Assembly (NCBI GenBank): GCA_007134485.1
Contig: SLKT01000022.1
Location: forward strand, 1-51,107
DNA length: 51,107 nt
Origin: Wenzhouxiangella sp.
Lineage (GTDB): Bacteria > Pseudomonadota > Gammaproteobacteria > Xanthomonadales > Wenzhouxiangellaceae
Reading direction: 5' to 3'
A program made the position numbers and the translations under genes. Shown one piece after another: positions 1-51,107 of this stretch (position 1 is its first letter; every line of letters begins with the position of its first letter). The notes below the pieces were generated by a model. It saw only the letters and a program-made list of their open reading frames with translations. It was not told the DNA's origin and searched no databases.

Positions 1-117
1 GAGATCCGCTCGACCTGGCTGGCGCTGTGGACCCTGGCCGTGGTTTACCTTGCCGTTGCCTGGGGTTTGACCGCTCTTCGCGCCCGATCTTCCCACGCCC
101 GCCCCACGACGGCTTGA
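1..117 (+). CDS. C-terminal end of a membrane protein (5' truncated by window edge)
   Basis: Frame 1 is open from the first base to a TGA at 115-117 and gives 38 residues. A hydrophobic stretch rich in Leu, Ala, Val and Trp (about residues 5-24) reads as a last transmembrane helix, followed by a short Arg-rich tail. This is the usual topology of an inner-membrane protein with a cytoplasmic C-terminus. The bulk of the gene lies outside the window, so no family can be named. It converges on the minus-strand hydrolase ending at 214. The roughly 100 bases between them show no clear terminator. Confidence 0.5.
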   Translation, partial: EIRSTWLALWTLAVVYLAVAWGLTALRARSSHARPTTA

Positions 118-213
118 CTCGCCAGGTCAGCGCTGGCCGAATGCAAGGGCTTGCGCTGCGCCTCGGACGCGCGAGTGCAGGCTCTCGTCGTCATTTCGCC
201 TCTTTCATATTTT

Positions 214-1275
214 TTAATCCCCAAACTCGGTGTCCATAAACCTGCGCAGAGCTTCGTCGAAGCGCTCGGGCTCGGTCAGAAAGGGTGCATGACCGGAATC
301 TTCGAAAATCAAATGCCGCTTTCCTCGCGGCGCCAGGACCTGATCAAACCACTCGGCGGCCAGTTCAACCGGGGTATTGAGATCCCGGGCTCCGGAGATC
401 AGCAGCATCGGCACCGGCATGACCGAGACTTCATTGAACAAGTCGCGGCTGCGGTAGTCGGGCCACATCGGCCCGCTGCCGCGGTTGGCGCCGTCAAGCC
501 AGCGCCGCAGATCGACCAGGCTGCACTCCGGGGCGCGAATCAGCATCAGCGCCAGGCGCCGGACCGGAACGTTCATCCCGCCGCCGTAGTCATCCAGCAT
601 CTGCATCATTTCGACATAGGCGGCATGCTCCATCAATGCTTCGGGCGTGGCGTTATCCAGCCAGCGTCGATGCTCGGCACGGCCATCGGCCTGGATCAGT
701 GGAGCCAGCCTTTTCAGCGTCACCTCGATGCCGCGTTTCGTGTTCACCTGCTGACCGACCCCGATGTAAGCGGCGTAATCCTCGGGCCAGCGCGCCACCA
801 GCCGAGCACCCAGCATCGTGCCCCAGGAATGGCCCAGCACGATGATCTGCTCCGTACCAAGGCGCTCCTGCAGGTGTCGTGTAACCTCTTGGGCCTCCTG
901 CAAAAAACGCTCAATCGTCATCGTGGCCTCGTCGAAATCCCGCAGGTTCGACTTGCCTGCGCCGCGCTGATCCCAGTGAACGACGACGAAATCGCTTTCC
1001 AGCGCTCGCGTGGTGGCATGGGCCAGCGGCATCTGGGCCGCCCCCGGCCCGCCATGCAGCCACAACAATACCGGCGCGGTGCGATCCTGCCCACGGATCA
1101 GCAACCATTGCGTCATGCCGCCAATCTCCACCGGCTGGAGCACGGCAATGGGCGCCGGGCCGGCACGAATGGCCGGTGTGCTGCCGGGCAGTGCTTTCCA
1201 GGTGATGATGAGCGCAATTCCGAGCAGCAGCAGCGCACAAACGGTCCGCACAGTCAGCATCAGCACCCGGCGCAT
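214..1275 (-). CDS. Alpha/beta hydrolase, proline-iminopeptidase-like (S33), membrane-anchored
   Basis: The 353-residue protein opens with a hydrophobic helix (about residues 5-27), so it is a membrane-anchored or exported hydrolase facing the periplasm. The oxyanion-hole motif HGGPGAAQ and the nucleophile elbow GHSWGTMLG (Ser) are both visible, with a late Asp (SGARD) and His (SGHAP) completing the triad. This pattern belongs to the S33 prolyl aminopeptidase/epoxide-hydrolase-like group. The substrate cannot be read from sequence. The ATG at 1275 has AGGAGG five bases upstream. It is the last gene of the minus-strand unit starting at 6456, 33 bp after the barrel gene, and so is probably co-transcribed with the ABC system. 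Confidence 0.8.
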   Translation of the reverse strand: MRRVLMLTVRTVCALLLLGIALIITWKALPGSTPAIRAGPAPIAVLQPVEIGGMTQWLLIRGQDRTAPVLLWLHGGPGAAQMPLAHATTRALESDFVVVHWDQRGAGKSNLRDFDEATMTIERFLQEAQEVTRHLQERLGTEQIIVLGHSWGTMLGARLVARWPEDYAAYIGVGQQVNTKRGIEVTLKRLAPLIQADGRAEHRRWLDNATPEALMEHAAYVEMMQMLDDYGGGMNVPVRRLALMLIRAPECSLVDLRRWLDGANRGSGPMWPDYRSRDLFNEVSVMPVPMLLISGARDLNTPVELAAEWFDQVLAPRGKRHLIFEDSGHAPFLTEPERFDEALRRFMDTEFGD

Positions 1276-1308
1276 GCGTCCCTCCTGGAAGCGCCTTGTC
1301 CCGAGACT

Positions 1309-2517
1309 TTAGAAATTGTAGGTCAACGACGCGGTAACCAGCGTTCCGGCATCGGAGAACACCGAGTCGCTGCCGCCGGTAAAGAATTGCCCCAGGACCC
1401 TGAAATCGACATCCTGTGTCACCGACCAGGTGAGTGAGGGGCTCAGGAAAAGTGCGCTTTCGTCGGGGTACCAGATGGCGGCCAATGAACCATCGAGTAG
1501 TGGATGAATCGGGTAGGTGAGTTGCGTGGTGGCCTGGTAGGTCGAAAAAGACGGGTTGTCGGGGGCCAGTTGCTCTTCGAGCAGCGTGAACTCGTCGAGG
1601 CCGCCGGCGCGGTTGTAGAGCACCTCGGCAACGGCAAACAGGCCGTTTTCGAACATGTAATCGATCGAGAGTGCCGTGATGAAGTTGGTGTCCCTGCCGT
1701 CTTCGCCGGAATTGATGTCGGCGTAGAACATGGTCTCGCCCTTGATCCCGGCGCCGCGCAAGTTGCCGGCCCAGCCGGCGCCGGTCGTTAATCTGTCGCG
1801 GTAGTAGCCACCGATGACCTGCACGTCGTAGCCATTGAGATCGAATGCATACAGGGCTGCGGCGACACTGTCCCTACTCTTCCTGCCCGGGCTCACCGCC
1901 ACTTCGATGCGCGAGGTGAAATCCAGATGTCGCTGAATACGGATGGCATCGGAGCCCGGCCGCTCGGGATAGTCGAAGTCGTAGACGGAGTAGATATTGA
2001 AGATGTCGTTGGGGTTGGTGATCATGTTGACCCCCCAGTTGACCCGTTGGCGACCGACACGAATATCCCAGTCGTCAATCCGCCATTCGGCATAGAGACG
2101 ATCGGGGATGTGGTGCAGCAGCCAGTTGTCGCGCTGGATCACCATCCAGGACAGATCGACGAGGCCGTCATCGGTATCGATATCCTCGACGTATTGCGGA
2201 AACTCGCGCACCAGGTCGCCGGCGAACAGCCGCGTTCGCGTCTGCCAATGGAAGGTCAGGTCGGGCGAGGCGTTCCAGCGGATATTCAAGCGGTTCTGCA
2301 GCCGGTATTCCGTGAAGTCCTGGTTGCCGATGGGCTCGGGCAGACGTGCGGAAATATATACGGGGCCGGCCTGGACGTATCCGCCGACATGCCAGTCTTC
2401 CGCAGTATGAACAGTCGACGCCAGGGCGGCGCACATGATCAGCGCCAGGACTTTGGCCGGTCGAAACGGCAGTGGAGCTACAAAGCGCCTATGTCTTGTC
2501 GGGATCCTGGATTTCAT
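1309..2517 (-). CDS. Outer-membrane beta-barrel protein of the ABC unit
   Basis: The 402-residue protein has an N-terminal signal (hydrophobic core about residues 22-37, ending near Ala-Glu-Asp). It is followed by alternating amphipathic strands rich in Tyr, Trp and Arg, and ends in Thr-Tyr-Asn-Phe. A terminal aromatic residue is the usual beta-signal for BAM insertion. A segment with Gly-Arg-Gln, Trp-Gly and Asn-Pro-Asn-Asp-Ile-Phe resembles DUF1302/alginate-export-like porins. The start overlaps the end of the ATPase gene by 29 bases with no strong Shine-Dalgarno, which points to translational coupling. A dedicated barrel inside a LolCDE/MacB-like operon suggests the outer-membrane end of a trans-envelope transport path, but the cargo is unknown. 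Confidence 0.75.
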   Translation of the reverse strand: MKSRIPTRHRRFVAPLPFRPAKVLALIMCAALASTVHTAEDWHVGGYVQAGPVYISARLPEPIGNQDFTEYRLQNRLNIRWNASPDLTFHWQTRTRLFAGDLVREFPQYVEDIDTDDGLVDLSWMVIQRDNWLLHHIPDRLYAEWRIDDWDIRVGRQRVNWGVNMITNPNDIFNIYSVYDFDYPERPGSDAIRIQRHLDFTSRIEVAVSPGRKSRDSVAAALYAFDLNGYDVQVIGGYYRDRLTTGAGWAGNLRGAGIKGETMFYADINSGEDGRDTNFITALSIDYMFENGLFAVAEVLYNRAGGLDEFTLLEEQLAPDNPSFSTYQATTQLTYPIHPLLDGSLAAIWYPDESALFLSPSLTWSVTQDVDFRVLGQFFTGGSDSVFSDAGTLVTASLTYNF

Positions 2518-3187
2518 CCTGGTCTATGGCTCCGTCCACCATGGTGACCACCCTGCGCGCACGATCAATCACTCGCTGGTCATGGGTGGAAAAGACGAAC
2601 GTGATGTTCTGTTCCCGATTCATCTTCTCCATGATATCGAGCAGGTTCATGGCGGCCTCGGTATCCAGGTTCGCGGTCGGTTCATCGGCCAGTATGAACC
2701 GCGGTTCCGAGGCCAACGCCCGGGCCACCGCAACCCGTTGTTGCTGGCCGCCCGACAATTGGGCCGGCCTGGCATCCTTGCGATCGCCCAACCCGACCTG
2801 ATCCAGCAACTTGTCGGTGCGCTTGCGGATCTCTTGCTTGTCGCGCCCCTGCAGCATCATGATGAAGGCGACATTCTCGGCGGCGGTGAATACCGGGATC
2901 AGGTTGTAGTGCTGAAAGACGAAACCGATATTTTGCAGGCGGAAGTCGATTCGCTTGCTGTCCTTCATGCTCGAGATTTCATGACCGTCGATGAAGACCT
3001 TGCCCTCGGTGGGCTTGTCCAGGCCGCCAATCATGTTCAACAGCGTGGTCTTGCCGGAACCGGAGGGGCCCCGCAGTGCGGTGAACTCCCCTTCATCGAC
3101 TTCGATGCAAACATTGTTCAGCGCATGCACCGGCACGGTATCGGGGTTGTAGACTTTGCACAGTTTTTCCGTTCGTACGATGGTCAT
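2489..3187 (-). CDS. ABC transporter ATPase, LolD/MacB family
   Basis: The 232-residue nucleotide-binding domain has all core motifs: Walker A GPSGSGKTT near residue 40, a Q-loop (VFQHYN), the signature LSGGQQQR, Walker B FILADEP, the D-loop and a switch histidine (FSTHD). Length and motif spelling match LolD/MacB/FtsE-type ATPases, which drive mechanotransmission permeases rather than substrate channels. It lies directly downstream of two FtsX-type permeases, so the likely complex is a heterodimeric permease with two copies of this ATPase at the inner membrane. The family is certain. The choice between lipoprotein, lipid or other export is inference from the LolA-like neighbour. Confidence 0.92.
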   Translation of the reverse strand: MTIVRTEKLCKVYNPDTVPVHALNNVCIEVDEGEFTALRGPSGSGKTTLLNMIGGLDKPTEGKVFIDGHEISSMKDSKRIDFRLQNIGFVFQHYNLIPVFTAAENVAFIMMLQGRDKQEIRKRTDKLLDQVGLGDRKDARPAQLSGGQQQRVAVARALASEPRFILADEPTANLDTEAAMNLLDIMEKMNREQNITFVFSTHDQRVIDRARRVVTMVDGAIDQDEIQDPDKT

Positions 3188-3220
3188 GTCACTCGATGCT
3201 CTTGGTACGGATTCCGGTCA

Positions 3221-4441
3221 TCAGGCATCTCTTGCGGCCTCCAGCGGGTTGATGCGGATCCCCTTGAAAGCCGGATACAGAGAGGCCAGCAAGGTGATCA
3301 TCACCACCACGGCGAGTATGGTGATGTATTCAGCGACCGACAGTGTCGGGTAGATGATGTGATCAAAGCCGATCTGGGCCGCGCCCTCGGCGAACATTTC
3401 CAGGTTAAGGCCCCTGTCGCTGAAATATTGGATGCTCAGCGTGGCCAGGATCATGCCGGCTGCCGCGCCGGCAATGGTCAATATGCCGGCCTCCAGCATG
3501 ATCATGCCGAACACCCGGCGACGACTCATGCCAATGGACAACAGCATGCCGATCTCGCGCATGCGCTCAAAAAGCGCCATCAGCATGGTATTTAGAATGC
3601 CGAAGGCCAATGCCAGCATGATGATCAGGGTAATCAGCACCACCATCACACCGCCCAGTTCGACGAGCATGCTGAGCTCGGGTGAGAGCTGTCGCCAGGT
3701 CTGGGCGCGGATGCCGGAAAACTCGCTATTGAGTGCGTCCACCACCTCCGCGGCCCGCGTCTCGTCGGTGAGCATGATGCCGATCTCGTGGTGGACCGGG
3801 GTGTCGCTGAGCAGAGCATTGAGTTCATCGGCACGGACGAACACGTTACGTTCGTCGTAATCGGTCGATGCCGATCGAAACAGGCCGACGATATTGAACG
3901 AGGCCGAGGTCAGTTCGTTGTCGACATCCTCGAAGGTGAGCACGACACGGTTGCCCAGTTCCATGTTGTGCTCGTCGGCCAGCCGCTCGCCGATAACGAT
4001 CGCATTGCGGATATCCGAGTCCAGGTACTCTCCCGCGACCAGGTTGTCGTGAAAGTTGGTGGTGCGTGTTTCCGAGGGCATGTCGATGCCGCGGATGCGC
4101 ACCCCCGAGGTCTTGATGGGTGACTGCAGCATGCCGTCGGTAATGGTCCTGGAGGTGAACGACACCACGCGTTCGTCGTTTTCCAGCCATTCGACGATCT
4201 CGGCATGGTCGGGAATGTAGAGCCACGAGTAGCCCTCGGCCTGGAATTCGGGATGATGGACCTGGGCGTGGGTGATCTCGCTTTCAATCAGGTAGTCGAT
4301 GCGTTGTTGCATCAGGCCATTGACCAGGCCGACGGTGACCACGCCCGCCCACAAGCCGGCGATGACGGCAGCCAGCAGCACACTGCTTCTTGCCGGGTGC
4401 CTCCAGATATTTCTCCAGGAGAGTGTGAGCAGGGTTTTCAT
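3221..4441 (-). CDS. FtsX/MacB-type ABC permease (second subunit)
   Basis: The 406-residue permease has one N-terminal transmembrane helix (about 18-40), a large periplasmic domain (about 45-265, MacB_PCD type) and three C-terminal helices with the FtsX domain (about 270-395). The N-terminus (MKTLLTLSWRNIWRHPAR) is nearly the same as that of the neighbouring permease (MNTFLKLAWRNIWRNKRR). The pair is therefore an ancient duplication acting as a heterodimer, as LolC and LolE do. The region before the C-terminal helices holds a MALFERMREIGMLLSIGMSR motif typical of this family. Only 13 bp separate it from the upstream permease and 33 bp from the ATPase. Confidence 0.88.
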   Translation of the reverse strand: MKTLLTLSWRNIWRHPARSSVLLAAVIAGLWAGVVTVGLVNGLMQQRIDYLIESEITHAQVHHPEFQAEGYSWLYIPDHAEIVEWLENDERVVSFTSRTITDGMLQSPIKTSGVRIRGIDMPSETRTTNFHDNLVAGEYLDSDIRNAIVIGERLADEHNMELGNRVVLTFEDVDNELTSASFNIVGLFRSASTDYDERNVFVRADELNALLSDTPVHHEIGIMLTDETRAAEVVDALNSEFSGIRAQTWRQLSPELSMLVELGGVMVVLITLIIMLALAFGILNTMLMALFERMREIGMLLSIGMSRRRVFGMIMLEAGILTIAGAAAGMILATLSIQYFSDRGLNLEMFAEGAAQIGFDHIIYPTLSVAEYITILAVVVMITLLASLYPAFKGIRINPLEAARDA

Positions 4442-4454
4442 CGCCTCCTGTCTC

Positions 4455-5675
4455 CTATGAGCGGGCCGCTTCGAGTATATTCAGCCTCAGAATCTTGACC
4501 AGCGGAAACAGAAAGACAATGAGGGCAATCACAAAGACATACAGCCCCTGAACGAAAAACTGGTCCGGGGCGAAAGACATCGGGATGACCGGATCGAAAC
4601 CCATGTCGATGACCGCCTGGGCGGCCTCGCCCGACAGCGCGATCGGGTCGACCAGCTTGAGCAGCACCCAGGACAGGAGGATGCCGGAGGCCACCGCCAT
4701 GATGCTGATGATCAGCGTCTCGATGAACAGCACCAACGACAGGCTGCCGCGTTTCATGCCCACCGACAGCAACACACCGAATTCGCGAAGGCGCTCCATG
4801 GTCATGGTCAGCACGGTACCGAAAAAGCCCAGGCCAATGACCACGTACAGAACCAGCGTCAGCAGCCTGGGAACGGCCAGATCCATCTCCATCAACTCCA
4901 GCAGCTCGGGCATGAGCTCCGGCCAGGTGAACACCACCAACTCACCATCTTCCAGCGTGCTGCGCAGGGATGCGGCTACCGCATCAGTCTGGCGCGCCTG
5001 TTGCACCGAAATCAGCAGGCCGGTGATGTGCTCCTCGGCAGACAGCAGTTCCTGGGCGGTTCCCAGCGGCAGGTAGACGGCCGAGTTGTTCATGTCGTGG
5101 ATGGGGTGTTCCAGCAGGCCGGTGATTTCGAACAGGCCGCTGGCCGACATGCCGAAGCGGCCCTGGCCGATGAGCGCCAGGGTATCGCCCACGTCCAGTT
5201 GCAGCCGATCGGCCAGGCCCTTGCCCATCACGGCCGTGTATTCATTGCTTTCGACAAAGCGCCCTTCTGCCAGGTAATTGTCGATCTGGTTGAACGCCTG
5301 CTCCTTTTCCGGATCGACGCCGAACACGACCGAACCACGCGTGGACACGTCGTTGGCGGCCAGCATGAAGGTTTCCAGTCGGGGAACGACGCGCTCGATG
5401 CGCGTATCGGCGCTCAGCACTGTTTCCCCTAGCGCATCATCGTAGTGAAAAGCGTTGTCCAGCGAGGCTTCTCTGTCATAACGGTAGTCCTGCACCTGCA
5501 GGTAGCCGGTGGAAAAGCTCACCATGCGGTCGATCATGACCTCATAGCTGCCCCGGTTCATGGACTGCATGACAATGGCCGCGAGCACCGCGAACACGAT
5601 AGCGGAGATGGTAATCATCGTGCGCCGCTTGTTGCGCCAGATGTTACGCCAGGCGAGTTTCAGGAACGTGTTCAT
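4455..5675 (-). CDS. FtsX/MacB-type ABC permease (first subunit)
   Basis: The 406-residue protein has the MacB-permease layout: an N-terminal helix (about 19-40), a periplasmic domain to about residue 265, then three helices with the FtsX-domain motif MTMERLREFGVLLSVGMKRG and a C-terminal cytoplasmic tail. It is the same length as, and clearly paralogous to, the permease that follows. It sits 10 bp downstream of the LolA-like gene. In LolCDE systems one permease binds the carrier and the other the lipoprotein. Which role this one plays cannot be decided from sequence alone. Confidence 0.88.
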   Translation of the reverse strand: MNTFLKLAWRNIWRNKRRTMITISAIVFAVLAAIVMQSMNRGSYEVMIDRMVSFSTGYLQVQDYRYDREASLDNAFHYDDALGETVLSADTRIERVVPRLETFMLAANDVSTRGSVVFGVDPEKEQAFNQIDNYLAEGRFVESNEYTAVMGKGLADRLQLDVGDTLALIGQGRFGMSASGLFEITGLLEHPIHDMNNSAVYLPLGTAQELLSAEEHITGLLISVQQARQTDAVAASLRSTLEDGELVVFTWPELMPELLELMEMDLAVPRLLTLVLYVVIGLGFFGTVLTMTMERLREFGVLLSVGMKRGSLSLVLFIETLIISIMAVASGILLSWVLLKLVDPIALSGEAAQAVIDMGFDPVIPMSFAPDQFFVQGLYVFVIALIVFLFPLVKILRLNILEAARS

Positions 5676-5685
5676 GTGAACGGAA

Positions 5686-6456
5686 TCAGCGAAGCCGCTG
5701 CATGTTGGCCCGGGAGAAGAAGCCTTCGTCGAGATCGACGTCGAACTCGATTTCCTGGTAAGTCAGGATGGTTCGTTCATCTTCCTTGTCGGCCGGAATC
5801 ACGGTAATGCGGGTCGGAACCCGGCGATCTCCGAACTGCTCGATCTCGTCCAGCTTCATCGTATTGACCAGACGATCGCGCTGGTCGTAGTTTTCGATGC
5901 GAAGCTGCGTGTACTCATCCACGGCAATCCACAACTTGACCTTGCCCCAGACAATCGGCGTATCCGGCCTGGGGATCATCTCGATGACATAGGCATCGAG
6001 TCCTTCATATTCCTCGATATGCAGCAGTTCGTGCTCGTAGTCGGTGACCGGGTCCGAGTCGCGTACCAGGTCATCGTTGGTAAAATCCGACCCCATCCAC
6101 GATTGCGCCATCATCGACGATGGCAGCCGCGTGGTGCGATCGATGCGGGGATCGTAGTTCCAGATGTCGCTCCCGCGCATCAGAAAGGCCGTACCTTCGT
6201 CCCGGGCCGGCGCGGTGATGAGAATCAGTGAATGGTCGCGCCCCAGGAGCCAGGAGCGCAGTGATACCTCCCTCTCATAGCGCGGGCGAACGATCTGCAT
6301 GGTCATTTCGGCATACTGCGAATCGCCGCGCATGACCGACTCCATCCGGTCGATGATCTCGGCCGGATCCTGGCCGTGCCCGGCATGAGCAGACAGCGTC
6401 AGACTTGCAGCCAGGGCAAACAGCACAAGTTTTGTGGAGACGAAGTCGAGTCGCAT
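5686..6456 (-). CDS. LolA-like periplasmic lipoprotein-sorting/lipid carrier protein
   Basis: The 256-residue protein has a clear signal peptide (MRLDFVSTKLVLFALAAS, then cleavage after Ala-His-Ala). It continues as the LolA_like family (pfam17131 type, 'outer membrane lipoprotein-sorting protein'), with the characteristic central stretch around MAQSWMGSDFTNDDLVRDS. Members are predicted to have the half-open beta-barrel fold of LolA/LolB, which shields acyl chains in the periplasm. The start is taken as ATG 6456 because the signal peptide begins there. A TTG 12 codons upstream would only add polar residues. It is the first gene of the six-gene unit, which makes an envelope-lipid or lipoprotein export role plausible. 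Confidence 0.82.
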   Translation of the reverse strand: MRLDFVSTKLVLFALAASLTLSAHAGHGQDPAEIIDRMESVMRGDSQYAEMTMQIVRPRYEREVSLRSWLLGRDHSLILITAPARDEGTAFLMRGSDIWNYDPRIDRTTRLPSSMMAQSWMGSDFTNDDLVRDSDPVTDYEHELLHIEEYEGLDAYVIEMIPRPDTPIVWGKVKLWIAVDEYTQLRIENYDQRDRLVNTMKLDEIEQFGDRRVPTRITVIPADKEDERTILTYQEIEFDVDLDEGFFSRANMQRLR

Positions 6457-6602
6457 GGTACGGCCTGTCGTTCGATTACGGGCCTGCCGCAATCTGGGGC
6501 GGCAGTGTTATCGAGCCTGACCTTCTGCTTCAGGTTGGCTCCTCATCGCGTGTGATGGTAGCCAGCTCAGCCACAGTGTCGAGTTTTTGAGCCTGGCACG
6601 CA

Positions 6603-6616
6603 TTGACCTGGGTCAA
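6603..6616. promoter_or_regulatory. Perfect palindrome TTGACCTGGGTCAA upstream of the LolA-like operon
   Basis: This is a 14-bp inverted repeat with 6-bp arms and a 2-bp centre, 147 bp upstream of the first gene of the ABC unit. In 5-4-5 form it reads TTGAC-N4-GTCAA, one base per half-site away from the FNR/CRP-family consensus TTGAT-N4-ATCAA. It could be an operator for a CRP/FNR-type or TetR-type regulator. No flanking promoter hexamers are convincing. Confidence 0.3.
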
Positions 6617-6651
6617 AACCCTTTTAGTCGAAATGGCAGATTCGGAATCAA

Positions 6652-9600
6652 TCACTCCTTGAAATGATCGTGAAAGATCACATCCAGCATGCCGTGCAAT
6701 TCGACCTGGTCGGGGCTATCCGGGGTGTTGGAGGGTATGTTCAGTTGTGCCTCGAATACGCCCTCGGCATCGGCCAGGAATTGGATTTCGATACTGCAGG
6801 ACTCATCAGTCGGCAGGGTTGCCTGGCTGCAATCGTCGGAGAGAACATCAAACTGTCCGGCATCCGATCCATCGATTGTCAACTCGCCCAGCTCCAGGTC
6901 GGCCTGACCGGTGCTGGTGATTTCCACCGACTCAGGTGACGGCATCTGTCCGACTTCATCAGCGAAAAATGTCAGTGCGTCGGTTGAAAGACTCAGGGCC
7001 GCATCAAGTTGGCAATCAACCTCGATATCGTCGATGTCGGCTCCGTCAATGGCGCCGTCGCCGTCAATGACGCTGCAGGTTTGGGCCGGATCTTCTGGCT
7101 GAAACATGACGGTGACGTTGTAGCTTGACAAGTCCTCGAGCGCGGTCGGGAAGGTGAAGTCACCATCTTCGGTCTGCACCAGGCTCTCATCACCATTGAT
7201 ATCCAGCACGACAAGCCCCCCGGCAAGGCCCGACAAGGTTCCGCCGACATGGAACTGATCGACGACACACTGGACTTCGACGGTATCGACAGGAGCGCCG
7301 GACAGCGTGCCACTGGCGCCATTGACCGTACAGGTCTGGCTCGGATTACTTGGCTCGGTCAGGACTGTTACATGGTAGTCACTGCCATCGTCCTGAGCAC
7401 TGAAGGTAAAACTGCCGCCATCGGTGGTCACCGTCTGGTCATCACCACCATTGTTCTGCAAGACCACCTGGTCGCCTTCCAGTCCGTGGACGACACCGCT
7501 GACCGTGAACTGTTCGGTAACGCAGTCGACCTCCACGTCGGTGACATCACTGGCGGCAAGCGTCCCTGAGCCATTGGACACATCGCAGGTCTGGCTTGGA
7601 TAGCTCGGATGCACAAACACCGTCACGTCGTAGTCCTGTTCATCTTCGATGGCCGTGGGAAACGTGAACGACCCGTCGCTGACCAGCATGAGGCTGTCTG
7701 CCTGGTTGTTCTGAATCACCACGAATTCGCCCGCCAGGCCGGAGAGCGTGCCGCCGATGGTGAAGGTGTCGGTGGTGCAATGAACCTCGACATCGGTCAC
7801 ATTTTCGCCGGCCAGCGTGCCTTCACCGTTGTCCACACTGCAGGTCTGGCTCGGGCCCACTGGATCAGTCAGCACGGTCACTACGTATTGCGTGCCATCA
7901 TCCTGCGGACTGAAGGTAAAACTACCGCCATCGACCGTGACCATCTGGTCGTCGGCATCATTGTTCTGAACAACAACCTGATCGCCCAGCAGTCCGTGAA
8001 CGGTGCCGCTGACGGTGTACTGGTCAGTCACACAGACGACCTCGACATCATCGACATCCTCACCATCAATGAACCCGGCTGCATTGTTGACGGTACAGGT
8101 CTGGTCCGGGCCAACGGGCTGGTTCTCGACAGTGACTTCGTAGGCGCTGCCATCGACCAGCGATGTTGGAAAGACGAACGGACCATCGTCACTGACGATC
8201 AGGTTGTCACCTTCATTGTTGAGCAGTTCGACGCTGTTGTTTTCGGCCAGGTCGATAACTTCCCCGCCTACCGTGTAGGCTGCGGCATGGACATAGACCA
8301 CGCCCGCGGCACTCATCTCGCCCTCATCCTTGAACGGCGATCCGGCAACGCTCGTCAGGCCAGATAGGGCCACATCGGCGCCAAACTCGGCACCGGACTC
8401 GATATCCGAACTGCCATTATCCTCGGCGGTCAGCTTGGCGGCCACATTCCAGTCATTGCCGTCCCACTCGAACAGGTAGGCCGCGCCGGCATTGTTCAGG
8501 CCATCCTCGGTGTTTCGGTGAGCAGCGATCATCGCCAGGCCATCTGAGACCGCGACGGATTCTCCAAATCGGGCGTTCTGCTCAATCTCCGAGCCCTGAA
8601 AGTCCCCCGCGGTCACCTTGGCCTCGGGAATCCAGTCGCCATTGTCGAAGCGAAACAGGTAGACCGCCCCGGCGCTGCTGACACTATCCTCGTCCTTTCG
8701 AGGCGCACCGATCAGGGCCACCTGCTCATCCAGGCTGACATCGGCGCCGAACCAGGCACTTTCCTCCAGGTCCGACGATCCATTGTCCTCGGCCGTCAGC
8801 ATGGTCTCGAATGTCCAGTCACCGTCATCGAGCACGTAAACATACGCCGCACCCGCGTCGCTGGCGTCACTGAAGTCACGTCGATTCGCACCGATCAGCA
8901 CACGGTCACCGGACACGGAAACCGATTCTCCGAACTGGGCAAATGCCTGAAGATCCGCACCATCATCGTCTTCAGCCGTCAGTTTTGCTTCGAAGCTCCA
9001 GTTACCGCCGTCACGACGATAAAGGTAGACGGCGCCGGCATTGGACAGCCCGCCTTCGGTTTTCCTCGGGGTACCGATCACGGCCAGGTCCCCCTGGAGG
9101 CTGACCGAGTAACCGAAGTGCGCACGGGCTTCGATATCCGATCCATTTTCGTCTTCTGCGTTCAGCCGGGCCTCGAAGTCCCAGGAACTGCCGTTTCGGC
9201 GGTAGACGTAAACCGCGCCGCTATCCGGGGTGCCCAGGTCCTTATCGGGCGCACCGATCAGTACCGTATCCCCATGGACGCTGACGGCGCTGCCGAACTC
9301 GTCTCCCGAAGCAGCATCCGGACTGCCGAGATGCTCGGCCGTCAGCCGGTCTGCAAATGACCACTGGCCGTTATCGCGCTGATAGACATAGGCGGCCCCG
9401 GCATTGAAAAGGGTGCTTGGAACGGAAAGATTGTAGTGGCGTGCACCCACCACGATGATGTCTTCATGCACGTCAACGGCCTCACCGAACCGGGACTGGC
9501 TCTGCAGGTCGTCGACTTCAGGACTGGTCTGGGCGATCAATCGCCCCTGCAAATGCTCAGGGGTCTGGGCAGCCACCAGGGAGACCTCCGGCATGAGGAT

Positions 9601-9684
9601 CATAGAGACTCCGAGGAGCAGACCAAGCGCCAGGATTCCACTGCCCCGGGATCGATTACAGCTTGTCAACGACATCGTGTGCAT
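6652..9684 (-). CDS. Large secreted FG-GAP beta-propeller / repeat protein
   Basis: The 1010-residue exported protein has a signal peptide whose hydrophobic core is about residues 16-38. About seven FG-GAP repeats follow (residues about 60-470), each with a phrase like FGxxVSVxGDxxLIGAPxKD, enough for one seven-bladed integrin-type propeller. Next come five tandem modules of about 83 residues (about 475-890). Each module has a conserved Cys pair (Gln-Thr-Cys near its middle, Val-x-Cys at its end). They alternate between a VHG and an LSG subtype. An ASH/'choice-of-anchor D'-like domain (about 895-1000) precedes the final residues VIFHDHFKE. ATG 9684 is chosen over an upstream TTG because GGGAG lies nine bases before it. 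Likely surface or extracellular, with unknown function. Confidence 0.82.
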   Translation of the reverse strand: MHTMSLTSCNRSRGSGILALGLLLGVSMILMPEVSLVAAQTPEHLQGRLIAQTSPEVDDLQSQSRFGEAVDVHEDIIVVGARHYNLSVPSTLFNAGAAYVYQRDNGQWSFADRLTAEHLGSPDAASGDEFGSAVSVHGDTVLIGAPDKDLGTPDSGAVYVYRRNGSSWDFEARLNAEDENGSDIEARAHFGYSVSLQGDLAVIGTPRKTEGGLSNAGAVYLYRRDGGNWSFEAKLTAEDDDGADLQAFAQFGESVSVSGDRVLIGANRRDFSDASDAGAAYVYVLDDGDWTFETMLTAEDNGSSDLEESAWFGADVSLDEQVALIGAPRKDEDSVSSAGAVYLFRFDNGDWIPEAKVTAGDFQGSEIEQNARFGESVAVSDGLAMIAAHRNTEDGLNNAGAAYLFEWDGNDWNVAAKLTAEDNGSSDIESGAEFGADVALSGLTSVAGSPFKDEGEMSAAGVVYVHAAAYTVGGEVIDLAENNSVELLNNEGDNLIVSDDGPFVFPTSLVDGSAYEVTVENQPVGPDQTCTVNNAAGFIDGEDVDDVEVVCVTDQYTVSGTVHGLLGDQVVVQNNDADDQMVTVDGGSFTFSPQDDGTQYVVTVLTDPVGPSQTCSVDNGEGTLAGENVTDVEVHCTTDTFTIGGTLSGLAGEFVVIQNNQADSLMLVSDGSFTFPTAIEDEQDYDVTVFVHPSYPSQTCDVSNGSGTLAASDVTDVEVDCVTEQFTVSGVVHGLEGDQVVLQNNGGDDQTVTTDGGSFTFSAQDDGSDYHVTVLTEPSNPSQTCTVNGASGTLSGAPVDTVEVQCVVDQFHVGGTLSGLAGGLVVLDINGDESLVQTEDGDFTFPTALEDLSSYNVTVMFQPEDPAQTCSVIDGDGAIDGADIDDIEVDCQLDAALSLSTDALTFFADEVGQMPSPESVEITSTGQADLELGELTIDGSDAGQFDVLSDDCSQATLPTDESCSIEIQFLADAEGVFEAQLNIPSNTPDSPDQVELHGMLDVIFHDHFKE

Positions 9685-9794
9685 GACGAACAACTCCCTG
9701 AACCCGCGATCCCCTCGCAGACTCGAACATCAGCCCGAGTCAGTAAAGATGCTTGGCCAATACCCTAACTCATGGGCCTGTTGCGACGCAAAAA

Positions 9795-9822
9795 TTGACT
9801 TGCCATACATCGCTGGTATAGC
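9795..9822 (+). promoter_or_regulatory. Candidate sigma70 promoter of nrfA
   Basis: TTGACT (9795-9800) and TATAGC (9817-9822) are separated by 16 bp and lie 43 bp before the nrfA start codon. No convincing FNR or NarL box was found in the 180-bp intergenic region. Confidence 0.45.
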
Positions 9823-9852
9823 CTTCCAATCTGCCGTCCCGCAGGTGTGCTT

Positions 9853-9858
9853 GGAGGA
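9853..9858 (+). promoter_or_regulatory. Ribosome binding site that fixes the nrfA start
   Basis: GGAGGA lies six bases before ATG 9865 but only three before the in-frame TTG at 9862, so the ATG is taken as the start. Confidence 0.7.
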
Positions 9859-9864
9859 TAATTG

Positions 9865-11166
9865 ATGCATAACAAATACATTATTTTTCCAGCTGTGGTG
9901 CTGGGCCTGGCCTTGGGGCTGGGTGCCCTGGTGGCGGTATCAGGAAGCCCGGAGCGGGCCGACCGGCCGGCTTTTGAAGGTTTCGATGACCTCGAAAAAG
10001 CGGCCGACAGCGATAACTGGAAACTCTACTTTCCGCACCAGTACGAGGGCTGGGTGGGCACGGCCGAGATGCGCGAGACACTTTACGGCGGCGGGGGCAA
10101 GGCCGAGGCCGAGGGCATGGACATCGAGCGCATCGATTATCTGCAGATGTATCCGTTCCTGAAGGTCAATTACGATGGTTTTCCGTTCTCCAAGGGCTAT
10201 TACCGCTCACGCGGGCATTATCATGCGCTCAACGACGTGGTCGACACCAAGCGCCTGCCGGACTGGGATGCGCGCCCGGCGACCTGCCTGGGCTGCAAGT
10301 CCACGGATGTGGTGAAGTTGCAGGCGGTGCATCGTGACAACTGGTATGCCAAGTCCTTCGCCAAGGTGGTTGGCGACAACACCATTGGCTGTCTGGACTG
10401 TCATGCTCCCGGCGATGCCGAAGTGCGCCACGCACGCGACTGGCTGGATGAAGGCATGGCCCACGGCACCTTCAACAACATCGACCCGGAAGGCCGCACC
10501 GACCTGGTCTGCGCCCAGTGTCACACCAACTATCACTTCCATGCCGAAACCCGCAAGGTGGTGTTGCCGTGGTCGACCGGCCTGCATGTCGAAGCCCAGC
10601 TCGAACATTACGATGCCGACCGGCGCTCGGATGAGTGGGAACACCCGCAAACCGGCGCACTGGTGGCCAAGATTCAGCATCCTGAATACGAGCTGTATCA
10701 CGAGGGCAAGGAGGTCAACGTCCACTCCATGCTCGGCCTGCAATGCACCGATTGCCATATGCCAACCGCCCGTGCCGAAGATGGCGAACGCTACACCGAA
10801 CACAAGTGGACCAGCCCGCTGACCCATGTCAAAAACACCTGCATGGACTGTCACCGTAGCTGGGGAGTGGAAGGCACGATCGAGCGCGCCGAGGGTGTAC
10901 AGGGCCGGGTTTATCGCAAGCAGAATCGCATCGGGCGTGAGCTGGCCGACTTCATCGAAGCGGTTGGTGAGGCGCGTGCCAATGGCGGCCTGGACGATGA
11001 CACCCTGACCCGGCTGCAGGCCATTCACCGCGAGGCACAGTTCTACTGGGACTTCATCTGGGTCGAAAACAGCAATGGTTTCCACAACTGGGGTGAGGCG
11101 CACCGCGTGCTGGACAATGCCGAGGCGCTGATCAAGGAAGGCATGGAACTCCTCAATGGAAGCTGA
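9865..11166 (+). CDS. nrfA: Pentaheme cytochrome c nitrite reductase (ammonia-forming)
   Basis: The enzyme reduces nitrite to ammonium with six electrons in the periplasm. The 433-residue protein begins with a signal/anchor helix (residues about 4-28). It has the NrfA-specific active-site heme motif CLGCK (141-145) with lysine as proximal ligand, plus four CxxCH motifs (CLDCH, CAQCH, CTDCH, CMDCH), five hemes in all. Catalytic residues known from E. coli NrfA are in place: Arg in SRGHYHAL, Tyr after CAQCHTNY, and His in NVHSMLGLQCTDCHMP. It is shorter than E. coli NrfA (478). The tetraheme quinol dehydrogenase gene follows after 60 bp. In the best-known systems the order is nrfH then nrfA, reversed from here. 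Confidence 0.95.
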   Translation: MHNKYIIFPAVVLGLALGLGALVAVSGSPERADRPAFEGFDDLEKAADSDNWKLYFPHQYEGWVGTAEMRETLYGGGGKAEAEGMDIERIDYLQMYPFLKVNYDGFPFSKGYYRSRGHYHALNDVVDTKRLPDWDARPATCLGCKSTDVVKLQAVHRDNWYAKSFAKVVGDNTIGCLDCHAPGDAEVRHARDWLDEGMAHGTFNNIDPEGRTDLVCAQCHTNYHFHAETRKVVLPWSTGLHVEAQLEHYDADRRSDEWEHPQTGALVAKIQHPEYELYHEGKEVNVHSMLGLQCTDCHMPTARAEDGERYTEHKWTSPLTHVKNTCMDCHRSWGVEGTIERAEGVQGRVYRKQNRIGRELADFIEAVGEARANGGLDDDTLTRLQAIHREAQFYWDFIWVENSNGFHNWGEAHRVLDNAEALIKEGMELLNGS

Positions 11167-11226
11167 CGCCATTGTCCGGCAGCAAATGCTCCAGACTCAA
11201 AACGTAAAAACAGAGAGACTCAGCAA

Positions 11227-11790
11227 ATGTTGAAAAAGCTGTTCAAGCCCAGCGCCACGCTGTCGATTTTCACGCTGCTGGTGATTGGCGCGATCGTAGG
11301 TGCGGTCGCCTTCTGGGGCGGCCAGTGGAGCCTGCACGCCACCAGCACCGATGATTTCTGCATGACTTGTCACAGCAATCATTCGCTGCGCGACGAGGTG
11401 CTGGAATCGCCCCATGGCAATAACCGCATGGGGATCGTGGTCCAGTGCCAGGACTGCCACCTGCCCAACGAGTCGTTTGCCTACTTGCGCAAGAAGATCG
11501 CCGTTTCGCCCGATCTGTTCCGCTTCATCATGACGCCGGATTTCAATACCCAGGAATGGCTGGATGAAAACCGTCGCGAGCAGGCCGATCTGGCGCTTGA
11601 TTACCTGCGCTCGATTGATTCATCGACCTGCAGCGACTGTCACAGCCGGGTCTATGATGACCCGCCGCCGGCCAATATGGGCCGCATGGCCATCGGCATG
11701 CACACCATGAACAAGCGCCGCGCCCCGGAAGACCGCGAAACCTGTGTGGACTGTCACGTCGGCATTGTTCACCCCTATCCGGACGCCTGA
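11227..11790 (+). CDS. nrfH: NapC/NirT/NrfH-type tetraheme quinol dehydrogenase
   Basis: The 187-residue protein has one N-terminal transmembrane helix (about 13-35) followed by a periplasmic domain with four heme motifs (CMTCH, CQDCH, CSDCH, CVDCH). It takes electrons from menaquinol or ubiquinol and passes them to the adjacent NrfA. It is somewhat longer than classical NrfH (about 155-160) and close to NapC/NirT (about 200). The first motif is followed by Ser-Asn-His rather than the x-Met seen in Desulfovibrio NrfH, so heme-1 ligation may differ. The symbol is given for its inferred role beside nrfA. By sequence alone 'NapC/NirT family' is safer. Confidence 0.85.
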   Translation: MLKKLFKPSATLSIFTLLVIGAIVGAVAFWGGQWSLHATSTDDFCMTCHSNHSLRDEVLESPHGNNRMGIVVQCQDCHLPNESFAYLRKKIAVSPDLFRFIMTPDFNTQEWLDENRREQADLALDYLRSIDSSTCSDCHSRVYDDPPPANMGRMAIGMHTMNKRRAPEDRETCVDCHVGIVHPYPDA

Positions 11791-11803
11791 TCCTGCCAGA
11801 ACA

Positions 11804-11947
11804 TGACCAATAGCCCATGCGCGAATGGCATGGCTATTGGTCAACGAACACCTGAGCAGGAACGACGACAATCACTCCAGGTGTTATCGATGTAGCCAGG
11901 GACATGGCATGATAAGCGGGCATCCCGGACGGCTCCCGGGATGCCCG
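11804..11947 (+). repeat. Three consecutive hairpins between nrfH and the amidase gene
   Basis: Hairpin 1: 11804-11820 pairs with 11828-11843 (GACCAATAGCC arm, one bulged C). Hairpin 2: AACACCTG 11847-11854 with CAGGTGTT 11878-11885. Hairpin 3: CGGGCATCCCGG 11917-11928 with CCGGGATGCCCG 11936-11947, loop of seven. None is followed by a T-tract, so they are not classic intrinsic terminators. They could act as RNA processing or stability elements for the nrf transcript. Confidence 0.7.
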
Positions 11948-11971
11948 TTCACTTCACCTGGAGGCAGGCGT

Positions 11972-13540
11972 ATGGCAATCACGAAGCAATGGTGCATGAC
12001 ACTTTCCGGTCTGATCATTCTGATGGGCCTGAACACGGCATTGGCCGAGGAATTCGACTGGTTGGGTGCCGATATCGCCACCCTGCACGCGCAGCTCATC
12101 GCCGGCGAGATCAGCGCCGAGGCGATGACCCGGGCCCACCTCGACCGCATCGAGGCGCTGGATGATCAGCTCAAGGCGGTGCTGGCCGTCAATCCGGACG
12201 CGCTGGATGCGGCCCGTGCGCTGGACAAGGCCCTGGCCGAAGGCCAGGCACCGGGACCGCTGCACGGCATTCCCATTCTGATCAAGGACAATATCGAAAG
12301 CGCCGACCAGCCGACCACGGCCGGATCCCTGGTGCTGGCGCGCAACCAGACGGGTCGTGACGCTCCGCTGACCGCGAGACTGCGCGAATCCGGCGCGGTC
12401 ATCCTGGGCAAGACCAATCTGAGCCAGTGGGCCAATTTCCGTTCATCGCGTTCATCGAGCGGATGGAGCTCGGTGGGTGGTCAGACCCGCAACCCGTATG
12501 ACCTGTCGCGTTCACCCTGCGGATCCAGTTCCGGCTCGGGAGCGGCCGTGGCTGCCGGCTTCGCCGTGGCCGCCATTGGTACCGAAACGAATGGCTCCAT
12601 CATTTGTCCGGCCTCGGTCAATGGCAATGTCGGAATCAAACCCACCCTGGGTCTGGTCAGCCGGACCGGCATCGTGCCGATTTCGCACAACATGGACACT
12701 GCCGGCCCAATGGCTCGACGTCTGTCCGACGCAGTCAAGGTGCTGGCGGTCATGATGGGCGAAGATGAACAGGATGCAAGCACCATGGAAAGACCGCCAT
12801 GGAGCGCCGAAGACCTGTTGACTTCCCTGGAACAGGCCTCGCTGGAAGGCCGACGCATCGGCGTGGTGGGCGATGTCTCGGGTTTTCATCCCGAGGTCGG
12901 ACGTTTGCTCGACCGTGCTTTGGAAACCATGCAATCCAATGGCGCCGAAATCATTCCGGACCTGGACTTTGACTGGCACGACGACTTTCGCGCCGATTTT
13001 CTCAGTGTGTTGCTGACCGATTTCCAGCACGATATCAATCAGTACCTGGCCGACCTGCCCGATGAAAAGCTGTCTCGACTGAATCTGTCGCGGCTGATCG
13101 CCTTCAACCGGCAGCATGTCGCCTCGGAAATGCGCTGGTTCGGCCAGGAATTATTCGAGCAGGCCGCCGAGCAAGGTGAGAGGAGCGACGAAGAATATCT
13201 TGAGGCGCTCGAGCGCATTCACACCGCCACTCGTGAGGAAGGGATCGATCGCCTGCTCGCCGAGCATGAGCTGGATGCCCTGATCGCACCATCCGGAGGT
13301 CCGGCCTGGACCATCGACCTGGTCAATGGCGACCACTTCACAGGCGGCAGCTCAACTGCCGCGGCGGTCGCCGGTTACCCCAACATCAGCATCCCCATGG
13401 GCACGGTACACGGGCTACCGATCGGACTGTCGTTTTTCAGCACGCGTTACACCGAACCGACACTGATTTCGATTGCGCGCGCTTTCGAGCGTGCCGTCGA
13501 GCCGCTCGACCCGCCTGAACTGAAACACGACGACCCATGA
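11972..13540 (+). CDS. Exported amidase-signature enzyme (peptide-amidase-like)
   Basis: The 522-residue amidase-signature (AS) hydrolase has the Ser-cisSer-Lys triad: Lys in ILIKDN, the Gly/Ser-rich block CGSSSGSGAAVAAG, and the nucleophile region GTETNGSIICPAS. It carries a signal peptide (MAITKQWCMTL onwards, cleavage near Ala-Leu-Ala/Glu), unlike cytoplasmic GatA-type amidases. An exported AS enzyme of this length recalls the peptide amidase (Pam) of Stenotrophomonas, which removes C-terminal amides from peptides. That assignment is inference. The start is ATG 11972 with GGAGG seven bases upstream. The open frame extends further upstream but would run through the hairpin cluster. Confidence 0.85.
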   Translation: MAITKQWCMTLSGLIILMGLNTALAEEFDWLGADIATLHAQLIAGEISAEAMTRAHLDRIEALDDQLKAVLAVNPDALDAARALDKALAEGQAPGPLHGIPILIKDNIESADQPTTAGSLVLARNQTGRDAPLTARLRESGAVILGKTNLSQWANFRSSRSSSGWSSVGGQTRNPYDLSRSPCGSSSGSGAAVAAGFAVAAIGTETNGSIICPASVNGNVGIKPTLGLVSRTGIVPISHNMDTAGPMARRLSDAVKVLAVMMGEDEQDASTMERPPWSAEDLLTSLEQASLEGRRIGVVGDVSGFHPEVGRLLDRALETMQSNGAEIIPDLDFDWHDDFRADFLSVLLTDFQHDINQYLADLPDEKLSRLNLSRLIAFNRQHVASEMRWFGQELFEQAAEQGERSDEEYLEALERIHTATREEGIDRLLAEHELDALIAPSGGPAWTIDLVNGDHFTGGSSTAAAVAGYPNISIPMGTVHGLPIGLSFFSTRYTEPTLISIARAFERAVEPLDPPELKHDDP

Positions 13541-13573
13541 AACCCTGAGCGCGGTCGCCGGTCCAATGGCTCC

Positions 13574-14500
13574 ATGATGAGACACGCATTGTTGACCCTC
13601 GGGCTGGGTTTGATGCTGACCGCGCCGGCATCGGCCTCGACTTACGTCATGGATGACCCCAATGCAATGGTGGTCGGCGAGATCCATATCGAGCATGCCC
13701 GACGTAGCGATACGCTGATGGACATTGCCCGCTGGCTGAACATGGGCTACCGGGAAATCCGCCGCGCCAATCCCGATGTCGATCTGTGGATCCCCGGCGA
13801 GGGCACCCGGGTGCTGATCCCGTCCATGTGGGTATTGCCGGACGCACCGCGAGACGGCATCGTGATCAACCGGTCCGAGAAGCGACTGTATTACTTTCAC
13901 AACGACCCTCAATCGGGTCAGCGACTGCTGACCACACATCCCATTGGCATTGGCCGTCAGGGTCGGGAGACCCCCATCGGCAGCGCCCAGGTGATCGCCA
14001 AGCTGGACAATCCGGCCTGGTATCCTACCCAGGGCGTGATCGACGATTACGCTTCACGAGGCCAGAAGCTGCCTCGCATGATTCCGCCGGGTCCCGACAA
14101 CCCCCTGGGTGAACACGCCATGGTGCTGGACCTGCCCGGTTACCTGATCCACGGCACTCATCGTCCCGATGGCGTCGGCATGCGAGTCAGCCAGGGCTGC
14201 GTGCGCCTGTACCCGGAACATATTCGCGACCTGATTCACCAGGTGCCGATCGGCACTCCGGTTCACTTCATCGACCAGCCGGTCAAGCTCGGCAAGCACA
14301 ATGGTGAAATCTACCTGGAAGCCCATGCCGATGCCAACGGCAATGCGCCGGATCGGGAGACCGCCTGGGCGGTGGTTGATCAGTGGTTGAGTCGCAACGG
14401 TCCGTTGCCGGCCAGCGTGATCGAGGCCGAAAAGGTTGAATCAATCATAGAACGCGCCGATGGCGTTCCGCGAGTCATTTCCAGCCTGGGGCAGGACTGA
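13574..14500 (+). CDS. L,D-transpeptidase with LysM domain (YkuD/ErfK family)
   Basis: The 308-residue exported protein has a signal peptide (about residues 1-22), a LysM-like peptidoglycan-binding segment (about 38-75, DTLMDIARWLNMGYREIRRANPDVD region) and a YkuD catalytic domain (about 95-235). The active-site motif HGTH followed by SQGCVRLYPEHI gives Cys209 as the nucleophile. ErfK/YbiS-type enzymes either form 3-3 crosslinks or attach Braun-type lipoprotein to meso-diaminopimelate. The convergent neighbour is a Lpp/OprI-like lipoprotein ending in lysine, which favours the second role. It starts 33 bp after the amidase, so the two may share a transcript. Confidence 0.9.
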   Translation: MMRHALLTLGLGLMLTAPASASTYVMDDPNAMVVGEIHIEHARRSDTLMDIARWLNMGYREIRRANPDVDLWIPGEGTRVLIPSMWVLPDAPRDGIVINRSEKRLYYFHNDPQSGQRLLTTHPIGIGRQGRETPIGSAQVIAKLDNPAWYPTQGVIDDYASRGQKLPRMIPPGPDNPLGEHAMVLDLPGYLIHGTHRPDGVGMRVSQGCVRLYPEHIRDLIHQVPIGTPVHFIDQPVKLGKHNGEIYLEAHADANGNAPDRETAWAVVDQWLSRNGPLPASVIEAEKVESIIERADGVPRVISSLGQD

Positions 14501-14520
14501 ATTCTCGAATCTGGAATCGT

Positions 14521-14558
14521 CAAGGAAAGAAAGGGCGGCCGTTGAAACGGCCACCCTT
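14521..14558 (-). terminator. Intrinsic terminator of the Lpp-like gene
   Basis: On the minus strand, AAGGGTGGCCGT and ACGGCCGCCCTT (14531-14558) form a 12-bp stem with one G-T wobble and a TTCA loop, followed by TCTTTCC. It begins 20 bases after the lipoprotein stop codon, as expected for a very abundant short mRNA. Confidence 0.8.
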
Positions 14559-14577
14559 CACATGACCAGCCGGAGAA

Positions 14578-14871
14578 TTACTTCTCCTGCATGCGCTCCA
14601 TGGCGCGATCCAGCTTTTCCTGGACCTCGTCGCAGCAGCGCTGGGCGCCATCAGCAGTCTGCTGAGCAGCCCGTGCCGCTTCCAGAGCTTCACGCGCCAC
14701 GCGCGCGGCATCCTGGGCTTCGGTCTGGGCGGCTTCGGCGGCCTGGCGAGCCTGGTTGGCATCAGACTGAGCACGCTCGAGATCAGCGGTGCTCGCGCAC
14801 CCGGTCACCAGGGCAAAAACTCCCGCGGCAAGAATCACCTTCAAGCCTGGAATTGCATGTTGCTTTGTCAT
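14578..14871 (-). CDS. Lpp/OprI-like murein lipoprotein with C-terminal lysine
   Basis: This is a 97-residue precursor with a type II signal peptide and lipobox LVTGC (Cys25). The mature 73 residues form a continuous alanine-zipper heptad coiled coil (ARQAAEAAQTEAQDAARV and so on), as in Pseudomonas OprI and E. coli Lpp. The protein ends RMQEK, and a terminal lysine is the residue Lpp uses for covalent attachment to peptidoglycan. Unusually, two adjacent cysteines (Cys79-Cys80) interrupt the helix near the end. The start is ATG 14871, with GGAG eight bases upstream. A longer open frame upstream lacks a signal. A strong terminator follows, and an L,D-transpeptidase gene is convergent. Confidence 0.88.
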   Translation of the reverse strand: MTKQHAIPGLKVILAAGVFALVTGCASTADLERAQSDANQARQAAEAAQTEAQDAARVAREALEAARAAQQTADGAQRCCDEVQEKLDRAMERMQEK

Positions 14872-15137
14872 ACCTAAACTCCATCGGTTGAGCCAATTGG
14901 TTCGGGCTTGAATGATCGCGGAAGAACCCGAAGGTTCGTCCACGATCGAAGTGTTCCAGATCAGGCACGGACCCGAGTTGCGCACCTGCCTGGCTATATT
15001 GTGCATCAAATATTCTCGCATTACTAAAAAATCTGTTCAGGCCCTGTTTTTTCGATCAAAAAGAGCTGGATGCGACCCTGAATTCTGCCACTGATGGCTG
15101 GGTTACACTGGTCGTGAATCCAGCCAAGGGCATACCA

Positions 15138-18100
15138 ATGAACGACGACGTTACCGAATTCGTGCTCGATCTGCCTCATGATTCCGGCGCCCTCAGGCAG
15201 GCCATTGATCAGGCCTGGCTGCGCGACGAAACCGAACACGTCCGCTTTCTTCTGGATCAGGTCGACCTCGGTGAGGAGCAATGCCGAATCGTTCGTGAGC
15301 GCGCCCTGGACCTGGTGCGCGGGGTACGCGAACGCCATCGTGACGCCGGGATGATGGAAGCGTTCATGGCCGAGTATGACCTGTCTTCCGAGGAAGGCAT
15401 CGTGCTGATGTGCCTGGCCGAGGCACTACTGCGCATCCCCGACACCGAAACGGCTGAAAAACTGATCTCGGACAAGCTGTCCGAAGCCGACTGGGAAGCC
15501 CACCTGGGCAAGAGCCATTCAGTCTTCGTCAACGCCGGCACCTGGGGCCTGATGCTGACCGGCCGGCTCAAGTCCGTCAGTGACGCCGCGCAACGAAGCA
15601 TCGGCTACACCCTCGGCAGAATCGCCAACAAGTCCAGCGAGCCTATGGTCCGGGCCGCCATTCGCCAGGCCATGCGCATCATGGGTCATCAGTATGTCAT
15701 GGGGCGGACCATCGACAAGGCCCTGGAGCGTTCCCGGCGCAAGGAGAATCGAAAATTCCGGCATTCCTTCGACATGCTCGGCGAGGCCGCCATGACCATG
15801 GCCGATGCCGAACGCTATCGCCAGGGCTACCGCGACGCCATCCCGAAAGTAGCCGGTGATGAACGGGTCGAGGATGTGTTCTCGGCCCCGAGCGTGTCGG
15901 TCAAGCTGTCCGCCCTGCACCCGCGCTACGAGTACACCAAGCGCGAGCGCCTGATGGAAGAGCTGGTGCCGGTGGTGCTCGAGCTGGCCGTGATGGCGCG
16001 CAAGCACGGCATTGCCCTGACCATCGACGCCGAGGAAATCGACCGGCTGATGGTCTCCCTTGACATCTTTGCCGCGGTATTGCGCTCGAAGGAGCTGGAC
16101 GGCTGGGACGGCTTCGGCATTGTGCTCCAGACCTATCAGAAAAGCGCCTGGGCGGTGCTGGACTGGCTGGCCGAGCTGGCGCGCGACAGTGGCCATCGCA
16201 TTCCGATTCGCATGGTCAAGGGCGCCTACTGGGATGCCGAGATCAAGCATGGCCAGGTCGAGGGTCTGGACACTTATCCGGTGTTCACGCGCAAGGTCAA
16301 TACCGATCTTTCATTTATCGCCTGCGCCGGCCGCGTGCTGGAGATGCGCGATGCGTTTTACCCACAGTTTGCCACCCACAACGCCCATACCGTTGCGGTC
16401 ATTGCCGAGCTGGCCGGAGACAATACCGAGTTCGAGTACCAGCGCCTGCATGGCATGAGCCAGACGCTCTATGAGGAAGTGCTCGACAGCGACGATCTCA
16501 AGGCCCATTGCCGGGTGTATGCCCCGGTCGGTAACCACAAGGACCTGCTGCCCTACCTGGTCCGACGCTTGTTGGAGAACGGCTCGAACACCTCGTTTGT
16601 CAATCGCATCGTTGACGAGAAATTGCCGCCCGAGGAGGTGGTCGATGATCCGATCGCCAAGGTGCGCGAACTGACCGACATTCCGCACCCGCACATTCCA
16701 CAGCCCATCGACATTTACGGTTCGAGCCGCCGCAATAGCCGGGGCCTGAATTTCTGCCAGGAAAGTGTGCAATCGGAACTGGCCCAATCCATGAAAGAAG
16801 CGCTCGACCGGCCCGTTCAAGCCAGGGCTCTGGGTGCAGCAAACGCCACCGGCTCGCGCAAGAGCGAGGTGGTCAGTCCGGCCGATACCCGTCGCGTGGT
16901 TGGCGAAGTGACCTGGGCCGATCCGGGTCAGGCCGAACGAGCCATCGGCAAGGCCATTGAAGCCCAGGACGAATGGGACCGGCGCGGCGGAGCCGAACGG
17001 GCCGACATGCTTGATCGAATCGCCGATGCGCTCGAGGACAACCACGCGGAACTGATGGCCCTGTGCACGCGCGAGGCCGGCAAGAGCCTGTTCGACGGCA
17101 TTGCCGAGGTGCGCGAGGCGGTCGATTTCTGTCGATACTATGCCGAACAGGCGCGCAAGCATTTCGCCGAGCCGCAGATCTTGCCGGGCCCGACCGGGGA
17201 ACACAACCAGTTGAGCCTGCACGGCCGCGGGGTGTTTGTGTGCATCAGCCCGTGGAATTTTCCGCTGGCCATCTTCACCGGCCAGATCGCGGCCGCCCTG
17301 GTGGCCGGCAACACCGTAGTGGCCAAGCCGGCCGAGCAGACCCCGCTGATCGCCACCCGGGCCGTGGAGTTGATGCATGCCGCCGGCGTGCCCGAGAACG
17401 TGCTGCACTGCCTGCCCGGCAATGGCGAACTGGGTGCGGCACTGACCGGGGATCCGCACATCAGCGGCGTGGCCTTTACCGGTTCGACCGAGACGGCACA
17501 GGCAATCAATCGTGCGCTGGCCGCGCGTGACGGTTCACTGGCCACGCTGATCGCCGAGACCGGCGGTCAGAATGCCATGATCGTGGACTCCTCGGCCTTG
17601 CCCGAGCAAGTGGTCGAAGATGCCATTCACTCGGCCTTTTACAGTGCCGGCCAGCGCTGTTCGGCGCTGCGCATCCTGTGTCTGCAGGAAGACGTGGCCG
17701 ATCACATGATCGAAATGCTCGCCGGGGCCATGCAGGAACTGAAAATCGGCGACCCTGGCAAGCTCAGCACCGACATCGGCCCGGTCATCGACTCCGGACA
17801 ACTGGAAATGCTACAGGCCCATGCCCGCCGAATGGATGAACAGGCCCGCCTGATCGGTCGCGCGCGCCTGGATGACGACCTGCCGGACGGCCACTGGTTT
17901 GCCCCGTGCGCCTACGAGATCGACAACATCGATCAACTGGAACAGGAGGTCTTCGGACCCATTCTGCACGTGGTCCGTTACCGGGCTCGCGACGTTGACC
18001 GGCTGATCAACCAGATCAACGCAACCGGTTATGGCCTGACCTTCGGGGTGCACAGCCGCATCGACCGGGTTCAGCAACACGTGACCGACCGGATTCACGC

Positions 18101-18296
18101 CGGCAACCGCTATGTCAATCGCAACATGACCGGTGCAGTCGTCGGGGTTCAGCCGTTCGGTGGTGAAGGCCTGTCCGGCACGGGACCCAAGGCGGGCGGC
18201 CCGCACTACCTGTTCCGATTTGCCTGCGAGCGCACCCTGACCGTCAACACCTCGGCGGTGGGGGGCAATGCCTCGCTGCTGACCCTGGGAGACTGA
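15138..18296 (+). CDS. putA: Bifunctional proline dehydrogenase / P5C dehydrogenase
   Basis: The protein oxidises proline to glutamate in two steps. The 1052 residues comprise an N-terminal arm (1-160), a FAD-dependent proline dehydrogenase barrel (about 180-480, with RMVKGAYWDAEIK near 355) and an NAD-dependent aldehyde dehydrogenase (about 550-1010, with ISPWNFP, AETGGQNA near 807 and nucleophile Cys841 in GQRCSALR). It lacks the N-terminal ribbon-helix-helix DNA-binding domain of E. coli PutA (1320 aa), so it should not self-repress its promoter. ATG 15138 has AAGGG seven bases upstream and is preferred to a GTG eight codons earlier. No putP transporter gene is adjacent. Confidence 0.96.
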   Translation: MNDDVTEFVLDLPHDSGALRQAIDQAWLRDETEHVRFLLDQVDLGEEQCRIVRERALDLVRGVRERHRDAGMMEAFMAEYDLSSEEGIVLMCLAEALLRIPDTETAEKLISDKLSEADWEAHLGKSHSVFVNAGTWGLMLTGRLKSVSDAAQRSIGYTLGRIANKSSEPMVRAAIRQAMRIMGHQYVMGRTIDKALERSRRKENRKFRHSFDMLGEAAMTMADAERYRQGYRDAIPKVAGDERVEDVFSAPSVSVKLSALHPRYEYTKRERLMEELVPVVLELAVMARKHGIALTIDAEEIDRLMVSLDIFAAVLRSKELDGWDGFGIVLQTYQKSAWAVLDWLAELARDSGHRIPIRMVKGAYWDAEIKHGQVEGLDTYPVFTRKVNTDLSFIACAGRVLEMRDAFYPQFATHNAHTVAVIAELAGDNTEFEYQRLHGMSQTLYEEVLDSDDLKAHCRVYAPVGNHKDLLPYLVRRLLENGSNTSFVNRIVDEKLPPEEVVDDPIAKVRELTDIPHPHIPQPIDIYGSSRRNSRGLNFCQESVQSELAQSMKEALDRPVQARALGAANATGSRKSEVVSPADTRRVVGEVTWADPGQAERAIGKAIEAQDEWDRRGGAERADMLDRIADALEDNHAELMALCTREAGKSLFDGIAEVREAVDFCRYYAEQARKHFAEPQILPGPTGEHNQLSLHGRGVFVCISPWNFPLAIFTGQIAAALVAGNTVVAKPAEQTPLIATRAVELMHAAGVPENVLHCLPGNGELGAALTGDPHISGVAFTGSTETAQAINRALAARDGSLATLIAETGGQNAMIVDSSALPEQVVEDAIHSAFYSAGQRCSALRILCLQEDVADHMIEMLAGAMQELKIGDPGKLSTDIGPVIDSGQLEMLQAHARRMDEQARLIGRARLDDDLPDGHWFAPCAYEIDNIDQLEQEVFGPILHVVRYRARDVDRLINQINATGYGLTFGVHSRIDRVQQHVTDRIHAGNRYVNRNMTGAVVGVQPFGGEGLSGTGPKAGGPHYLFRFACERTLTVNTSAVGGNASLLTLGD

Positions 18297-18315
18297 CAAG
18301 CCGACCCCCTACGGC

Positions 18316-19332
18316 CTACTGCTCGAAGCGATCCCGGAAGATGACACCTCCCGACATCGGCCAGCCGATGTCCTCGAACAGGGCCGGCGTCAAATCGAGC
18401 TGGTTGAATACCCCGGCCTGCAAGCTCGGCTCCATCAACAACGGAGGGTGGGCGTCCGGCGTCCAGTGCGAGATTGACGAACCCAATCTGAGTTCCTCGG
18501 GTGCATGCATGCGGATCCTGTCATCGCTGAATGCATCCGAACTGGTCACAATGGACGATTGTTCGTCGACAATGGGTCCGGTCCAGACCACGTGCGGATC
18601 GTTGGTCGCCGATTCGGCGCGCAGGGCATCGCTCATGTCGGTCCAGTCCAGGTCCTCCTCGGTATCGCGAAGAAACTGCATGTAGGCATCCTCGAAGCCA
18701 TCGGAACCGGCGGGACCGGCCAGCGCCCCGGTTTCCAGATCAACAAAGGTCAGAAACCCGAGACCATGAGCCAATTCGTGAAGCACCACCGGAAACAGGG
18801 CGATCGTGCCTCCCGGGGGATTTCCATCCAGGCCGTAGTACCAGGTATTGCCGCCCAGACAACCCGAACTGCCTTCATCGAGTTGCGCGTTGTACTGGGT
18901 AAAGATATGTACCTCTCCCTGATCAAGGCTGCTTTGACCGGTAATGGTATTGGCCTGGGCGATGGTGTACAGCGTGTCGGCCTGGGGGGCTCCGGAAAAA
19001 TTGATGACTGCGGCTGCGGGACCGGCGGATCCGAGAATACCGCTGGTCTCTTCGCAGTCCAATTCCGGGAAACTTGCACCGATCAGCAGATCAACGCTCA
19101 GGTCGAGGACCTCGGCCCACGCCTCGGCCGCGGCTTCGAGCACGATCTGGCGCTGCTCCCCGAGGGTCGTGCCGGAATTGCCGCCCACCGGCGAGCGGCT
19201 CTCGGGGTCATTCAGGCCCTCGTTGGCATCGTCGAGAATCACCAGTTCGAACTGGGCCGCCTGTGCCTGACCGGCGCCCAGCGCCAGCACGATCGCCGCC
19301 GCGACCGCACTTATCCATGAGACCGACCTCAT
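18316..19332 (-). CDS. Secreted zinc metalloprotease (HExxHxxGF)
   Basis: The 338-residue exported protein has a signal peptide (cleavage near Ala-Gln-Ala-Ala) and the zinc motif HELAHGLGF. The downstream ISHW ... LMEP segment and the DLTPALFEDIGWP block are typical of a secreted metalloprotease-like group common in Xanthomonadales-type genomes. The middle contains a Cys-bounded loop that may be disulfide-linked. The last residues, VIFRDRFEQ, match a C-terminal motif shared with two other secreted proteins here. The start ATG overlaps the stop of the small upstream gene by four bases (ATGA), implying translational coupling and a functional partnership. It converges on putA. Confidence 0.8.
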   Translation of the reverse strand: MRSVSWISAVAAAIVLALGAGQAQAAQFELVILDDANEGLNDPESRSPVGGNSGTTLGEQRQIVLEAAAEAWAEVLDLSVDLLIGASFPELDCEETSGILGSAGPAAAVINFSGAPQADTLYTIAQANTITGQSSLDQGEVHIFTQYNAQLDEGSSGCLGGNTWYYGLDGNPPGGTIALFPVVLHELAHGLGFLTFVDLETGALAGPAGSDGFEDAYMQFLRDTEEDLDWTDMSDALRAESATNDPHVVWTGPIVDEQSSIVTSSDAFSDDRIRMHAPEELRLGSSISHWTPDAHPPLLMEPSLQAGVFNQLDLTPALFEDIGWPMSGGVIFRDRFEQ

Positions 19333-19727
19333 CGCTCACCTTCCTGCTTGTCAAGCGCCTGATCGGTCAGGAAGTCCACCACTTGTTGCCACTGGCTGCT
19401 GCACAGACCGGTCACCTCGCCGTCGGCGCCGATCCGGGCCACATTCAGATGCTGAAAGCGACCCTGCAGGTCGACCTGTATCGATCCGTCGGGCATGGTG
19501 ACGAATTCCAGGCCCTCGGTGGATTGGCTGAGTTGGTCGCGCATGCGCGCATCCAGCTTTCGCACGGGCGGGGCATCCACCGGGGCCACTATCAATTCGC
19601 CGGTTTCCGGGTCAATATGGGCACTCGTGCCGGCGCGTGCAGGCGCCGGATATTCGCCCCCCGATTCCTCGGCCATGGCCATGCTCGCCACCAGCAAGCT
19701 TGCCATTAACTTCATGAAAATTCTCAT
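19329..19727 (-). CDS. Small secreted protein coupled to the metalloprotease
   Basis: The 132-residue precursor has a signal peptide (MRIFMKLMASLLVASMAMA). A Pro-rich stretch with DPETGELIVAP follows, then a compact domain containing STEGLEF, DGSIQVDLQGRFQ and a single Cys near the end. This looks like the small conserved domain often found beside secreted proteins and annotated 'post-PEP-CTERM-1', though that match is from memory. ATG 19727 has AGGAG eight bases upstream and is preferred to a GTG two codons before. The four-base overlap with the protease gene suggests a chaperone, propeptide-like inhibitor or cargo partner. No function is established. Confidence 0.68.
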   Translation of the reverse strand: MRIFMKLMASLLVASMAMAEESGGEYPAPARAGTSAHIDPETGELIVAPVDAPPVRKLDARMRDQLSQSTEGLEFVTMPDGSIQVDLQGRFQHLNVARIGADGEVTGLCSSQWQQVVDFLTDQALDKQEGER

Positions 19728-19935
19728 GATCACCTCTCCTCTTTGCAGTGCAAGCTTCCCGTCCGCCGATTGACCACGATACCCGGATTCTCTCGCCGCG
19801 ACCAGCCTGCCCGATTACGATGCCTCCGTCCACGAACACCCGGGCTGGACAATGTACAATGATGTGTATTACTCAACGGGGTGGATGTAGCCGTGCTTGC
19901 CGGCGCCGAACCCCGACTGCGGAGATGATCTGAGG

Positions 19936-20643
19936 ATGAAATCTTGCAATTCGCTGCATGCCGTGTCCGGAATGCGTTCATTGCTGTTCGTGGTGGTCAC
20001 CGCCTGGCTGCTGATCGGCTGTTCATCGTCCGATGATGAGGCCTGGCCGCCGGAGGATGAAACGACGCCCCAGGCCGAGGAACTGGCGCCGGCCGAGCCC
20101 GATGAAATGGCCGAGGACGAGGATTCGCCACTGGCTGAATATCCAGCCGATGACGTCGAGGCCGTTCGGGAGTTTACCGACGACATGCTGACCGATTTGA
20201 TGGAGACCAGCATTGCCTGTGACTTGCTGTCTTCGGAGCAGCTTGGCGATGTGGTGGGTGGCGATTGGGCCGATGGCATCTTTCGCTGGTTCGAGTCCGA
20301 GGTCAACCTGGCGCCGGGCGCGTTGCGCGGCATCTGCGTGTGGCAGGATCTCGAGCACCGCACCAACATCTCCTTGCGCGTGTACGACGACTCCGACATT
20401 GCCTGGGAAGCCATCCGGGACTACTACTCGGGTCTTGCTGACCGAATCCACGAGCGCCCGCTCGGAGAAGGCCCGGAAATCGGTTCAGAGTCTTACCGCA
20501 AACCGCATGGCGAACAGGGCTACGACGGCACCTGCACGCGCCTGGATGAGCATATCGTCTGCCTGAATGCGCCGCCCCGGCATGCCGATGAGTGGGTGGA
20601 GCTGGATAAGGAGCTGCTGGAGATCGTTGCCGAGGCATTGTAG
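19936..20643 (+). CDS. Lipoprotein of unknown function
   Basis: The 235-residue precursor has a lipoprotein signal ending LLIGC (Cys29). A very acidic, Pro/Glu/Asp-rich linker (about 32-75) follows, then a globular domain (about 85-235) with four further cysteines that could form two disulfides. No known catalytic motif is visible. The domain resembles small periplasmic DUF3558-like lipoproteins only in general layout. The start is uncertain: ATG 19936 is chosen (GGAG eleven bases upstream), but ATG 19972 would give an equally good and shorter lipoprotein signal. It is convergent with mutM, whose stop lies eight bases away. Confidence 0.7.
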   Translation: MKSCNSLHAVSGMRSLLFVVVTAWLLIGCSSSDDEAWPPEDETTPQAEELAPAEPDEMAEDEDSPLAEYPADDVEAVREFTDDMLTDLMETSIACDLLSSEQLGDVVGGDWADGIFRWFESEVNLAPGALRGICVWQDLEHRTNISLRVYDDSDIAWEAIRDYYSGLADRIHERPLGEGPEIGSESYRKPHGEQGYDGTCTRLDEHIVCLNAPPRHADEWVELDKELLEIVAEAL

Positions 20644-20651
20644 GCCCGGGC

Positions 20652-21464
20652 CTATCTTTGGCAGGCCGGACAGAAGAATGTGCTGCGCTGACCGATGACT
20701 TCCCTTCGAATCGGGGCCTGGCAGCGCGGACATGGCTCGCCCTCGCGACCGTAGACCAGCAGTGATTGACCAAAGTAGCCCGGCGTACCGTCGCCGACGG
20801 TGAAATCGCGCAAGGACGTACCACCCACCTCGATGGCCCGGCCAAGAATGTGCCGGATGGCTGCGGCCAGGCGGCTGTAGCGGGATTCTCCAATCCGACC
20901 GGCCGGCCGGCGCGGGTGGATACCGGCCTCGAACAATGCTTCACTGGCATAGATGTTTCCGACCCCGACCACCACCGCGGCATTCATGATGAAGGCCTTG
21001 ACCGCCAGTTTGCGACCGCGACTGGCCTTCCATAGATAGCCACCGCTGAAGACCGGATCGAAAGGCTCAGGCCCCAAGCCGGCCAGGCGCGGATGAGCCA
21101 GGGGTTCACCGGGACACCACAGCAACGCACCGAATCGCCGCGGGTCGGTGTAGCGAATGCAGTAACCTCCGGCGATTTGCACGTCGACATGATCATGCGG
21201 ACCGGCCGGTGGCGGCTCGATCCAGCCTCGAAACGATCCGGACATGCCCAGATGCCAGAGCAAGTGGCCCGATTGCAGCGTCCAGATCAGCCATTTTGCC
21301 CGCCGTTCGAGGGCGCTCACACGCTGCCCGCTCGCGGTCTGCACGGCCTTTGGAATCGGCCAGCGCAATCGGGCTTGTCGAACCGTGATCGACTCGATGC
21401 ATCGACCCTCGGCCAGGGGTGCCAGACCACGGCGGGTGGTTTCGACCTCGGGCAGCTCAGGCAT
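20652..21464 (-). CDS. mutM: Formamidopyrimidine-DNA glycosylase
   Basis: This base-excision repair enzyme removes 8-oxoguanine and formamidopyrimidines and cuts the abasic site. The 270 residues start PELPEVET, giving the N-terminal proline nucleophile and Glu3. The beta-strand lysine (ERRAKWL) and the helix-two-turn-helix motif VVGVGNIYASEALF are present, and the C-terminal zinc finger has two Cys pairs (CPRC ... CPAC). Length is standard. It lies six bases downstream of the S9 peptidase gene, so it is probably the last gene of a unit with the hybrid kinase and the peptidase. No functional link between the three is obvious. Confidence 0.96.
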   Translation of the reverse strand: MPELPEVETTRRGLAPLAEGRCIESITVRQARLRWPIPKAVQTASGQRVSALERRAKWLIWTLQSGHLLWHLGMSGSFRGWIEPPPAGPHDHVDVQIAGGYCIRYTDPRRFGALLWCPGEPLAHPRLAGLGPEPFDPVFSGGYLWKASRGRKLAVKAFIMNAAVVVGVGNIYASEALFEAGIHPRRPAGRIGESRYSRLAAAIRHILGRAIEVGGTSLRDFTVGDGTPGYFGQSLLVYGREGEPCPRCQAPIRREVIGQRSTFFCPACQR

Positions 21465-21470
21465 GGTGAA

Positions 21471-23525
21471 TCAACGAGAATCCCTTGCAGCTTGTTCAAG
21501 CCGGTCGATCACGACAGTCATGGCCTCCAGGTGCTCATCTAGGCCATGTTCCTGCCAGGGTTGGAAACGACCGCCCAGGTGCTCGGCCAGAAAATGCTCG
21601 ATACGGGCATACAGGGCGAGCCGATTGTGGCGTTGTCGAAAGCCATGCCCCTCATCCTCGGCCAGCAGGTATTCGACCTGTCGACCCGCCTGGTGCATCG
21701 CAGCCACCATGCGATCGGACTGGCTGCGCTGGACCCTGGGATCGTGGGCGCCATGTGCGATCAGCACCGGGCTGTCGATGGCATAGACATGATGAATCGG
21801 CGACTGACGCTTGAGACGCGCGCGATCCGCCGGCCGTTCGGGATCACCCAGGCGCCGGATGAATGTCTGACGATACGGCTGCCAGAGTGCGGGCAATTGT
21901 TCGACCAGCCCAACCAGGTCGAATACCCCGACGATACTGATGCCGCAGGTATAGGTGTCGGGCGTGAATGCCAGACCGGCCAGCGCGGCATAGCCCCCAT
22001 AGGATGCCCCCATGATGCACACCCGGCCCGGATCCACGATCCCCCGCTCGACCAGGCGCTCGATGCCATCGGTGATGTCATTCTGCATGGCATCGCCCCA
22101 CTCCCGATCACCGGCATTGAGGAAGGCCTTGCCAAAGCCGGTCGAGCCGCGAAAGTTGGGCTGGAAGACCGCGTACCCACGGTTGGCCAGGAACTGAACC
22201 TCGGGCTGGAAACCCCAGCGATCGCGCGACCAGGGTCCGCCATGGATCAGCGCAACCAGCGGCAATCGCTCCGGATCGGCGCCCATCGGCAGAGTCAGGT
22301 AGGCAGTGATGTCCAGACCATCCCGGGTCGGGTAGCGAACGACTTGTGTGCTGGCCATGGCCTCGAGCGGGATTCGGGGCCGAAGCTCGACAACCTTGTC
22401 CAGGGTTTGCTGGTCGCGATCAAGCAGTAACAGTGTTCCGGGGTCCGCATCGAGGCTCCGGACGACCAGCGCCCGGCGTCCATCGGCACTTTGGGACACC
22501 AGATCGAGCTGTCCCTCCGGCAGGCGTTCGCGCAGCCAGGCCAACTCGGACGCGAACCCATCGGTCTGCGGGTACATACGCGGCTGGTCGGAGTCGTAGA
22601 GCGTGGCCAGCGGGCGAGCGCTGGTCGGCTCGAACAACACCCGGGCCAGATCGGCCTCGCGGGCCGGATCGTGTTCGAAGACCCGGACCTCGCCACTTTC
22701 CAGGTCAAGCAGCTCCAGCCCGATCAGGTCTCGATCCTCGCCGCGATTGCTGAGCATCCACACCCGCCGACCATCCGGCAGAATTCGCAACGGTCGGCAG
22801 GTTTCGTGTGGGCCGCAACGATAGACCGGATGAGACACCTGATTGTCCGCCACCGACAAGATCTCGGTGCCGCCATCATCGCTGTGACGGCGGGCGAGCC
22901 TGAGCCGACCGTCCTGGTCAGCCAGCCAGCCGATGATCGAATGCTCATTGCGAATCAACAGCTCTCGCTGTCCACTGTCCAGGCTGAGCCGGTAGACATC
23001 ATGCCGGGTCGGGTCACGTTCATTGAGCCCGATGAGAATGTGATTGGCATTGTCATTGGGCACGGCGATCAGCCTGGCGCTGGCTGTCCCTTCTCCGGCC
23101 AGAATACGGGCGTGTCCCTGGTCTGCCTCCGACTCCGGCCGACGCTCCGGATCCACGGCCAGCAGCTTGAAATTCTCGTCACCATCCTGATCGACGACGA
23201 TGATGAGATGGTCGCTGTCCTGGCTCCAGAAATGATCACTGACCGGCCGGTCCTTCGTGGTCAGCGGCCAGGCCTGTTCGAAGGGCTGGCCAACCGGCAA
23301 GATCCAGACATTGGTCACGCCCTTCCAGGGCTTTGCAAAACTCATGAAGCGCCCATCGGGGGAAATGCGGGTCTGGGTGATGGCATCGGCGAACAACACC
23401 TCCCGATCGATCAGAGCCGGTGGTGAATTTGAATGGTTCCGTCCCGAAGGCCCGGCGTCGGCAATAGCCGCGATACCCAACAGGCCAGCCAGCAGCATGG
23501 TGAGGGGACGAATGACCGCAAACAT
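21471..23525 (-). CDS. Exported S9 prolyl-oligopeptidase-family serine peptidase
   Basis: The 684-residue protein has a signal peptide (about residues 1-24, MLLAGLLGIAAIADA), an N-terminal beta-propeller (about 40-400) and a C-terminal alpha/beta-hydrolase peptidase domain (about 425-660). The nucleophile elbow is GASYGGYAAL, with the acid in AHGAHDPRV and the histidine in DEGHGF. The closest subfamily by layout is S9C acylaminoacyl-peptidase/dipeptidyl-peptidase. The signal implies periplasmic degradation of short peptides. It starts nine bases after the kinase gene ends and is followed six bases later by mutM. Confidence 0.9.
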   Translation of the reverse strand: MFAVIRPLTMLLAGLLGIAAIADAGPSGRNHSNSPPALIDREVLFADAITQTRISPDGRFMSFAKPWKGVTNVWILPVGQPFEQAWPLTTKDRPVSDHFWSQDSDHLIIVVDQDGDENFKLLAVDPERRPESEADQGHARILAGEGTASARLIAVPNDNANHILIGLNERDPTRHDVYRLSLDSGQRELLIRNEHSIIGWLADQDGRLRLARRHSDDGGTEILSVADNQVSHPVYRCGPHETCRPLRILPDGRRVWMLSNRGEDRDLIGLELLDLESGEVRVFEHDPAREADLARVLFEPTSARPLATLYDSDQPRMYPQTDGFASELAWLRERLPEGQLDLVSQSADGRRALVVRSLDADPGTLLLLDRDQQTLDKVVELRPRIPLEAMASTQVVRYPTRDGLDITAYLTLPMGADPERLPLVALIHGGPWSRDRWGFQPEVQFLANRGYAVFQPNFRGSTGFGKAFLNAGDREWGDAMQNDITDGIERLVERGIVDPGRVCIMGASYGGYAALAGLAFTPDTYTCGISIVGVFDLVGLVEQLPALWQPYRQTFIRRLGDPERPADRARLKRQSPIHHVYAIDSPVLIAHGAHDPRVQRSQSDRMVAAMHQAGRQVEYLLAEDEGHGFRQRHNRLALYARIEHFLAEHLGGRFQPWQEHGLDEHLEAMTVVIDRLEQAARDSR

Positions 23526-23534
23526 GGCGGAATT

Positions 23535-25913
23535 CTAACGCCGGACCCGGCCAAGCGACTCCTCGATCTTGTCGACCAGGTCCTGGCGGCGATAGGGCTT
23601 GTGCAGCAACCGGGCCCGGTGTTCAGCCAGCTCGCCGGCGCTCACCGCCTCCTCGGTGTAACCGGAGGTAAACAGCACACGAATGTCGGGAATCCGTTCG
23701 CGCACCTTGCGCGCCAGCGCCGGGCCGTTGAGTGAGCCCGGCATGATCACATCGGTAAACAAGAGATCGAAATCACGGTCGTTTTCGAGCAACTCGAGGG
23801 CTGCATCTCCATTGGCGCTCACACTGACCTGGTAACCCAGCGAGATCAGAACTCGTCTGGCATGGTCCAGCACCAGTTCGTCATCCTCGACCACCAGGAT
23901 GCGTGCCCCGGCAATTTCCCTCTCATCCGGCTCATCGTGGCGCTCCGATGGAGCGACCTCGTGCTCCGAGCGTGGCAGATACATGCGCACGATGGTGCCC
24001 TGCCCCGGACTCGACTCGACATCGACCTGGCCTTGAGACTGCTTGATGAAGCCCCACAGCATCGGCAATCCCATGCCCGTGCCCTTGCCGTGCGGCTTGG
24101 TGGTGAAAAACGGCTGGAACAGCATGTCCATGTGCTCTGGACGGATGCCGACGCCGGAGTCGCTGACGGCGATTTCCACATATTGCCCGGGTGTCCAGTC
24201 GCTCAATGGATCGACCTGATCCGGCTCGATCTCGACATTGTCCGTGGCGATCTGCAACCGCCCCCCCTCGGGCATGGCGTCGCGAGCATTGATGACCAGA
24301 TTGAGCAACGATGATTCGAGCTGGACCGGGTCGATTTCCGCCTTCCATAAACCCTCGGCATGGCGGATATCGAGCTGTATGTCCGCGCTGACCAGACGCT
24401 TGAGCAGTGGCTTCATTTCGTCGATCAGGGCGACCAGATCGGTGGGCTCGGGATCCAGCGCCTGGCGACGTGCAAAGGCCAGCAGACGATTGGTCAGATC
24501 GGATCCACGCCGGGCCGCCGACTGCACCATTTCAGCCAACGGCTGCGCCGCCGGGTGATCGGCAAGCATTTCGGTCAACAGCTCGGCATTGCCGAGAATG
24601 ACGGTCAGCAGGTTATTGAAGTCATGCGCAATGCACCCGGTCAACTGACCGATGGACTCGAGGCGCTGTGCCTGGGTCACCTGCTCTTCCAGGGCCATTT
24701 CCCGAGTCTTGTCACGGATGCTGCCGATCACGCGGGTGGGTCGATCCTCATCGTCTCGCACCACCAGTGCCACATCGGAAACCCGGGCGTAGCTGCCGTC
24801 GGCTCGACGAAACCGGTATGCGCCGGACCATTTGTCCACAGCACTGTCCAACACCGCCTTGAAGTTGGCCATGACAGCCTCGCGGTCATCAGGATGGACA
24901 TGTTCGAGCCACCAGCCCAGACCAGAGTCCGGGTTGTCCAGGCGGTGTCCAAACGTGGTCTGCAATCCCTCGCTCCACCATAGCTGGTCCTTGACGCAAT
25001 CCAGATCCCAGATGACATCCGAGGTCACCCTGGACACCAGGCGAAAGCGTTCCTCGCTGGCCAGCAGACGCGCCTCGTTACGACGCCGTTCCGAGATGTC
25101 CTGAAAGGCGCCCTGAACGGCGACGATGGCCCCTGTCTCGTCCCGCACCGCCTCGCCGGTGGTGCGAATCCAGACCTTGCGACCGTCCTGGCGGACAATC
25201 TGCAGTTGTTCATCGAAGGGAATGCCCTCGTGCACGCATTGGTCGAACGCCGAGCGAATCAGGTCGCGATGTTCAGGCACATAGTATTCGATCGCCTGGT
25301 CGACCGTAGGCTGGAAATCGGCGGGCAAACCATGGATTTCACCGACCTGCTTCGACCAGTGGACGAGCATATCCTCGAGCTCGATCCGCCAACCTCCGAG
25401 ACGTGCGATGCGACCGGCAATTTCGGTCAGCCGGCGGCTCTGGCGCAACTCCCGACCGGTTTTTGTGCGCTCGGTCAGGTCCTGAGTAATTCCGATCAAC
25501 TCGAAAATCTCGCCGTCCTCATTCAATAACGGCATGCAGGAAATAGACAGGTGATGAGACCACTTCTGGCCGGGCAACGTTAACCACGTGGTCAAGGACT
25601 GAAACTGCCCGGTCTCCAGCGTCTTTTTCAGCAGGTCAACAACCGCTTTGTGGTAGCCCCCCGGGAAAATCTCCTCGTCGGTCTTGCCGATGAATTGCTC
25701 GGGCTGCAGACCGGTGATGGCGGTGGTAGCGGGATTGATATAGCGAATGCGCAGATCCGGACCGTACAACACCACGACATCCGGGATGTTGTCGAGCAAC
25801 TTTCGGATGTAGGGATTGCCGGAGTGAAAGTCGGCGCCCCGAGCCCAGCGCTTGTCCCCGGGCGCCTGATTGCGCTCAGGCGATGGCCCCGAGTGGGTCT
25901 CTTCAGATGTCAT
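23535..25913 (-). CDS. Soluble hybrid histidine kinase: three PAS, HisKA, HATPase, receiver
   Basis: The 792-residue sensor kinase has no transmembrane segment, so its signal is cytoplasmic. PAS domains lie at about 35-150, 165-290 and 295-415. The phosphoacceptor is His430 in the GCIAHDFNNLLT box. The ATPase domain is at about 540-650 (N box NLVINARDAMPEGG, then SDSGVGI and GTGMGLPM). A C-terminal receiver domain has phospho-acceptor Asp721 (LLFTDVIMPG). The H-box spelling is that of the PAS-hybrid kinases that lack a DNA-binding output. No separate response regulator is adjacent. An upstream in-frame ATG at 25940 lacks a Shine-Dalgarno at proper spacing. Confidence 0.93.
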   Translation of the reverse strand: MTSEETHSGPSPERNQAPGDKRWARGADFHSGNPYIRKLLDNIPDVVVLYGPDLRIRYINPATTAITGLQPEQFIGKTDEEIFPGGYHKAVVDLLKKTLETGQFQSLTTWLTLPGQKWSHHLSISCMPLLNEDGEIFELIGITQDLTERTKTGRELRQSRRLTEIAGRIARLGGWRIELEDMLVHWSKQVGEIHGLPADFQPTVDQAIEYYVPEHRDLIRSAFDQCVHEGIPFDEQLQIVRQDGRKVWIRTTGEAVRDETGAIVAVQGAFQDISERRRNEARLLASEERFRLVSRVTSDVIWDLDCVKDQLWWSEGLQTTFGHRLDNPDSGLGWWLEHVHPDDREAVMANFKAVLDSAVDKWSGAYRFRRADGSYARVSDVALVVRDDEDRPTRVIGSIRDKTREMALEEQVTQAQRLESIGQLTGCIAHDFNNLLTVILGNAELLTEMLADHPAAQPLAEMVQSAARRGSDLTNRLLAFARRQALDPEPTDLVALIDEMKPLLKRLVSADIQLDIRHAEGLWKAEIDPVQLESSLLNLVINARDAMPEGGRLQIATDNVEIEPDQVDPLSDWTPGQYVEIAVSDSGVGIRPEHMDMLFQPFFTTKPHGKGTGMGLPMLWGFIKQSQGQVDVESSPGQGTIVRMYLPRSEHEVAPSERHDEPDEREIAGARILVVEDDELVLDHARRVLISLGYQVSVSANGDAALELLENDRDFDLLFTDVIMPGSLNGPALARKVRERIPDIRVLFTSGYTEEAVSAGELAEHRARLLHKPYRRQDLVDKIEESLGRVRR

Positions 25914-25920
25914 CAGACGG

Positions 25921-25925
25921 CCTCC
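25921..25925 (-). promoter_or_regulatory. Ribosome binding site that fixes the hybrid-kinase start
   Basis: On the minus strand, GGAGG lies seven bases before ATG 25913. The upstream ATG 25940 is preceded directly by AGGG with no spacer. Confidence 0.7.
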
Positions 25926-26114
25926 GGTCCTGCACCTCATCCCTGATTCGCTGATGATAACCGCAATGCCGCATTGCGCTGCAAGGACAATTGGTTTCCA
26001 GAAGGTATTGGAGAGTGTCCAAAGCCCGGCAGCCGTAAAAGCTTCCGATTGTAGCGAATTGGATACCGGTGATGTAGCCTTGCTGACTGACCAAAGAAAT
26101 TCCGGAGTGCTGAC

Positions 26115-28220
26115 ATGCTGCGAATCATTTCGACCTTACTTCCGGCACTATTGCTCTTGAGCCTTGCAGTCTCGGCCCAGGATATGGAGCCGGAACTGAT
26201 ACCTGAACCGGAACCGGAATCGGTACCGGACGAGATTACGGACATTGAGCTCGAGCGCGCCGGACCGGAAGTAGTCGAATGGCTGCGCGCCGAGGGCTAC
26301 GATACTGTGATCTGCCCGTTTCGCAAGCGCATTGACTATGACCGTGGCGAGATCGAATGCGGCCTGATCCGGGTGCCGGAAAATCGCGAAGTCGAGGGCA
26401 GCCGCACCATCGAGTTGCATTTCGTGCGCATCAACGCGCGCGGCAAGGACGAAGACGGCAACGAGGTCGAAACCCGCCCCGATCCGGTCATTTACCTGAC
26501 CGGTGGGCCGGGCGTGACGGTCGAAGGTTACGTGGCCCGGCTCAAGGACCATGGCCTGGTGGAAAAGCGCGACCTGTACATCCTGGAGCAGCGCGGCATT
26601 GGCCATTCGGGTGATTTCTGCCCGTTTTTCGGCGATCGCAATCGGGCCGACTACATTCGCGAGGACTGGGACGAACAGCAACGCGCCCTGTTCGAGCAGG
26701 CCGGTGTGTGTGTCGAAGGCGCACGGGACGCCGGTGTCGATGTTACCGGTTACCACACCTTCGAGAATGCCCGTGATGTCAAGGCCCTGCGGATGGCGAT
26801 GGGGCTGGATGAGTGGAATATCTGGGGCATTTCCTACGGCTCGGTACTCGGCCAGGCCTACATGAAGGTCGACCCCGATGGTCTGCGCTCGGCGGTCATC
26901 GATGCCATCGTGCCGCTGGATCTGCATGACCTGATGCGCATTCCCCACTGGCATACCCGCAACCTGGAGATGCTGTTTGCCGCCTGCGCCGAGCAGGATC
27001 GCTGCGGCCGGGTCTATGGCGATCTCCAGGAGCGCTACATGAACGCCATTGCCGCGATGAGCGAGCAGCCGATCATCCTCGAGGTCGAACCCGAAGAGCG
27101 CTATCCCGATGGCCGGGTGGTCTTCTTCCAGGATCTGATTGCCGGCCTGCCGTTCAGCCTGCTTTACGAGGAATCCACTCACGCCGCGATCCCGGCCATC
27201 ATCCATGGCCTGACCCGGGCGGTCGAACGCCGGGATGAACGTTTCTTCCGCGCCCTGGCGCTGGCCGACATGGACGGTGGCTTCGGCGTCAGCATGGGCA
27301 TGGCGATTGCCGTGCGCTGCATGGACGGTTACGTGGATCGCTGGGCCGAGGCCTCTCCGGATGATTTTCGCGACTACCCGGTGCTGGCCAACGCCTTTGC
27401 CAGCCTGGATGCGGTCGCGGACACACCGGAGCTGTGTCGTGAATTCGGTTTCGAACCGCGTGATCCGGCCCAGTTCGAGCTGGTCGAAACCGACCTGCCG
27501 GTGGTCGTGGCCAACGGCGCCTGGGATCCGATCACGCCAGTGCCACTGGCCGAGTACATCTTGCCAGGCTTTTCCAACGGGCAACTGGTCGTGTTTCCGC
27601 ATGCCGGTCACGGCCCGACCCGCTCGCTCGATTGCGCTGGTGATTTTCTCAACACCTACTTCGACGACCCGACCGGCGAACTGGATACCAGCTGCGCCGA
27701 GGAAGGCGGCGAGGAAGCCCGCTACCTGGCACCCTATTTTCGTACCAATGCCGTGGTCCGTGGCATCGTCATGCAACAGGAAAAACCCGAACGCTTTCGC
27801 AACCAGATGGCCTGGGGCGGTGGATCCTTCGGTCTGGTCCTGCTCGGATTCCTGTCGATTTTCTCGGCCTGGGTGAGCCGACGTTTCAACGGCACTCGCG
27901 TCAAGGGCGCCGGCGGCGCCCGCTTCGTGGTGCTGCTCGCCACCGCCCTGGCGCTTGCCTGGCTGGCCGGACTGGCAGGGGCGGCACATGCGACCAGCGA
28001 GATCACCGAAGCCCTGCTGATCTTCGGCCTGGCGCCCTGGGCCATGTGGTTTGCCTGGCTCGGACCATTGGCCCTTCTGGTCGCCTTAGCCGGACTGATA
28101 CAGAGCTGGCGCTATCGCGAGCGGATCGCCCTGGGCAGCCGCCTGGGCCTGTGGCTGACCTGCCTGGCGATCATCAGTCTGAATGTCTTCGGAATGGCTT
28201 GGGATCTCTGGCCGATCTGA
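26115..28220 (+). CDS. Alpha/beta hydrolase (TAP-like) with C-terminal membrane domain
   Basis: The 701-residue protein has a signal peptide (MLRIISTLLPALLLLSLAVS), an acidic Glu/Pro linker, then an alpha/beta-hydrolase domain (about 55-530). The oxyanion region is LTGGPGVT, the nucleophile is in GISYGS, and the acid/base pair is in NGAWDPITP and HAGHGP. This is the tripeptidyl-aminopeptidase-like (TAP) pattern with its C-terminal TAP_C region. After residue about 570 come four hydrophobic helices (about 572-592, 612-632, 640-662 and 675-698), so the catalytic domain is tethered to the inner membrane facing the periplasm. GGAG lies nine bases before the ATG. It is divergent from the hybrid-kinase gene. 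Confidence 0.85.
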   Translation: MLRIISTLLPALLLLSLAVSAQDMEPELIPEPEPESVPDEITDIELERAGPEVVEWLRAEGYDTVICPFRKRIDYDRGEIECGLIRVPENREVEGSRTIELHFVRINARGKDEDGNEVETRPDPVIYLTGGPGVTVEGYVARLKDHGLVEKRDLYILEQRGIGHSGDFCPFFGDRNRADYIREDWDEQQRALFEQAGVCVEGARDAGVDVTGYHTFENARDVKALRMAMGLDEWNIWGISYGSVLGQAYMKVDPDGLRSAVIDAIVPLDLHDLMRIPHWHTRNLEMLFAACAEQDRCGRVYGDLQERYMNAIAAMSEQPIILEVEPEERYPDGRVVFFQDLIAGLPFSLLYEESTHAAIPAIIHGLTRAVERRDERFFRALALADMDGGFGVSMGMAIAVRCMDGYVDRWAEASPDDFRDYPVLANAFASLDAVADTPELCREFGFEPRDPAQFELVETDLPVVVANGAWDPITPVPLAEYILPGFSNGQLVVFPHAGHGPTRSLDCAGDFLNTYFDDPTGELDTSCAEEGGEEARYLAPYFRTNAVVRGIVMQQEKPERFRNQMAWGGGSFGLVLLGFLSIFSAWVSRRFNGTRVKGAGGARFVVLLATALALAWLAGLAGAAHATSEITEALLIFGLAPWAMWFAWLGPLALLVALAGLIQSWRYRERIALGSRLGLWLTCLAIISLNVFGMAWDLWPI

Positions 28221-28327
28221 TGCCGATTGAATATTTGCCAACCTCGGACAGAGGGTGTTAGAAGTCAACTGGCACAGATACGCCCGATTTGCGTTTGGAT
28301 GGATAGGCACACAAGAAAACGCAAGTC

Positions 28328-30454
28328 ATGAGCAAGTATTCGAACTCGGGAATCTGCTGTCGTCCCTTGGCGCTGGTGACCGCGATCAGCGCCGGTTTGA
28401 GCGCTGGCGGGCTACAGGCGGCAACGATCGAGGTCACCTCCACGAACGATGCGCCCGTCAACACCGTCACCCAGGATTGCCTGCTACGAGATGCATTGGT
28501 CACGGCCGCCGGCAACGGCGATCAGGGCGGATGCACCATCAGCGGAGATCCCGATAGCGACAATCTCCAGATTGATCTGAGCGAGTTGAGCGGTGACCTG
28601 CAATTGGAGCATGGACAAATCGAATACCAGGGCCAGGATCGTTCGATCAGCCTGCTCGGCCCGGGCAAGGACACACTTGTGCTGCGAGCCGATGCCGAGT
28701 CGCGGATCATCGATTTCGACGGCGCTGACAATGACTTTCGGTTGGTCGTTCAAGGCTTGGGTTTTCAGGATGGTGATGTGGACGGAGACGGCGGAGCCGT
28801 CAATTTTCAAGGACGCGAACTGACTCTCGTCGATGTTGCCTTCAGCAACAACCAGGCCAGCGGTAACGGCGGGGGGCTTCATGCCTATTTGCAAGTCGAT
28901 GAATTCGACGCCCTGCCCGAGCACCAGATCCTGGGCATAAGCATCGAAGACAGCCTGATCTCCGGCAACCATGCTGAGGGCACCGGAGGCGGCATATATG
29001 CCGATTTGTATGCTTATGAGAGTAGCGGGATGGATCTGCGTTTCAACCTGACCGATTCAGTCATCGAGAACAACTCAATTGATGGGCACCGGGGTGGTGG
29101 CATCGGCGCCTTGATGGAAGGCAAGTACGGCAGCGAAGATTCAATCGAGGCTCTGATCGAAGGCAATCACTTCGAGAACAATCAGGTCGCTGGTGGAAGT
29201 GGCGGCGGTCTGGGGCTGTGGATCACGTCGGACGAGGCCGATGTCGAGGAAGTCAATGTCGATATCCTCGACAATCACTTCCAGAACAATGAAGCGAGCG
29301 CCCGTGGCGGAGGATTGCAGATCAGCCTGGATTGGGCCGACGGACGAAGCGAAACCTCTCGTAGTGAGGCACAAATTCTTTTTGAGGACAATCACTTCGA
29401 AAGCAACCGTTCAAACTTCCACGGCGGAGCAGCAAGAATCGGTGCTTTCATCACTAATGAAAGAAGTCCGGAAATACAAATCCAGAGCCGTGAAAATACT
29501 TTCCTAGACAACCAATCGCGTATCGGCGGTGCCCTCTCGATTGAAGCAGGGATGCAAGACAACAGGATCTCTTTCCACCCCGGGGAGGCGGTTGAAATCA
29601 CCAGCATGAACGACCATTTCGCCGGCAACACCGCCGATTTCCCCGGGGGGGACGCTTCCATGGGAGGGGCCCTGGCGACAAGCATGTACAACAGGGTCCT
29701 GAACAATGATGAAGCAGCCGGCCCGACCCGCCTGTTCATCGAGAACACCACCTTTATCGATCATTCCAGCAATGAGATCGCCGGAGCCATCTGGGCCGAG
29801 ACCGAGCAAAAATTTGGCTCCGAACTCATGATTCAGGGAAGCACCCTGACAGACAATCATGCACAAGGGGACGGCGGCGCGGGATTCGTCGTAGGGTTCG
29901 AGCAGGTGACCATGCTCAACGCCACCATCAGTGGCAACCAGACAAGCGGGAGCGGTGGTGGTCTGCTCATCACCGAAAGCGAAGAAGTTGACGTCCGACA
30001 CGCCACCATCGCGGATAATGAAGCGGGTCAAAACGGAGGTGGATTGCATGTTTCCGGCGCCGAGACCCTTGCTATCGATCATGTCATTCTAGGCGGAAAC
30101 CTTGCCTCCAACGGAGCGCCGGAACTGGACAACAGCGAGGCCGTGACGGCCGATGTCCGCTACTCCCTGATCGAAGCCCCGGAAGGTGCCGACATCGACG
30201 ATCTTGAAGGCAACCTCTTTGAGCAGGCTCATGAACTCAAGCCACTGGCCGACAATGGTGGATTGACACCGACCCGTGATCTGCGACCGTCCAGCCCGGT
30301 CATCAACAGTGGAGATGCCGACCTGGAGTCCGGTAGTCCCGAATACGACCAACGCGGGCCCGGATTCCCTCGCAAGGTCGGACCATCACCCGACATCGGG
30401 GCAATCGAATACCTGGGTCTGTTCAGTGATCGTTTCGAAGACTCGGATGATTAG
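28328..30454 (+). CDS. Secreted right-handed beta-helix (choice-of-anchor Q-like) protein
   Basis: The 708-residue exported protein has a signal peptide (to about residue 32, cleavage near Leu-Gln-Ala-Ala). A long parallel beta-helix follows, built from rungs with repeated phrases such as NHFENNQ, SGNHAEGTGGG and ENTTFIDHSS. The segment near the end (INSGDADLESG, DQRGPGFPRK, DIGAIEY) is the choice-of-anchor Q signature of bacterial surface or secreted polymorphic-repeat proteins. No autotransporter barrel is present. The C-terminus reads LFSDRFEDSDD and so contains the F-x-D-x-F-E motif seen in two other secreted proteins here. Its stop codon abuts that of the convergent GspE-like gene. The Shine-Dalgarno is weak. 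Possible adhesin or polysaccharide-binding role. Confidence 0.8.
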   Translation: MSKYSNSGICCRPLALVTAISAGLSAGGLQAATIEVTSTNDAPVNTVTQDCLLRDALVTAAGNGDQGGCTISGDPDSDNLQIDLSELSGDLQLEHGQIEYQGQDRSISLLGPGKDTLVLRADAESRIIDFDGADNDFRLVVQGLGFQDGDVDGDGGAVNFQGRELTLVDVAFSNNQASGNGGGLHAYLQVDEFDALPEHQILGISIEDSLISGNHAEGTGGGIYADLYAYESSGMDLRFNLTDSVIENNSIDGHRGGGIGALMEGKYGSEDSIEALIEGNHFENNQVAGGSGGGLGLWITSDEADVEEVNVDILDNHFQNNEASARGGGLQISLDWADGRSETSRSEAQILFEDNHFESNRSNFHGGAARIGAFITNERSPEIQIQSRENTFLDNQSRIGGALSIEAGMQDNRISFHPGEAVEITSMNDHFAGNTADFPGGDASMGGALATSMYNRVLNNDEAAGPTRLFIENTTFIDHSSNEIAGAIWAETEQKFGSELMIQGSTLTDNHAQGDGGAGFVVGFEQVTMLNATISGNQTSGSGGGLLITESEEVDVRHATIADNEAGQNGGGLHVSGAETLAIDHVILGGNLASNGAPELDNSEAVTADVRYSLIEAPEGADIDDLEGNLFEQAHELKPLADNGGLTPTRDLRPSSPVINSGDADLESGSPEYDQRGPGFPRKVGPSPDIGAIEYLGLFSDRFEDSDD

Positions 30455-31693
30455 TTATTTCAGGGTCCAGCCGTGCGCACTTTCTTCCGGCCGTGTCAGC
30501 AGCCGATCAACGCCGTGAGGCAGGGGCTCCGGAGCATCGCTTCCGGTCATCACGACCAGCACCAGTGGCGCCAGCTCCAGCATACGTTCCCACAGGTCCA
30601 TGCGCGTCGGTTCGATGTCCAGGCCGACCGCGTCGAGATTGAGTCGCTCCAGGAATTCCAGTACATCTTCCTCGCCGTCATCCTGGGGCGGTACGACCAG
30701 CACATCATCGCTGATGGCATGGGCGCCCTCGCTGAGCAGGCAGACGGAACGATGGTCGGGCTTGAGCAGCAGTTTCGGAAGCTTGGTGACCAGCTCCCGG
30801 GCGGAACGTCCAGTCGGGCTGTGAACCGCGATGACCGTCCGTTCCTGACTGTTCACTTGCTTGCGCAGGCTCAGCAATTGCTCGGTGGATGGCAATTGCT
30901 CGCCGGTCTTTTTCGTGAAGCGTACCGGCTCGAAGACCAGATCGTGACCGCCAGGACCGGACAGACTTTCGATCATGACCGCCGGTGGGGACTGGTCCGA
31001 GCGCACCGTGGCGCGCCATTGCCGCAATCCGTGCGGCGGCAGCACGCTCGAGGGCGGGGGTGACAGCAATTGGTCCAGAAATGACAGCCAGTTGTGCATG
31101 AGCACATGCCGGCTGATGCGCTCGTCGCTATCAATCCAGCCGATGACCTGATTTCTGCGCACACTCAGGCCCCAGCTCGATGCCGGCGGCGAGGTGGCCA
31201 GTGACCAGAATGCTTCCAGTGACAGGATACTGCTGGCGCCGTCCTGGACCGGGTCAAGATGGTAAACCTTGCGGATGGCATCGTTGAGCACTCGCGGTGA
31301 GCACAAGGCCAGACGGACCGACAATCCCGTGCGTCGGGCCAGTTCATCGGCCAACCCGGATTTCAGCGGAGAATCGACCACCAGTGTCAACCAGCCCTTG
31401 TCGCGCTCGATCGGCATGGCATTGTGTCGTTGCGCCCAGATGGCCGGCATCAGGCTGGCGACCTCGGGGTCGATCTGCTCCGGGTCAGGCGTGACATAGG
31501 GGATGTTGGCCTGAGTCGACAACCCGAGATCAAGCTCTTGCTGATCGATGATACCCAGATCAACCAGGGCCTGACCGAAATAACCACCCTGCAGACGCTG
31601 GTGCTCGAGGGCCCGCTCGATCTCGGCCTCGCTGATGCGGCCCAGCTCGACCAGCAGGGCACCGAGCGGTTTTTTTGGCTTGCTGTTACTCAT
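30455..31693 (-). CDS. GspE/PilB-like protein with MshEN domain and degenerate ATPase
   Basis: The 412-residue cytoplasmic protein has an N-terminal T2SSE_N/MshEN domain (about 5-150) with two tandem 24-residue motifs (LGALLVELGRIS ... LEHQ and FGQALVDLGIID ... LSTQ), the arrangement that binds c-di-GMP in MshE. The rest aligns with a GspE ATPase, but its Walker A reads HSPTGRSARE instead of GPTGSGKTT. The Walker B Gly-Glu is replaced (LDIEPTRMDLWER), and LVLVVMTGSDAP stands where active proteins have LVLSTLHTNDAP. It should not hydrolyse ATP. No secretion or pilus genes are adjacent. It follows the cold-shock gene on the same strand but is separated from it by a terminator. Confidence 0.75.
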   Translation of the reverse strand: MSNSKPKKPLGALLVELGRISEAEIERALEHQRLQGGYFGQALVDLGIIDQQELDLGLSTQANIPYVTPDPEQIDPEVASLMPAIWAQRHNAMPIERDKGWLTLVVDSPLKSGLADELARRTGLSVRLALCSPRVLNDAIRKVYHLDPVQDGASSILSLEAFWSLATSPPASSWGLSVRRNQVIGWIDSDERISRHVLMHNWLSFLDQLLSPPPSSVLPPHGLRQWRATVRSDQSPPAVMIESLSGPGGHDLVFEPVRFTKKTGEQLPSTEQLLSLRKQVNSQERTVIAVHSPTGRSARELVTKLPKLLLKPDHRSVCLLSEGAHAISDDVLVVPPQDDGEEDVLEFLERLNLDAVGLDIEPTRMDLWERMLELAPLVLVVMTGSDAPEPLPHGVDRLLTRPEESAHGWTLK

Positions 31694-31739
31694 CGAACTC
31701 GCATTGTAGCCGAATGCCCGGGGGGCATCACTCGTGCAC

Positions 31740-31767
31740 AAAAAAACCCCGCCGAGGCGGGGCTTTT
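31740..31767 (-). terminator. Intrinsic terminator of the cold-shock gene
   Basis: On the minus strand, CCCCGCC and GGCGGGG pair around a short loop and are followed by a run of seven T. The + side also ends in TTTT, so it may work weakly in both directions. It lies about 30 bases after the csp stop and insulates the GspE-like gene. Confidence 0.9.
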
Positions 31768-31796
31768 CTGCAAACTTGCCAGTGTCCGGTCAGCAA

Positions 31797-32006
31797 TCAG
31801 ACCGTCTCGACATTGGCCGCCTGCGGACCCTTCGGGCCATCGGTGACGTCGAAGGTGACCTTGGCGCCCTCGGCCAGGCTCTTGAAGCCCGAACCGGTCA
31901 AGGCGCTGAAGTGAACAAAGACATCGGCGCCGCCGTTGTCCTGGGAAATAAAGCCGAAGCCCTTGGCGTCGTTGAACCATTTCACGGTTCCGGTGGTGCT
32001 AGTCAT
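31797..32006 (-). CDS. CspA-family cold-shock protein
   Basis: This 69-residue single-domain RNA/ssDNA chaperone has both RNP motifs (KGFGFIS and DVFVHFSAL) and the start TGTVKWFN. Length is exactly that of CspA-type proteins. It melts mRNA secondary structure and may be constitutive or cold-induced. The divergent 391-bp upstream region allows the long 5' leader typical of csp mRNAs. A 12-bp palindrome, CGGGCGCGCCCG, lies 34 bases upstream of the start codon. A strong terminator follows. Confidence 0.95.
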
Positions 32007-32397
32007 ACTTTTTACTACCTTGTGCAATTAGAGAAAATACGGGCGCGCCCGGAATGACGAGCTTTGCCCGGTGGTGCTGTACTGGAATTCAGGAAATGGA
32101 GGAGCTTGAAGGGTATTCGGAGGAAAACGATCAAATTCGACCACTGCTGTGTTCCGCAGCGAGCGCCACTATACGCCCTTTTACAGCCGATGTGGAAAAA
32201 ACCTTCAACCTTCACTGTAGCGAGCACGCGAAGGGGGTTGTTTCCACGGCCATCGGGCCCAACTTACCCTTATTACCCGTTTGTAACCAGAAACATGTTG
32301 TCGGACACGCCCACCTGATTGATCCGATGTGCCCTAAAAGGCGGCATCGCGACCCAACGGACCGGCGTTTCCGAACCCGGCCCGGAGGCCGCTCATA
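32007..32397. other. Divergent intergenic region between csp and the RRM-protein gene
   Basis: These 391 bp carry no supported gene. They hold the palindrome CGGGCGCGCCCG (32040-32051) in the presumed csp leader. No promoter could be assigned with confidence on either side: a TATAGT hexamer exists on the minus strand near 32170 but lacks a good -35. Confidence 0.6.
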
Positions 32398-32664
32398 ATG
32401 AAAACTCTGTTCGTTCGCAATATCCACCCCGAAACCCGTGAAAGCCAGATCCGTGACCTGTTCTCGCGCTGTGGCACGGTGCGTGGCGTGAAATTGCCCA
32501 TGGACATCTTCACCCGTCGCTGTCGCGGTGTGGCCATGATCGACATGGAAGGCCACGAGGCGCGCGCAGCCATCGCAGAACTGGATGGCGCCGAACTCAA
32601 CGGCCAATCCATCCAGGTTCGCGAGGAACGCCCGAAAGGCAAGAAGCGCGGTCGCCGACGCTAG
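32398..32664 (+). CDS. RRM-domain RNA-binding protein
   Basis: The 88-residue protein consists of one RNA recognition motif (RNP2 TLFVRNI, RNP1-like CRGVAMIDM) and a basic tail (KGKKRGRRR). RNP1 lacks the usual aromatic pair (Gly-Phe-Gly-Phe becomes Cys-Arg-Gly-Val-Ala-Met), so RNA stacking may be weaker than in the cyanobacterial and proteobacterial cold-induced RRM proteins. It is divergent from csp, so two RNA chaperones share one regulatory region, which fits a joint cold or stress role. GGAGG lies nine bases before the ATG. Confidence 0.88.
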   Translation: MKTLFVRNIHPETRESQIRDLFSRCGTVRGVKLPMDIFTRRCRGVAMIDMEGHEARAAIAELDGAELNGQSIQVREERPKGKKRGRRR

Positions 32665-32719
32665 GGAGTCAATGAATAGCTCTGCACGAACGCCCTGAGT
32701 TGATCGTGTGCATAATAAT

Positions 32720-32740
32720 CCCTCACTGATCAAGTGAGGG
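32720..32740 (+). promoter_or_regulatory. Hairpin that sequesters the Shine-Dalgarno of the small membrane protein gene
   Basis: CCCTCACT (32720-32727) pairs perfectly with AGTGAGGG (32733-32740) across a five-base loop. The 3' arm contains the only Shine-Dalgarno (GAGGG), three bases before the ATG at 32744. Translation would need this 8-bp stem to open. Confidence 0.5.
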
Positions 32741-32743
32741 TGC

Positions 32744-33133
32744 ATGCACATGAATATGAGCAAGGTGGTGTTCGGGTTTTTCGTCCTGCTGGCGCTGACC
32801 CTGAATTTCGGTTTCTTTCTCGGCGAGATCGACAACCCTGATCATCACAACGTCTACGAGTTGTTCGCCGCGCTGGTGGTCGGCCTGATCGCAACCGTGA
32901 TGAAACTGGGCGAGCGCTCGCAGATGAGCGCCATGCTGCTGGCGTCCAGCCTGGTTGTCGACTTGCACCTGATCGCTGCAGCCGTGGTCTGGGGCATTGC
33001 CGTTCATGTCACCGATACCGGCCTGACGCCGGCGGTGATGGCGACCATCGTGTCACTGTCCGGAGGCGCATTGCTCGCCAACCTGCTGTCGGTGGTGCTG
33101 CTGACCATGGATACCGCCGGCTACAGTCGCTGA
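32744..33133 (+). CDS. Small four-helix membrane protein upstream of the K+ channel
   Basis: The 129-residue protein has four hydrophobic helices (about 7-25, 38-55, 62-88 and 95-120) and a His-rich first loop (NPDHHNVYE). I believe this matches the DUF6394 family, which is recurrently found beside RCK-type channel genes, but that is recalled and not verified. Three in-frame ATG codons cluster at 32744, 32750 and 32756, so the exact start is open. It ends 14 bp before the channel gene and is probably a co-transcribed accessory subunit. Confidence 0.7.
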   Translation: MHMNMSKVVFGFFVLLALTLNFGFFLGEIDNPDHHNVYELFAALVVGLIATVMKLGERSQMSAMLLASSLVVDLHLIAAAVVWGIAVHVTDTGLTPAVMATIVSLSGGALLANLLSVVLLTMDTAGYSR

Positions 33134-33147
33134 GCAAGCGCCTGGCC

Positions 33148-34851
33148 ATGCACGATTCCTATATCTTCCAGTTCTTCCAGCGGATGCGCGTTCCGCTGGC
33201 GGTGCTGATTTCGGCCTACGCGATCGCCACGGTCGGCTTCACCCTGATGCCCGGTGTCGATGATGAGGGCAATCCCTGGCGCCTGAGCCTGTTCGAAGCT
33301 TTCTACGTGGTCAGCTACACCGGCAGCACGATCGGCTTCGGCGAGGTGCCGTACGAGTTTTCCGCCGCTCAGCGCATGTGGACCATGGTCAGCATCTACC
33401 TGACCGTGTTCGCCTGGCTGTTTTCGATCGGCTCGATCATCTCCCTGCTGCAGGATCCGGCGTTCAGAAGCTCCCTGCAGCGCAGTCGCTTTCGTCGCGC
33501 CGTGCGCGCCATTGACCGGCCCTTTTACCTGGTCTGCGGTCATGGCGATACCGGACGCCTGCTGACCCAGGCGCTGACCGACCGACACTTTCCGGTCGTG
33601 GTGGTCGACAACAACCAGGACAAGATTGATGCCTTGTCGGTGGAACCGATGCGAGCTCCGGTCAGCGCCTACTGCATGGACGCACGCCTGCCGGACAATT
33701 TGTGCGACGCGGGCTTGCGCAGCCGCTGGTGCATGGGCGTGCTGGCCGTGACCAGCGACAGCCAGGTCAATCTCAAGATTGCCATTTCCGGCAAGCTGCT
33801 CAACCGTCGATGCAGCGTGCATGCCCGGGCCGATTTCGTGGAGGTCGCCGACAATATGCGATCGTTCGATACCGACCAGGCCATCAGTCCGGTCGACGAG
33901 TATGTGCGACGCATGCGCCTGGCCATTGAACAGCCCAACGCCTTTCGGCTTTATCACTGGCTGCAATCCAGACCTGAAGCACGGCTGCCCGAGGTCCGCC
34001 AACCACCACGTGGACGCTGGATCCTGTGCGGATTCGGCGCGCTCGGGAAAGCGGCCTACGAAATGCTGATCGAGATCGGAATGGAGGTCACCGTCATCGA
34101 GGCCGATGCCCGAATCCCCGGCCTGCCTGCAGGCACCATCCAGGGGCGTGGAACCCAGGCCGAGACGCTCCAGGAAGCGGGCATCGAGCACGCGGTCGGA
34201 CTGCTGGCGACCACCGGCGACGATGTCGACAATCTCTCCATCCTGATGACCGCACGTCAACTCAACAGAAAGCTGTTCTTCGGCGTGCTGGAAAACGGAC
34301 TGTCCAGCCATCCTCTGTTCCGGGCGGCAAAACCGGACTTCATCGGCCAGCCCAGCATGGTGATCGCCGGCGCCATGCTCAGCCGCATCCAGTCGCCCCT
34401 GCTCGAGGCATTTCTGAAGCGCCTGATCACCGGACCCGATGATGTCGCCGGCGAGTTACTCGAGCGCCTGCAATCCTGGGACCAGGCAACGCCGCCGGAG
34501 TTGTTCACCCTGCGCATCAGTCAGCGGCGGGCACCGGCCGTTGCCGCATTGATGGAACGCGGGCTTAAAGTACCCATTGCGGCGTTGATGGACGACCCTG
34601 CGGGCCGGCAAGCGTCGCTTCCTGTCGAAGCCTTGATGCTGTGCCGCGAGGGAGAGAATATCTTGCTCCCCGATCCGGCCACCGAACTGGCCAGTGGCGA
34701 TCGACTGCTACTGGCCGCCGGAACCGGCATCGGCCATAGAATCGGCCGTCTTATCAACAGTGAAAACGCCCTGTCCCGCGCCGTGACCGGCCAGGACCTG
34801 CACCCCGGCTGGCTGTGGCATCGCTTGTTTCCACGAACGAGGCCGGGCTGA
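33148..34851 (+). CDS. Potassium channel with two RCK/TrkA-N domains
   Basis: The 567-residue protein has an N-terminal two-helix pore module (about 15-105) with selectivity filter TGSTIGFGE, a variant of the TxGYGD signature. Two Rossmann-type RCK domains follow: YLVCGHGDTGRLL near residue 127 and WILCGFGALGKAA near residue 291. The C-terminal part looks like a TrkA-C-type ligand domain. Two RCK units on one chain mean a tetrameric channel would carry eight, as in BK-type or GsuK channels. The Phe in the filter (GFG) is also seen in other functional K+ channels. Likely gated by nucleotides or Ca2+ for K+ homeostasis. Confidence 0.88.
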   Translation: MHDSYIFQFFQRMRVPLAVLISAYAIATVGFTLMPGVDDEGNPWRLSLFEAFYVVSYTGSTIGFGEVPYEFSAAQRMWTMVSIYLTVFAWLFSIGSIISLLQDPAFRSSLQRSRFRRAVRAIDRPFYLVCGHGDTGRLLTQALTDRHFPVVVVDNNQDKIDALSVEPMRAPVSAYCMDARLPDNLCDAGLRSRWCMGVLAVTSDSQVNLKIAISGKLLNRRCSVHARADFVEVADNMRSFDTDQAISPVDEYVRRMRLAIEQPNAFRLYHWLQSRPEARLPEVRQPPRGRWILCGFGALGKAAYEMLIEIGMEVTVIEADARIPGLPAGTIQGRGTQAETLQEAGIEHAVGLLATTGDDVDNLSILMTARQLNRKLFFGVLENGLSSHPLFRAAKPDFIGQPSMVIAGAMLSRIQSPLLEAFLKRLITGPDDVAGELLERLQSWDQATPPELFTLRISQRRAPAVAALMERGLKVPIAALMDDPAGRQASLPVEALMLCREGENILLPDPATELASGDRLLLAAGTGIGHRIGRLINSENALSRAVTGQDLHPGWLWHRLFPRTRPG

Positions 34852-34906
34852 ACAGAGCGGTCCACGAGTCGCTATCATGGGGGTTGATTCAACGAGAGAA
34901 CAAACC

Positions 34907-35755
34907 ATGCGTCTTCGCGTGTTCGTGATGCTGTTTCTGTTGGTGCTGTGGGGAACCACTCAGGCGCTGGCCACCGATCGTGGCGATTCCCTGGAGAAAA
35001 GCCTGGAATCCGGACAGGCTGAACTGCGCGTGCTCTGGGTGGCCTCCGAGGGCTGGGCCGGGCATGACGAACAGGGCCGCCTGACCGGGGTCACCGTCGA
35101 GATCATGCGCCGCTTTGCCGACTGGGTCCGGAGCGAACACGATCTGGATGTGAAACTGAACTTTGTCGAAGTGGACGACTGGTCGCGTTTCTATCAACGA
35201 ATCCGGGATGGGCAGGACGGCCTGTTCGGGCTGGGCAACGTCACCATTACCGAGGCCCGGCGCGAGGAGTTGGCCTTTTCACCAGCCTACGTCACCAATA
35301 TCGCCGTACTGATCAGTCATCGTGACGTCCAAGATCTGCCTGAACCTGCACGGCTGGCCGAAACCTTTGCCGGACAACGTGCGCTGGGTTTTGCCGGCAC
35401 TCTGCACGAGCAACGTTTGCGCAGACTGGCCGAGAAGCACTGGCCGGACATGCCGCTGGATCTGGCCGAAAGCAACGACGAAATCATTGCCGCTGCTGCA
35501 GCGGACACTCACTTTGGTTATGTCGATGCCTACAACTACTACCGGGCACGTGATCAGGACCAGCCCCTGCGTCGTCACCCGGTACTTGACGATCCCGGCG
35601 AAACATTCGGGATCATCATGCCCCTGGACAACGATTGGCAGGATTGGCTGACCGAATTCTTTGCCGCCGACGGCGGACTGCTGGAAACCGAGTGGTACCG
35701 CGCGCTGCTGGAAACCCATCTGGGTTCCGAGGTCGCCGATATCCTGACGAATTGA
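34907..35755 (+). CDS. Periplasmic amino-acid-type solute-binding protein (SBP_bac_3)
   Basis: The 282-residue protein has a signal peptide (MRLRVFVMLFLLVLWGTTQALA). It continues as a two-lobed family 3 binding protein: LRVLWVASEGWAG, the GRLTGVTVEIMRRFA segment, and NVTITEARREELAFSPAYV in the place of the usual TITPER..FS.PY motif. No ABC permease or ATPase is next to it, so it may be an orphan receptor or part of a distant transporter. ATG 34907 is chosen because the signal begins there, with GAGAG nine bases upstream. The stop is five bases from that of the convergent flavoprotein gene. Confidence 0.82.
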   Translation: MRLRVFVMLFLLVLWGTTQALATDRGDSLEKSLESGQAELRVLWVASEGWAGHDEQGRLTGVTVEIMRRFADWVRSEHDLDVKLNFVEVDDWSRFYQRIRDGQDGLFGLGNVTITEARREELAFSPAYVTNIAVLISHRDVQDLPEPARLAETFAGQRALGFAGTLHEQRLRRLAEKHWPDMPLDLAESNDEIIAAAAADTHFGYVDAYNYYRARDQDQPLRRHPVLDDPGETFGIIMPLDNDWQDWLTEFFAADGGLLETEWYRALLETHLGSEVADILTN

Positions 35756-35760
35756 CCGGG

Positions 35761-37203
35761 TTAAACCCCCGGACCACAGTCCATGCAGTTGTCAGGTCGT
35801 TCCGGGCCCTGCCTGAGCTGGTGATTGAGATCCTGTAGCGCGGTGCGCAGACCTTCTTCGATGACCGGGTGGTAGAACGGCATGTCGAGCATCTGACTGA
35901 CGCTCATGCGGCTCTGGACAGCCCAGGCCAACAGGTGACCGATATGCTCGGCCGCCGGGCCGAACATTTCCGCGCCCATGAACAAGCCGCTGCCATGCTC
36001 GGCATATAGCCGCAAAAGGCCGCGATTCTTGCCCATGACCCGGCTGCGGCCCTGGTTTTCGAAGCTGACCGATCCGATGGCGTAGCAACCCTGGCAACGC
36101 TCGTCGACCTGCTGGATGGTCAACCCGACGGTGGCGATTTGCGGGTCGGTGAATACAACTGCCAAGGGGGTGCGGCGCAAGCCGGTTCGAACGTCCGGAA
36201 AGCGACCCGCGTTGGCGCCGGCAATCCGGCCCTCGTCGGCGGCTTCATGCAGCAGCGCCAGGTCATTGTCGGCATCGCCGGCGATGAAGATATGGCTGTC
36301 GCCACATTGCATGGTATAGCGATCAAACAGCGGTACACCACGCTCATCCAGCTCAAGCCCGGTATTGTCCAGGCCCAGCCTATCGACGTTGGGTCGACGA
36401 CCGGTCGCGGCGAGCAGATAATCAAAGGTCTCGGTCTTTTCCTTGCCGTCGTGGTCTTCGAACGAAATCTCGACACCGGCCTCGGTACTGCGAATACCGG
36501 TGGTCTTTGCATCGGGGTCGAGCGGAAACTCCTGGTTGAAGGTCTTCAGCGCGATGGCGCGGATTTCATCATCCTGTATGGGACCGACGGCGCCCCCGAC
36601 ACCGAACATGCGCACCCGCACACCCAGACGAGCCAGCGCCTGTCCGAGCTCCAGGCCGATCACGCCCGGGCCGAACACGGCCACGGATTCGGGCAAGTCG
36701 GCCCAATCGAAGACCTCGTCGCTGGTGATCAGATGCTCGCCGGCATCCTCCAGGAACGGCACGATGTGGGTGCGTGATCCGCTGGCAATGATCACCCGGT
36801 CCGCCCGAATGCGTTGGTCCTTATCAATGATCAGGGTATGGTCGTCCTCGAACCGCGCCATCCCGGATACCTTGTCGCCGGCCGGTATCTCCTCGATCGA
36901 ATCGAGCACGAAACCGACAAACCGGTCGCGCTCATTGCGGACCCGGTTCATGACTGCAACCCCATCGACTCCAATCCGGCCGGCGTGAATGCCGAACCGA
37001 TCGGCATGCTGCACCCCGTGATGGGCCTCGGCAGCGCTGATCAGCAACTTGCTGGGCATGCAGCCGACCCGCGCGCAAGTGGTGCCAAATTGTTGGCCCT
37101 CGATCAGCACCACGCTGTCGGTGTATTGCTTCGCCTGACGGTACGCGACCATCCCGGCCGTTCCGCCCCCGATGATGGCCACATCGACTCTTTTCTCGTT
37201 CAT
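35761..37203 (-). CDS. Dihydrolipoamide-dehydrogenase-like flavoprotein disulfide reductase
   Basis: The 480-residue FAD/NAD(P) oxidoreductase has an N-terminal FAD motif (VDVAIIGGGTAGMVA), redox-active Cys43 and Cys48 in CARVGC, an NAD motif (SVAVFGPGVIGLELGQ), a second FAD motif (SHIFIAGDADND) and a C-terminal dimerisation domain with HPVIEEG, matching the catalytic HPxxEE dyad. It lacks any linked E2 or E1 genes and ends with a Cys pair (NCMDCGPGV), which is unusual. It may be a stand-alone Lpd, or a related soluble transhydrogenase or disulfide reductase. Two start codons, ATG 37203 and ATG 37209, are both possible. Confidence 0.85.
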   Translation of the reverse strand: MNEKRVDVAIIGGGTAGMVAYRQAKQYTDSVVLIEGQQFGTTCARVGCMPSKLLISAAEAHHGVQHADRFGIHAGRIGVDGVAVMNRVRNERDRFVGFVLDSIEEIPAGDKVSGMARFEDDHTLIIDKDQRIRADRVIIASGSRTHIVPFLEDAGEHLITSDEVFDWADLPESVAVFGPGVIGLELGQALARLGVRVRMFGVGGAVGPIQDDEIRAIALKTFNQEFPLDPDAKTTGIRSTEAGVEISFEDHDGKEKTETFDYLLAATGRRPNVDRLGLDNTGLELDERGVPLFDRYTMQCGDSHIFIAGDADNDLALLHEAADEGRIAGANAGRFPDVRTGLRRTPLAVVFTDPQIATVGLTIQQVDERCQGCYAIGSVSFENQGRSRVMGKNRGLLRLYAEHGSGLFMGAEMFGPAAEHIGHLLAWAVQSRMSVSQMLDMPFYHPVIEEGLRTALQDLNHQLRQGPERPDNCMDCGPGV

Positions 37204-37300
37204 GATCATGACTCGCTTGACTCTGGTGTGTAAAAGCTGACCGGTTCTCACGCATCTTGATTACACATCAATTCTGAATCAGATTTCAACGGCAATGCGC

Positions 37301-37584
37301 TATTAACCCGGCAGGTATGTAGATCACATTCAGGGCTTCAAGCAGGCCCCGAATCAAGGCGTCGCTCGCAGGTAATGGTGATTCCATTGGCAAGAGCGAG
37401 AACGCAGAGTCGGGGCCTGCTTGAAGCCCCTAACCTATTGATTTTTAATGACAGGCCGCAGTGTGGCTTTCGTCAGACTGCGTTATCGAAACTTGCTGTA
37501 GAATGACTACAGTGGCGTTTCGCTGCCTTGCAGACGAAAGCCACACTGCGGCTGAATGCGATCTACATACCTGCCGGGTTAATA
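37301..37584. repeat. Composite inverted-repeat element 1 (three-way-junction fold)
   Basis: Terminal arms of 33 bp (37301-37333 and 37552-37584) match at 32 of 33 positions and begin TATTAACCCGGCAGG. Inside are two further perfect 20-bp inverted repeats: 37333-37352 with 37410-37429, and 37455-37474 with 37533-37552. Each encloses smaller hairpins, for example CTGTAG/CTACAG at 37496-37512 and AATGG/CCATT. The outer stem runs directly into both inner stems with only a 25-base linker between them, giving a Y-shaped fold. TA dinucleotides flank the core TTAACCCGGC ends, like a TA target duplication. No coding sequence lies inside. Confidence 0.9.
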
Positions 37585-37616
37585 ACATAACGATATTCTT
37601 CCACCAGGTCACCGAT

Positions 37617-38300
37617 TTGATCACGCTTCATCACCTTGAAAACTCGCGGTCGCAACGTATTCTCTGGCTGCTTGAAGAGCTGGATCTGAAGTACAAGATC
37701 AAGCGCTACGAGCGTGACAAGAAAAGCGGCCTGGCGCCGGCGGCGTTGAAGAAAGTGCACCCGTTGGGCAAGTCGCCGGTGTTGAGGGATGGCGATCTGA
37801 CCCTGGCCGAGTCGGCTGTCATCGTCGAATACCTGGCTCGTCAATACGGTGATGACCAATGGGCGCCGAAACCAGGTGACGATGATTACTGGGCGTTCAA
37901 TTTCTGGTTGCATTATGCCGAGGGATCACTGATGCCACCGTTGCTGCTGCGGCTGGTATTCGAACGGGTCCGGACCGGGCCGATGCCGTTTTTCGTGCGC
38001 CCGATTGCCAGGGGTATTGCCGACAAGGTCGACCAGGCGTTCATCAATGACCAGATTCGCACCCATTTCGGCTATGTCGATCAACATCTGTCCGAACACG
38101 AGTGGTTTGCCGGCAATCAGATCAGTATCGCCGACATCCAGATGAGTTTTCCACTCGAGGCGGCCGTGGCCGGGGGCACCATCGGCGACAGTCACCCTCA
38201 TATTGTCGCCTTTGTTCAGCGCTTTCAGGCCAGGCCGGCTTACCTGCGCGCGCTTGAAGCCGGCGGCGATTACGACTATGGCCCTCGCGAGGAGGCCTGA
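37617..38300 (+). CDS. Glutathione S-transferase family protein (TTG start)
   Basis: The 227-residue protein has an N-terminal thioredoxin-fold domain (ITLHHLENSRSQRILWLLEEL, with Ser in the glutathione-activating region and cis-Pro in HPLGKSPVL, ESAVI) and an all-helical C-terminal domain (about 85-210). It conjugates or reduces substrates with glutathione in the cytoplasm. No ATG occurs near the true N-terminus. A TTG at 37617 gives the standard family start, with AGG about eight bases upstream. The open frame continues upstream only through the repeat element. The gene starts 33 bases after element 1 ends, so the element occupies its promoter region. Confidence 0.88.
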   Translation: MITLHHLENSRSQRILWLLEELDLKYKIKRYERDKKSGLAPAALKKVHPLGKSPVLRDGDLTLAESAVIVEYLARQYGDDQWAPKPGDDDYWAFNFWLHYAEGSLMPPLLLRLVFERVRTGPMPFFVRPIARGIADKVDQAFINDQIRTHFGYVDQHLSEHEWFAGNQISIADIQMSFPLEAAVAGGTIGDSHPHIVAFVQRFQARPAYLRALEAGGDYDYGPREEA

Positions 38301-38350
38301 CGCTGCTTCGAAAGCGACAACGAGCGTAAAGAACCCAATCGGACTTGAAC

Positions 38351-39904
38351 ATGGAATCCGCCCTGATTCGAGCACTGCAAGATCCGGCGGTCTATCCCCA
38401 CCCGGTCGACCAGGTCGAGTTGATCGAAACCCACATCTCGTGGGTGTTGCTGTCCGGTGAGCATGTCTACAAGATCAAGAAACCGGTCAATCTGGGCTTT
38501 GTCGACTTTTCCACCCTGGACAAGCGCCGCCATTACTGTCTCGAGGAGCTGCGCCTGAATCGTCGACATGCAGCGGATCTGTACATCGATGTGGTGGCGC
38601 TGGGCGGCGAGGAACACGCACCAATTTTTGGCGCCGATGAGAAAGTCATCGAATACGCCGTGCGCATGCATCGCTTCGATACCCGCCTGGAGTTCGATCG
38701 CCTGCTTGCCAATAATCAGCTCAAGAGCGAGCAGGTGCGAGAACTGGGCCGGCAGATGGCACAGTTGCACGGCCAGGCCGAGGTCGCCCGCCCCGAAGGG
38801 CGCTTCGGCAGCCTTGAGCAGGTCTCCTTTCCAATGCACGATAATCTGGACACTCTGGCCGAATTGTTGCCGCAATCAAGGCAGCAACAGATCGCCATGC
38901 TGCGGTCATGGACCGATTCGGAGCTGCAGAACAGCCGTTCCCTGATCGAGCTCAGGTTCAATCAGGGCTTCGTGCGTGAATGCCATGGCGATGCCCACCT
39001 GGGCAATGTCACGATTTTTCAAGGCCAGGTCCGCCTGTTCGACTGCATCGAGTTCAACGAGGACTTGCGCTGGATCGATGTCATCAACGACCTGGCCTTT
39101 ACCGTCATGGATCTGCATGACCGGGGCGCGGCTGCCCTGGCATGGACCTTGCTGGATGAGTACCTGACCCGGACCGGAGATTTTGAAGGTGTGGGACTGC
39201 TCAGACTTTACCTGGTCTATCGCGCCCTGGTGCGCGCCAAGGTCACGGCCCTGCAGCTTGAGGATCAGGAACTCGCTGCAAAGGATCGACAAAAACTCAC
39301 AACAGAGGTCAACGATTATCTTGATCTGGCCCGAGCCTGGACCCAGCCGACTTCACCACGACTGGTCATCACCGTGGGCGTGTCAGGCAGCGGCAAGTCG
39401 TGGTTGGCTGAACGACTGCTGGCCTGTTGCGGAATGGTTCGCCTGCGCTCGGATGTCGAGCGCAAACGATTGTTCGATCTCGATGCCGAAGCCCCCAGCC
39501 GTTCGGCGCTCTCGACCGGCATCTATTCACGCGAAGCAACCGAAAAAACATACGAAACGCTACTTGATATCGCCGAAACACTGCTGAGGTACGGTTACTC
39601 CGTGATCGTCGATGCGACTTTTGTCCGGCGCAATCAGAGAACAGCGTTTCGAGACTTGGCCAGCCGCCTGGACATGCCCTTCGGCCTGCTGCACTGCCAT
39701 GCCGATCCGGCGGTTCTGCGTGAGCGGATACGGTCACGCAATGCCGCAGGCAAGGACCCATCCGAAGCGGGTCTGGAAGTGCTGGACAAGCAGTTGCAGT
39801 CATTCGAGCCGCCGAGTGGCGACGAGCTTGATCATACGTTGACCTGCAACACTGACGATGCGCAAACGCTCGAACGGGCAAGGGACTGGATAACGAGTGC
39901 CTGA
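38351..39904 (+). CDS. Aminoglycoside-phosphotransferase-like / P-loop kinase fusion
   Basis: The 517-residue two-domain protein has an APH/choline-kinase-like domain (about 1-320) with the catalytic loop CHGDAHLGNV near residue 210 and the metal-binding segment RLFDCIEFNEDLRWIDV. A P-loop ATPase domain (about 335-517) follows, with Walker A GVSGSGKSWLA and a gluconate-kinase/zeta-toxin-like layout (VIVDATFVRRNQR). This fusion is a recurrent bacterial family annotated 'bifunctional aminoglycoside phosphotransferase/ATP-binding protein', but its substrate is unknown and resistance should not be assumed. ATG 38351 is taken over a TTG two codons earlier. The Shine-Dalgarno is weak. Confidence 0.88.
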   Translation: MESALIRALQDPAVYPHPVDQVELIETHISWVLLSGEHVYKIKKPVNLGFVDFSTLDKRRHYCLEELRLNRRHAADLYIDVVALGGEEHAPIFGADEKVIEYAVRMHRFDTRLEFDRLLANNQLKSEQVRELGRQMAQLHGQAEVARPEGRFGSLEQVSFPMHDNLDTLAELLPQSRQQQIAMLRSWTDSELQNSRSLIELRFNQGFVRECHGDAHLGNVTIFQGQVRLFDCIEFNEDLRWIDVINDLAFTVMDLHDRGAAALAWTLLDEYLTRTGDFEGVGLLRLYLVYRALVRAKVTALQLEDQELAAKDRQKLTTEVNDYLDLARAWTQPTSPRLVITVGVSGSGKSWLAERLLACCGMVRLRSDVERKRLFDLDAEAPSRSALSTGIYSREATEKTYETLLDIAETLLRYGYSVIVDATFVRRNQRTAFRDLASRLDMPFGLLHCHADPAVLRERIRSRNAAGKDPSEAGLEVLDKQLQSFEPPSGDELDHTLTCNTDDAQTLERARDWITSA

Positions 39905-40025
39905 TGGGTCGGGTTTTCATCCCCAAGGATCGACAATTCAATCTCATCCGGGTTCGACAGGTGCTGCAGGGCGCCAAGCATTGTCATGTAGTAAGGTAAG
40001 ACACATGGTTTGAACTTCCAGGTAC

Positions 40026-41351
40026 ATGCCCTTGCGTCCATTGTCGCTGTTCATGGTGATGGTTCTTGCAGTCGGATTATCCGGATGCATGCTGCGCGAT
40101 GCCCATCGCCAGATGGCCCAGATGGATAGCGCATGCATCATTTCCGGAACCATCGCCTCAGATCGCGACCAGCAAGGTCCGTATATCGTGATTCTGGTGG
40201 AAGGAGAAACCAGCCTGCATTCGGATGTCATCCGTCCGGCCGATCACTTCGTCATGGACTCGCCCGGTGGATGGGTGTTTGCCGCGCAACCAAGTAACTA
40301 TCGAATTCTGGCCTTCCGCAGCCGGGATGGAGACCTCTCCTACACACATGGCGACCCGCTGGTCCTCCATGAAGATGGCCAAGCATTCCATTGCGGCCCC
40401 GGCCTGTTCGAACCGGAGATCGACCTTGTCATCGCAGACACCAACGAGGCAGTGGGTGATCTGCACATCGAGCTGAGCCGCGAGCGCGGCAGCTTTTTCG
40501 GTGAAGGGGCTCGCATGATGTCCAGTCTCGGTCAGGCGACTGCGTTCGGTGAGGTCACGACCCTGGATCACGCACGTTTCGCAACCGATGTGGCCACCGA
40601 TAGCCTGTGGCGCCCGGTCGACTTCATGCTGGGTGGCCATGCCGGTGTCTACTTGCTGGACACCTATGATCCCGAGCGCGAGCCGGTGCTGCTGGTCCAT
40701 GGCATCAATGGTACTCCACGGGTCTTTTCCAAGCTGATCGCCAGCCTCGATCCGGAGCGCTTTCAGCCATGGATCTATTACTATCCCTCGGGGATCGGGT
40801 TGAACGAGAATGCCGAATACCTGACCAACATCATGCTCGAACTGGAGTTGCGCCACGGCATTGAACGACTGCACGTAATCGCCCACAGCATGGGCGGACT
40901 GGTGGCGAGACAGTTTCTGCTCAATCGTCACGCACGCCAGTCACCAGCCGAGGTCGGACACTTCATCACCCTGTCCACGCCCTGGGGTGGGCACGCTGCA
41001 GCCGGTCGAGCCACGGATTCCTCTCCAATCGTGCTGCCGGTCTGGAAGGACCTGGCTCCGAACAGCGAGTTTCTCGCCAATTTGTTCGTGGAATCCAACC
41101 ATCACGGCGAGACCGCTGTCCTGCCTGAATCGATCCGGAAGTCTCTCCTTTTCAGCCACCATGGCGGCGACCGTCTGACCCGGGGCACCAGTGACGGTGT
41201 CATCGCGCTGAGCAGCCTGCTCCGACCTGAGGCGCAACAATCAGCGGCCCAGGTTTACGGAATTGATGCCAGTCATGCGGGCATTCTTGAACACCCGGAT
41301 GCCATCCTGAAGGTCAATCGCATCCTTGAGCAAGACATCACGAAACACTGA
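40026..41351 (+). CDS. Lipase/esterase-like lipoprotein (alpha/beta hydrolase)
   Basis: The 441-residue precursor has a lipoprotein signal peptide ending in lipobox LSGC (Cys21). The N-terminal part (to about 200) is a beta-rich region with no clear family. The C-terminal alpha/beta-hydrolase domain has oxyanion motif LVHGINGTPRVF, nucleophile elbow AHSMGGLVARQF, a cis-type STPWGGHAAAG segment and a late His (DASHAGI). The layout is that of PGAP1-like or triacylglycerol-lipase-like enzymes. It is anchored to the inner or outer membrane and is likely a periplasmic or surface lipase or acyl-transferase. The residue after Cys is Met, so no Asp retention signal is seen. Confidence 0.85.
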   Translation: MPLRPLSLFMVMVLAVGLSGCMLRDAHRQMAQMDSACIISGTIASDRDQQGPYIVILVEGETSLHSDVIRPADHFVMDSPGGWVFAAQPSNYRILAFRSRDGDLSYTHGDPLVLHEDGQAFHCGPGLFEPEIDLVIADTNEAVGDLHIELSRERGSFFGEGARMMSSLGQATAFGEVTTLDHARFATDVATDSLWRPVDFMLGGHAGVYLLDTYDPEREPVLLVHGINGTPRVFSKLIASLDPERFQPWIYYYPSGIGLNENAEYLTNIMLELELRHGIERLHVIAHSMGGLVARQFLLNRHARQSPAEVGHFITLSTPWGGHAAAGRATDSSPIVLPVWKDLAPNSEFLANLFVESNHHGETAVLPESIRKSLLFSHHGGDRLTRGTSDGVIALSSLLRPEAQQSAAQVYGIDASHAGILEHPDAILKVNRILEQDITKH

Positions 41352-41401
41352 TTCGTTCGGAATGCCTGCGTGACGGATCGATGCCGTGAAGATCCGGTGG
41401 G

Positions 41402-41573
41402 TCAAGACGCATCGGGGCCGGCAATGACCCGATTGCGTCCCAGGCGCTTGCATTCGTACATGCGTTGATCAGCGATTCGCATCACTTCATCCAGAGACTG
41501 TCCATCAACCTGCCACTGGTCAACGCCAATGTTGGCAGTGATGGTCGCACGAAGACCATTGCGGTCAAGACGG
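41402..41573 (-). pseudogene. 3' remnant of a GGDEF (diguanylate cyclase) gene
   Basis: A 57-codon open frame ends at a TGA (41402-41404). It encodes the end of a GGDEF domain: RATITANIGVDQW, then the I-to-C-terminal helix block ADQRMYECKRLGRNRV. The N-terminal four-fifths of the domain, including the GGDEF motif itself, is missing. The homologous frame stops exactly at the left end of inverted-repeat element 2. Nothing resembling the missing part is found beyond the element, so this is a truncated relic that cannot be active. Confidence 0.8.
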
Positions 41574-41773
41574 GTTAACCCGGCTATTGCATAAATCTCC
41601 GGCGCCGGACCGCTCTGCTGCCCGGTATAGCAGCGTTTCCGGGGTGCGTGCTCAATTTTTCCATCCTCACATAGTGTGAACTATGCTCCGGTTGAAAAAT
41701 CTGCGCGCCACGCCCCGGAAACACTGCTCTCCAGGCTCCTGCATCCGGACATTTATGCAATAGCCGGGTTAAC
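41574..41773. repeat. Composite inverted-repeat element 2
   Basis: Terminal arms of 29 bp (41574-41602 and 41745-41773) match at 28 of 29 positions, starting GTTAACCCGGCTATTGC. Inside are a 16-bp imperfect repeat (41629-41644 with 41713-41728, GTTTCCGGGG core), an ATTTTTC/GAAAAAT pair, a central CATAGT/ACTATG hairpin (41670-41685) and the palindrome TCCGGCGCCGGA (41598-41609). It shares the ten-base terminus TTAACCCGGC with element 1 and has the same nested layout. It lies between the broken GGDEF gene and the DUF2784 gene, ten bases before the latter's ATG. Confidence 0.88.
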
Positions 41774-41783
41774 ATGTGGCAAT

Positions 41784-42209
41784 ATGGCCGACTCGATCTA
41801 TCAATCGATTCCCCATCCCGGCCTGGCGGCCGATATCATCCTGGCCGTCCACGGCCTGGTGGTGATCTTCGTGATTGTCGGGCAATTGATGATCCTGCTG
41901 GGCATGTGGCGCGGCTGGCGCTGGGTACGCAATGGCTGGTTTCGAATGGCTCACCTGGTCACCATCATCATTGTCGTGCTGCAGGCCTGGCTGGGCCGGC
42001 TGTGCCCGCTGACCATCTGGGAACAGGAACTCAGGCGCGCAGCCGGACAGGCATTCTACGACCAATCCTTCATCGAATTCTGGGTGGGGCGTTACCTGTA
42101 CCTGGACCTGCCCTGGTGGATGTTCGTGTTTGCCTACACGGTCTTTGCCCTGCTGGTGGTCTGGACCTGGTGGACACTCCCGCCACGTTTCGGGCGCAAG
42201 ACGAGTTGA
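41784..42209 (+). CDS. DUF2784 family membrane protein
   Basis: The 141-residue protein has three to four transmembrane helices (about 13-38, 50-72 and 108-132). The conserved DUF2784 stretch includes HPGLAADIILAVHGLVV, GWRWVRNGWFRMAHL, WLGRLCPLTIWEQELR and FIEFWVGRYLYL. Function is unknown, and family members are small inner-membrane proteins. ATG 41784 is chosen because family similarity starts there. It lies only ten bases after element 2 and has no good Shine-Dalgarno, so the native promoter and leader may have been replaced. Convergent with selO, 13 bases apart. Confidence 0.85.
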   Translation: MADSIYQSIPHPGLAADIILAVHGLVVIFVIVGQLMILLGMWRGWRWVRNGWFRMAHLVTIIIVVLQAWLGRLCPLTIWEQELRRAAGQAFYDQSFIEFWVGRYLYLDLPWWMFVFAYTVFALLVVWTWWTLPPRFGRKTS

Positions 42210-42222
42210 TGGAAGTGCGCTT

Positions 42223-43716
42223 TCAAGTTCCGCAAAAAGTATGCCGTACACGCTCATCGGGCCTGGGGGGTCGCGCCAGGTCAGCCTGTTCGGGTTGGTC
42301 CTCGTAGGGTCGGTCAAGCACCCGGACGAGACGTTTCATCGGCTCAAAATCCAGGTTCTCGATGGCTGCATCCACGGCCTGCTGGGCCAGGTGATTGCGC
42401 AGGATAAACGCCGGGTTGACCGCCTCCATCGCCTTTCGTCGGTCGGCATCGGGTCGCTTTTCCGTCGCCAGGCGTTGACGCCATTCAATGGCCCAGGCAT
42501 CGAATGACTCGGGCTGTTCGAACAGTTCGCGAACGGGTTGGTCGCCCCCGGTATCACGACTGTCCAGGGCTGCCAGGCGTCGAAAGGTCAAGGTCATGTC
42601 GGCCTTTTGTTCATGCATGCGCTCCAGCAGCCCCAGGGCCAGCTCGACATCCCCGGGACGCTTCTCGGCCAGCCCGAGCTTGGCGCCGAGACCGGCATGG
42701 AAACGGGCCTCAAAGCGTGCCTTGAACGTGCCCAGGACCTCGTTGACCTGGTCGACCGCGGCCGTTTGATCCTCATCGATCAACTCGAGCAGACATTCGG
42801 CCAGGCGCGAAAGATTCCACTGGGCGATCATCGGCTGGCGGTTCCAGGCATAGCGTCCGCGCCGGTCAATGTAGCTGTAGGCCGTGTCCGGATCGAAGAC
42901 ATCCAGGTACCCGAAAGGCCCGTAATCGATGGTTTCGCCGACGATCGAGAGATTGTCGGTGTTCATGACGCCGTGTATGAATCCGACCAGCATCCACTGT
43001 GCAACCAGATCGGCGGTGCGCTCAACCACCTGCCCAAGCAGGTCCAGGTGGCGCTGCTCGCGATCGATCAACTCGGGAAAATGTCGCCGGATCACGTAGT
43101 CGGCCAGCAGCGCGAGGCGATCGGCATCACCGCTGCGGGCAAAGTATTCGAAAGTACCGATGCGAATATGACTGATCGCAACCCGGCACAGAATGCCGCC
43201 CGGCTCGGGTCTTTCCCTGAAAACGTGCTCGCCGGTCGAAACGGCCGCCAGCGCGCGAGTGGTCGGAATGCCGAGGGCGGCCATGGCCTCGCTGCCCAGG
43301 TACTCACGCACCACCGGCCCGATGGATGAGCGTCCGTCGCCGCCGCGCGAAAACGGGGTCGGCCCCGCACCCTTCAATTGCACATCCCGCCGGGCGCCGT
43401 CGTGACCAACCATCTCGCCCAGCAGCAGGGCGCGACCGTCTCCCAGGCGCGGCACCCAGTTGCCAAACTGGTGTCCGGCGTAAACCATGGCCAAAGGCCT
43501 CGCCGTATCGGGTGGTTGATTGCCCGAGAGCATGGCCAGACCGTCCGGACCGGCCAGCCAGTCGGGGTCCAGGCCGATCTGCTCGGCCAGATCCCGGTTG
43601 AGAGCGATCAGCTCCGGCGCCCGGACCGCAGCAGGCTCCTGGCGAGAATGAAACCCCTCGCCCAGGGAATGAAAACTGTGTTCGAAATTTGGAGGCTCGC
43701 TTTCCGGGGCACGCAT
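42223..43716 (-). CDS. selO: SelO family protein adenylyltransferase (YdiU)
   Basis: The 497-residue pseudokinase-fold enzyme transfers AMP from ATP to Ser/Thr/Tyr of target proteins, with links to redox stress in E. coli. Recognisable family blocks are VYAGHQFGNWVPRLGDGRALLLGE, QLKGAGPTPFSRGGDGRSSIGP, GVMNTDNLSIVGETIDYGPFGYLD and the C-terminal HTFCGT with the conserved Cys that is selenocysteine in eukaryotes. Length is typical. The start ATG 43716 is placed where family similarity begins. No Shine-Dalgarno is evident, and the open frame extends 45 codons further upstream without family resemblance. Confidence 0.95.
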   Translation of the reverse strand: MRAPESEPPNFEHSFHSLGEGFHSRQEPAAVRAPELIALNRDLAEQIGLDPDWLAGPDGLAMLSGNQPPDTARPLAMVYAGHQFGNWVPRLGDGRALLLGEMVGHDGARRDVQLKGAGPTPFSRGGDGRSSIGPVVREYLGSEAMAALGIPTTRALAAVSTGEHVFRERPEPGGILCRVAISHIRIGTFEYFARSGDADRLALLADYVIRRHFPELIDREQRHLDLLGQVVERTADLVAQWMLVGFIHGVMNTDNLSIVGETIDYGPFGYLDVFDPDTAYSYIDRRGRYAWNRQPMIAQWNLSRLAECLLELIDEDQTAAVDQVNEVLGTFKARFEARFHAGLGAKLGLAEKRPGDVELALGLLERMHEQKADMTLTFRRLAALDSRDTGGDQPVRELFEQPESFDAWAIEWRQRLATEKRPDADRRKAMEAVNPAFILRNHLAQQAVDAAIENLDFEPMKRLVRVLDRPYEDQPEQADLARPPRPDERVRHTFCGT

Positions 43717-44276
43717 GTCGTGAATATCTGATTGGCGGCTCGATGAGCCTGCTTCCAGGGTCGCCTGTGAGAATAGCAAAGTCCCACCTTCACAAAGGTA
43801 AAGAGAAGCCTGACTAGTGTACCTCAGGGCTCGGGCTTCGTTCCGGAACAAGCCGGCCTCGGGTGGGGAATTTCGCTTCAGTTCGACGCGGTGGCGAGGC
43901 CTTCAGCGAAACTCCCCACCCGAGGTCGGCTCGCAGCATCGACTTTCAACGATATAGCCAATATCTGCCGAGGCATGGCGCTGAAAATCTGCCAATTTAT
44001 GACTTTTCACCCTTGACATCGGGGCGAGAGTGTGCGCAAAGTAAATAGATAAGTTCGTGAGCCGTTTCACGTTCGACACTAAAACTCAAGACCAGAAACG
44101 CTATTTTGATTGAAGCCAATACCAGCTCCAAAGACGCGTCGCGCGGTTTGCCGTGCCTGCTGTCAATGGGCTCGGCAATCGTTTGCGTTCAACCAGATCC
44201 CGGGGGACAAGGGAGTGGGTCCTGGTCAAGTTCTGGTCATCCCCTGACCCGTTAATTCATACAGAGGACCCATCCA
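43717..44276. other. 560-bp divergent intergenic region between selO and the subtilase gene
   Basis: It holds inverted-repeat element 3 and, just before it, a palindrome GTTCCGGAAC (43840-43849) inside an imperfect GGCTT/AAGCC stem. A TTGACA hexamer at 44013-44018 could be a -35 box for the subtilase, but no matching -10 is convincing. No gene is supported. Confidence 0.6.
43852..43930. repeat. Inverted-repeat element 3
   Basis: Arms of 26 bp (43852-43877 and 43905-43930, core CCTCGGGTGGGGA) match at 24 of 26 positions around a 27-base loop. It is the simplest of the five long-stem elements in this window, without nested hairpins or the TTAACCCGGC ends. Confidence 0.85.
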
Positions 44277-46436
44277 ATGAAGCATTCCACATCGTGGCTG
44301 ACTGCACTTGCCGGTGCGGCCAGCCTATTTCTTGCAGGCAACGTTCTGGCCGACGACAATCGCTATATTGTCCAGTTCGCCCCAGGCGCGGCTGGCCAAG
44401 GCAAGGCCGATATTCAGGCCCTGGGTGGTCAGGTTGAGATCGACATGACCAACCGCAGCATCAATGCCATGGCGATCACCATCCCCGGCCAGGCGCTCAA
44501 CGCGCTTCAGAACAACCCCAATATCACCAATATCGAGGTAGACCAACGTCGATATCCAATGGCCGACGAAGTCCCCTACGGCATCGAAATGGTCCAGGCG
44601 GACCTGGTTTCGGATGAGTTTGCCGGTAACCAGAATGTCTGCGTCATCGATTCCGGATACTACATCGATCACGATGACCTGCAGTCCAGCAATGTCACCG
44701 CCAGCCCGGACTCCGGCAGTGGCGACCCGTATATTGACCCCTGCGGTCACGGCACGCATGTCGCGGGCACCATTGCCGCCCTGGCCAATGGCGGCGGGGT
44801 ACTCGGCGTGCTGCCCAGTGGCAATGTCGCACTGCACATCGTCAAGGTGTTCGGTGACGACAACTGGTCGGGTGGTTCATGCGGCTGGAGCTACAGTTCA
44901 AGCCTGGTCAATGCGGCTTACGAATGTGGCGATGCCGGCTCGACCGTCATCAATATGAGTCTCGGTGGCGGCACCTCAAGCAGCACCGAGGACCAGGCTT
45001 TCCAAGACCTCTATGATCAGGGCGTCCTGTCAGTGGCCGCCGCCGGCAACTCCGGCAACACCTCTTACAGCTACCCGGCCTCCTATGATTCCGTCATTTC
45101 CGTGGCCGCCATCGACAGCAACAAGGACCTGGCCAGCTTCTCGCAGCGCAATGATCAGGTGGAACTTTCAGCCCCCGGTGTTGATGTGTTGAGCACGGTT
45201 CCTTTTGCCGATGCCGCTCTCGAAGTCGACACCGGCTACACCGCCTCCGCACTGGACCGCTCGGCCAGCACCACTTCAGAAGGTGGGTTGGTTGACGGTG
45301 GACTTTGCACCTCGGCCGGCAACTGGTCGGGACAGGTCGTGTTATGCGAACGTGGCCAGGTCTCGTTTAGCGACAAGGTCTCGAACGTTGAATCCGGCGG
45401 TGGTGTTGGCGCCGTGATCTACAACAACGAGCCCGGCGGATTTCTGGGCACCCTGGATTGCAGTGGTCCGCCGCATCGTGCCTGCTCGAACATTCCGGCC
45501 GTCAGCATCAGCCAGGCCGATGGCCAGCACCTGACCTCAAACCAGATTGGCAGCTCGGCCTTCGTCTCCACGGTCAGCACCGTTCCGGCATCCGGCCATG
45601 AGGCCTGGAGCGGCACCTCCATGGCTTCGCCGCATGTGGCCGCCGTGGCCGCCCTGGTCTGGAGCTATGCACCCGATGCTTCTCCAGGGGAAATTCGCGC
45701 CGCTCTGGCGGCAAGTGCCGAAGACCTGGGTTCGGCGGGTCGCAACAATGAGTTCGGCTACGGCCTAGTTCAAGCACAGGCAGCGCTTGATTATCTCGGC
45801 GGTGGCGGCGATCCCGACCCTGATCCCGATCCGAATGAGCCCCCAACCGCAGAGTTTAGCTATAGCTGTGACGAACTGAGCTGCACCTTCGACGGCAGCG
45901 CCAGCTCCGACCCCGACGGCACCATCGAAAGCTTTGAATGGACCTTTGGCGACAGCAACAGTGCTTCCGGTGAAATCGTCAGTCACACCTATGCCAATGA
46001 TGGCACCTATACCGTCACCTTGACGGTCACCGACAATGATGGCGACAGCGACTCCACCAGCCAGCAGGTGACTGTTGAAGCGATTCCGGACGATGACGAC
46101 GATGATGATGACGGCGGCGAAACCGGTAGTGTCTCCGTTGGCTCGATCGAAGTCAGTGTCCGTTCGCGAGGCCCATGGCGCAATGGCGAAGCATACGTTA
46201 CGGTAGTCGATTCCGACGGCAACACCGTCTCCGGCGCGACCGTCACCGGCACCTTCAGCGGTGATGTCTCCGGTACGGAAACCAGCGAACCCACCGGCTC
46301 CAACGGCGTGGCCTTCCTGGAAAGCGATCGCGTTCGTCAGAATTCGATCAGCTTCGAGTTCTGTATCGATAACATCTCGCACGCCGACTTCGACTACGAT
46401 GCATCGGACGACGCAGTAACCTGCGTATCGAACTGA
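44277..46436 (+). CDS. Secreted subtilisin-like serine protease (S8) with PA and PKD domains
   Basis: The 719-residue precursor has a signal peptide (1-25), an inhibitor_I9-type propeptide (about 28-95) and an S8 catalytic domain with Asp125 (VIDSG), His158 (GHGTHVAG) and Ser448 (GTSMASPH). A PA domain is inserted between His and Ser (about 325-430). The domain is followed by a PDPDPDP linker, a PKD domain (about 525-605), an Asp-only run of eight, and a C-terminal Ig-like domain with a Cys pair. This is a typical type-II-secreted extracellular protease. It has a terminator downstream and GAGGA about eight bases before the ATG. Unlike three other secreted proteins here, it lacks the F-x-D-x-F-E ending. 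Confidence 0.94.
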   Translation: MKHSTSWLTALAGAASLFLAGNVLADDNRYIVQFAPGAAGQGKADIQALGGQVEIDMTNRSINAMAITIPGQALNALQNNPNITNIEVDQRRYPMADEVPYGIEMVQADLVSDEFAGNQNVCVIDSGYYIDHDDLQSSNVTASPDSGSGDPYIDPCGHGTHVAGTIAALANGGGVLGVLPSGNVALHIVKVFGDDNWSGGSCGWSYSSSLVNAAYECGDAGSTVINMSLGGGTSSSTEDQAFQDLYDQGVLSVAAAGNSGNTSYSYPASYDSVISVAAIDSNKDLASFSQRNDQVELSAPGVDVLSTVPFADAALEVDTGYTASALDRSASTTSEGGLVDGGLCTSAGNWSGQVVLCERGQVSFSDKVSNVESGGGVGAVIYNNEPGGFLGTLDCSGPPHRACSNIPAVSISQADGQHLTSNQIGSSAFVSTVSTVPASGHEAWSGTSMASPHVAAVAALVWSYAPDASPGEIRAALAASAEDLGSAGRNNEFGYGLVQAQAALDYLGGGGDPDPDPDPNEPPTAEFSYSCDELSCTFDGSASSDPDGTIESFEWTFGDSNSASGEIVSHTYANDGTYTVTLTVTDNDGDSDSTSQQVTVEAIPDDDDDDDDGGETGSVSVGSIEVSVRSRGPWRNGEAYVTVVDSDGNTVSGATVTGTFSGDVSGTETSEPTGSNGVAFLESDRVRQNSISFEFCIDNISHADFDYDASDDAVTCVSN

Positions 46437-46463
46437 TCCGTCAATAGTCAGCAAGACGATCAA

Positions 46464-46490
46464 GGCCCCGCACCGCGGGGCCTTTTTTTT
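46464..46490 (+). terminator. Intrinsic terminator of the subtilase gene
   Basis: GGCCCCGC and GCGGGGCC form a perfect 8-bp stem with an ACC loop, followed by eight T, 27 bases after the stop codon. It ends ten bases before the convergent PLP-enzyme gene. Confidence 0.95.
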
Positions 46491-46500
46491 GCATCTTGGG

Positions 46501-47643
46501 TCAGTCGTTTTCCAGCGCCGCCTCAAGGTCCCGCCAGAGATCGTCAGGACTTTCAAGGCCGACCGAAAGGCGCAGCAGCCGATCATCGATGCCCTGGCGG
46601 TCCCGCTCCTTCGAATCGAGCTTGGCGTGGCTGGTCCGGGACGGCTGGCAGATGGTCGATTCCACGCCCCCAAGACTGACTGCCGCCTGGATCAGGGCGA
46701 GACGATCCAGAAATCTTTCCGGATCGATATTCCTGGACAAGCGAAAACTCAGCATGGCGCCGAAATCCGACATCTGCCTGCCGGCCAGTTCGTGATCCGG
46801 ATGACTGTCCAGGCCCGGGTAGAAAACCTCGCTGACCCCGGAATGATCCGCCAGACGCGCGGCCAAGCGCCCTGCATTCTCGGACTGGCGCTCGATCCGG
46901 ACCGCCAGGGTTTTCAGGGACCGCTCCAGCAGGGCGAGATCCTGGCCATTGAGACTGGAACCGATGCGGATAGCCGTGGGGCGTATGGCATCCATCAGGT
47001 CAGCCCGGCCTACCACGGCACCTGAGAGCAAATCGGAATGGCCACCGAAATACTTGGTGGCCGAATGCACGACCAGATCGAAACCGAACTCGATCGGGCG
47101 TTGCAGGATGGGTGTGGCGAAGGTGTTGTCGATGACACTGACCAAGCCGTGCCCCCGGCAACACTCGGCAACCCGGGACAGGTCGATCACCCGCATCAGC
47201 GGGTTGGTCGGTGACTCGACATGAATCAACCGGGTGCGCTCGGTCACCAGGTCATCCAGGTGATCGGGACCCCCGTCCCAGACGGAAAACGTCATGCCCA
47301 GCGGCTTGAGCAGCCCCTCGATCAGATCGATCGTGCCGCCGTAGATCCCATCGAGCACGATGGCATGATCTCCCGGCCTCATCAGGCCGAGAAAGACTGC
47401 ACTGATGGCGCCCATGCCACTGGCCGTGACCAGTCCGGCCTCGGCGCCCTCCAGAGCCGCGACCCGCGTGGCCACCAGGTCGTGGTTGAGGGTGTTGTGA
47501 TAGCGCGGATAACGCACATGATCGGCGCGGTAGTCAAACGCCGAACTGGTCACCACCGGGGTATTCAACCCGAACGGCGCCGGATAGTCCCCGGCGCCGG
47601 CATGAATGCAAAGCGTTTCAGGGGCAGCCTTCTTGTCAGCCAT
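46501..47643 (-). CDS. Cys/Met-metabolism PLP enzyme (cystathionine beta-lyase / gamma-synthase type)
   Basis: The 380-residue fold-type I PLP enzyme has the Cys_Met_Meta_PP signature around the Schiff-base lysine (HSATKYFGGHSD), preceded by DNTFATP and the phosphate-cup motif ASGMGAISAV. Substrate-contacting SLGGVESTICQPS near the end is characteristic of cystathionine beta-lyase and gamma-synthase. Sequence alone does not separate transsulfuration from the reverse lyase reaction, so no symbol is given. It is monocistronic by position. The ATG at 47643 has AAGAG eight bases upstream. Confidence 0.9.
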   Translation of the reverse strand: MADKKAAPETLCIHAGAGDYPAPFGLNTPVVTSSAFDYRADHVRYPRYHNTLNHDLVATRVAALEGAEAGLVTASGMGAISAVFLGLMRPGDHAIVLDGIYGGTIDLIEGLLKPLGMTFSVWDGGPDHLDDLVTERTRLIHVESPTNPLMRVIDLSRVAECCRGHGLVSVIDNTFATPILQRPIEFGFDLVVHSATKYFGGHSDLLSGAVVGRADLMDAIRPTAIRIGSSLNGQDLALLERSLKTLAVRIERQSENAGRLAARLADHSGVSEVFYPGLDSHPDHELAGRQMSDFGAMLSFRLSRNIDPERFLDRLALIQAAVSLGGVESTICQPSRTSHAKLDSKERDRQGIDDRLLRLSVGLESPDDLWRDLEAALEND

Positions 47644-47728
47644 GTCCGATCTCTTGTTTCAAGAAAACCAGACTATACCCCGCCCAACTGACCCCTGACC
47701 CCTGAATCCTGACCCCTCAGCAGTCGGA

Positions 47729-48340
47729 TCAGTAATGCACCGTGCAGCCGTAAGGCCGCGTGACCGGCTCACTGATCTCTTCACCGGCGGCCAGCTCGTT
47801 CAGTGCAGCCACGACATACTGGGTTGAATCGGGAATGTCATCGGCATTGCGGCTGGGATTGGAGTCGATGCCGCCCATGTACAGCAGCATGCCTTCCGGA
47901 TCGATGATGTACATGTGCGGGGTCACCCGCGCATCGTAGGCCCGCCCCATTTCACCGTCTTCATCCAGCAACACTGCGGTTGGGTAGGCGTTTCGATCAC
48001 GGGTCAGCTCATCGGCTTTTTCGGCCGAAACGTGTCCCTGGGCTCCCGGCCTGGAGGAAATGACGCTCAGCCAGACCGCATCGTGCTCGTCACGGGCCAT
48101 GCGCTGCTGCATCTGCATGTTGCCGGGCTCGTAGTGCTTGACCACGAACGGACACTCGTGGTTGGTCCATTCCAGGATGACCATCCGGCCTTCGAATTCG
48201 GATAACGAACGGACTTCACCGGCGGTGTCGACGACACTGAAGTCCGGTGCGGGCTTGCCGATCTCGGGGGCAGCCGAAAGGCTGGAGGCTAGAGCGACCA
48301 GGGTCGCGGTTGCCAGCAATTGCAGGAAACGGTTCTTCAT
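47729..48340 (-). CDS. Exported peroxiredoxin/thioredoxin-like protein
   Basis: The 203-residue protein has a signal peptide (cleavage near Leu-Ser-Ala-Ala) and an AhpC/TSA-type fold. The redox site NHECPFVVKHY has a single Cys in place of a CxxC pair, and a second Cys lies in the conserved C-terminal PYGCTVHY. The two could form an intramolecular disulfide. DsbD is the known periplasmic electron donor, and the dsbD gene lies 17 bases upstream on the same strand. This protein may therefore be its direct client, acting as a periplasmic thiol peroxidase or reductase. AAGGAG lies nine bases before the ATG. Confidence 0.85.
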   Translation of the reverse strand: MKNRFLQLLATATLVALASSLSAAPEIGKPAPDFSVVDTAGEVRSLSEFEGRMVILEWTNHECPFVVKHYEPGNMQMQQRMARDEHDAVWLSVISSRPGAQGHVSAEKADELTRDRNAYPTAVLLDEDGEMGRAYDARVTPHMYIIDPEGMLLYMGGIDSNPSRNADDIPDSTQYVVAALNELAAGEEISEPVTRPYGCTVHY

Positions 48341-48357
48341 TGTTCAGATCTCCTTGT

Positions 48358-50427
48358 TCAGAGTTGTTCAATCGCCTGGAGCACCAGGCCGGGTGTCAAT
48401 ACCTGTGGCAAAACCCTCGGATCGTCTCCGTTGCGCGGATAGACCACGTATAGCGGCACGCCGTTACGACCATATTCTGACAGATACTCGGTAATGGCCG
48501 GGTCACGTCGGGTCCAGTCTCCCTTGAGGTAGACCACATCATGTTCACTCATCGCCTGACGTACCGGATCCGTGTTGAGGGCCACACGCTCGTTGACCAG
48601 GCAGGTCACACACCAGTCGGCTGTCATGTTGACCAACACCGCCTGTTGCGAGTCGGCACGCAGTTCGTCCAGTCGCTCGACCGACCAGGGTTCCCACCAG
48701 GCCTCGGTCGGGGTGGTGGTCTGGCTGTGTTGCTGCACGGCCGTGCCCAATGCGGCCACGGCGGCGATCAGACTCAGACCCACCCCGGCATGTCGGGCCA
48801 CCGACAGGTTCGGTCCCCGGTCGCGCTTGCCGCCCAGCCACAGGGCAAAGGCCAGCGCCACCATGCCGGCCAGGAATGCGGCCAGACCGTTGGCGTCGGT
48901 CTGTCGGGCCAACACCCACAGCAACCACACCACCGCCAGGTACAGGGGAAAAGCCATGGCCTGCTTGAAGGTGTCCATCCATGGCCCGGGCCGGGGCATC
49001 TTGCCGGCCAGGGTCGGGCTGAAACTCAGCACCAGCATGGGCAATGCCAGCCCCAGTCCCAGCGCCAGGAACACGCTCATGGCCATGGGCCACGGCATGA
49101 AGACGGCAACACCCAGCGCAGTACCCATGAACGGTGCGGTACATGGACTGGCGACCACGCAGGCCAGAATGCCGGTAAAGAACGAACCGCGTCGGCCGCC
49201 TTTTTCGGTCAGTCCCTGGCCCACCCCCATCAGGCGGGTGCCGAAATCGAATAGTCCTGAAAGTGACAGGCCCAGGGTAAACAATACGTAGATCAGAATA
49301 CCGACAAACAATGGCGACTGAAGCTGGAAGCCCCAGCCGATCGCCTCACCGCCTGCACGCAGAAGCAGCAGAATGCCTGCCAGGATCGCAAAACTCACCA
49401 GAACGCCAGCGGTATAGGCCAGTCCATGGCCACGTTGGTCATCACCGCCACCGACCACGCTCATGGCCTTGATCGACAGCACCGGAAACACGCACGGCAT
49501 CAGGTTGAGCAACACCCCGCCGGCGAGCGCCAGAAGAATCGCCAGGGCCCAGCCGACCTGAGCATCTTCGCTCAAGCCCGCGATGGTCTGCAGATCGCCC
49601 TGCTCGGCCTCCAGCGACCAGGCCTGTTCACGCTCCGGATCAACCAGGAGAAAACGCAGAGCGTCCGGTTCCCGGGACATGAACGTGGACAGTTTCTGGG
49701 CGACAAGAATCTGGCCATTGGCGACGTTCACCGTGGCCGGTTCGGCATGATCGACCAGGCCTTCGACGGCCGAGTAGAATTCCCACTGATCACCAACCAT
49801 CAGGTCCGCGGTTTCGATCTGCAGGCTGAGCTGTCCGCCTTCAATGCTGAAGACAGCCGGCCAGTCCACCGGTTCGGGCTGGCGGTTCTCGGCCCATTCG
49901 AACAACCTTCGGTGGTCCGTGTTGATCTCCGGCGATTGATCCTTCACCGGCAGACTCAGTTGCAGCCGGGCATCGCCCGGAATGCAGATTTCTTCGCACA
50001 CCAGCCACTCTGCATCGGCCTCGATGACGAAATCCCGGTCCAGTGGAAAGTCCGCCGGAACCTCGATGGTGACCGGCAGCAGGTGTTCATCCTTGTAACC
50101 GTAATTGACCAGGTGCCCCATGGGCATGGGGCCGGGGTATGGCCAGTCGATCTCGCCGGCAACCGCGCCTTCGGGCAGGGTCCAGCGAATCTCGGTGGGC
50201 AACCCGGAATCGCCCGGGTTTTTCCAGTATGTGTGCCAGCCCGGATCGGGCAACAGGCGCAAACCAACCGTGAACGATGTCCCCGGCTGAACGCTGGTGA
50301 CCGCTGCAACCAGCTCGGCCTCGATATGATCGCGCTGTACCGGGCCGGTGTCCTGGTCCGCGAATGCCGTCACGGACAACAGGCCGACGACCAGCCACAG
50401 CATTGCGCGATTCAAACCTTTCAGCAT
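48358..50427 (-). CDS. dsbD: Thiol:disulfide interchange protein DsbD (ScsB-like)
   Basis: The 689-residue protein carries electrons from cytoplasmic thioredoxin to periplasmic thiols. It has a signal peptide (MLKGLNRAMLWLVVGLLS onwards) and a periplasmic N-terminal domain (about 25-260) with the redox Cys pair VCEEICIPG. The membrane domain of about eight helices (300-560) has the essential cysteines in LMPCVFP and ASPCTAPF. The C-terminal thioredoxin domain (about 580-689) has the active site DWCVTCLVNE. The larger N-terminal domain and its VCxxxCxPG motif fit the ScsB/DsbD2 subgroup better than E. coli DsbD. The start is ATG 50427, with GGGA seven bases upstream. Confidence 0.9.
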   Translation of the reverse strand: MLKGLNRAMLWLVVGLLSVTAFADQDTGPVQRDHIEAELVAAVTSVQPGTSFTVGLRLLPDPGWHTYWKNPGDSGLPTEIRWTLPEGAVAGEIDWPYPGPMPMGHLVNYGYKDEHLLPVTIEVPADFPLDRDFVIEADAEWLVCEEICIPGDARLQLSLPVKDQSPEINTDHRRLFEWAENRQPEPVDWPAVFSIEGGQLSLQIETADLMVGDQWEFYSAVEGLVDHAEPATVNVANGQILVAQKLSTFMSREPDALRFLLVDPEREQAWSLEAEQGDLQTIAGLSEDAQVGWALAILLALAGGVLLNLMPCVFPVLSIKAMSVVGGGDDQRGHGLAYTAGVLVSFAILAGILLLLRAGGEAIGWGFQLQSPLFVGILIYVLFTLGLSLSGLFDFGTRLMGVGQGLTEKGGRRGSFFTGILACVVASPCTAPFMGTALGVAVFMPWPMAMSVFLALGLGLALPMLVLSFSPTLAGKMPRPGPWMDTFKQAMAFPLYLAVVWLLWVLARQTDANGLAAFLAGMVALAFALWLGGKRDRGPNLSVARHAGVGLSLIAAVAALGTAVQQHSQTTTPTEAWWEPWSVERLDELRADSQQAVLVNMTADWCVTCLVNERVALNTDPVRQAMSEHDVVYLKGDWTRRDPAITEYLSEYGRNGVPLYVVYPRNGDDPRVLPQVLTPGLVLQAIEQL

Positions 50428-50514
50428 GAACTTTCCCGGAAGAGCCTTCCAGGTCAATCGGACATCGTGTGGCGTGCGGAGTTCTGATAAGCCTTTTGGG
50501 ATTGAGGGGGCGGG

Positions 50515-50722
50515 GCGACGAGTGGCCTTGCCCGGGGCCGCGCTCGAGGTGAACGGCGGGGTCGACGCTTTGAGTTCCGTGGCGTTTTGGTGCCGACCGA
50601 ATTTCGTTTGTATCGATGGGCAGGGGCTTGGCGTTAGCAGACTTTTCAGACGCTTCGAGTACGGAAATGCACTGCTTGCTTCCGTCACCTCGAGCCCGGC
50701 CCCGGTCAAGCCCACTCGTCGC
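50515..50722. repeat. Composite inverted-repeat element 4
   Basis: Arms of 38 bp (50515-50552 and 50685-50722, starting GCGACGAGTGG) match at 35 of 38 positions. The 132-base interior holds a smaller CGGAA/TTCCG hairpin. There are also partial direct repeats (GACGCTTTGAGT and GACGCTTCGAGT). Confidence 0.88.
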
Positions 50723-50797
50723 TTGTCGGGTGGGAGTAGATTGATGGGGGAGTTCGGACTCGGCCACCACCAGACTTTCAACCTTCTCCTACCTGTC

Positions 50798-51015
50798 GCA
50801 TCGGGTGGTATTTGACCGATCATGAACTGACCGGGTGGCGGCGGAGAGCACCAGGCTTTACCCGGGCCATGGAAGCCACCCATTGCGAAACGGAGGTTAC
50901 TCTGCGTCCAATCATCGACTTGAAGACCGGACCGACCCCAAGGCCACCAAACTCGAAGCATTCGACCACGCCGATCACCCGGTCAGTCCATGATCGGTCG
51001 GATACCACCCGATGC
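50798..51015. repeat. Composite inverted-repeat element 5
   Basis: Arms of 40 bp (50798-50837 and 50976-51015, starting GCATCGGGTGGTAT) match at 37 of 40 positions. Read as + strand RNA, two of the three differences become G-U pairs, as expected if selection keeps the stem. The 138-base interior shows no strong nested stem comparable to element 1. Confidence 0.88.
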
Positions 51016-51107
51016 TTCTCGTCCCCTACCAATAATCTCCCCGAGGATTGGTGTGATCGGTGGTTCCTTGATCGTCTTCAGCACACGACCACTGTCCCGA
51101 TTCCTCA

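Follow-up and report, generated by a model that had tools for sequence, protein, structure and literature searches.

A two-armed MITE-like element beside a GST gene of Wenzhouxiangella, and a conserved hairpin arm carried behind unlike ends

The window is the whole 51,107-nucleotide stretch of Wenzhouxiangella sp. DNA analysed here (contig SLKT01000022.1). It carries a 284-bp element placed between a divergent lpd-like gene and a GST gene (Table 1). The element had initially been annotated as replacing any ATG start of the GST gene, but this was wrong: the gene has a TTG start 32 bp beyond the element and, as the orthologous genes read ATG at that codon, the element has displaced upstream DNA and not the start codon. 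The comparison was made with 12 orthologous loci on the sense strand, 7 further loci being left out; the window TTG (37617) is aligned with ATG in 11 of them and the twelfth is aligned only from residue 2. The lpd-like neighbour is absent within about 1.5 kb around the 19 other GST-like loci that were compared. A decayed end of the window element's own family, called F1 below, is seen upstream of the orthologous GST gene in genome G004 (L127, upstream of position 1501), perhaps from an independent insertion.

Table 1. Coordinates of the parts of the window element and of the genes on either side
Feature	Position	Strand	Description
Left terminal inverted repeat	37301..37333	+	TA (target dinucleotide), then TTAACCCGGC
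Right terminal inverted repeat	37552..37584	-	last bases TA
Arm A	37333..37430	+	hairpin, 20-bp outer stem 37333-37352 / 37410-37429, conserved bulged core; covariance model R1
Arm A, first core motif CAAGGC	37355..37360	+	
Arm A, second core motif CAAG	37391..37394	+	
Arm A, third core motif AACGC	37401..37405	+	
Linker between the arms	37430..37454	.	A+T-rich; small hairpin in the predicted + strand fold
Arm B	37455..37552	-	second hairpin, inverted relative to arm A; perfect 20-bp outer stem 37455-37474 / 37533-37552
Arm B, core motif CAAGGC	37525..37530	-	
Arm B, core motif CAAG	37492..37495	-	
Arm B, core motif AACGC	37480..37484	-	
GST gene (context, outside the element)	37617..38300	+	TTG start
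lpd-like pyridine-nucleotide-disulphide oxidoreductase gene	35761..37203	-	divergent; inferred start 37203 (reading MNEKRV)

No open reading frame of at least 60 aa lies wholly within 37301-37584, so the element has no transposase gene of its own. A GTG frame from 37461, considered as a possible coding function, proved to be the GST frame read back into the element. No terminator-like site was found inside the element. A search of the region against Rfam gave a single match, to mir-600, with an E value of 0.36 and far below threshold, and ten related loci gave no match.

The 33-nt terminal inverted repeats, described at the outset as matching with one mismatch, are 97% complementary, and the two 20-bp repeats that they enclose are both perfect, as had been claimed; that of arm A was read from the sequence and belongs to an inverted repeat detected as 23 nt with one mismatch (37333-37355 / 37407-37429). 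The stems do abut, with a 25-nt linker, and since positions 37333 and 37552 are each shared by the terminal stem and an arm, the abutting terminal stem is 32 bp long. The Y-shaped fold proposed in the initial annotation holds, but the tiny hairpins at its tips do not: inside each 20-bp stem there are about 57 nt of bulged, conserved structure. Folded as RNA, the element gives -180.3 kcal/mol on the plus strand and -178.0 on the minus strand (z -18.07 and -18.31), and on each strand none of 200 shuffles folds as well. The mismatch of the terminal repeat, 37326 / 37559 (alignment columns 26 and 265), is A-C on the plus strand and G-T on the minus strand; it is kept in the family, being unpaired in 18 of 21 distinct F1 copies, and it marks the orientation of the element.

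A search for further copies found 67 matching pieces in the element's own genome (3.35 Mb in 206 contigs), where the 22-nt end, with up to 3 mismatches, occurs at 27 sites and its reversed control at 0. Matches are present in 16 of 30 genomes of the genus, the own genome included. Exact occurrences of the end motif were also sought among named genome contigs, from which records of the own genome were possibly left out; the 57 stretches obtained are all titled Wenzhouxiangella, Wenzhouxiangellaceae or "Gammaproteobacteria bacterium". Altogether, F1-type ends were seen at 36 distinct full sites in the DNA examined. Eleven matched contigs (C39, C41, C118, C125, C168, C6, C153, C94, C138, C152 and C44) are cut at the element, as is expected because repeats break an assembly, and G023 and G024, each assembled as a single contig, also contain full copies, which argues against an assembly artefact. 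Neither plasmids (searched with three different elements), nor phages (with the window element), nor viral contigs (for an exact match of one end pattern) gave a match. By crude open frames, the insertion context relative to genes is mixed.

The nine copies in G024 lie at nine sites and are 97.9-100% identical, with 4 identical pairs. The F1 copy L167 is inserted at a TA of an older F1 end, and its excision in silico restores that end apart from one substitution, which fits a duplication of TA; in another locus (L003), one TA is common to two F1 copies. Of 30 listed F1-type elements, 22 begin and end with TA. Orthologous empty sites were aligned, and none is base-perfect. The F2 element L220 of G001 (the families F2-F4 are defined by their ends below) has its orthologous site unoccupied in G019, G005, G007, G010 and G016, with junctions that are not base-perfect, and the site of F2 element L215 of G023 is unoccupied in G022 and G004, again with a junction that is not base-perfect and with a further 15-nt difference; identity at these unoccupied sites is 71-80%. 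Among the seven elements for which the joined flanks were used as queries, L219 also gave spanning matches (unaligned), and neither L221 nor three F1 sites gave any.

Probable transposon partners of the F1 ends were found in G023. Three 1.1-kb elements with TATTAACCCGGC ends encode there a 347-aa protein with a DDE_3 domain (E 4.3e-40); the three proteins are 99-100% identical, and a fourth relative in G023 is 79% identical. The ends of this IS630-type transposon equal those of the window element in 22 of 24 bases on the left and 20 of 24 on the right, and a second subtype in G023 has 21 of 24 end bases as in element L174 of G002, the AACC/AATC difference between its left and right ends recurring in the G023 element L117. 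Four of 30 genomes have relatives of this transposase, and two of the 10 genomes searched for DDE_3 have that domain. The window's own genome, a draft of 206 contigs, gave no IS630-type transposase. Nor was an autonomous element with CTAGTGGNCC ends found in G023, where no pair of such ends is spaced 0.6-2.5 kb apart; the 58 CTAGTGGNCC sites of that genome (the reversed control of the pattern is commoner, with 133 sites) make up 20 convergent pairs of 270-272 bp, pairs of 40 and 166 bp, and 14 single ends. A degenerate IS630-type gene of G024 is without CTAG-type ends. In G023, IS630-type copies were also seen by eye to be clustered with an integrase-core transposase and a group II intron-like reverse transcriptase (L297, C1:840000-859999).

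The nested TA insertions, the near-identical copies at different sites and the IS630-type ends together identify the element as a non-autonomous transposon, and the initial suggestion of a MITE-like element with TA at both ends is supported by its copies in the own genome and across the genus, its insertion at a TA within its own kind and the ends that it has in common with an IS630-type transposon. By the features tested the element is a MITE, and it is a structural variant new among MITEs.

Incomplete and interrupted forms were noted as well. Single-arm elements of 161-163 bp occur in three genomes (L020 1469-1630, L116 149-311 and L278 364-524); the two of F1 type among them retain arm B only. 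Remnants in G023 (L113 near 126-171, L112 near 384-416) consist of two ends joined, or of one end alone, and in one element of G024 (L103 153-933) the F1 linker is interrupted by an insertion of about 0.5 kb that encodes, as judged by eye, an IS200-like TnpA.

Conservation of the pairing within F1 is strong. In the alignment of 24 full copies, 21 of them distinct, 96.8% of cells are paired over the 104 pairs of the Y structure in the distinct copies, a figure favoured by the drawing of that structure from the first sequence. At 28 pairs, and in 107 cells, both sides have changed; 500 shuffles gave means of 13.7 and 36.1 and none as high, and when the partners were slid only 2-7 pairs and 3-11 cells were changed on both sides.

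Arm A, arm B and a third hairpin, found outside F1 ends, have a common core, and a covariance model, R1, was built from 27 sequences of arm A and the third hairpin. R1 matches 24 of 30 genomes of the genus and 35 of 43 of the family, in 6 of its 7 genera. With a cut-off of E at most 1e-5 per genome, it also matches 99 of 398 genomes sampled from the order, in 34 of 98 genera and nine families by listing, 64 of the 99 being outside the family. Of 20 loci in the genus, 16 have ends of the 35-bp type flanking two arms, about 263-273 bp in all, two have short repeats only and two have none; the ends begin CTAGTGGGCC (F2), CTAGTGGTCC (F3) or CTAGTGTACC (F4). The 20 loci outside the genus, which were picked from the listed matches and are not a random sample, again include 16 in which inverted ends (17-36 bp as detected) and two inward-facing arms make up an element of 258-285 bp, along with one single arm and three loci without recognisable ends. 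Their ends begin TATTAACC in five genomes of family f9, CTAG in f1, f2 and f8, and TAGTGTCC in G194, and there are unlike ends in G065 (f4; AGGGAACCTC and AGGGTCTC) and G046 (f5; AGTGCGCTGCCC).

A set of 43 mutually distinct arms, drawn from six families of the order, has an exact CAAGGC in 39 members and an exact AACGC in 37. The spacing is 22 nt before CAAGGC (a value set by the extraction), 28-31 nt from there to CAAG, 6-7 nt to AACGC and 24-25 nt after it. The outer 20-bp stem of these arms has 96.2% of cells paired and both-side changes at all 20 pairs; 386 cells are changed on both sides, against 110 +/- 8 in shuffled and 86-111 in slid controls. Arm length, in the 142 arms that passed the stem filter, is 96-99 nt in 141 and 101 nt in one. 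To enter the collection an arm needed CAAG, CAAGGC and AACGC (the latter two with no more than one change) and 16 or more of the 20 outer pairs; as core and pairing were thus criteria of selection, the percentages are upper estimates, and it is the comparison with the controls that carries meaning. In L288 and L289, AT-richer elements from outside the family, CAAGGC and AACGC can still be made out.

The arrangement of the core is equally regular. In 62 of 67 distinct complete elements a core is present in each half, facing inward; of the other five, two are without a recognisable left core, two without a right core (one of these has an extra match in the other orientation) and one without both. 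The distance from the element end to the start of the core is 53-57 nt, save for one measured element with 51 nt, and mostly 52-53 nt when counted from the TA. The recurrence of one two-armed design and core behind quite different ends suggests that these elements gain something from the fold itself.

Some features of the elements beyond F1 may be added. The short linker of the F2-F4 and order-level elements (e.g., L222, L283, L277) is often CCCGAAGGG or CCCTTCGGG, which forms a tiny hairpin, so that the centre would be a four-way junction, and many of their ends finish in TCAG at the junction. The F3 element L299 4492-4762 (G023 C1:378491-378761) takes up exactly the space that separates two convergent open frames, with both stop codons overlapped by its CTAG ends, so that CTAG sites at gene ends may be favoured targets.

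The stems also carry information on which strand folds. In double-stranded DNA every G-T on one strand corresponds to an A-C on its complement, so that in a cruciform neither would be expected to prevail. G-U and A-C were therefore counted in the outer stems, on the strand that reads the core inward. Across 42 clustered arms there are 57 G-U and 10 A-C, with more G-U in 28 arms and more A-C in none. Dropping the fold filter gives 80:23 (59 clusters) and, with stricter clustering, 52:22 (41 clusters); arms defined by the element ends only give 126:42 (106 arms) and 49:28 (41 clusters), the last being the weakest case (p 0.022, where, as in the other tests of strand bias, the p value treats arms as independent and ignores their relatedness). 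By family, the counts are 58:14 in F1, 41:11 in F2, 18:7 in F3 and 9:10 in F4, in which (10 arms) the bias is absent. A looser count on predicted folds gave 112 G-U sense against 94 antisense, but it mixes non-homologous pairs and some of its clusters are not arms. With G-U 2-4 times as frequent as A-C on the core-sense strand, the anchored counts favour single-strand folding over a DNA cruciform: the core-sense strand probably folds when single, most simply as RNA and possibly as single-stranded DNA, and RNA-level folding is accordingly ranked above DNA-level folding. The structured RNA that had been offered as the other possibility for this locus finds no Rfam match above threshold, but the strand bias favours single-strand folding, and such a role is compatible with a MITE.

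The reading that we prefer, with a probability of about one half, is that of a non-autonomous transposon whose inverted pair of arms works as a folded single strand, a two-way gate on read-through RNA. An IS630/Tc1-mariner-type transposase would act in trans on the ends and paste the element into TA. As the alignments show, each half has an end of 33-35 bp and then a hairpin arm of about 97 nt; the stem varies freely, with compensation, and little change is seen in the core (CAAGGC, CAAG and AACGC), the arm length or the distance from end to core. The arm would work with the core-sense strand single and folded on itself, RNA being the simplest case. As both arms read inward, any incoming transcript, from either side, meets a sense arm first by simple geometry, and the pair could then stop, trim or bind read-through RNA, a gate that would leave the transposon ends or the neighbouring genes undisturbed. 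A broader version, which we put forward only tentatively, sees here a distinct class of mobile DNA, in which a portable RNA-folding module, with its core bases and spacing, persists as an inverted pair throughout a gammaproteobacterial order while at least two unlike kinds of ends come and go, the gate operating via a factor that reads the folded core.

The inverted symmetry of the two halves and the near-fixed spacing from end to core would also be accounted for if the arms acted as DNA during transposition, as a cruciform or as a single-stranded hairpin, in the pairing of ends or the binding of a transposon or host protein; the G-U excess on the core-sense strand is unexpected for a double-stranded cruciform, though single-stranded DNA would be biased alike, and we regard this explanation as unlikely. 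It is improbable, in our judgement, that these are ordinary IS630-type MITEs with functionless, passive foldback arms that are palindromic through template switching in replication. The MITE features are present, single-arm and arm-less remnants do exist, and the correction of palindromes can yield compensated change, but template switching does not explain the core bases, the arm length, the inward orientation or the G-U bias. Finally, the spread of most of the families might be driven by a distinct arm-recognising protein that has yet to be seen, and not by an IS630-type transposase. It is the arms and not the ends that are common to the families, G023 has no autonomous CTAGTGGNCC-ended partner and a DDE_3 match is absent in 8 of the 10 genomes searched; the F1 ends, however, match an IS630-type transposon in two subtypes, and MITEs can outlive their partner, which makes such a protein rather doubtful.

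Several known small repeats resemble these elements in part. In the passages concerned of PMC2229807, RUP (107 bp, proposed to be mobilised by IS630-Spn1) is like them in being small and repeated, with IS630-like ends and TA in the target; it differs in that those passages mention no arms with a shared core, while the present arms sit behind several different ends. CIR of Caulobacter and Brucella, as outlined in the same passages, has two long inverted repeats that give two arms and a linker, and is the nearest in this respect, for the window element likewise has two arms joined by a linker; it is contrasted there with repeats that pair end to end, whereas the present elements have both the arms and a 33-bp end-to-end repeat. 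CIR also exposes GANTC in its loop, and in our alignment of arms GANTC is not common to all. Correia/NEMIS and other TA-ended MITEs are described in that text with terminal repeats, TA ends and stable folded transcripts, much as here, and NEMIS RNA has been proposed to regulate neighbouring mRNA via RNase III, but they appear there as long stem-loops and not as a junction of two arms with an order-wide core (PMC2229807). The REP/REPIN repeats with their RAYT transposases are also many-copy palindromic repeats; in the account excerpted from PMC3733652 a REP has 20-40 bp and GTAG or CGTC tags, unlike the arms of 96-99 nt inside inverted ends. Such an element is unmentioned in the passages found of a 2024 review of prokaryotic MITEs (PMC10969869), and no description of one was found in the parts of the open-licence literature that were available.

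The usual view of MITEs is of insertion-sequence leftovers whose ends define them. In the present elements the interior has kept its structure and its sequence throughout a bacterial order, although the ends are unlike. Should the arms prove to work, one could test whether control of RNA (or single-stranded DNA) at its borders is what lets a small transposon survive. The covariance model allows such elements to be found by fold. G024 also has a further large palindromic element (L104, about 905-1290), in which several nested hairpins lie between ends GGAGCCTC..GAGGCTCC.
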